A stretch of 54,637 nt of DNA from Defluviitaleaceae bacterium (GTDB taxonomy: Bacteria > Bacillota > Clostridia > Lachnospirales > WRAA01). Below, one piece after another: positions 1 through 54,637 of the stretch. The notes under the pieces are model-generated. The model saw only the letters and a list, made by a program, of their open reading frames with translations. It did no database searches and had not been told where the DNA came from. The first letter of the stretch is position 1. The number at the start of each line of letters is the position of its first letter. Both the position numbers and the translations under genes were made by a program. The DNA lies in NCBI GenBank assembly GCA_009780015.1, contig WRAW01000007.1:1-54637 (forward strand), read 5' to 3'.

Positions 1-1
1 A

Positions 2-1177
2 AGTATATTCCAACGCAGTGATGGTCTGTGGTGCGGTACCGTCACGACCGGGTATAATGCTGACGGGAAACCTGTACGCAAGACCGTTTACAGTAAGACC
101 CGACAGGATGTAGCACAGAAGGTAGCTACACTAACAGCGGATGTATTCAAACATGGGTATACCAGAGCATCCACGGTGACTGACAAAAGTTTCGAGGTGC
201 TATGCTGGGAATGGTTTAACCTGTTCGTTGCCCCAAGGCTTGCAAGTGTGACCGTGGATAACAGACGCAGACTGATGAAGAAGCACATCTTCCCGGTCTT
301 CGGGAAGATGGATGTTAAGGACATAGACCTTAAACGGTTACAGAGTTTCTTCAACACCAAGACCAAGGAACTGGCTATCGACACAGTACACAAGATGAAG
401 CAACTGATGAACAATTTCTTTGCATATGCCGTAGAGGAAGATGTCATAACCAAGAATCCAATGTCAAAAATTTCCATCAAAAAGAACGCAGGTAGCACGA
501 ACAAGGGTAAGGCAATGCGACCTGAGATACGTGCGAACGTGTTGAACTGGGTTATGGCAAATCCCATCTTAAAGCCTATCGTCATTACTTTCACGCTAAC
601 CGGGCTTAGACCTCAAGAGTTGATTGCCATGAAGTGGGTAAACGTCTGTCTTGATACGAAGGTACTGTCCGTCAAAGAAGCTATGAACCGGGTAGTTAGG
701 TTTGATACAGAGGGTAATGTTGCTTCTAGGGGTGCGGCACTCGGTACAACAAAAACCCCCAAGAGCGTAAGAACCTTTGTGATGCCGGATACCCTGACGG
801 ATGCGTTGCGGGAATGGAAACGATATTGTGATGCCAATGGTATCCAGAGCGACTTCGTTTTCCCAAACACCGAGACCGGGGAGATGCGAACATACTCGGG
901 GTTGCGTAGCTTGCTGGAGCGATTCAAGAAGTCCCACAAACTACAGGATGAAGGGATTACCTGGTATACGTTCAGACACACATTTGCTACAGTATTGCTA
1001 CAAGACAAACAGAACCCTCGCCTAGTAGCCGACCTGATGGGACACGTTAAGACCAGCACCACAATGGACATTTACGGAAGCGTCTTTGAAGATGCCCACG
1101 TAGAAGCCGCCCATGTCCTTGATAACATATTTACTGGATTACTAAAAGAAAATCCGTCAGACCCTAGACCAGTCTGA
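2..1177 (+). CDS. Tyrosine recombinase (phage/ICE-type integrase), 5' end outside window
   Basis: The reading frame of the 176..1177 ORF is open to the left window edge, so the gene is 5'-truncated by the window and the ATG at 176 is not its start. The first ~50 visible residues (DGLWCGTVTTGYNADGKP) resemble the AP2-like arm-DNA-binding domain of Tn916/phage integrases. A SAM-like core-binding domain follows, then a catalytic domain with TGLRPQE (Arg I), WYTFRHTFA (box with Arg II), LMGH and the nucleophile in MDIYG. The first His of the usual HxxR box is Tyr here. It would catalyse site-specific integration and excision of the element lying to the left; it ends 105 bp from a tRNA-Thr 3' end, the classic arrangement. 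Family call is firm; the element type is unknown. Confidence 0.93.
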   Translation, partial: SIFQRSDGLWCGTVTTGYNADGKPVRKTVYSKTRQDVAQKVATLTADVFKHGYTRASTVTDKSFEVLCWEWFNLFVAPRLASVTVDNRRRLMKKHIFPVFGKMDVKDIDLKRLQSFFNTKTKELAIDTVHKMKQLMNNFFAYAVEEDVITKNPMSKISIKKNAGSTNKGKAMRPEIRANVLNWVMANPILKPIVITFTLTGLRPQELIAMKWVNVCLDTKVLSVKEAMNRVVRFDTEGNVASRGAALGTTKTPKSVRTFVMPDTLTDALREWKRYCDANGIQSDFVFPNTETGEMRTYSGLRSLLERFKKSHKLQDEGITWYTFRHTFATVLLQDKQNPRLVADLMGHVKTSTTMDIYGSVFEDAHVEAAHVLDNIFTGLLKENPSDPRPV

Positions 1178-1182
1178 CGGAT
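1152..1182 (+). terminator. Inverted repeat over the integrase stop codon, possible terminator
   Basis: ATCCGTCAGAC (1152-1162) pairs perfectly with GTCTGACGGAT (1172-1182) around a 9-nt loop. The stop codon TGA lies in the right arm. There is no following T-run, so intrinsic termination is uncertain; it may act in mRNA stability or as part of the attachment region. Confidence 0.45.
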
Positions 1183-1199
1183 GTAACATCCTCTGAACC

Positions 1200-1243
1200 A
1201 CTGTAGCAAATCCGTGAGTCTACTGTAGCAATTACTGTAGCAA
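1200..1243 (+). repeat. Three direct copies of ACTGTAGCAA, probable integrase arm-type sites
   Basis: The decamer ACTGTAGCAA occurs at 1200-1209, 1222-1231 and 1234-1243, between the integrase gene and the tRNA. Its reverse complement TTGCTACAGT occurs at 1409, 1430, 1553 and 1574 on the other side of the tRNA. Short repeats flanking a tRNA core on both sides are what arm-binding domains of tyrosine recombinases recognise. Binding is inferred. Confidence 0.65.
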
Positions 1244-1282
1244 CGCAGATAACTTTAGACGGTTTTAGAGGGAAATATCGAA

Positions 1283-1353
1283 GCTCTCAAGCAGATTTGA
1301 ACTGCCGACTTCCTCCTTACCAAGGAGGTACTCTACCCCTGAGTTATGAGAGC
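1283..1353 (-). tRNA. tRNA-Thr (anticodon GGT)
   Basis: The minus strand folds as a 71-nt cloverleaf: acceptor GCTCTCA/TGAGAGC, D-arm ACTC/GAGT, anticodon stem CCTCC/GGAGG with loop TTGGTAA (anticodon GGT), and T-arm with loop TTCAAAT. No CCA is encoded. Its 3' end faces the integrase gene, so the 3' half was probably supplied by the integrated element and the 5' half by an older copy. Confidence 0.92.
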
Positions 1354-1642
1354 GAATGTTGATTTTACTGGGGTTTGTGGGTTTCCCAACCCCAGCGATG
1401 TTTCAAAATTGCTACAGTTTCCAGAATATTTGCTACAGTAGCCCCAGGCGGTGTTCGCCCTTACCAAGGAGGTACTCTACCCCTGAGTTATGAGAGCGAA
1501 TGTTGATTTTACTGGGGTTTGTGGGTTTCCCAACCCCAGCGATGTTTCAAAATTGCTACAGTTCCTTGAATATTTGCTACAGTAGTCTTCGGTAGTATGC
1601 GCTCTTACCAAGGAAGTACTCTACCTGCTGAGTTACGAGAGC
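1315..1642. repeat. Tandem ~144-bp units, each with a tRNA-Thr 5' half, a hairpin and two arm-type sites
   Basis: The sequence from 1315 repeats almost exactly at 1459 and again, more diverged and only in part, at 1603 (period 144 bp). Each unit starts inside the anticodon arm, runs to the tRNA 5' end (1353, 1497, 1642), continues through the hairpin CTGGGGTT/AACCCCAG and ends with two TTGCTACAGT sites. The third copy has only a variant tRNA 5' half (GCTCTCG acceptor side) and may be the original chromosomal gene. The units look like attachment sites left by repeated integration or by internal deletion of tandem elements. Confidence 0.8.
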
Positions 1643-1675
1643 AAATGCATAGGGCCATCTTGATCCGGCCCATAT

Positions 1676-1704
1676 ACACTATCATATTTCGATGTGCCTG
1701 TCAA
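1676..1704 (-). promoter_or_regulatory. Probable promoter reading into the tRNA-Thr 5'-half array
   Basis: On the minus strand TTGACA (1704-1699) is followed after 17 bp by TAGTGT (1681-1676), upstream of the third tRNA 5' half. The -35 is perfect, the -10 poor. It would drive transcription through the truncated tRNA halves to the complete tRNA. It overlaps the 3' end of the AbrB-like gene. Confidence 0.45.
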
Positions 1705-2110
1705 GCCTTTTCATGTCCCTAATGCGAACGAGCGTGTCGGGGGGCAGCGTTACTTGGCCGTTTCTGATGCGTTTATTTGTGGCGATGTGTATGAGAAGCT
1801 TCTGTATTTTCACCGCGTTGAGCAGTTCTTGCCGTAAGCGCCCCGGTTCTTTAAAACCATTCAGGCAGACCATACATAATTCAATATTGTAAAATTCGGT
1901 ATTCGGCGCCTCGGTCTCGCAAAAAAGACATTTTGCGCCCCTGCAGCGCTCCCATGGCTTTATAATAAACCTAACTCCCCTGCGATTGTTGAAATTGACA
2001 GCAGCCACATAGATGTCTTCATCATCCAAGCCGCACTCATCCCAATGCTCGATAGGTATAATGATCCTGCCATATCTGTCAATGTCGCGGAATAATTTAA
2101 GTGATTTTAT
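1682..2110 (-). CDS. AbrB/SpoVT-like DNA-binding protein with cysteine motifs, non-canonical start
   Basis: The ORF track begins at an internal TTG (2029), but the frame stays open upstream and encodes FRDIDRYGRIIIP, the GRxxIP signature of the AbrB swapped-hairpin domain. Aligned to AbrB, the expected initiator falls on ATA (2110-2108, ATA AAA TCA CTT); no ATG, GTG or TTG suits the complete domain. A later CRGAKCLFC and a further CMVC suggest a metal-binding ribbon. If made, it would be a transcription factor of about 142 residues; it may start at ATA or be a decayed gene. The domain call rests on the signature motif only. Confidence 0.55.
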   Translation of the reverse strand: MKSLKLFRDIDRYGRIIIPIEHWDECGLDDEDIYVAAVNFNNRRGVRFIIKPWERCRGAKCLFCETEAPNTEFYNIELCMVCLNGFKEPGRLRQELLNAVKIQKLLIHIATNKRIRNGQVTLPPDTLVRIRDMKRLDRHIEI

Positions 2111-2267
2111 GAATAAGTTCTTCTTCCCAATTATGTTTTGTAATGTAATAACTATAACATATTTAAATTAATAATACAATATTGAATATAAAAATATCAT
2201 CAAAGAAAATATATATATACGACATAAAGAAATATGTAATATTTAAATATATAGGAGCGTGTATATT
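2030..2267. other. AT-rich intergenic stretch upstream of the RHH gene
   Basis: Apart from the N-terminal extension of the AbrB-like gene (to 2110) this is very AT-rich with no coding signal. It must hold the promoter of the RHH gene at 2268, but the many TA-rich hexamers prevent choosing one. Confidence 0.5.
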
Positions 2268-2453
2268 ATGAAGGATAAGTTCATTCCGGTAATACCACCC
2301 GATAAAACTGTAATATCGATACGGATTGAAAATGAGTTGATCGCAAGTATTGATAAATTATCGGAAAAGCAAAGAATGTCGCGCAATGAGTTCATTAGAC
2401 AGTGTATAGTCTTTGCCATAGAGCGTCTTGACGAGAGCATCGACACAAAATAA
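2268..2453 (+). CDS. Small ribbon-helix-helix (CopG/Arc-like) DNA-binding protein
   Basis: The 61-residue product has the RHH layout: a short beta strand (KTVISIRIENELI) followed by two helices around RMSRNEFIRQCIVFAIE. The start is ATG 2268, 10 bp after GGAG (2254-2257); the GTG at 2259 in the ORF track is too close to that site. RHH proteins bind DNA as dimers, often as antitoxins or element copy-control repressors. No toxin partner is adjacent, so its target is unknown. Confidence 0.75.
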   Translation: MKDKFIPVIPPDKTVISIRIENELIASIDKLSEKQRMSRNEFIRQCIVFAIERLDESIDTK

Positions 2454-2454
2454 G

Positions 2455-2481
2455 ACCCGCCCAGCCGTAGCGTGAGCGGGT
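2455..2481 (+). terminator. Hairpin after the RHH gene
   Basis: ACCCGC (2455-2460) pairs with GCGGGT (2476-2481), followed by TATTT. It lies between the convergent RHH gene and the nuclease gene. Short stem and weak T-tract make it a modest terminator. Confidence 0.45.
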
Positions 2482-2492
2482 TATTTAGCGTG

Positions 2493-3319
2493 TTACAGGA
2501 ATTGTTTCATAAGCTGTGGCCATCTGGTTAAAACTTGATGACCCACTATAACTTCATATACCAGCCCCATATTTAGTGCCTCAATTATTCGACATAAATA
2601 TGATTTGCCCTGTGTCCACCAAGTTCTGTAAGCGTCTATGAAATATACGTGTTCAATATGAACGCCAGTAGCTTTTTCAATTTGATGGAATTCGTAGCCA
2701 TCAAGCTGTGTTTCATAGACACCGTCGGTCACTCTGCTCCCAAAGGTCGTAGCATAGTAATACTCCTTAATTTCCCAAACTATCAACGGGTTGATAATAT
2801 CAGGAAAGGCTCCGTCATAACGACGAGAAGTCGAGCCAATTAGACGTCTTTCAGAGTCAAGAACATATACCAGACCTCTTGGATCATCATTGAAATCAAG
2901 TCCCTGAATCTTTTTGCCGGATTCTTTGATAGTCTTTTCTGCTAAAATATTAACCATTGCTGTAAAATAGGCAATTTGTCTCATGGCCCCTTTTTGCTTG
3001 TTTAGCGGTTGCTTGGAAGAATATTCAGCTCCAATTTGCGCCAATAATCTTTCGTATTCTGCTTTTGCAGTATTAGCATCCATTAGGGCAGGCTCAACAG
3101 AATTATTCAATAAGTTTGCTCTTAAATCCAAATATCTCTGCACTTTAAGCAATTGAAGTTCATCAATGAACAGATGATTTTTTCGTAATGCGGCTTTAAT
3201 AGTATCTATTGAAAATTGGTTAGTTATACTATTTTTTAATAACCTAATGTTTCAGATACATATTTTACAATAGCCCAAAAGTCGATATCTAGCGATTTAA
3301 AATCCTCAAACCGTCTCAT
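2493..3319 (-). pseudogene. Type II restriction endonuclease (PD-(D/E)XK-like), frameshifted
   Basis: The intact 3' part (2493..3152 in the track) contains PDIINPLIVWEIKEY, a PD-(D/E)xK-like pattern. Its frame stays open upstream to about 3250 without a start codon. A second frame begins at ATG 3319-3317 after GGAG, reads MRRFEDFKSLDIDFWAIV and stops at TAA 3238-3236. Restoring one base near 3238-3241 joins the frames into one ~275-residue protein. The ATG overlaps the controller gene's end by 14 bp, as in C-R operons. It is either inactivated or a base is missing in the sequence. Recognition site unknown. Confidence 0.72.
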
Positions 3320-3542
3320 CTGTTTTCTCCATCTCTAAGAAAATTTCAGATAACCCAATACCAAAAGCCGTGGTAATTTTTCCAATATTAGAAAGCGATA
3401 TGTTTCTCTTACCTAACTCAATATCGCTTATATATGTTCTATGCAGAGAACATATATCGGCTAAGTCTTCTTGTGAGAGTTTTCTTTTAAGTCGTTGTTC
3501 GCGAACAGCTCGCCCAAACTTCTCAAGGAGTTTTTCCTGCAT
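3306..3542 (-). CDS. Restriction-modification controller (C) protein, XRE-type HTH
   Basis: The 78-residue protein is a single helix-turn-helix domain (LSQEDLADICSLHRTYISDIE), the normal size of C proteins. It starts at ATG 3542, 7 bp after GGAGGTG. It lies directly upstream of and overlaps the endonuclease gene, and is divergent from the methylase. C proteins bind C-boxes to activate then repress their own C-R operon, delaying nuclease expression until DNA is methylated. The matching operator is visible at 3584-3609. Confidence 0.88.
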   Translation of the reverse strand: MQEKLLEKFGRAVREQRLKRKLSQEDLADICSLHRTYISDIELGKRNISLSNIGKITTAFGIGLSEIFLEMEKTDETV

Positions 3543-3566
3543 AACCTGACACCTCCAACAAAATAA

Positions 3567-3609
3567 ATTATAATCAATATGAATACTATAAGTCTACAGA
3601 CTATAAGTT
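3567..3609. promoter_or_regulatory. C-box operator and C-gene promoter in the R-M divergent region
   Basis: Two copies of ACTATAAGT (3585-3593 and 3600-3608) lie in tandem; on the minus strand they read ACTTATAGT, matching C-boxes of controller proteins. Towards the C gene a TATAAT -10 (3572-3567) follows, with a TAGACT -35-like hexamer inside the operator. The methylase reads the other way from just beyond, so one operator can control both directions. Match to C-boxes is from memory of the family. Confidence 0.7.
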
Positions 3610-3632
3610 GCAATATTGTGAGGTGTTGGCGG

Positions 3633-4490
3633 GTGATTCCGGCATTGTTGAAATGGATTGGCAATAAGCAGCGATTTGCAGAGATAATAATAAGCTATAT
3701 GCCCCATAATTTTAACAGATATTTTGAACCTTTTCTGGGTAGTGGAGCCGTACTTGGCGAACTCCTAAATTACGATTTGAATAAATTGTTTCCGCGTTTT
3801 AACCGCGCATATGCAAGTGATGTGCTTCCTTTCTTAGTAGACATTTTTAACTTAGTGAAGAATGATCCTCAGAGTTTAGTACAATACTATAAAAATGAAA
3901 TTACAGCATACTACGAGGATCCAAATTCAGTGTATGATGCAACTCTTCAAAGATTTAATAAAATCCCCAATGCATATGATTTTTGTGTTCTATCTCGGAC
4001 ATGTTATTCTGGTGTTATACGTTTCAGAAAAACAGATGGGCATATGAGTACTCCCCGTGGCCCACATAATCCTATTAAGCCTCAAACATTTGAGCAGAGG
4101 GTTTTATTATGGTCATCTCTTGTACAAAAAGCTGACTTTTCAGTATCTAACTTTTTTGATGCCATGGATATTCCGAATGAAGGAGATGTTGTGTATTGTG
4201 ATCCACCATACACGCATAGTCAAAGCATAATTTATGGAGCTCAAGGCTTTTCGATAGATAAGCTGTGGATAAAAATTGAAGAATGTAAAGCGCGAGGGGC
4301 GTTTGTAATGTTATCAATAAATGGGATGAGAGAATCAACTTCAAAAGATATTTCAGTTGTGTATCCGCAAGGTTTATTTGAGCGAGAAATCGTTATTGAT
4401 TGCGGAATATCAATGATAAATCGCTTGCAAAGCTCTGGTAAGGAAATGACAAATGAGAATGTGCATGATAAGCTCTTACTTACATGGTAG
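3633..4490 (+). CDS. Adenine-N6 DNA methyltransferase (D12 class), modification subunit
   Basis: The N-terminal LLKWIGNKQRFAEII and EPFLGSGAV form the AdoMet-binding motif I of Dam/DpnM-like enzymes; VVYCDPPYTHS is catalytic motif IV (DPPY). It transfers methyl from AdoMet to adenine N6 in the R-M target. The track's ATG 3579 lies upstream of the C-box and lacks a ribosome site; GTG 3633, 7 bp after AGGTG, begins VIPALLKW exactly where the family begins, giving 285 residues. The methylase is intact although its nuclease partner is frameshifted, so it may act as a solitary methylase now. Confidence 0.88.
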   Translation: MIPALLKWIGNKQRFAEIIISYMPHNFNRYFEPFLGSGAVLGELLNYDLNKLFPRFNRAYASDVLPFLVDIFNLVKNDPQSLVQYYKNEITAYYEDPNSVYDATLQRFNKIPNAYDFCVLSRTCYSGVIRFRKTDGHMSTPRGPHNPIKPQTFEQRVLLWSSLVQKADFSVSNFFDAMDIPNEGDVVYCDPPYTHSQSIIYGAQGFSIDKLWIKIEECKARGAFVMLSINGMRESTSKDISVVYPQGLFEREIVIDCGISMINRLQSSGKEMTNENVHDKLLLTW

Positions 4491-4531
4491 AAACAATATT
4501 TGCTGAAAATTGAATATGTTAGCAATAGAAA

Positions 4532-4554
4532 AAGCGCCAATGTTTAAGGCGCTT
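4532..4554. terminator. Bidirectional terminator between the methylase and ddl
   Basis: AAGCGCC (4532-4538) pairs with GGCGCTT (4548-4554). T-rich sequence follows on both strands (ATTTAAAA on plus, TTTTC on minus), fitting the convergent genes. It also marks the change from AT-rich to GC-rich DNA. Confidence 0.7.
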
Positions 4555-4562
4555 ATTTAAAA

Positions 4563-5651
4563 TTACGATTGTTTGATTTTATCTCGTTTAAAGGCGAGGT
4601 CGACGAGCTTGTCGACAATCTGTGGCGTGGTCATGCCCGAGGCGTTCAGCAGCATCGGGTACATGCTGATGTTTGTAAAGCCGGGCATTGTGTTGATTTC
4701 GCTGAAATAGACGGCGTCCGCCGCTTCGTCCCAGAAGAAGTCGACGCGCGCCAGGCCGTAGGCATCTACGCCCTCGAATATCTTGACGGACATGTTCTTG
4801 ATCTGGTCGGAGACATGGGCGGGGATGTCGGCGGGGGCGATGGTTTGCGAGCCCTTGTTGTTGTACTTGGCGTCGTAGGTGTAGAACTCCTCGCCGGAAA
4901 CTATTTCGCCGACCTCCGAGGCGAAGACGTCTCCGTCGGAACCGCCGATTACGGAACATTCGAGCTCGCGGCCGCTGACGGCTTTTTCAACCAGGATTTT
5001 GTGGTCGTGCTGCAGCGCGGTTTCTATGGCCTTGAGTAGCTGCGCCTTGCCGCGAACCTTGCTGATGCCTACGGAACTGCCGGAGTTTGATGGTTTGACA
5101 AAGCATGGATAGCCCAGCTTGTAGCGGACAGATTTGGCGGCTTCGTCCAATTCCGCGGGGCTGGTTAAGTTGTGAGCTTTAAAGGTGAGGTATGGGGCGT
5201 GGTTAATTCCCAGGGATGCGGCGATCATTTTTGCGTAGTATTTGTCCATTGACAGGGCGGAGCCCAGGACGCCGCTGCCTACATATGGAAGACCGGCGAG
5301 TTCGCATAGGCCCTGGATCGTGCCGTCTTCGCCGAAGCGCCCGTGCAGCACGGGGAAAACCGCGTCTATGGATATCTCGCGCGCCTTGCCGGAGGCTATG
5401 CGCAGAACGCAGCGCCCGTCCCTGCTGGGGCTGATTATCGCAGTTTGGCCGAATTTCTCAAGGTTTGCCGAGTTGTGCTCGTTTTGCGGGCCGTCGTTTA
5501 GAATCCATCTTCCCGACTGGGATATGAATATCGGGATGACGTTGTATTTTTCGGGCGAAAGGGCGGAGATTATCGTGGCGGCCGAAGATCTGGAGACTTC
5601 GTGCTCGGTGTTTGCACCGCCGTAGATTACGGCTATGTTAATTTTCGACAT
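4563..5651 (-). CDS. ddl: D-alanine--D-alanine ligase
   Basis: ATP-grasp enzyme of 362 residues joining two D-Ala in the cytoplasm for the peptidoglycan stem. The N-terminal YGGANTEHEVSRSSA is the Ddl signature; CFVKPSNSGSSVGISKV is the ATP-grasp lysine segment; VDFFWDE and INTMPGFT are the metal and C-terminal substrate motifs. The omega-loop region FYTYDAKY is of the D-Ala type rather than D-Lac or D-Ser. Start ATG 5651 follows AAGGGGG. The gene overlaps the trmB end by 14 bp, so it is translated from the rho-trmB-ddl transcript. Confidence 0.95.
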   Translation of the reverse strand: MSKINIAVIYGGANTEHEVSRSSAATIISALSPEKYNVIPIFISQSGRWILNDGPQNEHNSANLEKFGQTAIISPSRDGRCVLRIASGKAREISIDAVFPVLHGRFGEDGTIQGLCELAGLPYVGSGVLGSALSMDKYYAKMIAASLGINHAPYLTFKAHNLTSPAELDEAAKSVRYKLGYPCFVKPSNSGSSVGISKVRGKAQLLKAIETALQHDHKILVEKAVSGRELECSVIGGSDGDVFASEVGEIVSGEEFYTYDAKYNNKGSQTIAPADIPAHVSDQIKNMSVKIFEGVDAYGLARVDFFWDEAADAVYFSEINTMPGFTNISMYPMLLNASGMTTPQIVDKLVDLAFKRDKIKQS

Positions 5652-6297
5652 GGGGTACCCCCTTGTTATAGAAGGCTTCGCATCTGTAGATGGGCAGATT
5701 TTGTGCGGAGAACTTCGATTCGTATTCTGTCATTATATTTCCGGCAAAGCTGGATTTGTGCAAGTCCAGCGAGATGTTGCGAAGGGCGAAGCCGTGTTGG
5801 GAGAACTGCTCCAGGCTGAACTCGAAGAGCTCGGCGTTGTCGGTCTTGTGGAATATCTCGCCCGAGGCGCCCATTACGCGCTTGTAAGTTTGCAGGAACG
5901 AGGAGTGGGTAAGACGGCGTTTTCGCCACTTTTTGCGGTTTGGCCACGGATCGGGGAAGTTGATGTATATACGGCTGATTTCACCGGGAGTGAAACAGCC
6001 GGAGAGATCGGACGCGTCGCCGATGATGAAGGCTATGCGCCGCCCGGACTCCCGCGCCGCCCGCGCGCCCGTGACGATCACGTTCCGTTCGCGCTCGAAA
6101 GCTATGAAGTTGACGTCGGGGTTGGCCTCGGCCATATGCGTTATGTAGCGCCCCATTCCGCAGCCGATCTCCAGGTGGATTGGGTTGCTGTTGTCAAAAA
6201 ACTCATGCCAGCGCCCGGCATGTTCGTCCGGGGTTTCGATGCAGAACGGGTTTGTCTCAATTTCGTGAGCCGCCCAGCTTTTTCTGCGTGCTCTCAT
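5638..6297 (-). CDS. trmB: tRNA (guanine-46-N7)-methyltransferase
   Basis: 219-residue class I AdoMet methyltransferase. HLEIGCGMGRYI is the AdoMet motif, NFPDPWPNRKKWRKRRL the diagnostic TrmB signature, and the C-terminal TDNAELFEFSL and TEYESKF are also typical. It makes m7G46 in the tRNA variable loop. ATG 6297 stands 2 nt after the rho stop with GAGGTAAG as ribosome site, so it is coupled to rho, and its 3' end overlaps ddl. Confidence 0.95.
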   Translation of the reverse strand: MRARRKSWAAHEIETNPFCIETPDEHAGRWHEFFDNSNPIHLEIGCGMGRYITHMAEANPDVNFIAFERERNVIVTGARAARESGRRIAFIIGDASDLSGCFTPGEISRIYINFPDPWPNRKKWRKRRLTHSSFLQTYKRVMGASGEIFHKTDNAELFEFSLEQFSQHGFALRNISLDLHKSSFAGNIMTEYESKFSAQNLPIYRCEAFYNKGVPHVEN

Positions 6298-6299
6298 AC

Positions 6300-7772
6300 T
6301 TACCTCATTTTTTCGTGTTTGAGAATTGTTTCGACAAATTCGTCGTTGGTGGCCGACCGGATCAACATGTCTGTGACCAGTTCGGTCAGCTCCTGCGGGG
6401 GCATCATGGACGAAAGTTTGCGGATGGCATAGGTGGCCTCGAGCTGTCTCGGCGTAAGCAGTATTTCCTCGCGGCGCGTGCCCGACTTTAGTATGTCTAT
6501 CGCGGGGAAGACGCGCTTTTCGGAAAGGCGGCGGTCAAGCACGAGCTCCATGTTGCCGGTTCCCTTGAATTCCTCGAAGACGACCTCATCAAGCTTGCTG
6601 CCGGTATCGACCAGCGCGGTGGCAAGTATGGTAAGAGAGCCGCCCCCGGAGATGTTGCGGGCCGCGCCGAAGAACTTTTTGGGCATGTAGAGGGCGGCGG
6701 GGTCAAGGCCGCCGGACAGCGTGCGTCCGCTTGGAGGTATGGTAAGGTTGTAGGCGCGGGAAAGACGCGTAATGCTGTCCAGCAGGATCACAAGATTCTT
6801 GCCCTGTTCAACCAGGCGCTTCGCGCGTTCCAGCACCATTTCGGCCACGCGCTTGTGGTGTTCGGGCTGCTCGTCGAAGGTCGAATAGATTATGTCAACG
6901 TTTTCGCCGGTAATGGATTGTTTGATGTCGGTGACTTCCTCGGGGCGTTCGTCTATTAGCAGTACTATCAGATGGACATCGGGGTAGCCGCTGACGATAG
7001 AGGAGGCGATCTTCTTGATAAGAACGGTCTTGCCGGCCTTTGGCGGAGCGACGATCATTCCGCGCTGGCCGAAGCCGACGGGAGCTATAAGGTCGATGAT
7101 ACGCGTGGATATGTCGCTGCGTGTGGATTCCAGAGTGAAGCGCTCGGTGGGGAATACGGGGGTAAGATTTTCAAATTGGGGGCGCTTTGCGGCCTCGTAG
7201 GGAGGGTCTCCGTTGACGGATTTTACGAAGAGCATTGCGTTGAACTTCTCGTCGTTGCGTGGAGGCCGGACATTTCCGACCAGGTAGTCGCCGGTCTTTA
7301 GGTTGAAACGGCGTATCTGGGTCGGCGAAAGATATATGTCTTTTGTGCCGGGCATGAAGTTTTCCATTCGCAGGAAGCCGTAACCGTCAGGGAGGACTTC
7401 CAGGACGCCTTCCTCCAGGTCGTTGCTTGGTATGGGAGAGTTACTAATATTTAGTAACTTAGTGGCTTCTGGGGTGGATTCGGGAGTTGGGGAAGGTTCG
7501 GGCGGGTGATTGTCCTCCGGGCCGGTAATTGTGGAGGGCGGAACAGGCTTAGGCTCTGGCGGCGCTTGGAGCTTCCTGGAGGCTCGAACTTTGCGCGTGT
7601 GGGAGGGGTTGTCGGAGGTTTTGGACGAGGCTTCGTCATTGACGGCTTCGATTCTCAATATTTCCGTGATGAGATCGGCCTTACGGTACTTGTTGGCATA
7701 CTTGATGCCAACGGACTTAGCCCTCTCTCGGAGCTCTGGGAGGGTTAGCTGATGGATATCGCGTGATTGCAT
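6300..7772 (-). CDS. rho: Transcription termination factor Rho
   Basis: 490-residue hexameric RNA helicase/translocase. It has an N-terminal SAP-like Rho_N domain ([15 protein letters not shown]), a proline-rich insert of about 70 residues, a cold-shock-like RNA-binding domain ([14 protein letters not shown]), Walker A PPKAGKT near residue 245, Walker [14 protein letters not shown], and the Q/R loops of the RecA-like core. The insert is longer than in compact Rho proteins. Start ATG 7772 follows AGGAGGAATTC. Its leader contains a 14-bp hairpin, which may relate to autoregulation. Confidence 0.97.
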
Positions 7773-7803
7773 GAATTCCTCCTGGGAATGGTAAACTGCA
7801 AGA

Positions 7804-7836
7804 CGCCATTGCGAACATCGCGTGTTCGCAATGGCG
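7804..7836 (-). promoter_or_regulatory. Strong 14-bp hairpin in the rho leader
   Basis: CGCCATTGCGAACA (7804-7817) pairs perfectly with TGTTCGCAATGGCG (7823-7836) around a 5-nt loop, 32 bp upstream of the rho start. It lacks a T-run. It directly adjoins a half-element end (ATTGAATACAGGTTCTC), so it may be repeat-derived, may regulate rho, or both. Confidence 0.5.
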
Positions 7837-7989
7837 GAATAATTGAATACAGGTTCTCGGCCTGTTTAATATCTTTTCACCATTGTCTTGGCGGCCAGAC
7901 TCCACCCCATGAAGCCAAGGGCTTCTCGGGCATCACAGGCGTCGCAGCTTTCCAGTACCGCGACAAAACCTCAAAAAATTGTTTCGCTG
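7837..7989. repeat. Degenerate mosaic of repeat-element ends upstream of rho
   Basis: ATTGAATACAGGTTCTC (7841-7857) is one end of the GAACCTGT family; CCTGTTTAATATCTTTT (7861-7877) matches the left end of the element at 42621; TCCACCCCATGAAGCC (7910-7925) with GGGCTTCTCGGG is the CCCCA-hairpin module found at 20135 and 54465. No complete element can be closed. No gene is seen here. Confidence 0.6.
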
Positions 7990-7992
7990 TTA

Positions 7993-8156
7993 GAACCTGT
8001 GGTCAATAACCAAAATGCTGACTAGAAGCGGCGATTTTTCACCAATCTAGGAAGCGGCGACGCCGCGTATCCTTAGCGGTACGCAAGGAATCGCTGACAA
8101 CGAGCGGCGGGAAATTGACCTTCTAGGTGGCGTTGAGCATTATTGACCACAGGTTC
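7993..8156. repeat. Palindromic element A1 (GAACCTGT ends, core only)
   Basis: 164 bp with terminal inverted repeats GAACCTGTGGTCAATAA / TTATTGACCACAGGTTC, flanked by TTA (7990-7992 and 8157-8159). Inside is the shared core in reverse orientation: TTTTTCACCAATCTAGGAAG, then the hairpin CGCGTATCC/GGTACGC and a CGGCGG end. It lies 18 bp after the LysM gene's stop. Confidence 0.85.
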
Positions 8157-8174
8157 TTATTGTTGAATAGACTC

Positions 8175-9386
8175 TTAGTCAGGTATGATGAGGTTCTGGC
8201 CAACTTGGATGCCGGCCGGATTTGTAATGCCGTTGGCCTCGGCTATGCGCATCCACCCGTTGGGGTCTCCGGGGAAGAATATCTGGCCTATTCCGCTTAG
8301 TGTCTGGCCGGGCTGGACGGTATGGTTACGTACGGGGGCCTGCGGCCCGGTTGGTTCTTCGTCAGCGCCCGCGGGCTGGCCGCCGGTAACGGCGGCGGGA
8401 TTCTGCAAGCCTTCAAGGCGTTCGACTTCTGCGAGGGCTGTGGTGAGCTCGTTACGGGCTTCACCAAGCTCGATAGTAAGCTGGTTTATTTGGTGCTGGC
8501 GCGCTGCGGAAAGCTCGGCCGCTTCTTCGGCCGTGGCCAGCCTGCTGTTAAGAGAAATCAACTGGAAGACTACGATAGCTACTACGACTATTCCCGCGAA
8601 TAATGAGCCGCCAATGACTATCATCCGCATTGAGGGTGCTCCGCGCTCATAATCGTCGTCCGTGTCGTCGTCCTCCTCGTCCCTGTGTATGGCAAAGCGC
8701 GGTTTACGAGCCGGGGCTCGCATGGGGGACTTTGCGCGGCGCTGGGGGAATGGATCCGGTTTTTGGTCGAAGTCGCGCTGCGGCTCTATTTTTTTATAGA
8801 CCTTGCCCGTACGAGAGGGCGCAGGTTCGGAGTATTCGTCGTATCGGGGGCCGTGTTCGTCGTAGTCTGCGGATGTGCGGGCTTTGCGGCGCGCGCCCGG
8901 GCGTGAGGAGGAATCGAGTTCGTGCTCGGATTCGTTGCGTCCGCCGGAATTTCTGTCCAGAGGCTGTCTTTTACGAAATTGACTGAATTTGTAGCCGTCT
9001 TCGTCCAATGGGTCTTGGTTGTTGTTGGCAGCCTGTGTTATGGCTCCGCCGCGCTTGCGGCGCAGGCTCGGCATTTCGGAGTCTTCGCTTATGGAGCCGA
9101 GACGCGGATAAGTTCCCTCCATGGGATACCTGTTATCTGTATGCGTGGCGTCCCCGCCGGAGCGGTACTCGCTGTCGAATCCGCTTACAAGGCCGGACGG
9201 CTCATGGGGAGATTCGCCGTAATCAGAGCCGGAAGGAGAGGAACCGGCGTCGTTTGACGCAAAGAGACGCCCCACGGCTTTTCGAGACATATCGTCATTA
9301 TAAAAGTCCAGAGTATTGCCGAGTTTGGGATCGATATTGGAGCCGGGACGGGTATCGTCTTCATTTCTGTCATTTGTGCCGCTCAA
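8175..9386 (-). CDS. Membrane-anchored LysM protein with long charged cytoplasmic region
   Basis: 403 residues: an N-terminal ~260-residue low-complexity hydrophilic region rich in D, E, R, S and P, one transmembrane segment (MIVIGGSLFAGIVVVAIVVF), a coiled-coil stretch (LNSRLATAEEAAELSAARQ) and a C-terminal LysM domain (HTVQPGQTLSGIGQIFF to VGQNLIIPD) that binds peptidoglycan outside the cell. The start is TTG 9386, after AGGAGGTG. Topology suggests type II orientation linking the cytoplasm to the wall. Exact role unknown; division or wall-assembly proteins with this layout exist in Firmicutes. Confidence 0.85.
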   Translation of the reverse strand: MSGTNDRNEDDTRPGSNIDPKLGNTLDFYNDDMSRKAVGRLFASNDAGSSPSGSDYGESPHEPSGLVSGFDSEYRSGGDATHTDNRYPMEGTYPRLGSISEDSEMPSLRRKRGGAITQAANNNQDPLDEDGYKFSQFRKRQPLDRNSGGRNESEHELDSSSRPGARRKARTSADYDEHGPRYDEYSEPAPSRTGKVYKKIEPQRDFDQKPDPFPQRRAKSPMRAPARKPRFAIHRDEEDDDTDDDYERGAPSMRMIVIGGSLFAGIVVVAIVVFQLISLNSRLATAEEAAELSAARQHQINQLTIELGEARNELTTALAEVERLEGLQNPAAVTGGQPAGADEEPTGPQAPVRNHTVQPGQTLSGIGQIFFPGDPNGWMRIAEANGITNPAGIQVGQNLIIPD

Positions 9387-9532
9387 AATTTACACCTCCT
9401 GAAGACCATGGACACGAATTCTACTGCCAGCGAAGTAAATAGCATATTATATTAACATGATAACAAACTCTGCGCAAGTTAACAATATAAATTTTTAACC
9501 AAAACGTAATAATTTTAACTAAAATATAATTA
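9387..9532. other. AT-rich promoter region of the LysM gene
   Basis: The stretch before the LysM start is strongly AT-rich on both strands and contains no coding signal. It presumably holds the LysM promoter; I could not choose one hexamer pair. Confidence 0.4.
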
Positions 9533-9829
9533 AAACCTGTGCTTAATACCGCTAAACGCTTTCTAAAAGGTCGAATTCCACCCCACAAAACCAAGATCGG
9601 GCTTCGCGGAGACATCGGATAAGTAGTATGACCTCGAAATAGTAACAAAGGAGGGGCGCGGGAAATCGGGAGATTTTAATATATATTATGGAAGTCAGTA
9701 AAATGAATTTGTAATGATTTTTCAACCTAAATAATTTCAAATCACTCCCCCCTATCGTCAATACAAAAAAATATTCTTATGCTATCATAAAGAATAGCCG
9801 GCATTTCGGGTTGTATTGAACACAGGCTC
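9533..9829. repeat. Palindromic element A2, long degenerate copy abutting the glmU stop
   Basis: Left end AAACCTGTGCTTAATACCGC and right end GTATTGAACACAGGCTC are inverted. TTA flanks both sides (9530-9532, 9830-9832); the right TTA is the glmU stop codon (TAA on minus). It carries the CCACCCCACAAAACC...GGGCTTCGCGG hairpin module but an otherwise AT-rich interior without the core. At 297 bp it is the longest copy and the most decayed. Confidence 0.7.
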
Positions 9830-11074
9830 TTATTTCTTGAACGGTCTCTTCCAGCCTGACTTGTTTTCCTGGCGGCTGCGCCCGACGGCCAGATCTCCCG
9901 GAGGCACGTCGCGGGTGACGGTGGAACCCGCAGCGACGAAGGAATTTTCGCCCAGTCGGACTGGGGCGACCAGGTTGGAGTTGGAGCCGACGAACACGCC
10001 GTCTTCGATGACGGTAGCGCTTTTGTTTGCGCCGTCGTAGTTGACGGTGATGCTGCCGCAGCCGAAGTTGACGTTTGACCCGATGATGCTGTCTCCGATG
10101 TACCCCAGGTGGGACGCCTTGGAGCTGTCTCCGATGGTGGAGTTTTTGACCTCGACAAAATCGCCGATGCGGCAGTTCGAGCCGATGCGTGAACCCGGAC
10201 GGATGTAAGCGAACGGGCCTACGCTGGTTCCGTCGCCGATTGTCGAGTCGAGAAGCACGCTCTGCTCGATCTCGCATCCCGCGCCGATAGTCATGTTGTG
10301 GATGCGCGTGCCGGAGCGGATAATCGTACCGCTTCCTATATGTGTTTTGCCGGTTATTTCCACGTTTGAATAAATAACCGCGTCAGCCTCGATTGTAACA
10401 TCCGCCCCGATTGTGACGGAATGCATACTTTGAAAGACGACGCCTTCCGCCGCGAGATTCGCGATGTTGGCCCCGCTTATATTGCCTACGACGTGAGAAA
10501 TATCCCAAAGCGAGAATACCCTTTGCGGATAGTAGTGGGGCAAGTGGTAAGGCTCGGCGTTTGGGTGGGCTTTGAGTACTTGCGGCAGCGGCGCGAAGTG
10601 CTTCGCCGCGGCGACAAATGGCGCGGAGTCCCAGGGCATGGGGATGTTTTCACCCCTGCCGGAGCCAAGCGGAAGATAGAATGTGCCCGAGTGATGGTCG
10701 TCCCTGATGTATGTCGGAACGCCGGACATCTTGTGAAGGCGAACCAGCCTGTTGATCTCGTCGTGAGAGCTTGGAGGGTATGGTCTTTGCAGCATCCATA
10801 TGTCGTCCGCCTCGAAAATCAGTACGGGCTGGTCGCCAAAGGCCGCGAAGAATCCGGCTGCTGCGCCCTCTTCGACAAATTGAGCGCCAAGTCCTTCGAC
10901 TACGGTTTTGAGCTCGTTGTTTTCGCGCCCCACCACTACAATCTCTGGGGAAAAACTTTTTGCCTGCTCAATAGAGTAGGCAATCAGCGGCTTATCGATT
11001 ACTTCGTGAAGATACTTAGTTTTGCGTGACTTGAATCGGTCTTCGTTTGACGTGGCCATTATCGCAACCTTCAT
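9830..11074 (-). CDS. glmU: GlmU-like protein: intact acetyltransferase half, degenerate uridylyltransferase half
   Basis: The C-terminal ~200 residues form a left-handed beta helix with GlmU hallmarks (RPGSRIG, KNSTIGDSSKASHLGYIGD, GCGSITVNYDG, FVGSNSNLVAPV), the glucosamine-1-P acetyltransferase. The N-terminal ~200 residues retain the nucleotidyltransferase outline (KTKYLHEVIDKPLIAYSI) but the LAAGxGTRM nucleotide loop is replaced by MATSNEDRFKS and the usual acidic motif is altered. Uridylyltransferase activity is therefore doubtful; another enzyme may supply it. The start is ATG 11074, 8 bp after AGAGGTGG, rather than the GTG at 11086. It lies downstream of the PrsA-like gene. Confidence 0.85.
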   Translation of the reverse strand: MKVAIMATSNEDRFKSRKTKYLHEVIDKPLIAYSIEQAKSFSPEIVVVGRENNELKTVVEGLGAQFVEEGAAAGFFAAFGDQPVLIFEADDIWMLQRPYPPSSHDEINRLVRLHKMSGVPTYIRDDHHSGTFYLPLGSGRGENIPMPWDSAPFVAAAKHFAPLPQVLKAHPNAEPYHLPHYYPQRVFSLWDISHVVGNISGANIANLAAEGVVFQSMHSVTIGADVTIEADAVIYSNVEITGKTHIGSGTIIRSGTRIHNMTIGAGCEIEQSVLLDSTIGDGTSVGPFAYIRPGSRIGSNCRIGDFVEVKNSTIGDSSKASHLGYIGDSIIGSNVNFGCGSITVNYDGANKSATVIEDGVFVGSNSNLVAPVRLGENSFVAAGSTVTRDVPPGDLAVGRSRQENKSGWKRPFKK

Positions 11075-11109
11075 GTCATTTACCACCTCTGGATAGGTTC
11101 TTAATGCTG

Positions 11110-12147
11110 CTAACCGTTGATTGATGCGCTTATGTCGAGGCGAAGATCGTTAATGTATATCGCGTCGAACACTTCATGATTGATGTGTATTTCGGGATCG
11201 CCGTCGCGCCAGTTCTGATAGGCTTCGTTGAATATCTGGCCGCGCATGAGCTGGATGTATTCATCAAGGGCGGAGCCGGCAAGTGTATCCGCGTCGACGA
11301 TTTGGCGCGCGTCAATGCGTACAATATAGTATGTGTCGGCGGTCTGGAGGATTGGGGAGACTTGCCGCAGGTCAAGATTGCGTGTTGCGGCTATGACCCC
11401 CGCGGGCAGATCGCTGTTTGCAAGGTCACGCATGACAGTGACGCTTACTGCGGTGTTATCGGCGTATGCGGCGTAGAGTTCGCAGGATTGCTCCAAGGCT
11501 TGACGGATTGCGTGAGCTGTGTTCTGCGGGTTTGCCCCGCCCTCCAGCCTGCTGACCGCAACAACCGTGGCTATGATCTGTACGGGGTTGGGGTGCGCTA
11601 TCATGTAACCTTCAAAGAAGTGCTCGAAGTCGGCTTGGCTGACCGTGAAGTGGCGTGTGACCTCTTCGTACATTTCCTCGAACAACTGCCGCTCAAGCAT
11701 CACCGGGAATATATTATCGAAGGTTGAGCCGGTGTCGCGGGCCAGCAGGGGAGGAAGCTGCGCCAGATACGCGTAAGTGTTGGACGTGGCGATACGTACG
11801 GATTCGTCGCTTGGTTCAAGGCCGGTGAGTCTGGCCTGAGCGGCGGTTATGCGCACAAGGGAAAGCTGGCGCAGCGCGTTTAGTTTGGCCTGCGTCTGAG
11901 CGTCGGTGCCGCCAAAGTTGGCGTACCAGATATCCATGCCGCCGGTGGCCTCAAAGAAGCTCTTCTGTTGACTAAGATATACATAGAACTCGAAGGGCTC
12001 GACAATATGGCCGTCCACGACAGCTACGACAACACGCTCTGAACCGGCGTCCTGTACGGCGGCCGTACATCCGCCTAACAGCAACGACGCCGTAGAAATT
12101 ATAATTATCAGGTATATAAACAGCTTCTTAGGCATCTCAAACACCAT
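11110..12147 (-). CDS. PrsA/SurA-like lipoprotein (putative foldase)
   Basis: 345 residues beginning with a lipoprotein signal peptide: hydrophobic LFIYLIIIISTASLLLGGC with lipobox LGGC. A SurA_N-like helical region follows (VVAVVDGHIVEPFEFYVYL, then helices). It would sit outside the membrane and assist folding of exported proteins. I do not see a clear parvulin PPIase domain, so it may be chaperone-only. Two in-frame ATGs (12147, 12135) are possible starts. The order prsA-like then glmU suggests a shared transcript. Confidence 0.75.
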   Translation of the reverse strand: MVFEMPKKLFIYLIIIISTASLLLGGCTAAVQDAGSERVVVAVVDGHIVEPFEFYVYLSQQKSFFEATGGMDIWYANFGGTDAQTQAKLNALRQLSLVRITAAQARLTGLEPSDESVRIATSNTYAYLAQLPPLLARDTGSTFDNIFPVMLERQLFEEMYEEVTRHFTVSQADFEHFFEGYMIAHPNPVQIIATVVAVSRLEGGANPQNTAHAIRQALEQSCELYAAYADNTAVSVTVMRDLANSDLPAGVIAATRNLDLRQVSPILQTADTYYIVRIDARQIVDADTLAGSALDEYIQLMRGQIFNEAYQNWRDGDPEIHINHEVFDAIYINDLRLDISASING

Positions 12148-12608
12148 TGGGCACTATTTGGACACATGCTCTTGCGTCCGGGATATTAAGCTATTTCTGT
12201 CTTCATAATTATAATGCATGGCTCGGATATTTGCAATGAATGTAACACAAATTTAAACATACGGAACGGTTAATTAAATTGCCGGGAAGTACGATATACA
12301 ATTAAGGAACTTGAAGAGGCTATCGTAACAGAATTTATTTTAATAGTCTATTGACTTTAGTCGAGGAATGTGTAAAAATAGGAATGTATTTTCGCCTTTT
12401 TGCGTCTCTACATAGATATCTTAGTATTATCCGTTGCGTGGGGAGTTTTTTTCCGTATATGTTATTATTTTGTAAATAATAATTATGGAAAGATGATATA
12501 CTACCATAATAAGTGAGAATTGTTAGATAGTGCATACTTATCAAGGATGTGCCATGCCGATTTGTGGCTTTGTATGAGTGTGCCGTACATTAACGGAGGT
12601 TTTCGCGC
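12148..12608 (+). promoter_or_regulatory. Intergenic region with probable start of the fla operon
   Basis: 461 bp between the divergent PrsA-like gene and flgB, AT-rich and without a convincing gene. An extended -10, TGATATACT, lies at 12494-12502. A sigma-D-like -10, GCCGATTT (12556-12563), has no good TAAA partner. Near 12149-12172 the minus strand reads AAGAGCATGTGTCCAAATA, a decayed GAACCTGT-family end. The 69-aa minus ORF here looks spurious. Confidence 0.4.
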
Positions 12609-12983
12609 ATGTTCCTAAACAGGATGACTGTTCAAAACGACCTTATTGGTCTCGCAATGCACGCCTCGGCTCTAACTAATGACGTAATACAAAACAATAT
12701 CGCCAATGTCGACGTGCCGAACTTCAAGCGCAGCACCGTAGTTTTCGACTCGGTACTGCAAGACGTCGTTGATACGGCTCGCAGCACCGGTGTGCTCCAC
12801 CGCGACCGCATAGCTCCAAGAGTAGTTCTTCAGCACCAGAACTTGAGCCACCGTCTGGACGGCAATAATGTCGACATCGAGACGGAAATGGTCGCGCTCT
12901 ACCAGAATTCGGTACGCTTCGACGTAATGGCCGCGATGCTTCAAAACAACTCGGCACGTAGAAATCTGGCGTTCCAGCAGTAA
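12609..12983 (+). CDS. flgB: Flagellar basal-body rod protein FlgB
   Basis: 124 residues, first gene of the fla operon. The rod-protein N-terminus (ALTNDVIQNNIANVDVPNFKR) carries the ANxxTPxFK-type flagellar motif. It forms the proximal rod. ATG 12609 lies 9 bp after GGAGG. Length is normal for FlgB. Confidence 0.95.
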   Translation: MFLNRMTVQNDLIGLAMHASALTNDVIQNNIANVDVPNFKRSTVVFDSVLQDVVDTARSTGVLHRDRIAPRVVLQHQNLSHRLDGNNVDIETEMVALYQNSVRFDVMAAMLQNNSARRNLAFQQ

Positions 12984-13031
12984 TTTGGGAATGAGATCGT
13001 CACAACTAAATCATTATAGGGAGGCCGCACA

Positions 13032-13475
13032 ATGTCATTCTTTAATTCGATGAACGTAGCGGCGACGGGCTTGACGGCTCAGCGCCTGCGCATGGATATA
13101 ATCGCTGAAAATATTGCCAACGCCAACACAACGAGAGGGTCGGACGGGGGCGCGTTCCAGCGGCGCACTGTCGTTATGCGCCAGGCTCAGCCATCGACAT
13201 TTTCCACCAATCTCCAAAGCGCGCTGAGCGGGCAGCCGCTCTCGGGCGGCGTCCGTGTATCGAGAATAGCCACGGATCCCACGGAAGGCCCAAGAGTACA
13301 CGATCCGGGTCACCCCGACGCCGATGCCGACGGCTATGTGCAGATGCCAAACGTCAACATCATCATGGAGATGGTAAACATGATTTCCGCAAGCCGCTCC
13401 TATGAGGCTAATGTCACCGCAATGGACGTAACGCGCAGCATGATAAACAGGACGCTTGATATAGGGCGGCAGTAA
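13032..13475 (+). CDS. flgC: Flagellar basal-body rod protein FlgC
   Basis: 147 residues with the rod N-terminal motif (LRMDIIAENIANANTTR) and the C-terminal YEANVTAMDVTRSMINRTLDIGR. It builds the proximal rod with FlgB. ATG 13032 follows AGGGAGG. The stop TAA is followed by a decayed repeat end. Confidence 0.95.
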   Translation: MSFFNSMNVAATGLTAQRLRMDIIAENIANANTTRGSDGGAFQRRTVVMRQAQPSTFSTNLQSALSGQPLSGGVRVSRIATDPTEGPRVHDPGHPDADADGYVQMPNVNIIMEMVNMISASRSYEANVTAMDVTRSMINRTLDIGRQ

Positions 13476-13523
13476 AACCAGCCCATGAGACAGTGTCTTG
13501 GTATACTGAATACAGCTTCTTAC
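13476..13523. repeat. Remnant of a GAACCTGT-family element after the flgC stop
   Basis: AACCAGCC follows the flgC TAA and GGTATACTGAATACAGCTTC precedes TTA at 13524, resembling the two ends of the family with little in between. Probably a collapsed old copy at a stop codon. The rest of the gap to fliE holds only its AAGGAG site. Confidence 0.45.
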
Positions 13524-13577
13524 GAATTACGCAAGCCGCTATACACGAAAACGACCTTTTGATTAAGGAGAACATAT

Positions 13578-13889
13578 ATGTTAACAAACCCCATCGGCCC
13601 GTTGACGGGCTTGTCAGCTCCGACCGAGAATCAGGGGCTCATTGCGCAGGCACGACAGACACAGGTCTTTGATGACGTGCTTTCCTCCGCAATGGCGATG
13701 TTCAACCGCACAAACGATCTTCAACAGCAAGCTGATGTAGCCCAGCTTGATTTTATAATGGGACGGAATGACAACTTTCTCACCGTCATACTCGCGCAGG
13801 AACGAGCCCACTCATCCATGAATTTTACGGTAAACGTAGTAAGCAGAGCAGTTCAGGCATACCAAGAAATCATGAGGATGCAAGTGTAG
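13578..13889 (+). CDS. fliE: Flagellar hook-basal body protein FliE
   Basis: 103 residues; the C-terminal half (DFIMGRNDNFLTVILAQERA...MNFTVNVVSRAVQAYQEIMRM) is the conserved FliE region that joins the MS ring to the rod. ATG 13578 follows AAGGAG. Position between flgC and fliF is canonical. Confidence 0.95.
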   Translation: MLTNPIGPLTGLSAPTENQGLIAQARQTQVFDDVLSSAMAMFNRTNDLQQQADVAQLDFIMGRNDNFLTVILAQERAHSSMNFTVNVVSRAVQAYQEIMRMQV

Positions 13890-13929
13890 GCATCAGAATT
13901 TTTTGCGCCAAAGAGGGTGAGTATAGCGT

Positions 13930-15573
13930 ATGCAGGAGAAAGCAAAAAGGTTTTTCACAGATATATGGATGAAGTTTTCAGAGCTTGAAAAACCTCGTAA
14001 GGTCAAGCTTGTCTCGGCTTGCTTAATAATGATAGCGGCGATATCCATCGCGTCGTACCTGCTCCTGCGTCCCCAGTGGGTGGTGATAGCGGACAACGCG
14101 ACATGGAACACCATCTCCCAGATGCAGATGGTGCTGGATTCCGCCGGTGTTCCGCACAGGACGATCAATAACGCCACGGGCCTTATGGTTCGCCAGCAGG
14201 ATACCGACCGTGCCAACCTGTCTATCGGTATCAGCGAAATTAACCTGGACGGGGTGTTCACGTATGCCGACGCGCTTGAAGCAAGCGGAATCGGCACAAC
14301 GGAGAGCGTCATACAAAGAAATTTCCAGCGCGCGCGTGAGCACGAGCTGGCTCAGAGCCTCAGGCTTATAGACGGCGTGGAAAATGCCGTCGTAAACCTG
14401 AATATACCACGAAGAAGCCCCATACCGCTACCATCGGATGAACGCGCTACCGCGAGCGTCGCTCTTACGCTGAGCCGGACGCTCGACCGCCAGCAGGCGG
14501 CCGGTATCGCGCGTTATATTGCTATGTCCGTACCGGGGCTGGAGTCCGACAATGTAACAATCATTGACACAGCCGGCGGCAACGTGCTCTATTACCAGGG
14601 CGAAACCGTTGCGGGTCAGATGATACAGGGTGAATTTGAGCTTGAGCGTATACGCCGTGCCGAAATGGAGACGCAGATACGCCTGATGCTGAGTCCGCTC
14701 TTTGACGAGGTTCGGGTGCTTTCCAACCTTGTTCTGAATCTTGATACCATAGTACACACCGAGGTGGTACACACATCGCCGATGGGGCCGGACAGCGCGA
14801 CCGGGCTGATCGACTGGGAAAACACAGACCGGCAGCAAGTGGAAAACCGTCCTGTCGACGCCGAGCCGGGCATGGCTCCGAACGCCAACATAAACTATCT
14901 GATGGGCGGCGACATGGCGGGCAGTGCGTCCGTCAGGCGCGAGGAACGGCGGTTCCTCCACAATATTCAGGAGCAGATCAGGCAAACGCCGTCGGGCGGG
15001 GTTCTGCTGGGAGCTTCGTCGGCGTCCGTAGTGGTTTTCAGAAATAATTATATATACCAGCAAGAGCTGATAAACGACGGGACAATAGGCGGCGAAAACG
15101 GAATGACATGGGAAGCTTATCAGCGGTCCATGATGCCGATGCCGTTTGACGCGGAAGATGCCGTGATTGTGGCGGCCGCCGACATATTGCTTGCCGGTAC
15201 GGGCCTTGGCGCGATAGAAGTCGTAGGCTTTGAAGTTCCGGTGTTTGTGCCATATGTACAGCCGCCGGGAATCAATATCATGACAGTAGTGGCTCTTGGT
15301 ATACTGGCCCTGCTGATTCTGCTGCTGGCTCTTGGAATACTTCGCCGTGCGCAGCAGGACGAAGTCACCGAGATCGAACCCGAGTTGTCCGTGGAAGACC
15401 TGCTGGTCAGTACGCAGCTTGAAGAACAGCGCGAGGCCGAGATCGAGGCCACGCTCGGCGGCATTTCCGTAGAAGATTCCGAACTCAAGAAACTGCTTGA
15501 TAAATTTGTGGACGAAAACCCGGAGGCCGTTGCGGCTCTTCTGAAAAACTGGCTCAGTGATGATTGGAGGTGA
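13930..15573 (+). CDS. fliF: Flagellar MS-ring protein FliF
   Basis: 547 residues with an N-terminal transmembrane segment (VSACLIMIAAISIASYLLL), the periplasm-side YscJ-like ring-building domain (TWNTISQMQMVLDSAGVPH), and a second transmembrane segment (VVALGILALLILLLALGIL) before an acidic cytoplasmic tail that binds FliG. It is the platform of the basal body. It ends 5 bp before the fliG ATG. Confidence 0.96.
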   Translation: MQEKAKRFFTDIWMKFSELEKPRKVKLVSACLIMIAAISIASYLLLRPQWVVIADNATWNTISQMQMVLDSAGVPHRTINNATGLMVRQQDTDRANLSIGISEINLDGVFTYADALEASGIGTTESVIQRNFQRAREHELAQSLRLIDGVENAVVNLNIPRRSPIPLPSDERATASVALTLSRTLDRQQAAGIARYIAMSVPGLESDNVTIIDTAGGNVLYYQGETVAGQMIQGEFELERIRRAEMETQIRLMLSPLFDEVRVLSNLVLNLDTIVHTEVVHTSPMGPDSATGLIDWENTDRQQVENRPVDAEPGMAPNANINYLMGGDMAGSASVRREERRFLHNIQEQIRQTPSGGVLLGASSASVVVFRNNYIYQQELINDGTIGGENGMTWEAYQRSMMPMPFDAEDAVIVAAADILLAGTGLGAIEVVGFEVPVFVPYVQPPGINIMTVVALGILALLILLLALGILRRAQQDEVTEIEPELSVEDLLVSTQLEEQREAEIEATLGGISVEDSELKKLLDKFVDENPEAVAALLKNWLSDDWR

Positions 15574-15578
15574 TAGGT

Positions 15579-16607
15579 ATGCCGGCTACTGTTGCTAAAG
15601 GCGCAAAAGAAATGTCTGGACGCGAGAAAGCGGCTGTCCTGCTCATCTCTATGGGCCCGGAAAAAAGTGCCAAAATATTTAAGCACCTGAAAGAAGAAGA
15701 GATTGAAAGCGTTACCCTGGAAATTGCCAACACCTCCCTGGTCACACCGGAAACAAAGGAAAGAGTGATGGAGGAGTTTTACCAAATATGTATAGCCCAG
15801 CAGTACATCACCGAGGGCGGAATAGGCTACGCCAAGCAGTTGCTGGAGCAGGCGCTCGGCCCGGAGAGGGCTTTCCAGGTTATATCCAAACTTACAGTAT
15901 CTCTGCAGGTGCGCCCCTTCGACTTTGTCCGTAAAACGGACGCAAGCCAGATTCTGAACTTTATACAAAACGAGCACCCGCAGACAATAGCCCTGATACT
16001 ATCATATCTAAAGCCCAAACAGGCCGCGGACGTTCTGGTAAACCTGACGCAAGACAAACAAGCCGACGTAACCCGCAGAATTGCCATGATGGACCGGACG
16101 TCCCCCGATATCATAAAGGAAGTTGAGAGAGCCTTGGAGAAGAAGCTTTCCACACTGATGACGGATGACTTTACAACAGTCGGCGGCGTTGACGCCGTGG
16201 TCGAAATACTGAACTCCGTCGACAGGACGACCGAAAAGAACATCCTCGAGTCGCTCGAGACAGAGGATATCGAACTGGCCGAAGAAATCAAACTCAAGAT
16301 GTTCGTTTTCGAGGACATTATTGCGCTCAGCAACAGGGACATGCAGCTTGTCCTTCGCCAGGAAATCGACAACAAGGATCTTGCTATCGCCCTAAAGGGT
16401 TCGTCGCCTGAAGTCCAGGAGTTCGTGTTCGCCAATCTGTCAAAGCGCCTTGGCTCTATGATTAAGGAAGATATGGACTACATGGGCCCGATTCGCAAGG
16501 CGGACGTCGAAGAAGCTCAGCAGAAGATAGTCAACATTATCCGCAGACTTCAAGACACCGGAGAGATCATTGTTGCTCGTGGCGGAGGAGATGATCTGAT
16601 TGTCTAG
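15579..16607 (+). CDS. fliG: Flagellar motor switch protein FliG
   Basis: 342 residues with FliG N, middle (EHPQTIALILSYLKP) and C domains. The C domain has the charged torque helix (FVFEDIIALSNRDMQLVLRQ) and ends in KADVEEAQQKIVNIIRRL. It couples MotA to rotation and binds FliF and FliM. The ORF track starts at TTG 15564; ATG 15579 after GGAGGTGAT is the better start. Confidence 0.97.
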   Translation: MPATVAKGAKEMSGREKAAVLLISMGPEKSAKIFKHLKEEEIESVTLEIANTSLVTPETKERVMEEFYQICIAQQYITEGGIGYAKQLLEQALGPERAFQVISKLTVSLQVRPFDFVRKTDASQILNFIQNEHPQTIALILSYLKPKQAADVLVNLTQDKQADVTRRIAMMDRTSPDIIKEVERALEKKLSTLMTDDFTTVGGVDAVVEILNSVDRTTEKNILESLETEDIELAEEIKLKMFVFEDIIALSNRDMQLVLRQEIDNKDLAIALKGSSPEVQEFVFANLSKRLGSMIKEDMDYMGPIRKADVEEAQQKIVNIIRRLQDTGEIIVARGGGDDLIV

Positions 16608-17379
16608 CAGGGTTCTCAAGTACTATCAAGCGCAGGTAGACGACACCAACAAGGTGACGATCAGTACACGGCCGGAGCTAGTCTCCGGCGTTCCCGACTT
16701 GGATGAAGTGCCTAAGCCGCGCAAGTCGGCCAACGAGGACTTGCGCCAGGTCGAGGAGATGTTTGACAAAGCGCGCCGCGGCGCCGACGTAATACTTAGC
16801 AGCGCAAGCGAAAACGCCGCCAAGATGGTTGAGGACGCCAAGGAACAGGCCGAGGAAGCCGCCAGGCAGATCGAGAAAGACGCGCTTGAGCGCGGTTACG
16901 CCGAGGGCTTGAAAAGTGGCGCGTCCGAAGGCGAACGGCTGAGGAGCGAAGCCGACGCCGTACTGGAGGACGCCCGCCGCCAGCGCGATGAAATTATAGG
17001 CAGTATTGAACGTGACGTAGTGGAATTAATTGCAAAACTACTCAACAAATTACTGGTAAATACTATTGAAATAAATCCCGCGATAGTCGCCATGCTGGTG
17101 CGCGGTCAACTGGGCAACATGAACGCCACCGGCGACGTAACTATCCGCGTATCTCCCGAAGACTACGACGAAGTGCTGAGGCAGCGCGACGAAATCGCAG
17201 GTGCTGTGGACACGTCCGTAAACATCGAGATAACCAAGGACGTTACGTTTAAAAAGGCGGAATGTATTCTGGAAACGCCCCTGGGGAGCGTGGACATAAG
17301 CCTGGAGTCATCCTACAGGATGCTAAAGGAGAACCTGACGTATCTCTTCAAGATGGGTGAATTGTATGAGGATCGTTGA
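16600..17379 (+). CDS. fliH: Flagellar assembly protein FliH
   Basis: 259 residues, mostly a long charged coiled coil (MVEDAKEQAEEAARQIEKDA) followed by the FliH/HrpE C-terminal domain. It regulates the FliI ATPase at the export gate. Start TTG 16600 overlaps the fliG stop by 8 bp and follows a GGAGGAG stretch. Its 3' end overlaps fliI by 14 bp. Confidence 0.93.
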   Translation: MSSRVLKYYQAQVDDTNKVTISTRPELVSGVPDLDEVPKPRKSANEDLRQVEEMFDKARRGADVILSSASENAAKMVEDAKEQAEEAARQIEKDALERGYAEGLKSGASEGERLRSEADAVLEDARRQRDEIIGSIERDVVELIAKLLNKLLVNTIEINPAIVAMLVRGQLGNMNATGDVTIRVSPEDYDEVLRQRDEIAGAVDTSVNIEITKDVTFKKAECILETPLGSVDISLESSYRMLKENLTYLFKMGELYEDR

Positions 17380-18703
17380 CAATCCTGCCGAAGCCACAGT
17401 AAATATGTCCAAGTACTTGGCGCTGCTGAATGAAGACTATGTAAAGCGCTTGGGTCGAGTGACCCAAGTTGTGGGTTTGACCATCGAATCCCAAGGGCCC
17501 GACGTCAGGATCGGCAGTTCGTGCCTTATCCGCAAGTCTAAGCGAGAGAGGGGAACTTTGTCGCAGGTCGTAGGATTTCGCGACAACAAGATACTGTTAA
17601 TGCCCCTGGGAAACATGGAAGGCATCAGCCCAGGCTGCGTGGTAGAGGCCATGGGTAAGCCCCTGACCGTCAAGGTCGGTGAAAAGCTTATCGGAAGAAT
17701 ACTGGACGGACTCGGACAGCCGATGGACGACAAGGGCCCGATATTCGACGGTGAGGATTGGCCTCTTACATGGAAGTCTCCAAATCCCCTGACGCGTACG
17801 CGCATTACCGAAAATCTGGAACTTGGAATCAAGGCCATTGACGGCTTGCTGACCATTGGAAAGGGTCAGCGCGTGGGGATATTCGCAGGCAGCGGCGTAG
17901 GAAAGAGCACTCTTATGGGTATGATCGCCCGCAACACAGCCGCTGAAGTCACCGTAATCGCCCTGGTGGGCGAACGAGGCCGCGAAGTGCGCGAATTCAT
18001 AGAGAAAGACCTTGGCGAGGAAGGGTTGTCCCGGTCTGTGCTGGTGGTCGCCACAAGCGATCAGCCTGCCCTGGTGCGCATCAAGGCGGCTGAAGTCGCC
18101 ACGACAATTGCCGAATATTTCCGCAAGCAGGGCAAGGATGTCATCCTGCTGATGGACTCGCTGACGCGCTACGCGATGGCTCAGCGCGAAGTCGGGCTGG
18201 CCATAGGTGAACCGCCCGTATCGCGCGGATATACCCCGTCCGTTTTCGCCGTAATGCCAAGGCTTTTGGAACGTGCCGGCACAAGCAGCGTAGGTTCCAT
18301 TACCGGCATGTATACCGTCTTGGTTGACGGCGACGACATGACCGAGCCCGTAACCGACACGGCACGTGGAATACTTGACGGACATATAGTTCTAAGCCGC
18401 GACATTGCAAACCGTAACCGCTATCCCGCCATAGACGTGCTGGCAAGCGTATCGCGCGTAATGACCGATGTAGTGGCTTCGGAACACACAAAGCTGGCCA
18501 ATGACATAAAGAAGAGCATGGCCGCTTACACCGACGCCGAAGATCTGATAAACATAGGCGCTTACGTACACGGAAGCAACTCCGAAATAGACGATTCAAT
18601 CGCCAAGCACGGCGCAATAGAGTCTCTCGTTTCCCAGACTGTGGAGGAAAAATTCAACAGCGCGCAGACGCTGGAGATTATGCAGAAGATATTCAGCGGT
18701 TAG
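17366..18703 (+). CDS. fliI: Flagellum-specific ATPase FliI
   Basis: 445 residues; F1-beta-like ATPase with Walker A GSGVGKST, Walker B VILLMDSLTRYAMAQRE and the export-ATPase stretch REVGLAIGEPPVSRGYTPS. It energises type III export and unfolds substrates. Start ATG 17366 has a GGGTGA site; GTG 17357 (track) and ATG 17405 are alternatives. Confidence 0.97.
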   Translation: MRIVDNPAEATVNMSKYLALLNEDYVKRLGRVTQVVGLTIESQGPDVRIGSSCLIRKSKRERGTLSQVVGFRDNKILLMPLGNMEGISPGCVVEAMGKPLTVKVGEKLIGRILDGLGQPMDDKGPIFDGEDWPLTWKSPNPLTRTRITENLELGIKAIDGLLTIGKGQRVGIFAGSGVGKSTLMGMIARNTAAEVTVIALVGERGREVREFIEKDLGEEGLSRSVLVVATSDQPALVRIKAAEVATTIAEYFRKQGKDVILLMDSLTRYAMAQREVGLAIGEPPVSRGYTPSVFAVMPRLLERAGTSSVGSITGMYTVLVDGDDMTEPVTDTARGILDGHIVLSRDIANRNRYPAIDVLASVSRVMTDVVASEHTKLANDIKKSMAAYTDAEDLINIGAYVHGSNSEIDDSIAKHGAIESLVSQTVEEKFNSAQTLEIMQKIFSG

Positions 18704-18745
18704 AGGCAACGGGATATTAAACAGGCTCAGGGGTGATCTCCGGCC

Positions 18746-19186
18746 ATGCCTAAATTTAAATTTCGACTGCAAGGCTATTATGATGTAAAAATAAAATTGG
18801 AAGACAAGGCCAAGCAAGACTACGGCCTGGCCATGGTTCAGCTTGACCGTGAGCAGAAGGAACGCGCGCGGCTGGAAGAAGAACGCAATGCCAGGCTGGA
18901 ACAGTTCCGCGAAAGCCTGAGCGGCGGAGTCAAGCCGTCAGAGATACAGTCCATCAACAACTACATCGAGTTATTGAAGAAGAGTATATCTCAGGCTAAT
19001 GACCGCGTAAACAAAGCGCGCGATCTGGCTGAAAAACGCCGAGCCGAACTTACAGAGGCTATGAAGCAGCGAAAGATGATCGAAAAGCTGCACGACGACG
19101 CAAAGCAGAAATTCACTAAGGAATCCAACAAAGCAGAACAAAGGGCGACAGACGAAGTTATAAGCTACAAGTTTAACAACCGTTAA
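18746..19186 (+). CDS. fliJ: Flagellar export chaperone FliJ
   Basis: 146 residues, almost entirely coiled coil beginning FKFRLQGYYDVKIKLEDKAK, the usual FliJ N-terminus. It sits in the FliI hexamer like the gamma subunit of F1. Canonical position after fliI. Confidence 0.92.
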   Translation: MPKFKFRLQGYYDVKIKLEDKAKQDYGLAMVQLDREQKERARLEEERNARLEQFRESLSGGVKPSEIQSINNYIELLKKSISQANDRVNKARDLAEKRRAELTEAMKQRKMIEKLHDDAKQKFTKESNKAEQRATDEVISYKFNNR

Positions 19187-19215
19187 CAACGAACGCCTGA
19201 ACCGGAGGCTATAGA

Positions 19216-20079
19216 ATGGCCAAAAAAGCCGCAACTCAACCAAGCATCCCAGACACTAATATAGAGGCCCAGACCGCCGCACTTGATCCTAAGGCGGAAA
19301 GACGCCGCCAGAAGGAAGAGGCGAAGCGCGCCAAGAAAGAGGCGAAGCTTGCGAAAAAAGGCGGGAAGAAGGGCAAGGCAGGGCTGATTTTTGCCATACT
19401 GATCCCGCTGATATTGGTGGGCGGCGTGGCCGCGATTGTCGCATTTAATCCGCTGAATCTGCGCGACGGGGCGCTTGCGCCTATACTGCTGAATGTGCCG
19501 ATAGTCTCCGACTTTGTGCAACTGCCCGAGATGTACGACGGCGAGATCGCGCCGCCGGATCCCGCCCAGCTCAGCGCCGAAATTGAGTCTATGAGCGCCG
19601 AGATCGACGCGCTTGAGAACGAGGTCGCGCGGCTGACCCAGCTCAATCAGATGCACCTGAGCAGTATCGGCGACTTGCAAGCGCAAGTCCTGACGCAGGA
19701 TGTTCTTGAGGCGAACCGCGAAGCCTTTGAAAGAGAAGCCGCAACAGCCGCCCCGGAGGCCTTTACGGCCTGGTTCGAGGCTTTTGACCCGGAGCGCGCC
19801 GCCGAAATATTTGCCGAAATTGTTGAATCCGATGCCCGCGAGCAGGAATACCGCGCTTACATCGCCGACATACTGGCTATGGAAGAAGGAGCCGTCGCCG
19901 ATGTCTTCGAGTCGATGATTCCCGTGGACACAGAGCTTGTCGTGGCGATTGTACGAAGGCTTCCCCCGGCTTTCTCCGGCGAAGTTCTTTCCGCAATGGA
20001 AGCCGAGAACGCCGCCCTGATTATCCGTCAAATGTACCCTGGCGATTTCTTTGACGACACAGTCGTCGAAGTTGAATAA
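19216..20079 (+). CDS. MotE/YlxF-like MgtE-N-domain membrane protein
   Basis: 287 residues: a basic N-terminus (RRRQKEEAKRAKKEAKLAKK), one transmembrane helix (GLIFAILIPLILVGGVAAIVAF), a coiled coil (SAEIDALENEVARLTQLNQ) and a C-terminal MgtE_N-like domain (FTAWFEAFDPERAAEIFAEI). The layout and place between fliJ and fliK match B. subtilis YlxF and the MotE chaperone family. Its stop TAA is the left target duplication of element A3. Confidence 0.85.
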   Translation: MAKKAATQPSIPDTNIEAQTAALDPKAERRRQKEEAKRAKKEAKLAKKGGKKGKAGLIFAILIPLILVGGVAAIVAFNPLNLRDGALAPILLNVPIVSDFVQLPEMYDGEIAPPDPAQLSAEIESMSAEIDALENEVARLTQLNQMHLSSIGDLQAQVLTQDVLEANREAFEREAATAAPEAFTAWFEAFDPERAAEIFAEIVESDAREQEYRAYIADILAMEEGAVADVFESMIPVDTELVVAIVRRLPPAFSGEVLSAMEAENAALIIRQMYPGDFFDDTVVEVE

Positions 20080-20338
20080 GAACCTGTATTCAGTACGCCG
20101 AAATGCTGTCTAGGCGCCTGGCTTTCCGCCACAGTCCACCCCATAAAGCCAAAACCGGGCTTTATGGGGACCCCCGGTCGTCGTCAGCTCCTTGCGTACC
20201 ACTAAGGGTACGCGGCGTCGCTTCCTCCTCCTACGCTGGCGCTTCGGATGCTAAACGTGTGCCACCGGCACACAGCATCCTAGATTGGCGAAAAACCAGC
20301 CTCGCCAATCCAGCATTCCGGGTACTGAATACAGGTTC
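20080..20338. repeat. Palindromic element A3 (core plus two nested hairpin modules) on the motE-like stop
   Basis: 259 bp with inverted ends GAACCTGTATTCAGTAC / GTACTGAATACAGGTTC and TAA on both sides (20077-20079, the stop codon, and 20339-20341). Internal order: CCCCATAAAGCC/GGGCTTTATGGGG hairpin, core GTCGTCAGCTCCTTGCGTACC...GGTACGC, hairpin module with GTGTGCC/GGCACAC, then CTAGATTGGCGAAAAA. It separates the motE-like gene and fliK inside the operon. Confidence 0.9.
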
Positions 20339-20377
20339 TAAATATCGCACACATACTTTTGAAAGGAGGTGACACCA

Positions 20378-21838
20378 CTGAGAGCACAAATGGAAACTCC
20401 GCGATCCATCGCCGACATCATGATGCCCTTGGCGCACCCGGCAAACAACGCGGCGCGGTCGTCAGGAGACTCTTTCGAGAGCATATTCATGTCGACGAAC
20501 ACCGCACAGGCCGAACGCTCCACGCCAAGGCAGCCGGCACAGCCTACCGGGGCGCAGCGCCCCGCGAGCCAGACCGAGCGTCCGTCGCAGAGCGCCGAGT
20601 CCGGCAGGAGAGCTGAATCTGAGTCCTCGCGCTCACAGCAGGCCGGTCAAGGTTCCGAACGCACAGGCGCGGAAGCGTCCGTGGCGCAGAACGGCGAGAG
20701 CACGGCGTCCGACGATGCGGCAAGCTCAGGTCAATCCGCTGGAACTGTCGATGAAGTCACAATCAACGAGCCGGAATATGACGGCGCAGAAATCCAGGTT
20801 ATGGCTGAACTGGCAGCGCTTTTCGGTATTGAACCGGCCGCGCTGGAAGTCATAATGGAAAACCTCGGCTTCACTAAGGCCGACTTGCTTGACCCGGCTA
20901 ATCGTACCGTATTGCTTCAAGCTGTCTTTGGTCTGGAGAGCGAAGTGCAGTTGCTTAATATCCCGGATGTAGCGAAGATTCACCAGGAAATCGCCAAGAT
21001 ACTGGAACAGTACCCTGAATTGCAGCATGTCGTGAAAGCTCCTCAGCCGGAAACGGCCCATGCCGCAACTCAGACGCAAGCCGTCAGCGAGTCCCTGCCT
21101 CAAGCACCGATAGTGGCGCCCAAACAAGCCGCCGCCGAGGGAGAGCCAATCGTTCAGGAGCAACCGATCGTTGAGCCTCAACAGGAGAAAACGCCGCGCG
21201 CAGACGCCGGATCAAATCTTGGTCAGGAGAGCCGGGAGCATCATCAAGACGGTCAACTGAGCCACACGGCGCAGCAAAAACCGGCCGAAGAGCCCCGACT
21301 GGAGGTAGTCCAGCAGTCTGACGGAACATTTGTCGTGACCGAGGCATCCACCAACCAGGCGGCCAGAATCGTTTCCGTAAGCTCACGCCCCGCTCCGGTC
21401 AGCGTCAACGCGCAGGACATCATCCGCCAATTGGCCGACAACATGCGCTTCGATATCCGCGGAACCAACGTAAGTGAGATACGCCTGACGCTCAGACCTG
21501 AGAATCTTGGCGAAGTCACAATGAAAATCGCTGCGGAAAACGGCATCGTAACCGCGTCCTTCGTTGCTGAAAACACACGCGTCAAGGAAGCTATCGAGGC
21601 TAACATGAACCAGCTCAGGCAAGCGCTGGGGGAAAAGGGAATCGAGGTTTCAGAGCTGTCCGTCAGCGTCGAAAGTAACGCCGACGAGCGCATGAGGCAA
21701 TTCCTGGCCGAGCAGGCGCGTTCTTCCGGCAAGCTTCGCGAGATCACGCAAGGTCTTGACGACGAGGCGGAAGCCTTGGAAGCCGAGCAGGCCGAACGCC
21801 TGACAAACCTCGACAGTACCGTGGAATTCAGAGCATAG
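20378..21838 (+). CDS. fliK: Flagellar hook-length control protein FliK
   Basis: About 486 residues: a long low-complexity N-terminal region rich in Q, A, S and E acts as molecular ruler, and the C-terminal Flg_hook domain (VSEIRLTLRPENLGEVTMKI) triggers the export switch. The ORF track starts at GTG 20369, which abuts the AAAGGAGG site directly; ATG 20390 is 21 bp away. CTG 20378 has ideal spacing and is offered here as start. Element A3 lies immediately upstream. Confidence 0.88.
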   Translation: MRAQMETPRSIADIMMPLAHPANNAARSSGDSFESIFMSTNTAQAERSTPRQPAQPTGAQRPASQTERPSQSAESGRRAESESSRSQQAGQGSERTGAEASVAQNGESTASDDAASSGQSAGTVDEVTINEPEYDGAEIQVMAELAALFGIEPAALEVIMENLGFTKADLLDPANRTVLLQAVFGLESEVQLLNIPDVAKIHQEIAKILEQYPELQHVVKAPQPETAHAATQTQAVSESLPQAPIVAPKQAAAEGEPIVQEQPIVEPQQEKTPRADAGSNLGQESREHHQDGQLSHTAQQKPAEEPRLEVVQQSDGTFVVTEASTNQAARIVSVSSRPAPVSVNAQDIIRQLADNMRFDIRGTNVSEIRLTLRPENLGEVTMKIAAENGIVTASFVAENTRVKEAIEANMNQLRQALGEKGIEVSELSVSVESNADERMRQFLAEQARSSGKLREITQGLDDEAEALEAEQAERLTNLDSTVEFRA

Positions 21839-21866
21839 TACTAAATCACAAAAAAGGAGTGACGAC

Positions 21867-22940
21867 ATGTCCGGTTTACCTCACGGATTGCCCCCCGGGT
21901 CAGAAGACTGGCTCTGGATGGGATGGGACGTGTCCCAGCCACACACCGCTCCGATCAACACGCCATCTCGCAGACCGACCAACCAGTTGGGACGGGACGA
22001 CTTCCTGTTACTGCTTATGACGCAGTTACAGCATCAAGACCCGCTCAGCCCGATGGAAAATCACGAGTTCGTGGCGCAAATGGCGCAGTTCAGCGCGCTG
22101 GAGCAAATGCAGAACATGAATCAATCCATGCAGATGCAGCAGGCCAACAACTTGCTGGGAAGGTGGGTTGAAGGAACCTACTTTAACGATGGCGCGATGG
22201 AATGGCGCGAAGTGCGCGGCTTTACCGAGGCCGTAGTCGTCCGCAACAGTCAGCCGTACCTGCGCGTGGCAAACGGCCCGGGGCCCGACGATTTCGACTT
22301 GCTGCCTGTGGCAAGGGTAGACAGGGTGTTCCCAGACCTGTTCCTGAGTTCGCTGACCAATCTGAATCAAAATTTATCAATCGCCCAGAACCTTTCGCTT
22401 ATCGGACGCTATATCATGGCCGTTACACGCGGCGCGGACGGAAGGCCGAACGGCTTTGTAGAGGGCAGGGTAGACCAGATACGCTTCGACGACATCGGCA
22501 ACCCGATATTGATCGTAGGCAACCGCGAGATACTTGGCACAGAGGTCATAGCCGTAACCGAGCCTACCGGTGTCAGACGTATTATAGGCCACGAGATATT
22601 TGTGCCGAATTCTGATGCTTCGGGTGACCCGTTTGTCTCGCGTACGATTCAGGATATAAGGTTTATCCGCGGTGAAACAGCCCAGGAAGACCGCGTGGTA
22701 GTGGTTGTCGAAGACGGAGAGCACAACATCCGCAACATCGGCTTTACGTTCGACGCGATAAACATGATCGATCGTCCTATTACCCACGAGAACATCAGCG
22801 GCACGGTACATTCCGTAAGACTTATCGGAGGACTTCCGTACCTGGTGGTACACTCAAGTGTAGACGACGGAAGCGGAAACATGGTCTTACAAGAGGACAT
22901 AGTATCTTTCGCCAGCTTTAGGCGCATCAACGTTTCTTAA
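21867..22940 (+). CDS. flgD: Flagellar hook-capping protein FlgD
   Basis: 357 residues. The conserved N-terminal part (LGRDDFLLLLMTQLQHQDPLSPMEN, FVAQMAQFSALEQMQNM) is the FlgD signature for hook capping and export. The C-terminal part is longer than in compact FlgD proteins and holds repeated beta-rich stretches. ATG follows AAAGGAG. Confidence 0.93.
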   Translation: MSGLPHGLPPGSEDWLWMGWDVSQPHTAPINTPSRRPTNQLGRDDFLLLLMTQLQHQDPLSPMENHEFVAQMAQFSALEQMQNMNQSMQMQQANNLLGRWVEGTYFNDGAMEWREVRGFTEAVVVRNSQPYLRVANGPGPDDFDLLPVARVDRVFPDLFLSSLTNLNQNLSIAQNLSLIGRYIMAVTRGADGRPNGFVEGRVDQIRFDDIGNPILIVGNREILGTEVIAVTEPTGVRRIIGHEIFVPNSDASGDPFVSRTIQDIRFIRGETAQEDRVVVVVEDGEHNIRNIGFTFDAINMIDRPITHENISGTVHSVRLIGGLPYLVVHSSVDDGSGNMVLQEDIVSFASFRRINVS

Positions 22941-22963
22941 TCTGACACGAGGACGGTGACTGT

Positions 22964-23395
22964 ATGACCCATAACAACATCATAGCAAACGCGTCAGCGG
23001 TTGCCGCGGTTAACAGGCAGACGACCGACGCTTCGCAGGCGGCCGGACGGACGGCGTTACCCGGCGTATCTGCGCCGGTTCAGGCTCAGCCAAGTTTTCC
23101 GGCTTCACCAAGCTTCAATGAAGTGCTTAGCCGTCAGATTAACAATCGGCAGTTGCAATTTTCAAAGCACGCGGCCGAACGCCTCAGCGAACGCCAGATA
23201 GAGCTGACACGCGACCAGATGAACCGAGTGGAAGACGGCCTGACCCGCGCGCGCGGCAAGGGCATCAACGATTCGCTGGTGCTGGTCGACGACGTGGCCC
23301 TGGTCGTGAATATACGCAACAATATCGTAGTCACAGCCATGAGCAGGCAGGTCGAAAACATTTTCACAAACATCGACGGCGCGGTGGTAGTATAA
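22964..23395 (+). CDS. Flagellar operon protein of the TIGR02530 type
   Basis: 143 residues. The C-terminal LQFSKHAAERLSERQIELT ... VLVDDVALVVNIRNNIVVTAM is the conserved region of a small uncharacterised protein found between flgD and flgE in Firmicutes. Likely cytoplasmic, with a hook-assembly-related role inferred only from position. Confidence 0.85.
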   Translation: MTHNNIIANASAVAAVNRQTTDASQAAGRTALPGVSAPVQAQPSFPASPSFNEVLSRQINNRQLQFSKHAAERLSERQIELTRDQMNRVEDGLTRARGKGINDSLVLVDDVALVVNIRNNIVVTAMSRQVENIFTNIDGAVVV

Positions 23396-23418
23396 TCCCG
23401 GACAATCCCGAGGGATTT

Positions 23419-23446
23419 GCCGCCCCCGACTGACAGACGGGGCGGC
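23419..23446 (+). promoter_or_regulatory. GC-rich hairpin inside the fla operon
   Basis: GCCGCCCC (23419-23426) pairs with GGGGCGGC (23439-23446) around 12 nt. No T-run follows. It may set mRNA stability or attenuate between the flgD and flgE parts of the operon. Confidence 0.45.
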
Positions 23447-23498
23447 CGCCGCGCGGAGGCTTACAATAGCGCAAGTAGAAATCAAGAGAGGATGTTAT

Positions 23499-23693
23499 AT
23501 GTCGCTTGAAATTAGGCGCACTGAAAAAAGCATACCGTTTGACCTTCTTAGAGCCCAGGCGCTGAACCCATCCATAACTGAGATCAAGGAGATTAACGAC
23601 GTATTATTCCGCTTGATTGCGACTATGGAGCCGGAAGATGTGGATATTGTGGAAAAGCAAGTCGCTGAATATATGAAAAGGTTGCGAAGTTGA
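23499..23693 (+). CDS. Small unknown protein upstream of flgE
   Basis: 64 residues, acidic/basic mixed helices (SITEIKEINDVLFRLIATMEPEDVDIVEKQVAEYMKRL), no signal or membrane segment. AGAGAGGATG gives a ribosome site for ATG 23499. Conserved place in the fla operon suggests a real gene; no family recognised. Confidence 0.7.
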   Translation: MSLEIRRTEKSIPFDLLRAQALNPSITEIKEINDVLFRLIATMEPEDVDIVEKQVAEYMKRLRS

Positions 23694-23706
23694 AAGGGGT
23701 ATCGAC

Positions 23707-23871
23707 ATGGCCTACGAAACAAAGGCGCTGCTGGTCGCACTCAGTAAGATTCTTGCTAAGTCAGAGAGCGTAGAAGAAGCTTACGAGGCCCTTGTGGATA
23801 TTGCAAATACGGAAAGCGTCGTTCTCAAGCCATACAGCGAAGCGGCAAAGAGCGGCAGAAAAAGCGGTTAA
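23707..23871 (+). CDS. 54-residue helical protein, paralogue of ORFs downstream of flgE
   Basis: Too short for the ORF track. ATG 23707 follows GAAAGGGG. The product (ETKALLVALSKILAKSESVE...) resembles ORF 25463 (ETDVILRSILIHVKGSKSLE...) and the broken ORF 25879 in length, spacing of hydrophobic residues and the SxSxEEA turn. Function unknown; all three flank flgE. Confidence 0.65.
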   Translation: MAYETKALLVALSKILAKSESVEEAYEALVDIANTESVVLKPYSEAAKSGRKSG

Positions 23872-23922
23872 CCCGCAAAGACCGGTAAGTAACGACAGCA
23901 ATTATTAGGGGGTACACCATAT

Positions 23923-25431
23923 ATGATGAGATCAATGTTTTCGGCGGTTTCCGGCCTCCGGGTACACCAGACCAGGATGGACGTAATCGCGCACAATCTG
24001 GCGAACGTCAACACCGCCGGATTTAAGGCGTCGCGTACGACGTTTACGGACGTGTTCAGCCAGACCTTGCAGGGCGCGAGCCAGGCCAACGAAGCAACCG
24101 GCCGCGGCGGACAGAATCCGATGCAGGTCGGTCTTGGCTCAAACCTGTCCGCGATAGACCGCCGCATGACCCAGGGCGCGGCTATGCGTACGGACGTGCC
24201 GCTTGACCTGATGATCGACGGCGAGGGCTTCTTCATCGTGTCCGACGCGACTGGAACATTCTTCACCCGCGCCGGCGCGTTCCGCCTTGATCCGACCACC
24301 GGATGGCTGGTTAACGACCAGGGTATGCCGCTGATGGGCTGGAACACGGACGAGAGTTTTCAAATCCAGACAGGGCAGTTGGAAAGAATAGTGTTGGACA
24401 GATGGACAGTTCCGGCGACGAGCACATCGATGTTTGAGATTAATGGTAACTTGGATCCCACAAGAACCAATCCGCCGCCTAACATGACGATGTCCTTTTA
24501 CGACAGCATAGGAACCCGTTGGACTATGGACGTAGAGTTTATTCCCAATTTCCCGGCTGCGGGAGGAAATATTCCTATATCTTGGACCGTTCAGTTTGGC
24601 GGAGCGGAGGCTACCACCACATTGAGACGCGAGGGAAGCACAAGACCGGAAGATACTGTAGTGCTGGATACAGGCGCGCTTGGCAATATACCAAGCCAGA
24701 CGATCTTTTTCGACACCGACGGAGGTGTTCGCGGACTCATGCCGGGCGCTAACGTTGCTGTTCCTCCTGTGCCGACTCCTCCGGCTTTAGAGACCATGGC
24801 ATCGGCATTTGTGTTTAATATACCTCCGAGCGCGCTGTTTCCGAACGCGGTATTCGGTCAGCCCTCCGGTGATGGAGCAACCGCGTTGGCTAACGCTATA
24901 GGCATCGACTTTTCTCGCTTGAATCAATTTTCCGGTCTGGGCAATGATCCTCGTGCGGATCGACCCCTTTCAGGATCAATAGCGGTTCTTGCTAATGGCT
25001 TGGCTGCCAACCCAACAGAAGTTGCCGCGGCTGGTACCGCAACTTTTGCAATGAGCTTTAGAGGCGGCATGAGGGCGGGTACTTTTGACGGTATAACCGT
25101 AGGTGCGGACGGCGTGGTACGCGCGCGTTACACCAACGGCGAAATCCTTCCGCTTGCGCAGATACCAATAGCCATATTCCGCAACCCGGCGGGACTTCAG
25201 GCCGTGGGCAACAACCTCTTTGTCGAAACGGCCAACTCAGGCGTCTTTGACGGAACCGGACAGGACGTGTCTATGAGCGGCGCCACATTCATGGGCGGCG
25301 CGCTGGAAATGTCCAACGTAGACCTTGCCGCGGAGTTCACCGACATGATTATCACCCAGCGCGGCTTCCAGTCCAACTCCAGAATAATCTCAGTGTCGGA
25401 CGAAATGCTGCAAATACTGAATAATCTCTAG
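23923..25431 (+). CDS. flgE: Flagellar hook protein FlgE
   Basis: 502 residues with N-terminal rod/hook motif (TRMDVIAHNLANVNTAGFKAS), the FlgE core (GEGFFIVSDATGTFFTRAGAF) and C-terminal EMSNVDLAAEFTDMIITQRGFQSNSR. It polymerises into the hook outside the cell. ATG 23923 or 23926 after AGGGGGT. Length fits FlgE. Confidence 0.96.
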   Translation: MMRSMFSAVSGLRVHQTRMDVIAHNLANVNTAGFKASRTTFTDVFSQTLQGASQANEATGRGGQNPMQVGLGSNLSAIDRRMTQGAAMRTDVPLDLMIDGEGFFIVSDATGTFFTRAGAFRLDPTTGWLVNDQGMPLMGWNTDESFQIQTGQLERIVLDRWTVPATSTSMFEINGNLDPTRTNPPPNMTMSFYDSIGTRWTMDVEFIPNFPAAGGNIPISWTVQFGGAEATTTLRREGSTRPEDTVVLDTGALGNIPSQTIFFDTDGGVRGLMPGANVAVPPVPTPPALETMASAFVFNIPPSALFPNAVFGQPSGDGATALANAIGIDFSRLNQFSGLGNDPRADRPLSGSIAVLANGLAANPTEVAAAGTATFAMSFRGGMRAGTFDGITVGADGVVRARYTNGEILPLAQIPIAIFRNPAGLQAVGNNLFVETANSGVFDGTGQDVSMSGATFMGGALEMSNVDLAAEFTDMIITQRGFQSNSRIISVSDEMLQILNNL

Positions 25432-25462
25432 TAGCTAGTGCTTAAAGCGGGCTTAAACAGTC

Positions 25463-25729
25463 ATGACGGAAACTGACGTAATACTTCGCTCAATCCTAAT
25501 TCATGTAAAAGGCTCTAAGAGCCTCGAGCAAGCGATAATCAGGGTTGAAGCCCTATGCAGCAATGACATTATCGCGGATGTGAATGAAGCAGTCAAGAAA
25601 GAACGTGAAGCATTGGCCGAAAGCGGGAACTTAGAACCTGTGTTCAATACCGCTCAACGCTGTCTAGAAGGTCAGTTTTCCGCCACTCGTCGTCAGATCC
25701 TCCGCCTACGCTGGCGCTTCGGATGCTAG
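25463..25729 (+). CDS. Small helical protein whose 3' end runs into element A4
   Basis: The first ~56 residues (MTETDVILRSILIHVKGSKS...EALAESGN) are a paralogue of 23707 and 25879. After AAC at 25628-25630 the frame enters the repeat (TTA GAA CCT GTG) and ends 32 residues later. The right flank of the element is TAA while the left is TTA, so the original stop was probably the TAA target, since changed to TTA, adding a repeat-encoded tail. Confidence 0.6.
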   Translation: MTETDVILRSILIHVKGSKSLEQAIIRVEALCSNDIIADVNEAVKKEREALAESGNLEPVFNTAQRCLEGQFSATRRQILRLRWRFGC

Positions 25730-25848
25730 ACGTGTGCCACTGGCACACAGCATCCTAGCGTACCACAAGGGTACGCGTCGTCGTCACTTCCTAGATTGGC
25801 GAAAAACTGCCTCTTCCAGCCAGTATTTCAGGTATTGAACACAGGTTC
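25634..25848. repeat. Palindromic element A4 (core with nested hairpin module)
   Basis: 215 bp with ends GAACCTGTGTTCAATACC / GGTATTGAACACAGGTTC, flanked by TTA (25631) and TAA (25849). The core GTCGTCAGATCCTC...AGCGTACC/GGTACGC...CCTAGATTGGCGAAAAA is interrupted by the GTGTGCC/GGCACAC module at its first TCCT, whereas in A3 the same module sits at the second. Confidence 0.9.
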
Positions 25849-25878
25849 TAAGATGCCTTGGGAGGTGCTTGTGCGGGT

Positions 25879-26016
25879 ATGGAAACAGAAGTGATCCTCC
25901 GTTAGGTTCTTTACCAAGTTTATAAGGCTAAGACGACCAAAGAGATTGCTCATGCGGTAGAGGTTATGTGTACGAAGGACATGATTGCCGCTGTCAAACA
26001 GAAAGTGCAGGAATAG
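25879..26016 (+). pseudogene. Third paralogous small ORF, interrupted by an in-frame TAG
   Basis: ATG 25879 (after GGGAGG at some distance) reads METEVILR, then TAG at 25903-25905, then VLYQVYKAKTTKEIAHAVEVMCTKDMIAAV to TAG 26016. It aligns with ORF 25463 over its whole length. Either a decayed duplicate or a sequence error. Confidence 0.6.
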
Positions 26017-26035
26017 AAAAATTATCAAGTATAGT

Positions 26036-26064
26036 TTGCAAAAAATACCGGATTGTGTTATAGT
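26036..26064 (+). promoter_or_regulatory. Sigma-A promoter inside the fla cluster, before flbD-motAB
   Basis: TTGCAA (26036-26041), 17-bp spacer, TATAGT (26059-26064). The transcript would have a ~75-nt leader containing a stem CCCGGGGC/GCTCCGGG ahead of flbD. It gives flbD, motAB and the downstream genes a promoter of their own after element A4. Confidence 0.65.
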
Positions 26065-26149
26065 TATTAAGAATAGCACGCTATTATGAATGTCCCGGGG
26101 CTTGTGCCCTGCACGGCTCCGGGCATCCTCTTACACTGGGAGGTTGTGT

Positions 26150-26347
26150 ATGATAAAGGTGACGCGGATTAACGGTACGCAGTTTACGCTGAACGACGAT
26201 CAGTTTGAATGTATCGAATCTTTGCCGGATACGACAATAACGATGATTAACGCGAGGAAATATATCGTCAAAGAATCAGTCGATGAGGTTATACAGCTAG
26301 TCAAGGCATATAACAAGGAAATATTCCTAGATAAAAAGAACGGGTAG
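26150..26347 (+). CDS. flbD: Flagellar FlbD family protein
   Basis: 65 residues (MIKVTRINGTQFTLNDDQFE...TMINARKYIVKESVDEVI), the FlbD/SwrD type: small cytoplasmic protein that raises motor power in B. subtilis. The track's 26090 start is upstream noise; ATG 26150 follows GGGAGG. Located directly before motA as in many clostridia. Confidence 0.93.
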   Translation: MIKVTRINGTQFTLNDDQFECIESLPDTTITMINARKYIVKESVDEVIQLVKAYNKEIFLDKKNG

Positions 26348-26358
26348 GGGGGACTTAG

Positions 26359-27141
26359 GTGGATATCGGCAGTATTCTGGGCCTGGTGCTGGGTCTTGTG
26401 TTTATTGTACTTTCTATACTGATAAGCGCGAACTTTGATGTTCTCGCAGTACTGCGCTTTGTAGACGCTCCATCCGTAATGATTGTTATAGGCGGGTCAA
26501 TGTGTTCGTTGATGATCGGCTACCCAATGCAGAGGATAATTTCCGGCTTAAAGGCGCTGAAAAAGGTATTCAGTCCCCCTGATCTTGATCCCTCCGAGGC
26601 TATTACCAACATCATCAATCTTGCTAATTTGGCAAGAAAAGAGGGTATACTAGCGTTGGAAGAAACTGCCCGGAATATGGAAGATAAGTTTCTGCAAAAG
26701 GGTATAATGCTGATTGTAGACGGTACAGACCCGGAGCTTACACGTAATATATTGGAGACGGAGCTTTCATACCTTGAGATGCGACACGCGTCTTCTCGCA
26801 GCGTCTGGGATATGGCGGCCGCGCTTTCGCCAGCATGGGGCATGGTCGGTACGGTTGTCGGTCTGGTTAACATGCTGCACAACATGGATGACCCGAACGC
26901 CGTTGGCCCCGCCATGGCCGTCGCTCTTATAACGACGATGTACGGTTCGCTTATGGCGAACTGGGTGTCCATACCCTTCGCCAACAAGCTAAAGATGCTT
27001 GGCGGAGACGAAGTGCTTATGAAATCGGTGCTGATCGAAGGAATGCTTTCGATACAGGCCGGAGAAAACCCAAGAATTATCGAAGAGAAGCTGAAATCGT
27101 TCCTTTCGCCGGCTATGCGCCAAGACAAGGAAGAGGGGTGA
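26359..27141 (+). CDS. motA: Flagellar motor stator protein MotA
   Basis: 260 residues; four hydrophobic segments, beginning GSILGLVLGLVFIVLSIL and including SPAWGMVGTVVGLVNML, with a cytoplasmic loop between segments 2 and 3 that contacts FliG. Forms the proton or sodium channel with MotB. GTG start 26359 after GGGGGG. Confidence 0.96.
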   Translation: MDIGSILGLVLGLVFIVLSILISANFDVLAVLRFVDAPSVMIVIGGSMCSLMIGYPMQRIISGLKALKKVFSPPDLDPSEAITNIINLANLARKEGILALEETARNMEDKFLQKGIMLIVDGTDPELTRNILETELSYLEMRHASSRSVWDMAAALSPAWGMVGTVVGLVNMLHNMDDPNAVGPAMAVALITTMYGSLMANWVSIPFANKLKMLGGDEVLMKSVLIEGMLSIQAGENPRIIEEKLKSFLSPAMRQDKEEG

Positions 27142-27147
27142 TGAACA

Positions 27148-27954
27148 ATGGCACAACGGAAAAAGCCCGAAGATTCCAAACGCGGTACCGCGCCTGACTA
27201 TCTTGCGTCCTTCGCCGACCTGGTAACGCTGTTGTTTGCCTTCTTCGTGCTGCTGTTCGCCATGTCAAGCATCGACGAAGAGAGATTCAATGCCATGGCG
27301 GCCGCGTTTTCCGCCATGACCTTTGTTCAGACCACAGGCACTGCGCCCGAAGTTTTCGACCTGTACGGGAATGGCATAATGCACATGCCGACTATCTCGG
27401 AAGTGCGCAACGCAAATTCCAATCAGCGCGCGACCGGCGATATCGACGATGACCGGGCTCTGCGCGCCGCGGAAGAACTTGAACGCATGGAGGCGGAGTT
27501 CAGAACCTATTTCGCGCAGAATAACCTCACCGAAGACCAGGTCAGGGTGGAAATACAGGGCATCCATGTGGTGCTTACGTTCCCCGACAATGTGTTGTTC
27601 GCAAGCGGGCGGGCGGATCTCAACCCTCAGGCAATGGATATTCTGAGCATTGTGGCCGACGCGCTCCTGATGTTCCCCGACAACGAGATAGAGATAGAGG
27701 GGCACACCGACACAGACCCCATTAATACTCCTCAGTTCCCCAACAACTGGTTCCTGTCGGCGGCGCGTGCGCTGAGGGTAAACGAATATCTGGTGTACCA
27801 GCGCGGTTTCAACCCTACACGGCAAATTGCGATAGGGCGCGGTGAATACATCCCCGTCGCCACCAACGAAACGGAAGAAGGCAAGGCGCAAAACCGCCGT
27901 GTCGAGATCAGGGTCAGAAGTGTTGAATATTCACTGCAAAACCAGACGATTTAG
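27148..27954 (+). CDS. motB: Flagellar motor stator protein MotB
   Basis: 268 residues: transmembrane helix with the ion-binding Asp (SFADLVTLLFAFFVLLFAM), a linker, and an OmpA-like peptidoglycan-binding domain (EIEGHTDTDPINTPQFPNNW...LSAARALRV). Anchors the stator to the wall. Six bp after motA. Confidence 0.96.
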   Translation: MAQRKKPEDSKRGTAPDYLASFADLVTLLFAFFVLLFAMSSIDEERFNAMAAAFSAMTFVQTTGTAPEVFDLYGNGIMHMPTISEVRNANSNQRATGDIDDDRALRAAEELERMEAEFRTYFAQNNLTEDQVRVEIQGIHVVLTFPDNVLFASGRADLNPQAMDILSIVADALLMFPDNEIEIEGHTDTDPINTPQFPNNWFLSAARALRVNEYLVYQRGFNPTRQIAIGRGEYIPVATNETEEGKAQNRRVEIRVRSVEYSLQNQTI

Positions 27955-28007
27955 ATATTAAACTAGGTAAAATCAAACCCCCTCTGGAACTGAAAGGAGC
28001 GATTGAT

Positions 28008-28505
28008 TTGGAAGAGAGTACCGGCAGCAACAAGAATAAATTACTGATGATCGTGATAATTGCGCTACTTGTAGTATTGCTTGCCGCAATGGTCTTTGTC
28101 ACCATCATGGTGCTAGGAATAGCAGGAGGGCAAGATCAGCAAGAAGGACAATTTGTCGTACCCGATCTCAGACTTGACCAGCAGGAATCAATAGAGCTTT
28201 CGGGTCCAATCGCTACCAATATACGTGGCGAGACAGGTGGATCGCACGTCTTTAGCGCAAACTTTGTCGTGTTGGTCGATAACACACAGGGAAATACCAG
28301 TGCGGCTCTTATAGAACTGGTAAGCGCGTCCGACAGTATCGTGCGTGGCGTTGCGCTTCACGTAGTCAGGGGCAGAACTTTTGAAGAGCTGTCTCATCCC
28401 GATGCGATGTCTATTCTTGAACAGGAGATTCTCGACCAGCTTAGGCACGAGTTTGGCTCCAGCCTGATTCACCGAGTTATGATTACGAACTGGTTCGTGG
28501 ATTAA
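28008..28505 (+). CDS. fliL: Flagellar basal body-associated protein FliL
   Basis: 165 residues with one N-terminal transmembrane helix (LLMIVIIALLVVLLAAMVFV) and the FliL C-terminal domain ending LIHRVMITNWFVD. It stabilises stator units. Start TTG 28008, 8-9 bp after AAAGGAG. Confidence 0.9.
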   Translation: MEESTGSNKNKLLMIVIIALLVVLLAAMVFVTIMVLGIAGGQDQQEGQFVVPDLRLDQQESIELSGPIATNIRGETGGSHVFSANFVVLVDNTQGNTSAALIELVSASDSIVRGVALHVVRGRTFEELSHPDAMSILEQEILDQLRHEFGSSLIHRVMITNWFVD

Positions 28506-28525
28506 CTAACAAGAGGTGCAGAATA

Positions 28526-29512
28526 ATGAGTGACATTTTATCCCAATCGGAAATAGACGCGCTGCTAAAGGCGCTGAATTCCGGCGACGAAGAAGTATTG
28601 AAGGTCAATAACGAGGTCGTTAAGGAAGCCCGGAACTATAACTTTTCGCGCCCTTCAAAGTTTAATAAGGAGCAGCTCCGCACCCTTGAAATCATTTATG
28701 AAAATTATTCAAGGATTCTTTCGTCGTTCTTTACGGGCTACATGCGCACACACAGCGTTGTGGAAGTCGCAAACGCCGAGCAAATGACCTACAACGAATT
28801 CAACAACTCGCTGGTAAATCCTGTTGTTCTTGGGATCATAGATTTTTCGCCCCTTAAAGGGTCGATAATACTTGAAATGTCATCAAATTTAGGTTATTCT
28901 ATTATAGAAAGAATCTTGGGCGGCATTGGTCTTGGTATGAAGGTTGTGCGCGACTTTTCAGAAATTGAAAAGATACTTCTGAGCCGCGTCCTATCCAACA
29001 TGATCGCGCGCTTGCCGGAACCATGGGAAAACGTGCTGCAATTGAAACCAAGGCTCGACAAGATTGAGACAAACTCGCAGTTCGCCCAGATATTCGGGCC
29101 GAATGAGATGATTGCCCTTGTAACCCTGCGTGTAAAGGTTGGCAGTACGGAAGGCATGATTAACTTCTGCCTGCCTCACCTCGTCATAAGCCCGATTATG
29201 GACAGGCTGTACACAAAGTTCTGGTTTGAACAGATAGTTCAGGCCGACGACAGCGACGTCCACCGCGAAGAGCTGGAAGGGCAGATAAACAAGGCCGTAG
29301 TTCCGATAACCGCCGTTGTGGGTAAGAGCAATATCACGGTCAACGAGTTTGTAAACCTGCAAGTGGGCGATATTATACCACTGGACTCCTACGTCACTTC
29401 TGATCTAAACATATACGTGGGGAACCTTCTGAAATTCTACGCAAGGCCAGGGACAAAACGCGGCAAGAATGCTTTCCAAATAACATCCCACATAAGTAAG
29501 GAGGAGGAGTAA
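28526..29512 (+). CDS. fliM: Flagellar motor switch protein FliM
   Basis: 328 residues: N-terminal CheY-P-binding peptide (ILSQSEIDALLKAL), CheC-like middle domain (MERILGGIGLG region), and a C-terminal SpoA domain (INKAVVPITAVVGKSNITVN). Part of the C ring. ATG follows AAGAGG. Confidence 0.97.
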   Translation: MSDILSQSEIDALLKALNSGDEEVLKVNNEVVKEARNYNFSRPSKFNKEQLRTLEIIYENYSRILSSFFTGYMRTHSVVEVANAEQMTYNEFNNSLVNPVVLGIIDFSPLKGSIILEMSSNLGYSIIERILGGIGLGMKVVRDFSEIEKILLSRVLSNMIARLPEPWENVLQLKPRLDKIETNSQFAQIFGPNEMIALVTLRVKVGSTEGMINFCLPHLVISPIMDRLYTKFWFEQIVQADDSDVHREELEGQINKAVVPITAVVGKSNITVNEFVNLQVGDIIPLDSYVTSDLNIYVGNLLKFYARPGTKRGKNAFQITSHISKEEE

Positions 29513-29516
29513 CAGC

Positions 29517-30755
29517 ATGGGAGAAATGCTCTCGCAGGAAGAAATTAACGCATTGTTAAACGGCTCGCCTCCTGAAGATGATCTTGAGGGTTCGGCAGCA
29601 GAAGATTCCGGCAAGAACAAAGGCACAGGCTTTGACACTGAAAACATCGCCGAAAGCGAAACCCATTCGGCTATGCTAACCCCGGAGCAGAAAGACATTC
29701 TGGGTGAGTTTGGAAACATAAGCATGGGTACGGCGGCAACAACAATGTCTACTCTGCTTAGCAACAAGGTAGACATTGATACGCCAAGCGTAAAGATAAT
29801 GACGTGGGAAGAGCTCAAGTCGCGCTATCAGCGGCCCTTTGTCGGAATTAGAGTAGACTACAAGGTAGGGCTTCGCGGCTCTAACATAATGGCTCTGCAG
29901 ATGCACGACGTAAAGATCATCTCCAACCTGATGATGGGCGGAGACGGCAATGTCAGCGGCGACGATGAAATTAACGAAATAGACCTTAGCGCTATTGGCG
30001 AAGCAATGAATCAAATGGTCGGGTCGTCGTCCACATCTGTATCGGCGATGATTAAGACAAAGATAGATATTGATACGCCGAAAGCGTTCGTTATTGATTT
30101 CTCTGACGAGGAATTCTTTGAGACGGTTGACTTTCGATTCGATGAAGTGGTTGTATGCGTATACTTTAATATGAAGATCGGCGACATCATCGACAGCCAG
30201 ATAATGCAAGTAATGAACCTCGACCTTGCGAAAGATGTTATCGAAATGTTTAAGAGCTCGTTTAGCCCTACACCGGCAGCCGCGCCGCCGCCGGCCGTAG
30301 CCCCAAGTCCCGCCGCCGCTCCGGCGCAGTACGCGCAGCCGGAACCATATCCGCCACATCCAGCGGCACCTATGCAAGTGGGAGGTCATCAACCTATGCA
30401 AGGTCAACCTATGCCAGTTCAATATTCGCAGCCTTTTCCGCCTATGCCGACAAATGTTTCGCCGGCGCACTTCCAGAATTTTGATGTTCAATCTGTTATC
30501 CAGCAGAAGGAAAATATTGGGATCATTATGGATGTGCCGCTCGAAGTTACCGTCGAGCTGGGCAGAACCAGGAAGAAGATAAAGGAAATATTAGAATTTT
30601 CGCCGGGTACAATTGTCGAGCTGGATAAGCTGGCCGGTGAACCTATAGATGTATTGGTGAACGGAAAGTTTGTCGCCAAAGGTGAGGTAGTGGTTATTGA
30701 CGAGAAGTTTGGCATACGTATAACCGATATCATTAGTCCTGAAAACAGGATATAA
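29517..30755 (+). CDS. fliY: Flagellar motor switch phosphatase FliY
   Basis: 412 residues: N-terminal MLSQEEINALLNG like FliM, a CheC/FliY phosphatase region with two ELSAIGE-type helices (DILGEFGNISMGTAA, IGEAMNQMVGSSS), a proline-rich linker of about 70 residues, and a C-terminal FliN/SpoA domain (PLEVTVELGRTRKKIKEIL). It is both FliN equivalent and CheY-P phosphatase. No separate fliN is present. Confidence 0.95.
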   Translation: MGEMLSQEEINALLNGSPPEDDLEGSAAEDSGKNKGTGFDTENIAESETHSAMLTPEQKDILGEFGNISMGTAATTMSTLLSNKVDIDTPSVKIMTWEELKSRYQRPFVGIRVDYKVGLRGSNIMALQMHDVKIISNLMMGGDGNVSGDDEINEIDLSAIGEAMNQMVGSSSTSVSAMIKTKIDIDTPKAFVIDFSDEEFFETVDFRFDEVVVCVYFNMKIGDIIDSQIMQVMNLDLAKDVIEMFKSSFSPTPAAAPPPAVAPSPAAAPAQYAQPEPYPPHPAAPMQVGGHQPMQGQPMPVQYSQPFPPMPTNVSPAHFQNFDVQSVIQQKENIGIIMDVPLEVTVELGRTRKKIKEILEFSPGTIVELDKLAGEPIDVLVNGKFVAKGEVVVIDEKFGIRITDIISPENRI

Positions 30756-30783
30756 ATATATAGTGATTTGAGGAGTGTTCTTA

Positions 30784-31149
30784 ATGGCTGATAAAACTAT
30801 ACTGCTGGTTGACGATGCCGCATTCATGCGCATGATGCTTAAAGACATACTGACGAAAAACGGATACAACGTTGTTGGCGAAGCTGAAAACGGAGTAAAG
30901 GCAATTGAAAAATACAAGGAACTCAAGCCCGGCCTTGTCATACTTGATATTACAATGCCTGAAATGGATGGTATCCAAGCCGCTAAGGGCATAAAGGCTG
31001 CGGACGCCAACGCGCTGATTGTGATGTGCTCGGCCATGGGACAGCAGGCGATGGTTATCGAGTCGATACAAGCAGGAGCGCGCGACTTTATTGTTAAGCC
31101 GTTCCAACCTGACCGTGTGCTGGAGGCCGTGCAGAAAGTAATTGGCTAA
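30784..31149 (+). CDS. cheY: Chemotaxis response regulator CheY
   Basis: 121-residue single receiver domain: acidic pair (VDDAAFMRM), phospho-acceptor Asp in GLVILDITMPEMDG, and the conserved Lys in FIVKPFQPDRV. It binds FliM when phosphorylated. ATG 30784 is 8 bp after GAGGAG; the track's 30775 start is too near. Confidence 0.95.
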   Translation: MADKTILLVDDAAFMRMMLKDILTKNGYNVVGEAENGVKAIEKYKELKPGLVILDITMPEMDGIQAAKGIKAADANALIVMCSAMGQQAMVIESIQAGARDFIVKPFQPDRVLEAVQKVIG

Positions 31150-31150
31150 C

Positions 31151-31573
31151 ATGTATCCTTGGATTATACCCATTGTCTTTACGCCGCAAGACCTAACACC
31201 GCTGGCTATGTTAGGTCAAGTGGTCTGGTTTGTGTTGGTATTTGCGTTTGTGATCGTGCTGGCGTTTGTGTTTACAAGATGGATCGCCGGTGCGAGATAT
31301 AAGCGAGACTCGACAGGCAATTTGCAGGTAGTTGAGTCGATTGCTGTAGGTCAGCAAGTGTACTTGCAGCTTGTTCGCGCGGGTGGCAAGTATATTGTTA
31401 TTGGAGTTACGCGCGGGAATGTAACATATGTGTGCGAACTGCCCCCGGATGAGGTAAAGCTGCCTGACCATAAAGTGATGGGTGACGGTGTTGTGGCCGA
31501 ACGTTTTGAAAAATATCTCAAATCGTATTTGCCAAGACGATCTGGCAGTGAAGATGGCAGTGGCAAGCACTAA
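31151..31573 (+). CDS. fliO: Flagellar export protein FliO (FliZ-like)
   Basis: 140 residues: one transmembrane helix (LGQVVWFVLVFAFVIVLAFVF) and the cytoplasmic FliO domain (QVVESIAVGQQVYLQLVRAG). It helps assemble the FliP pore. The frame could also start at TTG 31142, overlapping cheY. The stop TAA (31571-31573) is the left target duplication of element A5. Confidence 0.85.
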   Translation: MYPWIIPIVFTPQDLTPLAMLGQVVWFVLVFAFVIVLAFVFTRWIAGARYKRDSTGNLQVVESIAVGQQVYLQLVRAGGKYIVIGVTRGNVTYVCELPPDEVKLPDHKVMGDGVVAERFEKYLKSYLPRRSGSEDGSGKH

Positions 31574-31669
31574 GAACCTGTAATCAACTCCCGGAATGCC
31601 TAAATTGGCGGGTTGGACAGCGGCGGAACTGATCGCCGGGACAGCGTTTCGGGAGTTGATTACAGGTTA
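31574..31669. repeat. Short palindromic element A5 at the fliO stop
   Basis: 96 bp with ends GAACCTGTAATCAACTCCCG / CGGGAGTTGATTACAGGTT. Left flank is the fliO stop TAA; right flank is TAG (one change). The whole can fold as a hairpin; the interior shows only a short part of the core. Confidence 0.85.
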
Positions 31670-31708
31670 TAGGTTACAACAGAGGTTAATGAATGAAGGA
31701 ACAGTGAT

Positions 31709-32455
31709 ATGATGGGCACTTTTTCGTGGAAATTTAGCGTAGTCATACTTCTTTTTTTTGGAACGACTCATGCTCTTGGGGCGGATGTCGGCGCTATAGA
31801 ACTTACAATGACAACGCTAGACAATCCCGACCAGGTTGTGCCCACCCTGCAAATTTTCTTGATGCTCACGCTGATAGGGATTGCGCCGTTTCTTCTGCTC
31901 ATGCTTACTTCGTTTACGCGTATTATTGTGTCGCTCAGTTTTATACGTTCGGCGCTAGGTACGCAGCAGATGCCTCCAAATCAGGTGCTAATTGGAATGG
32001 CACTATTTTTAACGTTGTTCATAATGGGGCCAATCTTTACACAGATTAACGAAACGGCCGTCCGGCCATTTGGCGAAGGCTTGATAAATCAAGAGGAAGC
32101 TATCGATACGGCTATGGTTCCGCTGCGTGAATTCATGTGGCGTCAAGTTGAGCCGCGCGATATTGAGTTGTTTATCCGACTGTCCGGGGAGACGTTTGAA
32201 ACGTTTGAGGACGTTCCCGACCGGGTATTGATCCCGGCCTTTATGCTTGGCGAGATTACAAAGGGATTCAGAATCGGATTCCTGATATTCATGCCGTTTA
32301 TCGTTATAGACATGATTGTCGCCTCGGTACTGATGGCAATGGGCATGATGATGCTTCCCCCCGCGATGATATCCCTGCCGTTCAAGGTTTTATTGTTTGT
32401 AATGGTTGACGGATGGTCGCTGGTGCTGGAGGGCGTAATAATGACATTCCGATAG
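31709..32455 (+). CDS. fliP: Flagellar export gate protein FliP
   Basis: 248 residues: N-terminal signal-like helix, then FliP signatures LLMLTSFTRIIVSLSFIRSALGTQ and IPAFMLGEITKGFRIGFLIFMPF, and C-terminal PFKVLLFVMVDGW. Forms the export pore with FliQ and FliR. Confidence 0.96.
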   Translation: MMGTFSWKFSVVILLFFGTTHALGADVGAIELTMTTLDNPDQVVPTLQIFLMLTLIGIAPFLLLMLTSFTRIIVSLSFIRSALGTQQMPPNQVLIGMALFLTLFIMGPIFTQINETAVRPFGEGLINQEEAIDTAMVPLREFMWRQVEPRDIELFIRLSGETFETFEDVPDRVLIPAFMLGEITKGFRIGFLIFMPFIVIDMIVASVLMAMGMMMLPPAMISLPFKVLLFVMVDGWSLVLEGVIMTFR

Positions 32456-32467
32456 CGGCGGGAATAA

Positions 32468-32539
32468 GGATCTGTATTCATGGATGGGGACGAAAAATCG
32501 CCTCGCTAATACACCATCCCCACCTATGAATATAGGTTC
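32468..32539. repeat. Minimal palindromic element A6 between fliP and fliQ
   Basis: 72 bp with ends GGATCTGTATTCATGGATGGGG / CCCCACCTATGAATATAGGTTC, preceded by TAA and followed by TAT. Its interior keeps only CGAAAAATCGCCTCG, a fragment of the shared core. Nearly the whole element is inverted repeat. Confidence 0.75.
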
Positions 32540-32580
32540 TATGTTCTGTAAGACTGAGAATTGACTGGCAGGTGATTTGA

Positions 32581-32862
32581 TTGAACGAAGATATGATCCT
32601 CACGATTGTGCAGCGTTCGCTGTTTACCATCATATTAGTCGCCGGGCCGGTGCTCATTGTGGGGCTTACGGTGGGCGTACTTGTGAGCATATTCCAGACG
32701 ATGACGTCGATCCAAGAGCCGACTATGTCGTTCGTGCCGAAAATTGTAGCGGTCTTGGCTTCGCTTATATTCTTTGGGCCATTTATGCTGGCAAACCTTA
32801 CATCGCTAGCAAGAGAGCTTTTTACGGAACTGCCGTACTACGTGATTCCTCTGGTGGATTAA
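32581..32862 (+). CDS. fliQ: Flagellar export protein FliQ
   Basis: 93 residues, two transmembrane helices (SLFTIILVAGPVLIVGLTVGVLV; KIVAVLASLIFFGPFMLANL) and the FQTMTSIQEPTMSFVPK loop typical of FliQ. Start TTG 32581 after AGGTGAT. Confidence 0.95.
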   Translation: MNEDMILTIVQRSLFTIILVAGPVLIVGLTVGVLVSIFQTMTSIQEPTMSFVPKIVAVLASLIFFGPFMLANLTSLARELFTELPYYVIPLVD

Positions 32863-32871
32863 GGGCTGCGT

Positions 32872-33687
32872 ATGACTACCGACATTCCTGAACTGGCCGC
32901 ATATGCTTTGGTGGGCTTCTTTAATAATTTTGATGTGCTGTTGCTGGTAATGGTCAGGATGCTGGCGTTTTTCATGTTGGTTCCGGTGCTTGCCGGAGCG
33001 ACCATTCCTACGATGCCCCGCGTGATGCTGGCGTTTGCCGTGTCGTACATGGTGTTTGCTACCGGCGTGGCTGGTGAGATATCCTATGTACCGAACGTGA
33101 CCGGTTATTTCAGCCTGATTTTAAGTGAGCTTTTGGCCGGATTGCTTATGGGCTTCATCGTATATATCGCGTTTGCGGTCATATACTTTGTCGGTCAGAT
33201 TGTCGATTATCAAATCGGTTTTATGATGGCCTCGCTCTTTGATCCCATATCGCAGATACAGGTTCCCGTTGTGGGTAACTTGCTGTTCTTTACCATGATG
33301 GCTCTGTTTGTGGTGTCGGGCGGGTTGTCGTCGCTGATAGCCGCGGTGATGCTAAGCTATGGGATCGCGCCTATCGGTGAGATATTCATACTTGAGAATA
33401 ATGTGCTGATGGTATACTGTCTCAGCCTGTTTTCGGCGTACTTCCTGCTGGGACTGCAGTTTGCGCTACCGATAACAGGCTCTATACTGCTTGTTGACGT
33501 TATGCTTGGTATACTTGTCAAGGCTGTGCCGCAGATGAACATATTCGTGGTAGGTATGCCGATAAAGACGTTTCTGGGCCTGAGCATAATGTGGTTTATA
33601 ACGCCTGTTTTCGCAACATATTATTATATAATATATGAACATGCCGCCGAAGCTTTGATGTCTGTGATTGGGGGGCTTACGCCGTGA
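32872..33687 (+). CDS. fliR: Flagellar export protein FliR
   Basis: 271 residues with about six hydrophobic segments and FliR hallmarks (RMLAFFMLVPVL, DYQIGFMMASLFDP, LPITGSILLVDVMLGILVKAVPQMNIFVVGMPIK). Part of the export gate. Overlaps flhB by 4 bp. Confidence 0.96.
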   Translation: MTTDIPELAAYALVGFFNNFDVLLLVMVRMLAFFMLVPVLAGATIPTMPRVMLAFAVSYMVFATGVAGEISYVPNVTGYFSLILSELLAGLLMGFIVYIAFAVIYFVGQIVDYQIGFMMASLFDPISQIQVPVVGNLLFFTMMALFVVSGGLSSLIAAVMLSYGIAPIGEIFILENNVLMVYCLSLFSAYFLLGLQFALPITGSILLVDVMLGILVKAVPQMNIFVVGMPIKTFLGLSIMWFITPVFATYYYIIYEHAAEALMSVIGGLTP

Positions 33688-34874
33688 CGCTGCTTGACGA
33701 ACGGGAATTGCGCGTCGCCTTCTCACGGGGAGACGGATGCCGGCTCCGCCTGAACTTGGCCTTCTTCGCCGACCAAGGCGAAAAAACAGAGGAAGCCACT
33801 CACAAGCGCAAGACCGACGCGCGCAGGAAGGGTCAGGTCGCCAACTCTCAGGAGATATCGACGGCATTTATGCTGTTGGGGGCCTTTTTTTCGCTTGGCC
33901 TGTTTGCGAGTTGGATCATAGGCAACATAACAACAGTGTTTCACATCGCGTATTCCAACCTTGCCATGGCCAATTACGTGTATACTAATGAATTTATGGT
34001 CGGATATCTTACGTTCATGTTCTCGCGCGTGATACTGACGGCGGCGCCGCTGCTGGCGGTCGCCCTGATGCTTGGACTCATTGCCAATCTTGTGCAGGTT
34101 GGCTGGCATCCTACGTTCGAGCCGCTGCGCCCCAAGCTTTCCAAGCTGAACCCGATCAACAATTTCAAGAACAAGTGGTTCAGCCTTCAAGTTCTCGTAA
34201 ATCTGTTCAAATCGCTGTTTAAGTTTGCGATAATCATTGCTATCCTGGTCAACCTGATGAGCAACGAAATCGGAATGCTGTTGATGATTCCTACCATGAG
34301 CTTTGAGGACTCTCTGCTGTATTTCGGGGGCATGATTGTTACGTTAGGCTTACAGGTGGGTGCGCTGTTCATATTCATAGCGATGGCGGATTTCGCGTAC
34401 ACGCGCTTCAAGCACAAGAAAGACCTGCGAATGTCCAAGTTCGAGGTCAAGCAGGAGCATAAGCAGCAAGAAGGCGATCCGCTGATAAAGGGGCGCATAC
34501 GCCAGAAAATGCGAGAAGCCTCCATGCGCCGTATGATGAAAGATCTACCGACCGCCGATGTTATAATCACAAACCCGACTCACTACGCGGTGGCGATAAA
34601 GTACGACAAGGAGAAATATGGCGACGCGCCCGTAGTCGTGGCTAAGGGCGTCGATTTTCTGGCCAAGCGCATAAAGGACATCGGTAAGGAGAATGGCGTA
34701 CAGATCGTGGAAAATGTACAGCTTGCCCGTGCCCTCTACCAGCAGGTGGAAGTGGGCAAGGCTATCCCGCCGGAGCTCTACCAGGCAGTTGCGGAAATAC
34801 TGGCTTTCGTGTACAGGATCAGGAATAACAGAAGATACTTCAGCAACGACGGAACCGTGTTAGCCAACACATAA
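33684..34874 (+). CDS. flhB: Flagellar export switch protein FlhB
   Basis: 396 residues: four transmembrane segments after EKTEEATHKRKTDARRKGQV, then the cytoplasmic domain with the autocleavage motif NPTH (VIITNPTHYAVAIKY). It switches export from rod/hook to filament substrates. GTG start overlaps fliR; ~20 residues precede the usual N-terminus. flhA does not follow. Confidence 0.96.
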   Translation: MTLLDERELRVAFSRGDGCRLRLNLAFFADQGEKTEEATHKRKTDARRKGQVANSQEISTAFMLLGAFFSLGLFASWIIGNITTVFHIAYSNLAMANYVYTNEFMVGYLTFMFSRVILTAAPLLAVALMLGLIANLVQVGWHPTFEPLRPKLSKLNPINNFKNKWFSLQVLVNLFKSLFKFAIIIAILVNLMSNEIGMLLMIPTMSFEDSLLYFGGMIVTLGLQVGALFIFIAMADFAYTRFKHKKDLRMSKFEVKQEHKQQEGDPLIKGRIRQKMREASMRRMMKDLPTADVIITNPTHYAVAIKYDKEKYGDAPVVVAKGVDFLAKRIKDIGKENGVQIVENVQLARALYQQVEVGKAIPPELYQAVAEILAFVYRIRNNRRYFSNDGTVLANT

Positions 34875-34895
34875 ACATTGACGAGGAGTGGGATA

Positions 34896-35654
34896 ATGCA
34901 GCTTGCGCCTACAAACACAAGGATAATAGTTACGGAAGATTACGACCAAATGAGCGCTAAATCCGCGCACATAATGGCCGACGAGATAAATTCGCGCCCC
35001 GACGGCGTGTTTGGCTTCGCGACGGGCCGGACGCCGGTTGGCATGTACAAAGAGCTTATCAGGATGAAGCAGGCCGGTGAAGTCAGTTTTTCCGGCGTTA
35101 CCGCGTTCAATCTGGACGAGTATCATCCCATCGCCAGGGAGAACCCCCAGAGCTACTACTACTTCATGAAGGACAATCTCTTCAATCACGTGGATATTGA
35201 CCACAATCGGGTAAACATTCCAAGCGGAGAATGTCACGACCCGGAAGCCGAGTGCACCGCATACGAAGCAAAGATAGCCGCCGCGGGGGGAATCGACCTG
35301 CAGCTAATCGGTATCGGCCTCAACGGGCACATTGGTTTCAACGAGCCGGCCGACTGCTTTACCAGAGCCACCAACTTCATAGAACTGACCGAAAGCACCA
35401 TCAAGGCCAACAGGCCGTTCTTCGTATACGAGAAGGATGTGCCGCGTCATGCCCTGACAATGGGCATACGCACGATTATGTCGTCGCGAAGGATACTCAT
35501 GATCGCAAACGGAGAAAACAAGGCGGATATAATTGAAAAGGTGCTGTTCGGAAGCATTACGCCCCGTGTACCCGCTTCCGTGCTGCAACTGCACCGCAAC
35601 GTCACAATTGTAATGGACAAACTCGCGGCCGCGAAAATCGCCCACAGGCTATAA
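34896..35654 (+). CDS. nagB: Glucosamine-6-phosphate deaminase
   Basis: 252 residues with NagB motifs: GFATGRTPVGMY (phosphate loop), FNLDEYHP (catalytic Asp), GIGLNGHIGFNEP (catalytic His). It converts GlcN-6-P to Fru-6-P and ammonia in amino-sugar catabolism. ATG 34896 follows GAGGAG. It lies 21 bp after flhB, so it may be co-transcribed with the fla operon, an unexpected partner; no nagA is adjacent. Confidence 0.95.
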   Translation: MQLAPTNTRIIVTEDYDQMSAKSAHIMADEINSRPDGVFGFATGRTPVGMYKELIRMKQAGEVSFSGVTAFNLDEYHPIARENPQSYYYFMKDNLFNHVDIDHNRVNIPSGECHDPEAECTAYEAKIAAAGGIDLQLIGIGLNGHIGFNEPADCFTRATNFIELTESTIKANRPFFVYEKDVPRHALTMGIRTIMSSRRILMIANGENKADIIEKVLFGSITPRVPASVLQLHRNVTIVMDKLAAAKIAHRL

Positions 35655-35713
35655 CCAGATTTTACTGATTTTATGTCAGAATTATTAACGCAAAAATGGG
35701 AAATATATTTCTG

Positions 35714-35750
35714 TATTGAATTAACAGTTCAATATTGACAAGGATTATAG
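35714..35750 (+). promoter_or_regulatory. Palindromic operator-like site over a possible promoter
   Basis: TATTGAA (35714-35720) is inverted as TTCAATA (35728-35734). It overlaps TTAACA (35721-35726), followed after 18 bp by TTATAG (35745-35750). No ORF follows on the plus strand before the terminator at 35859, so the product would be a short RNA. Confidence 0.45.
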
Positions 35751-35756
35751 CACAGA

Positions 35757-35891
35757 CATGGATTTCGCGCGGAATGTGGTATCAGCCATAGCACACTGTA
35801 CTATCACATATCCACGTGGGAAGAAAGGCAGGAAACTGCATTTCTTACTTAATGCACAAGCTGCGGACAGACTCATCCGCAGCTATTTTTT
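35757..35891 (+). ncRNA. Possible small RNA between nagB and the hypothetical gene
   Basis: About 135 nt lie between the promoter-like sequence and an intrinsic terminator, with no coding frame. An internal stem TGCAT/ATGCA precedes the terminator. It resembles no RNA family I recognise. It could instead be just the nagB 3' end. Confidence 0.3.
35859..35891 (+). terminator. Intrinsic terminator
   Basis: AGCTGCGGA (35859-35867) pairs with TCCGCAGCT (35876-35884), followed by ATTTTTT. A canonical rho-independent terminator on the plus strand for nagB or the putative small RNA. Confidence 0.88.
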
Positions 35892-35911
35892 GTTGTAAAA
35901 CAAGCAGGCTT

Positions 35912-36319
35912 CTACACGGCTATTTGTGCCAGGAGATCCGGCAGGGTGTAGGCCGTGACTTCGCGTATGCCGAGGGTGTCGCAGATAGAGTTTATTTGAT
36001 CTATGTCGATCTGGTATATGTAAGCGATGTCGCCGCGCGTGTATATGTACGGAGAGCCGCATTCGACCTCGCGGCGGTAAAGCCCGCATATAAACGACGA
36101 TCCCTTGGCCATGATGCTAAAAAAGTCATGCCGCGAGATTTGTGAGATGTTGCTTGAGCGCGCTATTTCCGCGACCTCGGTTTCGCTAAGTTCCAGTAGG
36201 CCGGCCACGCGCGCCGGGTCAAGCGCGCCGTCCGATGTTTTTATGTAAAGGTCTATCTCCTGAAGTTTCGGCGTGATTCTGGCTATGTAGGTGTGCAGAT
36301 AGCTGTTGGTGGATTTCAA
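35912..36319 (-). CDS. Hypothetical protein, 135 residues
   Basis: Start TTG 36319 after GGGGGG; upstream TTGAAG and TAGAGT are 17 bp apart on the minus strand. The product is soluble, with two alternating helical parts; the C-terminal RGDIAYIYQIDIDQINSICDTL resembles a small HTH-like module but not strongly. No family recognised. Single-gene unit between two convergent or spaced genes. Confidence 0.65.
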   Translation of the reverse strand: MKSTNSYLHTYIARITPKLQEIDLYIKTSDGALDPARVAGLLELSETEVAEIARSSNISQISRHDFFSIMAKGSSFICGLYRREVECGSPYIYTRGDIAYIYQIDIDQINSICDTLGIREVTAYTLPDLLAQIAV

Positions 36320-36540
36320 AATTATGCCCCCCTGTAATTGATCTTGCTCCTATACTCTATGATAATACACCACGCGCTTCAATTCCAGTTGTAATTAATG
36401 GTATACAAAATTTAACAAAATCATGCTTGACTTTGCAGGGCAGCTAACTTGGCGATTGTATTAAGTCATAGGGAGTTTCTAAGGCAAAAGTTTTGCGGTG
36501 TGGGGCTAACAAGGTATACGACGACCTCAAGAATTAGAAA

Positions 36541-36681
36541 GAAAGCAGTGCTATTCCAACAAGAAACCGCCACTTCCCCCAACCAACAACTGCACGAAAC
36601 CAATTCTAGTGCAAATACTATGCTATACTCCGAGAGTCATTTCAAGTAGTTGTTGGAAACAATATTGAAGGGAGTATTTAC
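36541..36681 (+). promoter_or_regulatory. Conserved upstream region of a DUF6809-like gene
   Basis: This stretch aligns with the region upstream of the intact paralogue at 47467 (minus strand): CCAACAAGAAA, CCGCCACTTCCCC, CCAACAACTGC, then TTTCAAGTAGTTGTTGGAAACAA and ATTGAAGGGAG as ribosome site. TATACT-like -10 sequences lie between. The GTTGTTGGAAACAA part is a near-palindrome. The 66-aa ORF overlapping here is not coding. From 36320 to 36540 I see only the promoter of the hypothetical gene. Confidence 0.6.
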
Positions 36682-36695
36682 ACGAAAGGCACATT

Positions 36696-36857
36696 AGACC
36701 TCTTCCGAAACCTCATTCCGCCGCCTTTGCTGCTTATTTTCCGCCTGGCGTTGTTGCGCCCTCCTAGCAAACACTATAGGGTGTGCGTCGTCGGGCGCGC
36801 CTAGCCAGGCGAAAAAACGCTCGCAAATACGACGAAAGCAGGTTTCGGAAGAGGTCT
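36696..36857. repeat. Palindromic element B (AGACCTCTTCCGAAACC ends, ATT duplication)
   Basis: 162 bp, inverted ends AGACCTCTTCCGAAACCT / GGTTTCGGAAGAGGTCT, flanked by ATT (36693-36695, 36858-36860). The interior has a core variant: CGCCTGGC...GCCAGGCGAAAAA outer stem, with CTCCTAGC, AACAC/GTGTGCGTCGTCG between. The insertion is proven by the paralogue. Confidence 0.88.
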
Positions 36858-36885
36858 ATTAGAGAATTTTTTCTGCGGGAAACTA

Positions 36886-37044
36886 TAGCTGTTCCACATG
36901 AAAACCATCCCACCAAACTTGCCATTTTTTCGTAATGCGTCGTCAGCTCCGCCTAGCGTGCCTTTGGGCATGCGTCGTTGTCGCTTCCTAGCCTTACGAA
37001 AAATATCCTGCGTTTGATGGGACGCTTTTCATGTGGAACAGCTA
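36886..37044. repeat. Palindromic element C (TAGCTGTTCCACATGAAAA ends, TA duplication)
   Basis: 159 bp with ends TAGCTGTTCCACATGAAAA / TTTTCATGTGGAACAGCTA and a TA target duplication, as for IS630/Tc1-type elements. Interior: TTTTTTCGTAA...TTACGAAAAA, GTCGTCAGCTCCGCCTAGCG, GTGCC/GGCAT, GTCGCTTCCTAG, i.e. the same core as families A and F. Confidence 0.88.
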
Positions 37045-37294
37045 TATCGCCGGATATTTGGACTTTCGAGAAAGATTCACAGTACGAACAGGCTTTATCC
37101 GACGTTTTAAGAAGCGGGGATGAACTGACTGCCAGTCTGAATGACGAGCAGAAAATCATCTTCCAAAAGTATGCCGACGCGTGGAGCGAGCTTATGAGCA
37201 TAATAACCATAAAGAACATGACTCACGGCTACAAAATGGGCTTGCTGATGACAGCCGAAGCTTTCGTCACAAGCAAAGACTTTTTCGACTAATA

Positions 37295-37395
37295 TAGCAA
37301 TTCTGGTTTAAATCAAGCCCGAATTTTTCGGAACCCCGGCGGCTTCAGGCCGGAGCTTCTGAAAAATTTGGGTTCCTTCTCAATCGGAATTGCTG
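37295..37395. repeat. Palindromic element D (TAGCAATTC ends) after the DUF6809-like stop
   Basis: 101 bp, ends TAGCAATTCTG / CGGAATTGCTG with TA on both sides (37293, 37396). The interior is an imperfect palindrome around CCCGAATTTTTCGGAAC and GCTTCTGAAAAATTTGGG without the shared core. It begins directly after the pseudogene's TAA. Confidence 0.65.
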
Positions 37396-37403
37396 TAGCT
37401 AAT

Positions 37404-37432
37404 AGAGAGGAAGGCGCTCAGCCTTCCTCTCT
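37404..37432 (-). terminator. Hairpin over the stop of the minus-strand gene
   Basis: AGAGAGGAAGGC (37404-37415) pairs with GCCTTCCTCTCT (37421-37432). The minus-strand stop codon TGA lies at its loop. No T-run on the minus strand, so termination is not certain. Confidence 0.55.
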
Positions 37433-37940
37433 TTCTACAATAACAAATCCGGTGCGCGGCAGACGCGCGAGGCGTGCTCTTTCGGCGGAAAGGGCGCGCC
37501 TGTATTCTTCCAGGTTGTGCCTGAGCAAGCGGAGTTCCTTAGCTATTTCCTGCTCGGTCTTCCGTGATGCCTGTCTCAAGCTTTTGTATCTCGCGCTCCC
37601 AGCGGGATATCCTTGCTTCAATCCGCTTCGATCTGGAGGAGGTAGTCGGCCTGTGTATGAAGCTGCCCGTGTTGCGGAGAATACCGCGCCGCTGGCTCGG
37701 AGATATAACGATAATCTGTACACGATCCCTGTCGGTAAGCCTGAACGACCGGAGAGTCCGCTCGACAAGCGGCCTGTCAGACTCCAGGTGCACGCCGCTG
37801 TTGTGGATGAAGAATCGGCCTATAACGCCCTGATCCGGCGTCGCGGCAGGCTGCTCATCAAAACTTCCGTCAGGATTAGCTAAGGAGTTGCGGTTTTTCG
37901 TCCGCCAAAATTCCTGGACAACGCATCCGTCGATACGCAT
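37418..37940 (-). pseudogene. Unknown gene with a probable frameshift
   Basis: A strong AGGAGGT precedes ATG 37940 (MRIDGCVVQEFWRTKNRNSL...). The frame runs to 37539, but a second frame from about 37580 continues the same coiled coil (EQEIAKELRLLRHNLEEYRR) to TGA 37418. One extra base near AAAAG at about 37575-37580 would explain both, giving a ~173-residue protein. No family recognised. Either disrupted or a sequence error. Confidence 0.55.
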
Positions 37941-37973
37941 ACATACACCTCCTGTTGCAACTTATTATATGGC

Positions 37974-39005
37974 CTAGCGCGTCACAAGTTCCCTTACACA
38001 GTCTACAACATATGGGATGTCGTCAGCCTTGAAGTCGTTGTGTGTAACGAAGCGGTACACTCCGACCCCGCGGATTTCGTTTGACTTTATTCCTTTTTTG
38101 AGCAGCCCGGCGGTGAAGGCGGCGTGGTCGAAGCCTTCGCGCCGGATCGTAAAGAATACCATGTTAATCTGCGGCTCGGAGGGAACTTCGATGCCGTCTA
38201 TTTCGGCAAGTTTTGCGGCCAGGGTACGGGCATTAGCGTGGTCTTCGTGCAGCCGCTTGGTCATCTTCTCGATGGCGACAATGCCGGGGGCGGCCAGTAC
38301 TCCGGCCTGCCTCATGCCTGCGCCCAGCATCTTGCGTATGCGGCGCGCCTTGGCGACAAACTTGGCGTCGGAGCAGATCAGCGAACCCACCGGAGCGGCC
38401 AGCCCCTTGGACAAGCAGAATGTTATGGAATCACAGCAGGCGGCAAGCTGCTTAACGTCCACGCCCAGCGATACGGCGGCGTTAAATATGCGCGCCCCGT
38501 CGATATGTACAGGTATTCCATATGAGCGCGAGGCCTCGTAGGTCGCGGCCATTACGTCCAGCGGGACGACGCTGCCGTTCGCCAGCGCGTTCTCAAGGCA
38601 GACAAGGCCCGTGTCGGGGAAGTGGATATTCTTGGAGCGCACGTGCTTGTGTACGTCGCCCGCGGTGACATATCCGTCGGGACGGTCTACAAGGGCGTAT
38701 CCCACACCGGCCAGAGCCGCCGCCGCGCCTACCTCGTACACAACAATGTGCGAATTCCTCCCGGCGATTATTTCGTCGGACGGCTTGGTGTGCGCCATGA
38801 TACTCAGTTGGTTGCCCATAGTGCCGGTCGGCACAAATAGCGCGGCTTCCTTACCCATGGTATGCGCCGCCAGCTCTTCCAGCTTGTTAACGGACTCGTC
38901 GTCGCCGTACACGTCGTCGCCAACTTCACACGTAGCCATTACCTGTCTCATCTCGTCCGTGGGCTTGGTAACGGTGTCGCTTCTCAGATCAATCATCATC
39001 GCCAT
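37974..39005 (-). CDS. ltaE: Low-specificity L-threonine aldolase
   Basis: 343 residues, PLP-dependent fold type I. IDLRSDTVTKPTDEMRQVM is the typical N-terminus, ENALANGSVVPL and HIDGARIFNAAV bind the cofactor, and SKGLAAPVGS carries the Schiff-base lysine. It cleaves threonine or allo-threonine to glycine and acetaldehyde. ATG 39005 follows AGGAGG. Ten bp downstream of the GH18 gene's stop, so probably one transcript. Confidence 0.95.
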   Translation of the reverse strand: MAMMIDLRSDTVTKPTDEMRQVMATCEVGDDVYGDDESVNKLEELAAHTMGKEAALFVPTGTMGNQLSIMAHTKPSDEIIAGRNSHIVVYEVGAAAALAGVGYALVDRPDGYVTAGDVHKHVRSKNIHFPDTGLVCLENALANGSVVPLDVMAATYEASRSYGIPVHIDGARIFNAAVSLGVDVKQLAACCDSITFCLSKGLAAPVGSLICSDAKFVAKARRIRKMLGAGMRQAGVLAAPGIVAIEKMTKRLHEDHANARTLAAKLAEIDGIEVPSEPQINMVFFTIRREGFDHAAFTAGLLKKGIKSNEIRGVGVYRFVTHNDFKADDIPYVVDCVRELVTR

Positions 39006-39014
39006 AATATCCTC

Positions 39015-40763
39015 CTAATTTCTCATAGCTTCTATATACTCACGTATTACATCCCAGGTCGCGGCATTCTCAAGACCGCTCTGCCATATCGCGATCCCCG
39101 GGAGCTCATAGGCTCTTGCCATATCCAGCTTACGGGCGACGGAGCGCTCACACTCCAGCCAGACCCGGTGCATTACGTTGGGATACACGGGGTCCGGGAA
39201 TTCGGCGTAGTAGGAGCCGATTTCGTCGATCCAGTAGAACGTCGCGCCGTTTTCCGTAAACATGCGCCGGGCGAAGTCCATGCCGATGTTGCGGATTTCG
39301 TGGCTGGAGGAGCCGTCGGGGTAGGTTGTTTCGATCCATACGCGGTTGTAGACAGGTATGCCCATTATGACCATTTCGCGCGGGACTTCGTTCATGGTGG
39401 CCACAATTCCTTCTTCCACGAAGGGGAGCGAAGCCACGGGCCCAGGTTCCGGCGAGCCCGACCAGTGTTCGTCATAGGCCATTACCGCCACATAGTCGAC
39501 GGTTCTGGCGATTTCGGTGCGGTTCATGTACATGGTATAGCGCGGCACAAACAATGCCACGGACAGGTGCGCCCCAAGCTCGTGCATGGGAGGGCGGAGC
39601 TCACGCAGAAACTGAATGAAGTACGGTGCGAAGTCGGGCAGCACAGCCTCATAGTCAACATTTATGCCGTCCAGGTTGTAGTAAACAATCAAGTCCAATA
39701 TCTGATCTATTACGAATTTGCGGACATCGGTATCGGATAGAACCTCGCGGGACACCACAGCGCTGAAGTTGTCGGTCAGCTTAGGCCACACCATGCGGCC
39801 GTTTGCGTGGGCAAAGTCAACGTAATCACGGTTTCCGGCGTCGATAATTGTGCCGTCGATAACCGGATCGGTTTGGAATGTGAACCATGCCGGGCTCATA
39901 ACCGTGACTTCCGGCGCCACATTCCAGAAATCCCTGTTGTTCATGAACATGGCGTCCCATACCATAACTATGGGGTACCGGAGAGGCTGCTTTCTGTCAA
40001 GCGACTGCTCGGGCGGACGCACAACGGCGGCCGTCACGGAGGTCTCGCCGATCAGGCTTTCATGAACATAGCCCACAATGGCGTTCGCGGAACGCACACG
40101 GCGAAAGCCCTCTTCGGCCTCTTCCAGCAGTACTACGCTGTCGCCGATGTGAACCTCCTCCATGTACGGCGCGTGGTTGTCGGGTCTTGCGCGAAGTCTG
40201 CCGTCGTCGGTGATTTGCGCTCTGACACCGGCAACTCCGGCGTCGTCTACGGTCACGATCATGTATTCTTCGTGATAGCTTATCCTCACGTTGTATTCGT
40301 TTTCAGCGAAAGCCATTGGTATGAACGCCATGTTGTCCACGACGATAAAAGGTTCGTAAAGCCGGCGCGAGTCCTCGTTGTGCGTATAGTCAAGCTGGTT
40401 TATCCTGTAGCGGCGTACCTGAGTCTCAGTCGTAATAATTATGTTCTCGCCGCGATCCCAAAACGTGTAGGGGTCAAGACGCTCGTTTATGAAGTCTACC
40501 GGAAGAAATATATTGTCTCCCACAACCAGTGGCGGTGTAGGCGTAAGTACTATCGCGTCGTCAATCATCACATTAACGCTAGTGCTCGAAAGCTCGGGGT
40601 AAAATATAAACACGGATTCATGGCGTGAACTGAGCACGTGATCTACCGCATAAGCCACGCCCACAGCCAGGACAGCAATGGCCGCAAGCGACACCCCGAT
40701 CTTTAATATCAGAAACTTTAGCTTCCTTCTTCTTTTATCAAACATATTTGAGCGTGAGCCCAT
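39015..40763 (-). CDS. Exported GH18-family glycoside hydrolase with copper-amine-oxidase-like N-terminal and SH3 domains
   Basis: 582 residues: a cytoplasmic basic tail and one membrane helix (ISLAAIAVLAVGVAYAV region), a copper-amine-oxidase N1-like domain (VMIDDAIVLTPTPPLVV...FLPVDFIN), an SH3-like domain (ADNHAPYMEEVHIGDSVVLLEE region), then a GH18 barrel with DGINVDYE (catalytic Glu) and VDYVAVMAYDEHW. This layout matches spore-cortex or wall chitinase-like hydrolases. Start ATG 40763 after AAGGAGG. A 30-bp palindrome lies just upstream. Confidence 0.88.
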   Translation of the reverse strand: MGSRSNMFDKRRRKLKFLILKIGVSLAAIAVLAVGVAYAVDHVLSSRHESVFIFYPELSSTSVNVMIDDAIVLTPTPPLVVGDNIFLPVDFINERLDPYTFWDRGENIIITTETQVRRYRINQLDYTHNEDSRRLYEPFIVVDNMAFIPMAFAENEYNVRISYHEEYMIVTVDDAGVAGVRAQITDDGRLRARPDNHAPYMEEVHIGDSVVLLEEAEEGFRRVRSANAIVGYVHESLIGETSVTAAVVRPPEQSLDRKQPLRYPIVMVWDAMFMNNRDFWNVAPEVTVMSPAWFTFQTDPVIDGTIIDAGNRDYVDFAHANGRMVWPKLTDNFSAVVSREVLSDTDVRKFVIDQILDLIVYYNLDGINVDYEAVLPDFAPYFIQFLRELRPPMHELGAHLSVALFVPRYTMYMNRTEIARTVDYVAVMAYDEHWSGSPEPGPVASLPFVEEGIVATMNEVPREMVIMGIPVYNRVWIETTYPDGSSSHEIRNIGMDFARRMFTENGATFYWIDEIGSYYAEFPDPVYPNVMHRVWLECERSVARKLDMARAYELPGIAIWQSGLENAATWDVIREYIEAMRN

Positions 40764-40780
40764 CAGTTTTCCTCCTTGTT

Positions 40781-40810
40781 ATAGTAAATACACTCAAGTG
40801 TATTCACTAT
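40781..40810. promoter_or_regulatory. 30-bp palindromic operator between divergent genes
   Basis: ATAGTAAATACACT-CA-AGTGTATTCACTAT is symmetrical except for one position per arm. The outer parts provide TATAGT on the minus strand and TATACT just beyond on plus. It stands between the GH18 gene (minus) and the CmpB-like gene (plus), so a repressor bound here could control both. Regulator unknown. Confidence 0.65.
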
Positions 40811-40858
40811 ACTGCTTAGAGCCTAAATATTTTTCATCAGCTTGCAGATACTAATGCC

Positions 40859-41257
40859 ATGGGACTAAACATTTTGCTAAGATTTTTAATATACGGAGCC
40901 TTCGGCTGGGTGCTGGAGATTATATGGACGGGGCTGAACTCTCTTATTAGAGGCGACTTCACGCTACGGGCCAGTACATCGATATGGATGTTCTTCATCT
41001 ACGGGATGTTTGTGCTGTTCGAGCCCGCGTTTGCGATTCTCGCGTCGCTGCCGTTCTTCGTCCGGGGAATGGTGTACATGCTTGTGATATTTATCGCGGA
41101 GTACGTCACAGGCGGTCTGATGAAGCGCGCGGATATATGCCCTTGGGACTACAGCGACGCCCGCTACAGCGTTCAAGGCGTTATACGTCTGGATTACGCG
41201 CCCGTGTGGTTTGCCGCGGGGCTGCTGTTTGAAGCTGTGTACGTCATTATACGTTAG
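40859..41257 (+). CDS. CmpB-like membrane protein (putative ABC transporter permease family)
   Basis: 132 residues with four hydrophobic segments and the conserved FGWVLEIIW start and CPWDYSDARYSVQGVIRLDYAP region of the ABC_trans_CmpB family. Function in these bacteria is not known. It is an isolated plus-strand gene sharing the palindromic region with GH18. Confidence 0.85.
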   Translation: MGLNILLRFLIYGAFGWVLEIIWTGLNSLIRGDFTLRASTSIWMFFIYGMFVLFEPAFAILASLPFFVRGMVYMLVIFIAEYVTGGLMKRADICPWDYSDARYSVQGVIRLDYAPVWFAAGLLFEAVYVIIR

Positions 41258-41277
41258 AGCGTCTTTGTACGGCTGGA

Positions 41278-42588
41278 TCAATGTATCGGGTGTGGATGCT
41301 CCTTTATGTGTTTTCGGTAGTAAGCAAGCGCGTCGTCGGCTAAAGGGTGCATTTTATTCGAGCCCTTGTTGAGCGTGTAGTCACGCTTGAGGGATAGTGT
41401 CTCGTATACCGCGGCGTTGATGTCGCGCTGTGTGTAGGCCAGGCTCCTTATCTTGTCGCGCTGAGCTTGATATGGCTCGGCTACTGCTTCGGCGTCGCGT
41501 CCGGGGTCAAGGACGTCGGCGACGAATAGGATTTTCTCGAGCGTGGACATGCCGGGGCGTCCGATAGTGTGACTGCGCATAGCATTCAGGACGGCTTCAT
41601 CGTTTACGCCGAACTTACTGCGCGCCAGTACCGCGCCTATATGACCGTGCAGCAGCACGGGGCTTGCGGCGGTAATTTCGTCGACGTCTACGCCATGGTC
41701 GGCGGCTAGGCGAAGCATATCCGCGCTCGGCAGTTCCTTGGCCGCGTCGTGAAGAAGCCCTGCCAAATGAGCCAGTTCTATGTCTTCGCCGTGGATTTGA
41801 GCCAGGCGCAGCGCTTGTTCGGCCACGCCCAGAGTGTGGGCAAAGCGTTCTGATGTAAGATTTTCGCGCAAATACTCGGTTATGTCAATGACTCGCCGCT
41901 GCTGTGGAGAACCTTTGGGAAGTGTGTATAGGTTATACTTTGAGATATAATCCAGCACATTGTCGGGTATCAGATACTTTGCGGATTTTCCCAGAAACGC
42001 GCGCGCGCGAATATCCGATGAGGATATGGCGAGAGCGGGAACTTCCAGAAAATGAATCTTGCTGTTATAATCGGAGCCAAGTTGTTGGATGTATTCAAGA
42101 AGAGTTTCCCGCTTGTAGCCGGGGCGCGTAACAGCCACAAAGTCGCACATTGAAAGAAGGGCGTCGGGCTCCTTCCACGTAAGAATTTCGAGCACAGCGT
42201 CCGCCCCTGTTATGAAGTAGAATTGCGCCCTGTCGCCCAGTTCTTCGCGAAGCGCGCGTACTGTGTCGATTGTATAGGACTTTCCACTGCGTTCGATCTC
42301 GATTGACGACGGTACGAAGAATGGGTTTGAGGCTGTGGCCAGAGCTGTCATCATGTACCGGTGCCAGGAATCCGCCGGACGGCGCGACTCCTTGTGCGGA
42401 GGGGTGCCCGCCGGTATGAAGCGAACTTCGTGCAGGTCAAATTCCTGACGTACGGCCTCAGCCGCGACCAGGTGGCCATAGTGGATAGGGTCGAAAGTTC
42501 CGCCCATTATCGCTATACGGGTCGTATTGTCGTTATTATTGCCCCACCGACTAAATATTGGACAATCTTGTCGGTCATGTTGGCGCAT
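41278..42588 (-). CDS. nadD: Fusion of nicotinate-nucleotide adenylyltransferase (NadD) and HD-domain YqeK
   Basis: The N-terminal ~210 residues are NadD: GGTFDPIHYGHL (HxGH-type nucleotidyl motif) and LAISSSDIRAR. It makes deamido-NAD from NaMN and ATP. The C-terminal ~190 residues are a YqeK-type HD hydrolase (RFAHTLGVAEQA, HLAGLLHDAAKEL, HGHIGAVLA), a symmetrical Ap4A hydrolase family. In many Firmicutes they are separate adjacent genes. ATG 42588 lies 11 bp after GGGAGGAG; the track's 42612 is upstream of that site. Confidence 0.93.
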   Translation of the reverse strand: MRQHDRQDCPIFSRWGNNNDNTTRIAIMGGTFDPIHYGHLVAAEAVRQEFDLHEVRFIPAGTPPHKESRRPADSWHRYMMTALATASNPFFVPSSIEIERSGKSYTIDTVRALREELGDRAQFYFITGADAVLEILTWKEPDALLSMCDFVAVTRPGYKRETLLEYIQQLGSDYNSKIHFLEVPALAISSSDIRARAFLGKSAKYLIPDNVLDYISKYNLYTLPKGSPQQRRVIDITEYLRENLTSERFAHTLGVAEQALRLAQIHGEDIELAHLAGLLHDAAKELPSADMLRLAADHGVDVDEITAASPVLLHGHIGAVLARSKFGVNDEAVLNAMRSHTIGRPGMSTLEKILFVADVLDPGRDAEAVAEPYQAQRDKIRSLAYTQRDINAAVYETLSLKRDYTLNKGSNKMHPLADDALAYYRKHIKEHPHPIH

Positions 42589-42620
42589 AGCTGCGTCAAC
42601 TCCTCCCGGCATACTTTAAG

Positions 42621-42852
42621 AGCCTGTCTAATATCTTTTTTATCATTGCTTTCAGTCATTTATCGCTGGATGCTACCGGGTTTTGCGCTCAATTTAACAC
42701 CACAAAGGCAACTATTTCAATCTATGACCGCAGGCAGTCTCAGAACACACAAAACCTGCGCTTTGCTTTCCTTCTACACTCACGGTTTCAAAGCACGCTG
42801 ACTATCTAATGACGAAAATTTAAATCAGGTCGGAAAAAGGTATTAGGCAGGA
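42621..42852. repeat. Palindromic element E (CCTGTCTAATATCTTTTT ends)
   Basis: About 232 bp, left AGCCTGTCTAATATCTTTTT, right AAAAAGGTATTAGGCAGGAT (inverted, three mismatches). No clear target duplication. The interior shows no shared core. A lone left end of the same type is at 7861. The rest of the gap to fliS holds no gene. Confidence 0.65.
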
Positions 42853-42946
42853 TATTAGGCACGCGTCATCGTCATATTCTTATTTTGTACAGGTATGCCT
42901 CGCAATCTATCCTTGTCCAACATTAATCGGCAGAGTGACAGCTATG

Positions 42947-43375
42947 TTACCCTTGCAGATCCGTGCCTGTACTTGTGGCCGCGTCGGCTCTGGCTTGGCC
43001 CGTGCCTCCGCGCGCGGCGTGCATGGCTTCCTTCCACATATCGCGCATACCGCGGATCAGATCGCTGCACTCATTTATGATTTCGGGATCTTTGTTGATG
43101 TTGGCATCGACAAGGCGGCGATAGATGTATTCGTACATAGTGTCGAAATCCTTTGAGACTTCGTAAGACCTGTTTAGAGTCAATTGGAACTCCCGGATTA
43201 TGTCTTGTACGCGAACCAGGCGCTCGTGCGCCTTTTCATTGTCCCTGGCCTCAATCGCTGACTGCGCCTGATTGATGAATTTAAGCGCGCCGTCGTAGAG
43301 TATGAGAGTCAGTTCTTCCTTAGGCGCGGTCAAGATCGCGTTTTCCCTCATCTTGCTGTATGGATTTGATTGCAT
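42947..43375 (-). CDS. fliS: Flagellin-specific export chaperone FliS
   Basis: 142 residues with the FliS pattern (NPYSKMRENAILTAPKEELTLILYDGALKFINQA) and a variable C-terminal tail. It prevents premature flagellin polymerisation. It stands away from fliD and flagellin, after the repeat E. Confidence 0.94.
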   Translation of the reverse strand: MQSNPYSKMRENAILTAPKEELTLILYDGALKFINQAQSAIEARDNEKAHERLVRVQDIIREFQLTLNRSYEVSKDFDTMYEYIYRRLVDANINKDPEIINECSDLIRGMRDMWKEAMHAARGGTGQARADAATSTGTDLQG

Positions 43376-43437
43376 AAAATCCCTCCCCGTTGTATGTGTG
43401 GTGAGCTATTAATGTATTATAACACATTGACGCGCAA

Positions 43438-45621
43438 TTAATCAACAATTGTCAGCGCGCCAAGGTCGGATTTGAGTTTGACCCGTACGTGCCTTCCGTC
43501 GGCCCTGTCCGCCTCGAAGCCGCCGGTTGCCAGAAGCTTTGCCGCGGATTCCGCGTCTATGGAGATTCCCGCGGAGGCAAGCGCGTTCTTCCAGATTGTG
43601 AACTTGCAGCCTGTTTTCCAGTTACTGCATCCGAAGGCTTTGGAGTTTTCCAAAACACTGCCCTCGGTACACTTGGGACAGCTTCCAAGCGGCCTTGGCG
43701 CGTTCCCGCGGCGGCTGCTTTTGCGGCGCGCGTCCTCCGGGAAGGCTATGCCTCCGTCTGTGCCGCGCGTGAAATCCACGATATAGTTTACATAGCGCCC
43801 GATGCTCTGCATAAACCTCTCGCTACCAAGCGTACCCCTTGCTATGGATGTCAAGCCCTTCTCCCACTTTCCGGTTGTCTCGGGGGTCTTGAGTTCCGGC
43901 GGTACGGCGGCGATCAGCTTCTGTCCCTTCTCGGTCGGCGTCAGGGTCTTTCCGCTTCGGACGACGTAGCCGACGTCTATCAGGCGCTCAATGGTCGCGG
44001 CTCGTGTGGCCGGAGTGCCCAGCCCCGACTCCTTCAGGCGTTCACGAAGCTCCTCGTCGTCCACAAAGCGTCCCGCGTGCTCCATTGCCGAAAGCAGTGT
44101 AGCCTCGGTGTATGGTTTGGGCGGCTGAGTGCGCTTCTGCACGGCTTTCGCGGCCGTACAGCAGACACTTTCATCCTGTGACAACGCCGGGAGAGCCTGT
44201 TCGCCCTCTTCGTCCTCAGGGCCGGTCTTAGACTTGGCCTTTTTCGCGGCGGCTTGGGGCGGATTGAGCGCCGTCCAGCCTTCCTGAATCACGACCTTTC
44301 CCTTGGAGACAAAGCTATAGGAAGTACCGTCGCAAGGTATGCTCGTTATTACCGTAGTGACTTCATAGATATAGTTTGGGTAAAAAACCTGTATGAAGCG
44401 CCTTGCCACAAGGTCGTAGATATGACGCTCGTCTGCGCCGAGAGCCTGCAGCTTCGGCGTGGATGCCGTCGGTATGATTGCGTGGTGATCGCTTATTTTC
44501 GTATCGTCGACGATGCGCTTGCCTACGCTTAGCTGCGTGTCCGCGAGAGGCGCCGCGTAACCGGCGTATTCCTCAGCCTTGGAGAGCTTGCGCAATATTT
44601 CGGGAAGCTTGGGCTTCATATCGGAGCTGAGGTAGCGGCTGTCAGTGCGCGGATATGTAATCAGCTTGCGTTTCTCATACAGCGCCTGCGCGATGTCGAG
44701 AGTCTTTTGCGCGGAGTACCCAAATCGGCGATTTGCCTCGCGCTGGAGTTCTGTCAGGTCATATAAGAGCGGCGGCGGCTGGCGTTTCTCCTCGGTTGTC
44801 AGGTCGCTTATGACGGCGGGCCTGCCGCTCACGGCGTCCGCAACCTCGTTTGCGCGCTCACGGGAATCCAGCCTAGTCTGCCTGGTCTTGACGCCGTCTT
44901 CGCCCACTGTCGTCTCAAAGTACGTACCAAAGTATTCCTGCTTCAATTCCGTCTCGAAGTTTGCTGTGACCTCGAAGTATTCCTGCGGTACAAACTCGTC
45001 TATCTCTTTCTGCTTTGCCACGAGCAGAGCCAGGGTCGGCGTCTGGACGCGGCCTACCGACAGCAGCACGTTGTACTTTAGCGTAAACGCGCGCGACGCG
45101 TTGATGCCGACAAGCCAGTCCGCGTGAGAGCGGCACTTGGCTGAGGCCGCGAGGTTGTCGTAGAACGAGCCGTCCTTGAGGCTGCTGAAACCCTCGCGGA
45201 TGGCGTCGTCGGTCATTGATGATATCCACAGCCTTTTGACGGGCTTGCTCGAACCCAGGAGGTCGTAAATATACCGAAAGATGAGCTCTCCCTCGCGCCC
45301 CGAGTCGGTGGCGCAAATAATCGCGGTCACGTCGCTCTGGTTGAAGAGCTTCTTTATGACGCCGAGCTGGGGCTTGGTCTTCGCGATAGGCACGAGCCTG
45401 ATCTCTTCCGGGATGATCGGGAGCGCGTCGCTCCGCCACTTTTTGTACGCGGGATCATATTGCTCGGGTTCTGCCAGGGTCACAAGATGCCCTATGGCCC
45501 AAGTAATGATATAGTCTCCGCCGGACAGATATCCTTCGCCCTTGCCGCGCACGCCGAGCACTCGCGCGATATCCCGCGCAACCGAGGGCTTTTCAGCCAG
45601 TATTAACTCTTTTGAGGCCAT
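43438..45621 (-). CDS. topB: DNA topoisomerase III
   Basis: 727 residues, type IA topoisomerase: Toprim domain (LILAEKPSVARDIARVL; CATDSGREGELIFRYIY), active-site Tyr in LITYPRTDSRYL, domains II and III (SVGRVQTPTLALL), and a C-terminal zinc-ribbon-like part (CPKCTEGSVL...FGCSNWKTGC). It relaxes and decatenates DNA. Chromosomal or element-borne; its codon use looks like its neighbours. Confidence 0.95.
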   Translation of the reverse strand: MASKELILAEKPSVARDIARVLGVRGKGEGYLSGGDYIITWAIGHLVTLAEPEQYDPAYKKWRSDALPIIPEEIRLVPIAKTKPQLGVIKKLFNQSDVTAIICATDSGREGELIFRYIYDLLGSSKPVKRLWISSMTDDAIREGFSSLKDGSFYDNLAASAKCRSHADWLVGINASRAFTLKYNVLLSVGRVQTPTLALLVAKQKEIDEFVPQEYFEVTANFETELKQEYFGTYFETTVGEDGVKTRQTRLDSRERANEVADAVSGRPAVISDLTTEEKRQPPPLLYDLTELQREANRRFGYSAQKTLDIAQALYEKRKLITYPRTDSRYLSSDMKPKLPEILRKLSKAEEYAGYAAPLADTQLSVGKRIVDDTKISDHHAIIPTASTPKLQALGADERHIYDLVARRFIQVFYPNYIYEVTTVITSIPCDGTSYSFVSKGKVVIQEGWTALNPPQAAAKKAKSKTGPEDEEGEQALPALSQDESVCCTAAKAVQKRTQPPKPYTEATLLSAMEHAGRFVDDEELRERLKESGLGTPATRAATIERLIDVGYVVRSGKTLTPTEKGQKLIAAVPPELKTPETTGKWEKGLTSIARGTLGSERFMQSIGRYVNYIVDFTRGTDGGIAFPEDARRKSSRRGNAPRPLGSCPKCTEGSVLENSKAFGCSNWKTGCKFTIWKNALASAGISIDAESAAKLLATGGFEADRADGRHVRVKLKSDLGALTIVD

Positions 45622-45771
45622 GGAAGCCCTCTTTTTTTCATATAATTTTCCGCGGTTATATATTCGCCGCGCTCAATCTGTGCGAACCCTTCACTCATAC
45701 TTATTTCTTCTTTCAGGAGCTATATCAGGTGTCATTTCTTTCACAACCTTTTGCTATATCCGCGCCAATTG
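45622..45771. other. Gap between topB and murA
   Basis: 150 bp without a gene; no clear terminator or element end. Presumably holds the topB promoter. Confidence 0.4.
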
Positions 45772-47034
45772 TTACGCCTCGCGGTGGACGCGTCTTATGT
45801 CCGCGCCAAGAGAGCCAAGCTTCTGCTCGATTCTTTCGTAGCCGCGGTCGATGTACCGTACGTTGCCGATTGTCGTTTCGCCCTTTGCGGCAAGGGCGGC
45901 AATAACAAGCGCGGCGCCGGCTCGAAGGTCGGTGGCGTTGACCTGCGCTCCGGTCAGGTTTGAGTCTCCTGAGACCACCGCTGTGCGTCCGTCGACCTTG
46001 ATGTTTGCACCCAGCCGTTTCAGCTCGTTAATGTATTGGAAGCGGTTCTCCCATACTGTTTCGGTCAGGATGCCCGTGCCCTTTGTCTTGCAGAGCAGGG
46101 CTGTCATCTGCGGCTGCAAGTCCGTGGGATACCCCGGATACGGCATTGTCTTGACGTTGACGCTTCGCAGATCGCCGCCGCCCTGTACGCGGACGTAGTC
46201 GGAGCCGGTGGATACTTGGCACTTCATTTCGCTGAGCTTGGAGATCACCGATTCCATGTGCTTGGGGATTATGTTGCGGATGGTGACGTCGCCGCCGGTT
46301 ACGGCCGCCGCGATCATGTATGTGCCCGATTCTATCTGGTCGGGAATGATGGTATACGTGCCGCCGTGGAGCTCCTGCACGCCGGTGATCCTGATAACGT
46401 CCGTACCGGCGCCCTTGACCCTGGCCCCCAATATATTGAGGAAATTGGCCGTATCAACCACGTGCGGCTCCTTGGCCGCGTTTTCGATAACCGTGACGCC
46501 CTCGGCATAGATGGCCGCCAGCATTATGTTGATGGTAGCCCCGACGGATACCACGTCCAGGAAGATATTCGTTCCGACCAGGCGATCCGCGCGCGCCTTT
46601 ATCATACCGTGCTCTATATTGATGGTCGCGCCCATGGCGGTCAGACCTTTTATGTGCTGGTCAATCGGCCTTACGCCGAAGTTGCACCCCCCGGGCATGG
46701 GAACCTCGGCCTGCCCGAAACGCCCAAGCAGCACGCCCAACAGGTAGTATGAAGCCCGGATTTTGCGCACGCTTTCATAGTCGGCGCAGCAGTTGGTGAT
46801 GTTGCGGCTGTCGATTTCCAGGGTGTGGTCGTCGCGCAGAGTGCAGACCGCGCCTATCTGTGTCATAGCTTTTGTCAAGCCTTCAACGTCTTCTATGTAC
46901 GGCAGGTTTTCAATCACGCAGACGCCGTTTGCCGCGATTGCGGCGGGTATTATGGCTACTGCGGCATTTTTTGCCCCGCTTACATAAACTTCACCTTCAA
47001 GACGTTTTCCGCCGTTTATTACTATATATTCCAT
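45772..47034 (-). CDS. murA: UDP-N-acetylglucosamine 1-carboxyvinyltransferase
   Basis: 420 residues. The N-terminal YIVINGGKRLEGEVYVSGAKNAA and PMPGGCNFGVRP are MurA hallmarks; the Cys is the residue modified by fosfomycin. It adds enolpyruvate to UDP-GlcNAc, the first committed wall step. The track's 47130 start is too long; ATG 47034 follows AGGAGG. Confidence 0.96.
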   Translation of the reverse strand: MEYIVINGGKRLEGEVYVSGAKNAAVAIIPAAIAANGVCVIENLPYIEDVEGLTKAMTQIGAVCTLRDDHTLEIDSRNITNCCADYESVRKIRASYYLLGVLLGRFGQAEVPMPGGCNFGVRPIDQHIKGLTAMGATINIEHGMIKARADRLVGTNIFLDVVSVGATINIMLAAIYAEGVTVIENAAKEPHVVDTANFLNILGARVKGAGTDVIRITGVQELHGGTYTIIPDQIESGTYMIAAAVTGGDVTIRNIIPKHMESVISKLSEMKCQVSTGSDYVRVQGGGDLRSVNVKTMPYPGYPTDLQPQMTALLCKTKGTGILTETVWENRFQYINELKRLGANIKVDGRTAVVSGDSNLTGAQVNATDLRAGAALVIAALAAKGETTIGNVRYIDRGYERIEQKLGSLGADIRRVHREA

Positions 47035-47188
47035 TTGCGCCTCCTGACAGCGACTAGTCAAATCAATAGGATAGTGTAAATTACATTGTATCAATTTTCG
47101 GCTTATAAAGCAAGTTATATTTTCACCCAATCTTTTGCGCGTTAACTAGAAATAAGGCACAAATGTGCCTTATTTCAAACGTTCCTGT

Positions 47189-47467
47189 CTATGATTCGCC
47201 GCCCGTGACGAAGACTTCGGCGGTCATAAGTACACCAAGCTTATACCCCTGAACCAGGTTTTTTGTGGACTCGATGCCTTTAAGCTCATCCTGCGCTTCG
47301 ACAAATTTCTGGAAGATGATTTTTTGCTTGTCGTCCAGGCTGGCAAGAAGTTCGTCCTCATTGCTTACTACGGCGGATACCGCCTGCCCATATTCCGAAT
47401 CTTTCTCGAAAGTCCAAAACCCCGGCGAGATTTTTCCGCAGATGAATTCCTCTAGTATGCTTTTCAT
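47189..47467 (-). CDS. DUF6809-like small protein (intact paralogue)
   Basis: 92 residues: MKSILEEFICGKISPGFWTFEKDSEY..., then DELLASLDDKQKIIFQKFVEA and YKLGVLMTAEVF. Same family as 36682 (broken) and 52385. It looks like a four-helix cytoplasmic protein; function unknown. The start is ATG 47467 after AAAGGA; the track's longer form includes the leader. Its upstream region is conserved with 36541-36681. Confidence 0.8.
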   Translation of the reverse strand: MKSILEEFICGKISPGFWTFEKDSEYGQAVSAVVSNEDELLASLDDKQKIIFQKFVEAQDELKGIESTKNLVQGYKLGVLMTAEVFVTGGES

Positions 47468-47611
47468 ATACACATTCCTTTCAATGTTGTTTCCAACAAC
47501 TACTTGAAATGATTCACGGCGCATGGTATAATATTTACGCCTGAATTCCTTTCGGGCAGTTGTTGGTATGGGGAAGTGGCGGTTTTCTTGTTGGATTGAC
47601 GCCGCTTCCTT
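47468..47611 (-). promoter_or_regulatory. Conserved upstream region with near-palindrome, shared with the broken paralogue
   Basis: On the minus strand: CCAACAAGAAAACCGCCACTTCCCC, CCAACAACTGCCCG, TATTATACC, then TTTCAAGTAGTTGTTGGAAACAACATTGAAAGGA. GTTGTT-GGA-AACAAC is a perfect 6-bp inverted repeat near the ribosome site. A GGAAGCGG/CCGC..CTTCC stem ends the RHH gene upstream. The conserved block suggests shared regulation. Confidence 0.55.
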
Positions 47612-47800
47612 TTACTTTTGTTCGAGTTTGTCCAGGCTGCCGTATATTAAATCAATGGCAGACCGTATAAACTCTGACCTCGACATCTTTGTAATTTTGC
47701 AACAGTAGTCAAGTTTTTCGATTTCCTGCTTTGTCATTCTCGCATCAACTTTCTGCAGTCGCGCATTACCGGTTGGAGGTCTGCCAGTTCGGGGACTCAA
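47612..47800 (-). CDS. Ribbon-helix-helix protein, copy 1 of a tandem pair
   Basis: 62 residues: MSPRTGRPPTGNARLQKVDARMTKQEIEKLDYCC, then KMSRSEFIRSAIDLIYGSLD. TTG 47800 after GAGGTGATGAT is the likely start; the track's 120-residue form adds leader sequence. Almost the same length as copy 2, and identical over the last ~30 codons. Probably a DNA-binding repressor. Confidence 0.75.
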   Translation of the reverse strand: MSPRTGRPPTGNARLQKVDARMTKQEIEKLDYCCKITKMSRSEFIRSAIDLIYGSLDKLEQK

Positions 47801-47983
47801 ATCATCACCTCGCTTTTCGTCCGACAAACATATTGTAGTAGGAGTGAGACGAAAAGTCAATAGGAAGTAAGAAAGATTTTTAGATGTTTGGAAAAACAAC
47901 CCCCTATTAGCTTTCGGGCAGTTGGAAGCGGCAGCCCTCTGCTGGAGCAGCGGTCTTCTTTGTTGTGTTGACACCGCTTCCTT

Positions 47984-48172
47984 TTACTTTTGTTCGAGCT
48001 TGTCCAGGCTGCCGTATATTAAATCAATAGCAGACCGTATAAACTCTGACCTCGACATCTTTGTAATTTTGCAACAATGGTCAAGTTTCTTTAGCTCATA
48101 TTCCGTCATTTTTGTGTCAACTCGTCTATGCCGTGGATTATCGGAAAGCGGTCTGCCTGTACGAGGGCTCAA
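47984..48172 (-). CDS. Ribbon-helix-helix protein, copy 2
   Basis: 62 residues, MSPRTGRPLSDNPRHRRVDTKMTEYELKKLDHCC followed by the same KMSRSEFIRSAIDLIYGSLDKLEQK as copy 1. DNA of the 3' half and the following ~30 bp is nearly identical to copy 1 (47605-47706 versus 47977-48078), while the 5' half has diverged. TTG start after AGGTGATTA. Recent partial gene conversion is likely. Confidence 0.75.
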   Translation of the reverse strand: MSPRTGRPLSDNPRHRRVDTKMTEYELKKLDHCCKITKMSRSEFIRSAIDLIYGSLDKLEQK

Positions 48173-48300
48173 ATAATCACCTCACTTTTCGTACTTATAA
48201 TATTATATTATTATACTTACCAAAAATCAATAGGACCGTGAAAGATTTTCAGATATTTGGAAAACAAAAAACCCCTTCATAGGGGGGGGCAGGCAGCGAA

Positions 48301-48495
48301 CTAAATATCTAAATCATCAAGTTTGACGAAATTACCATTCTTCATGTCTTTCAGCGTTTCGCCGTACTCAAGCGATTCTGAATCAGAAAGACATTCAAGC
48401 TCTATATCACTTCTTTTGGCGGTATCTCCATTTGTTTTGAGATGTTGAAAAATATGATCTTCGGTTTCTTGATATTTGGAACTATAGGTCAACAT
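48301..48495 (-). CDS. Possible antitoxin of the RelE-type pair
   Basis: 64 residues, acidic, with QHLKTNGDTAKRSDIELECLSDSESLEYG. 12 bp after the toxin gene and probably co-transcribed. It does not match a known antitoxin fold that I recognise; call rests on position. Confidence 0.5.
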   Translation of the reverse strand: MLTYSSKYQETEDHIFQHLKTNGDTAKRSDIELECLSDSESLEYGETLKDMKNGNFVKLDDLDI

Positions 48496-48507
48496 AAAAT
48501 CAACTCC

Positions 48508-48753
48508 TTAGCTGTAAATTTGACCTCGTGAATCAATATCAATTACTTGTATTATATCCACTTCTATGTAAAAAATTATACGATAGTTTCCAACACGTAA
48601 ACGGAAACAGCCAGGCATTGATTTATATGACTTTATATCTCCAATTGGGGGCTTTTGTTTTAGACCTTCCAAAGCTAGTTTAATACGTTTTGTGGTCGAC
48701 TTGTCGGCTTTCAAAAGAAATTTCTCGGCCTTTTTAGAAAGGTAAATCTGCAC
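48508..48753 (-). CDS. RelE/ParE-family toxin
   Basis: 81 residues: VQIYLSKKAEKFLLKADKSTTKRIKLALEGLKQ, then PGCFRLRVGNYRIIFYIEVDIIQVIDIDSRGQIY, the R-xGxYRIIF pattern of RelE-like mRNA interferases. GTG 48753 is the probable start; the longer track ORF has no supporting site. Toxin precedes antitoxin, the reverse of relBE. Confidence 0.78.
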   Translation of the reverse strand: MQIYLSKKAEKFLLKADKSTTKRIKLALEGLKQKPPIGDIKSYKSMPGCFRLRVGNYRIIFYIEVDIIQVIDIDSRGQIYS

Positions 48754-48957
48754 TGCTTGCCTGCCCCCTGACAGTACTAGTATAGCCTTATATGTAATTA
48801 TTGTACTATATCCAAAGAGTTTTGTCAATGAATCAGTTAACAATAGTGATTATGTTGCTCTATTACTAATTCTTCGATTCTAAATTTTGAGATGATATTG
48901 TAATTTCACGGTGGTTTTGATAATATGGTAAGCAATGAGCGCTTAAAGGAGCGGAAT

Positions 48958-51078
48958 ATGGAGCATATAGAAATCAGCGTACTTAGTAATCTGGAACGGT
49001 CGAGCCTGCTTGCGCGGACGGCGCGCGTACCCATCAACATGCAGGCGATATTTTCCGACACTACGTCGGGATATGTATTTCCGCAGGAACCGGCGCGGGG
49101 CGAGGACGTGCGCATCAGGCTGCGCACCGCCAGGGGTAATGTGGACTCCGTACGGATGGTGTTTGAGGGCGGCGAGTATATTGACGAGAATTTGCGCTCA
49201 CACGCCTATTTTACGTTGAGCGTCGAACATAGTACGGACTTGTTCGATTATTACAGCGTGACGATACCCAAGCTGATCGGGCGGATAAGCTATGCGTTTC
49301 AAATTATGAAGGACGGGCGCGCGTATTATTATAACCGCCGCGGTCTGCGCCCAAACGTGGACAAGGATTACAACTTCGTTGTTATCGCCGGGTTTAAGAC
49401 GCCGGACTGGGCGAAGGGCGCGGTCATGTACCAGATATATGTGGACAGATTCCGCAACGGAGACGCCGGCAACGACGTGGTTGACGGCGAATACGAATAT
49501 CTTGGCCTGAAAGCGACTCGCTTCGCTAATTGGGGGCAGTTGCCCCAAAATATGGACGTATGCAACTTCGCGGGCGGGGATTTGCAGGGCGTAATTGACA
49601 AGATGGGCTATCTTGAGGAGCTTGGCGTCGAGGCGATATATTTTACGCCGATATTTGTGTCGCCGTCGAATCATAAATATGACATACAGGACTATGATTA
49701 TGTTGACCCGCACTTTGGCGTGATAGTGGAGGACGGAAAGCCCGGGGACAACCTGTACGCCAAGCGCACCACCGACAGAGCCAACCTTGAGGCAAGCAAC
49801 GCGCTGATGATAAAGCTGATCGATACGGCGCGCAAGCACGGCATACGGGTGATATTGGACGGCGTGTTCAACCATTGCGGCGCGTTCAACAAGTGGATTG
49901 ACAGCGAGCGGCTTTACAGCGATCTGCCGGATTACGAGGTTGGCGCGTTTGTTTCGCGGGAAAGCCCGTATCACAATTATTTCAGGTGGCACAACTCGAC
50001 TTCGGGCTGGCCGGGCAACGAGAGCTATGACGGCTGGTGGGGCCACAAGAATCATCCCAAGCTGAACTTCGAGGGCTCGCGGGAGCTTTACGACTATATC
50101 ATGGAGATCGGGCGCAAGTGGGTGAGCGCGCCCTTAGGGATCGACGGATGGCGTATGGACGTGGCCGCCGACCTGGGATATTCGCTCGACTTCAACCACA
50201 AGTTCTGGAAGGATTTCCGCAAGCGCATGAAGGACGCGAACCCCGAAGCAATCATATTGGCCGAGCACTACGGCGACCCGGGGCGCTGGCTCCAGGGCGA
50301 CGAGTGGGATACGGTGATGAACTACGACGCCTTCATGGATCCGGTGACGTGGTTCCTGACGGGTATGCAGAAGCACAGCGACGAGTTCCGCTCGGATATG
50401 CTGAACAACGCCCAGGCTTTCGAGGAAACCATGTGCCGCGAGATCAGCCGGTTTACGGCGGGGTCGCTGCAATGCGCCATGAATCAGCTTTCCAACCACG
50501 ATCATTCGAGATTCCTCACGCGTACCAACATGACCGTGGGGCGGCTGCACACCCACGGCAGCGAGGCCGCGGGCATCGGCATCAACAAGGCCATAATGCT
50601 GGAAGCCGTGGTGATCCAGATGACATGGCCGGGAGCGCCCACGATATATTACGGCGACGAGGCCGGGCTTGTCGGCTGGACAGACCCCGACAACCGCCGC
50701 ACATACCCATGGGGCAAGGAAGACAGGCTGCTGCTTGACTTCCACAAAGACATGTCGAGGATACGCCGGGAACACGCCACATTCCGCACGGGTTCGCTAA
50801 TGTTTCTGCACGGGGAGTTCGGCGTGCTTGCCTATGCCCGCTGGGACGACGAGAAGGTGTTCGTAATCATCGTGAACAACAACTTTACGGACAAGACGCT
50901 TTGTATACCGGTATGGCGCGCGGAAATAGCGCCCTCCGCCGATATGTACAGCGTGATAAAGGCTTCAAAGGGCGGGTACTCGGTTACGCCGGCGCTGTAT
51001 CGGGTGGCCGGCGGCCATCTTGAGTTCGAGGCGAAGCCGTTCAGCGCGGAGGTTCTTATGTACAGGCGTCCATGCTAG
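48958..51078 (+). CDS. GH13 alpha-amylase-family enzyme (neopullulanase/cyclomaltodextrinase-like)
   Basis: 706 residues, no signal peptide, so cytoplasmic. N-terminal beta-sandwich, then (beta/alpha)8 barrel with the GH13 regions: DGVFNHCG (region I), GWRMDVA (nucleophile Asp), ILAEHYGDP (acid/base Glu) and SNHDHSR (stabiliser Asp). QMTWPGAPTIYYGDEAG follows. Acts on maltodextrins or cyclodextrins. ATG 48958 follows AAAGGAGCGG; the track's 48925 is less good. Overlaps rlmH by 7 bp. Confidence 0.9.
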   Translation: MEHIEISVLSNLERSSLLARTARVPINMQAIFSDTTSGYVFPQEPARGEDVRIRLRTARGNVDSVRMVFEGGEYIDENLRSHAYFTLSVEHSTDLFDYYSVTIPKLIGRISYAFQIMKDGRAYYYNRRGLRPNVDKDYNFVVIAGFKTPDWAKGAVMYQIYVDRFRNGDAGNDVVDGEYEYLGLKATRFANWGQLPQNMDVCNFAGGDLQGVIDKMGYLEELGVEAIYFTPIFVSPSNHKYDIQDYDYVDPHFGVIVEDGKPGDNLYAKRTTDRANLEASNALMIKLIDTARKHGIRVILDGVFNHCGAFNKWIDSERLYSDLPDYEVGAFVSRESPYHNYFRWHNSTSGWPGNESYDGWWGHKNHPKLNFEGSRELYDYIMEIGRKWVSAPLGIDGWRMDVAADLGYSLDFNHKFWKDFRKRMKDANPEAIILAEHYGDPGRWLQGDEWDTVMNYDAFMDPVTWFLTGMQKHSDEFRSDMLNNAQAFEETMCREISRFTAGSLQCAMNQLSNHDHSRFLTRTNMTVGRLHTHGSEAAGIGINKAIMLEAVVIQMTWPGAPTIYYGDEAGLVGWTDPDNRRTYPWGKEDRLLLDFHKDMSRIRREHATFRTGSLMFLHGEFGVLAYARWDDEKVFVIIVNNNFTDKTLCIPVWRAEIAPSADMYSVIKASKGGYSVTPALYRVAGGHLEFEAKPFSAEVLMYRRPC

Positions 51079-51545
51079 GCGTCACTGTTCTGGCGGTGGG
51101 GAGGCTCAAGGAAGACTACCTCCGAGCGGCCTGCTCCGAGTATCTCAAGCGTCTTGGGGCGTACAGCAAGACGGTGGTCGTGGAGATTGACGAAGAACGT
51201 CTGGTCAAGGGCCGCGGTGAGGAAGCCGTCAAGCAGGCAGAGGGTGAGCGGATACTTGCCAAAGTTCCGGGTTCGGGGCTTGTGGTCGCGCTGGAGGTGG
51301 AGGGGCGGCAGATGAGCTCCGAAGACTTCGCGCGGCTTCTGTCGCGCGCCATGTCGGAGGCTTCCGGGCATGTGACGTTCATAATCGGCGGCAGCCTGGG
51401 CCTCGCGCCGGAAGTATCGCGGCGCGCCGACCTGTCTCTCAGCTTCTCGAAGATGACATTCCCGCACCAGCTTATGCGGGTCGTGCTTCTGGAACAGATC
51501 TACAGGGCGCTGAACAGCCTGCACGGGGGAAAGTATCACAAATGA
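51072..51545 (+). CDS. rlmH: 23S rRNA (pseudouridine-1915-N3)-methyltransferase
   Basis: 157 residues, SPOUT fold: VGRLKEDYLRAACSEYLKRL at the N-terminus and FIIGGSLGLAPEVSRRA...LSFSKMTFPHQLMRVVLLEQIYRA, the diagnostic C-terminal knot. It methylates helix 69 of 23S rRNA. Overlaps both neighbours. Confidence 0.96.
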   Translation: MLGVTVLAVGRLKEDYLRAACSEYLKRLGAYSKTVVVEIDEERLVKGRGEEAVKQAEGERILAKVPGSGLVVALEVEGRQMSSEDFARLLSRAMSEASGHVTFIIGGSLGLAPEVSRRADLSLSFSKMTFPHQLMRVVLLEQIYRALNSLHGGKYHK

Positions 51546-52120
51546 CGGAAGTATTTGCGCTAAAACTGGACGACATGGACATGCTCCGCGCAAACTGGGA
51601 TGCGCTGACCAGCCTTGTATCACATGAGAAACGTGAACGGCTGCGTGGTATACGCGTATTCGACGACGCGGCGCGCGTGCTTGCGGCGGATTTGCTTGTG
51701 CGCCTGATAATCCGTGGACGTACGGGGCTTCGCAACGACGGGATCAGCTTTGGCATGGGACAATACGGCAAGCCGTTCCTGTTGGGTGAGCAGGGTAGTA
51801 CACTGCGTTTCAACGTGTCGCACTCCGGCCGCTGGGTGGCCGTGTGCGCCGGAAGCTGCGAAAACGGCGTTGATATACAGGAGATACGCGCCGTCCGCGG
51901 GCAAACCGACCTCGACGCGTTCTTTGAAGAATGGGTCGTTCGAGAAGCCAGGCTAAAATGTACAGGCGCGGGTATCCTCGGCAAGCCCGACGAGAGCCTG
52001 TTTGTCAGAAGTTACAGCCCTGACGCCGGAACAAAGGCGGCGGTATGCGCCGTGGAGGATGGTTTTTCTGATCTGCGCGTTAAGAATCTGCGCGAATTAA
52101 TTGAAAATCGTGAAATATAA
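51542..52120 (+). CDS. 4'-phosphopantetheinyl transferase (Sfp-like)
   Basis: 192 residues with the Sfp-type motifs GQYGKPFL, FNVSHSGRWVAVC, NGVDIQEIR and EEWVVREARLKCTG (W-xx-R/K-E-A-xx-K). It transfers phosphopantetheine from CoA to carrier proteins. The stretch between VDIQEIR and FFEEW is about 25 residues shorter than in Sfp. Overlaps rlmH by 4 bp. Confidence 0.9.
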   Translation: MTEVFALKLDDMDMLRANWDALTSLVSHEKRERLRGIRVFDDAARVLAADLLVRLIIRGRTGLRNDGISFGMGQYGKPFLLGEQGSTLRFNVSHSGRWVAVCAGSCENGVDIQEIRAVRGQTDLDAFFEEWVVREARLKCTGAGILGKPDESLFVRSYSPDAGTKAAVCAVEDGFSDLRVKNLRELIENREI

Positions 52121-52384
52121 TAAGTAAACTATTAATTTGAGTTGTTTAATTATATAATTTATGTATTTTTGGCTGATGATGTTTTTGAAAATATACTTTA
52201 CGACTAATATTGTGCCTCTATTGCAGGGAATGAACATCTTTTGTACAAAGCGCTTACTTTGACTTATGCATGAGGTGAATTCATAGTGAATGCGAAGTGA
52301 ATTTGCTTTGATGCCACTACAAATTTTACATTTGCCGGATAATGTTGTATTATAGTGACATTAAAAGGAATTGGAGGCGCAGCT
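52121..52384 (+). promoter_or_regulatory. Promoter region of the third DUF6809-like gene, with phased GTGAAT repeats
   Basis: 264 bp, AT-rich, no gene. TTTACA (52325-52330), 17 bp, TATTAT (52348-52353) form a good promoter. Upstream GTGAAT occurs at 52275, 52286 and 52297, exactly 11 bp apart, ending 23 bp before the -35, as expected for an activator binding one face of the helix. Confidence 0.6.
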
Positions 52385-52687
52385 ATGAAAAACATTTTAG
52401 AAAAATTTGCCCTTGGAAAGATATCGCCGCCTTTTGACGGGTATAGAAAAGACCCTCAGAGCAGGCATACGTTCAATACATATTTGGATATCGAGGACAA
52501 ATTGATGGCTATGCTTGATGGTGAAGCGAAGATTATCTTCGAGAAATATGTTAAGGTTCAGGCGGAAGCTATGTCGATGAACGAAACCGATAAATTCATT
52601 TACGGCTATCGTTTGGGCGTTCTTATGACGATGGAAGTTTTTAACGACAAAGAAGAAGCGGATTTTGGAGGAATCTTGATTGAGTGA
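52385..52687 (+). CDS. DUF6809-like small protein (third copy)
   Basis: 100 residues: MKNILEKFALGKISPPFDGYRKD..., KLMAMLDGEAKIIFEKYVKVQ and GYRLGVLMTMEVF, matching the paralogues at 36682 and 47189. ATG 52385 after GGAGGCGC; the track's 52355 is upstream. Its end overlaps the GNAT gene start by 8 bp, so the two are coupled. Confidence 0.82.
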   Translation: MKNILEKFALGKISPPFDGYRKDPQSRHTFNTYLDIEDKLMAMLDGEAKIIFEKYVKVQAEAMSMNETDKFIYGYRLGVLMTMEVFNDKEEADFGGILIE

Positions 52688-53312
52688 CATCGTAATACGT
52701 GATGTACAAAGCGACGATCTGCCCGAAATAAAGGCGATTATCGGCGCGTCGTGGGACTGGGCGGAGTTGTTTGAGACGCCGGGCGCGCTGGAGGCTACGC
52801 TTGGAATGTACCTGAATCAGGTCTTGTACGACAGCAGCTTCGGCAAGGCGGCTCTTTACGGCGGCAAACTCGTGGGGGTAATATTCGGCTGTGCCGAAGG
52901 CGACGAGCCCACGTACAGGATGCTGACGGAGGACTCCACATACCACACTCTGGCGCTGTTGAACGCGACGGACGAGGAGCGCGCAAGCGTATATGACTAC
53001 ATGTCTAAAACACTGCGAGCTTACGAGCAAATGCTTGACGAGGCAGGCCCCTACGACGGAACCCTGGACTTCTTCGTAGTGTCGAAGGAGGCGCGGGGCC
53101 TTAATATCGGAAAGCGGCTCTGGAAGGAGCTTGCCGGATACTTGCAGGACAAGCGGGCTCAGTCGATCTACGTTTGCTCCGACACAACTTGCAATTTTGG
53201 ATTCTATGAGCATATGGGCTTTGTTAAGAGGGTTACGCGGGAAATGACGTATGTATTTGGTGACGAGCGGGAACATCAAACGCTGTTTTTGTACGATTAC
53301 AAATTTGACTAG
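52680..53312 (+). CDS. GNAT-family N-acetyltransferase
   Basis: 210 residues: IVIRDVQSDDLPEIKAII at the N-terminus, the acetyl-CoA loop in VVSKEARGLNIGKRLWKEL, and a C-terminal FYEHMGFVKR. Substrate unknown. TTG 52680 follows GGAGG. Its stop TAG is part of the CTAG target duplication of element F. Confidence 0.88.
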   Translation: MSDIVIRDVQSDDLPEIKAIIGASWDWAELFETPGALEATLGMYLNQVLYDSSFGKAALYGGKLVGVIFGCAEGDEPTYRMLTEDSTYHTLALLNATDEERASVYDYMSKTLRAYEQMLDEAGPYDGTLDFFVVSKEARGLNIGKRLWKELAGYLQDKRAQSIYVCSDTTCNFGFYEHMGFVKRVTREMTYVFGDEREHQTLFLYDYKFD

Positions 53313-53472
53313 GGTGTGTCGTCAATAGTTTTTCAGAAAGCTTTTTGAGGCGATTTTTCGCCAATCAAGGAAGTGACGCCGCCGCGTGCCCATAGGCACG
53401 CAAGGAGGAACTGACGCAGAGTGGCGGAAATATCGACCAAAAAGATTCTGAAAAATCTATTGACGACACACC
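53313..53472. repeat. Palindromic element F (GGTGTGTCGTCAATA ends, CTAG duplication)
   Basis: 160 bp, ends GGTGTGTCGTCAATAG / CTATTGACGACACACC, flanked by CTAG (53309-53312, 53473-53476); the left CTAG contains the GNAT stop. The interior is the shared core in reverse orientation: TTTTTCGCCAATCAAGGAAG, GCGTGCC/GGCACGC, CTGACGCAGAGTGGCGG. Confidence 0.9.
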
Positions 53473-53560
53473 CTAGTAAGACGACAAATACTTGCACGGA
53501 TTGTCGGGCAAGCGGCATGACTGACGTGTTATTCTGTTTATGAAGAGAGGGGTATGTGTC

Positions 53561-54424
53561 ATGAACATGCTTGACAGCCTTAACGAAGCGGTATGCTATA
53601 TCGAGGATAATCTTGACAAGGACATAGACTACACGCGGATTGCGAAAGCCGCCGGCTATTCACAGTATCACTTTCAGCGTATGTTTGTGTGCGTATCAGG
53701 AGTTACGCTGTCCGAATATATCAGGAGGCGCAGACTTACGCTGGCGGCTTTTGAGCTGCAGAACAACTCGAAGAAGGTGATAGACGTCGCTTTTAAGTAC
53801 GGCTACACCTCAGCCGATTCTTTTACGAGAGCGTTTCACAACATGCATGGCATAACGCCGTCAAAGTCGCGCGATAAGGGCGTAACGCTAAAGGCGTACC
53901 CGCGCATTACCTTTGCTCTATCAATTAAGGGAGTGGTTGCGATGAATTACAGGATCGAAGAGAAAGAAGGGTTTACCGTCGCGGGAGTCAAGGAATTTAC
54001 GTCTACGGCGGATGGAGTTAACTTTAAAAACATTCCTGAAATGTGGGCAAAACTGCCTCAGGAAGACTTTAAGGAGCTCATGCGGCTGTCAGACCGTGAG
54101 CCGTTCGGAGTCCTTGGCGTGTGTGCCGATATGTACAACGACGGGTTTGATTACTGGATAGCCGCCGCAACGACAAAGCCCTGCCCCGAGAAGTATTCGT
54201 CCATGAGCATTCCGTCCTCTACATGGGCTATATTTGAGGTAACGGGAGCGCTTCCGGGGGCGATACAGGAAATGTGGAAGCGCATCTATTCCGAGTGGTT
54301 CCCAACTTCGGGATATGAACACGCGCCAACGCCCGAACTCGAATGTTACTCCGACGGCGATCCCAAATCCCCGGACTATAAAAGCGAGATATGGATACCT
54401 GTGATTAAGAACCTGTGTTCATAG
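53561..54424 (+). CDS. AraC-family regulator with GyrI-like effector-binding domain
   Basis: 287 residues: N-terminal double HTH of AraC type (LNEAVCYIEDNLDKDIDYTRIAKAAGYSQYHFQRMF; VAFKYGYTSADSFTRAFHNMHGITPS), then a GyrI-like ligand domain. Probably an activator answering to a small hydrophobic ligand. ATG 53561 follows AGAGAGGGG; 53540 lacks a site. The last four codons and stop (AAC CTG TGT TCA TAG) are provided by element A7. Confidence 0.88.
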   Translation: MNMLDSLNEAVCYIEDNLDKDIDYTRIAKAAGYSQYHFQRMFVCVSGVTLSEYIRRRRLTLAAFELQNNSKKVIDVAFKYGYTSADSFTRAFHNMHGITPSKSRDKGVTLKAYPRITFALSIKGVVAMNYRIEEKEGFTVAGVKEFTSTADGVNFKNIPEMWAKLPQEDFKELMRLSDREPFGVLGVCADMYNDGFDYWIAAATTKPCPEKYSSMSIPSSTWAIFEVTGALPGAIQEMWKRIYSEWFPTSGYEHAPTPELECYSDGDPKSPDYKSEIWIPVIKNLCS

Positions 54425-54637
54425 GATGGGAATGCCGTCTTGGCGGTCGAATTCCACCCCACGAAGCCAAAATCGGGCTTCGTGGGGACCCCGGGTCGTC
54501 GGTTCCTCCGCCTACGCTGGCGCTTCGGATACTAAACGTGTGCCACCGGCACACAGCATCCTTGCGTACCACTGCGGGTACGCTCAGTCCACCCCACAAA
54601 GCCAAAACCGGGCTTTGCGGGGACCCCGGGCGTCGTC
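54409..54637. repeat. Palindromic element A7, cut by the window end
   Basis: Begins GAACCTGTGTTCATAGGATGGG after TAA (54406-54408). It holds the CCCCACGAAGCC/GGGCTTCGTGGGG hairpin, the GTGTGCC/GGCACAC module inserted after GTTCCT, the core CTTGCGTACC...GGTACGC, then a second CCCCACAAAGCC hairpin. The right end is beyond the window. Confidence 0.88.

Follow-up and report, generated by a model that had tools for sequence, protein, structure and literature searches.

The window, a stretch of 54,637 nucleotides from a Defluviitaleaceae bacterium (contig C7; WRAW01000007.1), opens inside a tyrosine integrase gene (2–1177, plus strand) whose 5′ end is cut off by the start of the contig, the first base of which is window position 1. 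The encoded protein scores above the Pfam cut-offs for Phage_integrase (E 1.2e-17), Phage_int_M and Phage_int_SAM_3. The gene is followed, in order, by a hairpin, three direct arm-type sites, a complete tRNA-Thr(GGT), two inverted arm-type sites and cores spaced 144 bp apart. The hairpin (1152–1182, plus strand), directly 3′ of the integrase gene, is a probable terminator; its fold has a z of −5.7 and no shuffled sequence was equally stable.

Attachment DNA beside the integrase gene

The direct arm-type sites, TTGCTACAGT(A/G), occupy positions 1199–1209, 1221–1231 and 1233–1243 on the minus strand (1199–1243 overall), and the inverted pair lies at 1409–1419 and 1430–1440 on the plus strand (1409–1440 overall), close to the resident element's right end. 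Both sets were located with a mismatch search. When up to two mismatches are allowed, TTGCTACAGTA matches 19 times where 9.45 matches are expected, a count that none of the shuffles reached. The octamer GCTACAGT occurs eight times on the two strands of the 54.6 kb, with seven occurrences between 1200 and 1580 and one in the integrase gene. Positions 984–1005 of that gene hold TTGCTACAGTATTGCTACA, an arm-like double site within a conserved coding motif, possibly by coincidence.

ARAGORN calls one tRNA-Thr(GGT), at 1282–1353 on the minus strand, with acceptor stem GCTCTCA/TGAGAGC. The sequence CTTACCAAGG is present at 1316, 1460 and 1604, at spacings of exactly 144 and 144 bp with paired inverted arms in each interval, and a repeat search returned two 144-nt copies of 92% identity and a 22-nt core in three copies. 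Repeat and core searches place the internal core (CCTTACCAAGG, 1315–1325, plus strand) in the anticodon loop of the tRNA. Tool-based tRNA prediction, the repeat search and the octamer counts thus agree with an earlier note on this DNA that the complete tRNA, the 144-bp units and the arm sites are real, and its proposal that they are attachment DNA of the adjacent integrase, composed of core and arm-type sites, is borne out.

Units 1 and 2 each contain a promoter-like site, TTGGGA-16-TAAAAT, directed at the tRNA 5′ half of the same unit (two found, 0.5 expected). In unit 1 this site lies at 1362–1389 on the minus strand, upstream of the complete tRNA, and overlaps a hairpin at 1367–1396; in unit 2 (1460–1603, plus strand), which likewise holds a tRNA 5′ half, it lies at 1506–1533, and arm sites at 1553–1563 and 1574–1584 and a terminal segment of 18–20 bp complete the unit. 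The motif TAAAATCAACAT(T/C)CG in the promoter region is conserved in three related copies described below (C81, L059 and G027). The earlier note had also assigned a hairpin to each unit. The window copy near the tRNA does fold well (z = −2.9), but those of C81 and L059 are weak (z = −0.7 and −1.4), and we rejected the hairpin as a conserved functional element.

The second core (CCTTACCAAGG, 1459–1469, plus strand), the putative end core of the resident element (core_R), matches the junction between element and target in G027, C81 and L059. The outermost core (1603–1613) belongs to GCTCTCGTAACTCAGCAGGTAGAGTACTTCCTTGGTAAGA (1603–1642, minus strand), which is distinguished by its own acceptor strand (GCTCTCG) and D-loop; G027, G197 and G013 have homologous orphan halves at this junction. 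What had been described as a diverged third core of the array (1604–1642) therefore does not constitute a unit and is best read as the orphaned 5′ half of a separate host tRNA-Thr. Adjoining this half, the window carries a ribbon-helix-helix gene, a DUF7687 gene, an HTH gene and a Dam-family methyltransferase gene (2259–4490), and then ddl; the 2259–4490 genes resemble a restriction-modification module and share the tRNA locus with the element.

Related elements and their integration sites

An exact tRNA-body pattern was found on 11 contigs, all from Defluviitaleaceae metagenome-assembled genomes (MAGs), and all data used here, those on the relatives included, come from MAGs; most carry the native gene and three the structure seen in the window. 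Both ends of an element were located in three cases, Co191P1bin64 (G027), Emb289P1bin51 (G197) and a second copy in the genome of the window (C81/C24), and in each the core stands as a direct repeat at the two ends of the inserted DNA. The other att copy, to which the earlier note had pointed as a check, is thus available in these three cases but not for the window element, since a core search of its bin (84% complete) found neither the left end nor the host 3′ half.

In Co191P1bin64 the two ends lie 21,688 bp apart on one contig (G027:C6, WQRX01000006). At the right end, the complete tRNA is separated by 145 bp from the core, beyond which stands a 5′ half that belongs to another, host tRNA-Thr, and the left end stands after the matching host 3′ half. 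The host halves (GCTGCTG/CAGCAGC) pair at 7/7 positions, as does the element's own stem; hybrid stems of host and element pair at 4–5/7. The body of the tRNA is identical to that in the window, in an element with a 59% identical integrase and another host tRNA; on this evidence the complete tRNA of the window is element cargo and not the host gene. Genes of the 21.7-kb element (L016, L051) include those for an FtsK/SpoIIIE-type ATPase, a ThiF-family protein, a reverse transcriptase and resolvases; a scan of part of its proteins turned up no relaxase. Elsewhere in this genome, G027:C56 (L018, 6906–8385) carries a second integrase of this family, in broken form, the P side of which abuts an apparent tRNA-Gly(GCC) 3′ half with core CCTTGGCAAG; the target may here have switched to a different tRNA whose anticodon loop is similar.

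In Emb289P1bin51, the right end (L059, 144 bp) and the left end (L069) both have arms of the ACTGCAA type, the host halves pair 7/7 and the integrase copy of L059 is interrupted by a stop. G013 holds a further element, in which the integrase has decayed, the unit measures 125 bp and the orphan 5′ half is clearly degenerate. The core CTTACCAAGG is kept in the element tRNA of C7, C81, L059, G027 and G013.

The second copy in the window's genome, the one further match of a DNA search there, was recognized on contig C81, where the integrase is 87% identical. It has the same arms, an identical layout of the direct sites and a complete tRNA-Thr, whose acceptor stem (GCTGATG/CATCAGC) differs from that in the window but pairs perfectly; a second core follows after 144 bp, and beyond it lies a DUF4276 gene without its 5′ end. 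A core search placed the left end of this element on contig C24, where the start of the DUF4276 gene is followed by the core and, 84–103 bp past it, by two direct arms (CTGTAGCAA/TTGTAGCAA) with the arm sequence of C81. The two DUF4276 pieces were compared separately, each against the same intact plasmid homologue, and align to its residues 1–37 and 36–214, meeting at the core; the short N-terminal piece is not recognized by Pfam, and the upstream ATPase gene (67% identical) is also shared. Because the pieces meet at the core, the element ends at the core beside the inverted arms, and the complete tRNA is inside it. The C81/C24 element moved whole into a protein gene unable to contribute any tRNA half.

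The split gene (C24, L097, 2585–4109; C81, L003, 8467–9048) follows an AAA ATPase gene whose product resembles MAD3 of a methylation-associated defense system (NCBIfam E 1.3e-30, far below the cut-off). The ATPase–DUF4276 pair is also present on Pseudomonas and Rahnella plasmids and is probably a defense pair broken by the mobile element. Within the left 2.7 kb of the element (C24, L097, 89–2541) are genes for a ParA-type ATPase and a macro-domain protein; the reading frame preceding the latter resembles DarT by eye, and we suspect a DarTG-like pair.

The element architecture is well supported by these comparisons. The right ends of the relatives read integrase, direct arms, element tRNA-Thr with promoter-like region, inverted arms, ∼18 bp, core and host 5′ half, and the left ends read host 3′ half, core, ∼85–95 bp and direct arms. 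The att core of this element family is the anticodon-loop sequence CCTTACCAAGG. Comparison of the junctions shows integration at the end cores to split the host tRNA-Thr, with the element bringing a complete tRNA 144–145 bp inside its integrase-proximal end. Since the whole element sits between the host halves with a complete tRNA inside, it breaks the host tRNA and yet supplies a replacement.

The arm sequences of the three element lineages are CTGTAGCAA, ACTGCAA and GACAGCA, and across lineages the integrases are, where measured, 59–87% identical to that of the window. Within a lineage, the integrase-side, unit and left-end arms have one sequence in common, and all three switch together between lineages. 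Co-variation of this kind with the integrase is the behavior that integrase arm-type sites should show.

The structure is rare. Among the 392 genomes of the order, CTTACCAAGG-N122..150-CTTACCAAGG pairs occur in four, three of which have the window-type structure at 144 or 145 bp, and a reversed-pattern control gave no matches. The fourth match, G013:C23, has another spacing and lies within unrelated repetitive sequence; a core match at G000:C5 lies outside any tRNA and looks like chance. The 38 genomes of the G027 family contain the tandem-core pattern only in the two known copies, and its six matches in viral contigs, none of which coincides with a tRNA, all reflect chance or unrelated repeats. 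The integrase protein had no match in the genome contig and viral contig collections, its matches among phage and plasmid records were distant (best 31%), and searches at the genus and family levels, which covered one other genome, gave none. At three further loci (L100, 1135–1230; L102, 8287–8390; L103, 946–990) tRNA-Thr 3′ flanks keep integrase-side sequence without an integrase. These stretches adjoin native-looking genes in L102 and L103 and a split gene in L100, and appear to be traces of earlier insertions.

Origin of the second unit

Each intact relative has one 144–145-bp segment, and by this comparison unit 1 (1316–1459) appears to be the resident element's own right end and unit 2 (1460–1603) an additional copy of such an end. 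The earlier note had regarded both units as possible remnants of tandem insertions. We judge this to be right for the extra unit, but unit 1 is better accounted for as the right end that the resident element would normally have. Unit 2 is an att-flanked segment with a core at both ends and no gene or integrase, and it adjoins an autonomous element. As the 104-nt perfect tandem repeat may be miscounted by a short-read assembler, the true number of units may differ.

The first 104 nt of the two units are identical and all 12 differences fall within the last 40 nt, a clustering with a chance of ∼1e-8 to 1e-7 if mutations were evenly spread. The end of unit 2 matches C81 at 32/39 positions and unit 1 at 28/39. 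The L059 and G027 elements are related in the same way, having the tRNA/promoter part in common and differing in arms and ends. Because 104 nt are identical and 12 of the following 40 differ, units 1 and 2 resemble two different elements and are unlike a plain tandem duplication. If slippage or unequal recombination had locally duplicated the attachment region, with no second element involved, this would explain adjacent direct repeats with a 100% identical first 104 nt, but not the confinement of the 12 differences to the part where unit 2 is nearer to C81 than to unit 1, nor a repeat boundary that coincides exactly with the recombination core; we consider this origin unlikely. Still less probable, to the point of being hardly credible, is an attP with duplicated P′ arms that serve the integrase as a regulatory or accessory array. 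Arm sites do flank the tRNA core on both sides, as in an attP, but C81, L059 and G027 have a single arm set here and the decayed G013 a shorter one, and the repeat, of which the tRNA 5′ half is part, has its boundary at the core rather than around the arms.

A single unit can also stand alone. In Lab288P1bin22 (G196), at a locus pieced together from two contig ends with an identical overlap of 55 bases, the X gene is followed by the host 3′ half, a core, a single 144-bp unit, another core and the host 5′ half. The host halves on either side match, the chimeric acceptor stem pairs 6/7 and no close integrase was found in the bin (best match 30%). This solo unit, the core at each unit end together with integrase arms, and the sequence differences between units 1 and 2 could all be explained if the 144-bp segment were a minimal non-autonomous mobile unit, a circle of core, arms and tRNA 5′ half inserted by the integrase into tRNA-Thr cores, as the earlier note had suggested. 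In all five elements with at least one unit, however, the element 3′ half and the 5′ half of the unit beside it pair at 7/7 positions, even for the unusual GCTGATG/CATCAGC stem of C81, and therefore tRNA and unit normally travel together. Moreover, the C81 copy has the whole tRNA and unit although the protein gene that it occupies has no tRNA half to contribute, and no element of the close group with an intact integrase and zero units was found. We thus regard a minimal mobile unit as improbable. Should a gene-less ‘att cassette’ nevertheless be excised and inserted independently by the element's integrase, which we doubt, tRNA 5′ halves with new promoters would build up and be swapped at tRNA-Thr loci, and the 144-bp cassette would be among the smallest integrase-mobilized units.

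The reading we favor, and hold to be probable, is that the window contains the integrase-proximal (right) end of an integrative element targeting the anticodon loop of tRNA-Thr(GGT) and that unit 2 derives from an earlier element. Because the replacement tRNA keeps the core, an inserted element would offer three cores in direct orientation, at its left end, within the tRNA and at its right end, and we infer that the one in the tRNA takes part in recombination as well. If, on excision, the left-end core recombined with the tRNA core and not with the right-end core, exactly 144 bp would stay at the locus. The host 3′ half would then be joined to the element 5′ half in a chimeric tRNA-Thr, its intact core being a fresh target. 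An earlier element could have left unit 2 in this way and the present element could then have integrated beside it, contributing its own end as unit 1. Alternatively, a new element landing in the tRNA of a still-present element would produce the same right side. The solo unit of Lab288P1bin22 has exactly the structure predicted for an excision scar. We take a scar to be the most likely origin of unit 2, with roughly even chances of being correct, and the edge of a nested insertion to be a possible but less likely one; the two are indistinguishable here because the left end and the host 3′ half are missing from the bin.

Relation to known systems

In the Rhizobium phage vTRX32-1 group, as in Pelagibacter HTVC019P-type phages, integration through a short motif interrupts a host tRNA and a complete replacement is supplied (PMC8631192). 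The elements described here similarly split the host tRNA (orphan halves pairing 7/7 in G027 and G197, a 5′ half in the window) and carry a complete tRNA of the same isotype. Host, integrase and element type are all different, however. The replacement tRNA-Leu of the vTRX32-1 group also lacks the 12-bp att motif, which its authors interpreted as preventing super-integration (PMC8631192), whereas the tRNA-Thr of our elements keeps the core, 144 bp from the end and between two sets of arm sites, with extra end units alongside.

Integrase-less, att-flanked segments beside an autonomous element are known from ICE/CIME and att-flanked island accretion (ICESt1; Dehalococcoides ssrA islands), where they are left by repeated insertion at one locus (PMC3146451). 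Unit 2 is such a segment, but it is a leftover of only 144 bp with no gene, and is predicted to stem from the presence of two usable cores at one element end. Tyrosine integrases that target the anticodon loop of tRNA genes use a symmetrical core with a central overlap, together with arm-type sites, and their genes adjoin the att site (PMC8371274); core location, arm-type sites and the adjacent integrase are the same here. The usual outcome for such integrases is one reconstituted chimeric tRNA and a fragment (PMC8371274), whereas in the present case both host halves are orphaned and a separate whole tRNA is supplied. Our search of the open-access literature brought up no account of a replacement tRNA in which the core is retained and which leaves residues the size of an element end.

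In the window's bin, every complete tRNA-Thr(GGT) gene that we found is element-borne, and tRNA genes and att repeats in MAGs should be read with the caution that they may be element cargo. The arrangement provides a simple route by which a mobile element could take over a host tRNA function, as the split host gene can decay (compare the orphan 5′ half of G013). With the replacement tRNA still a target, the locus may record past insertions in 144-bp steps, and the choice between two adjacent attachment cores becomes testable.
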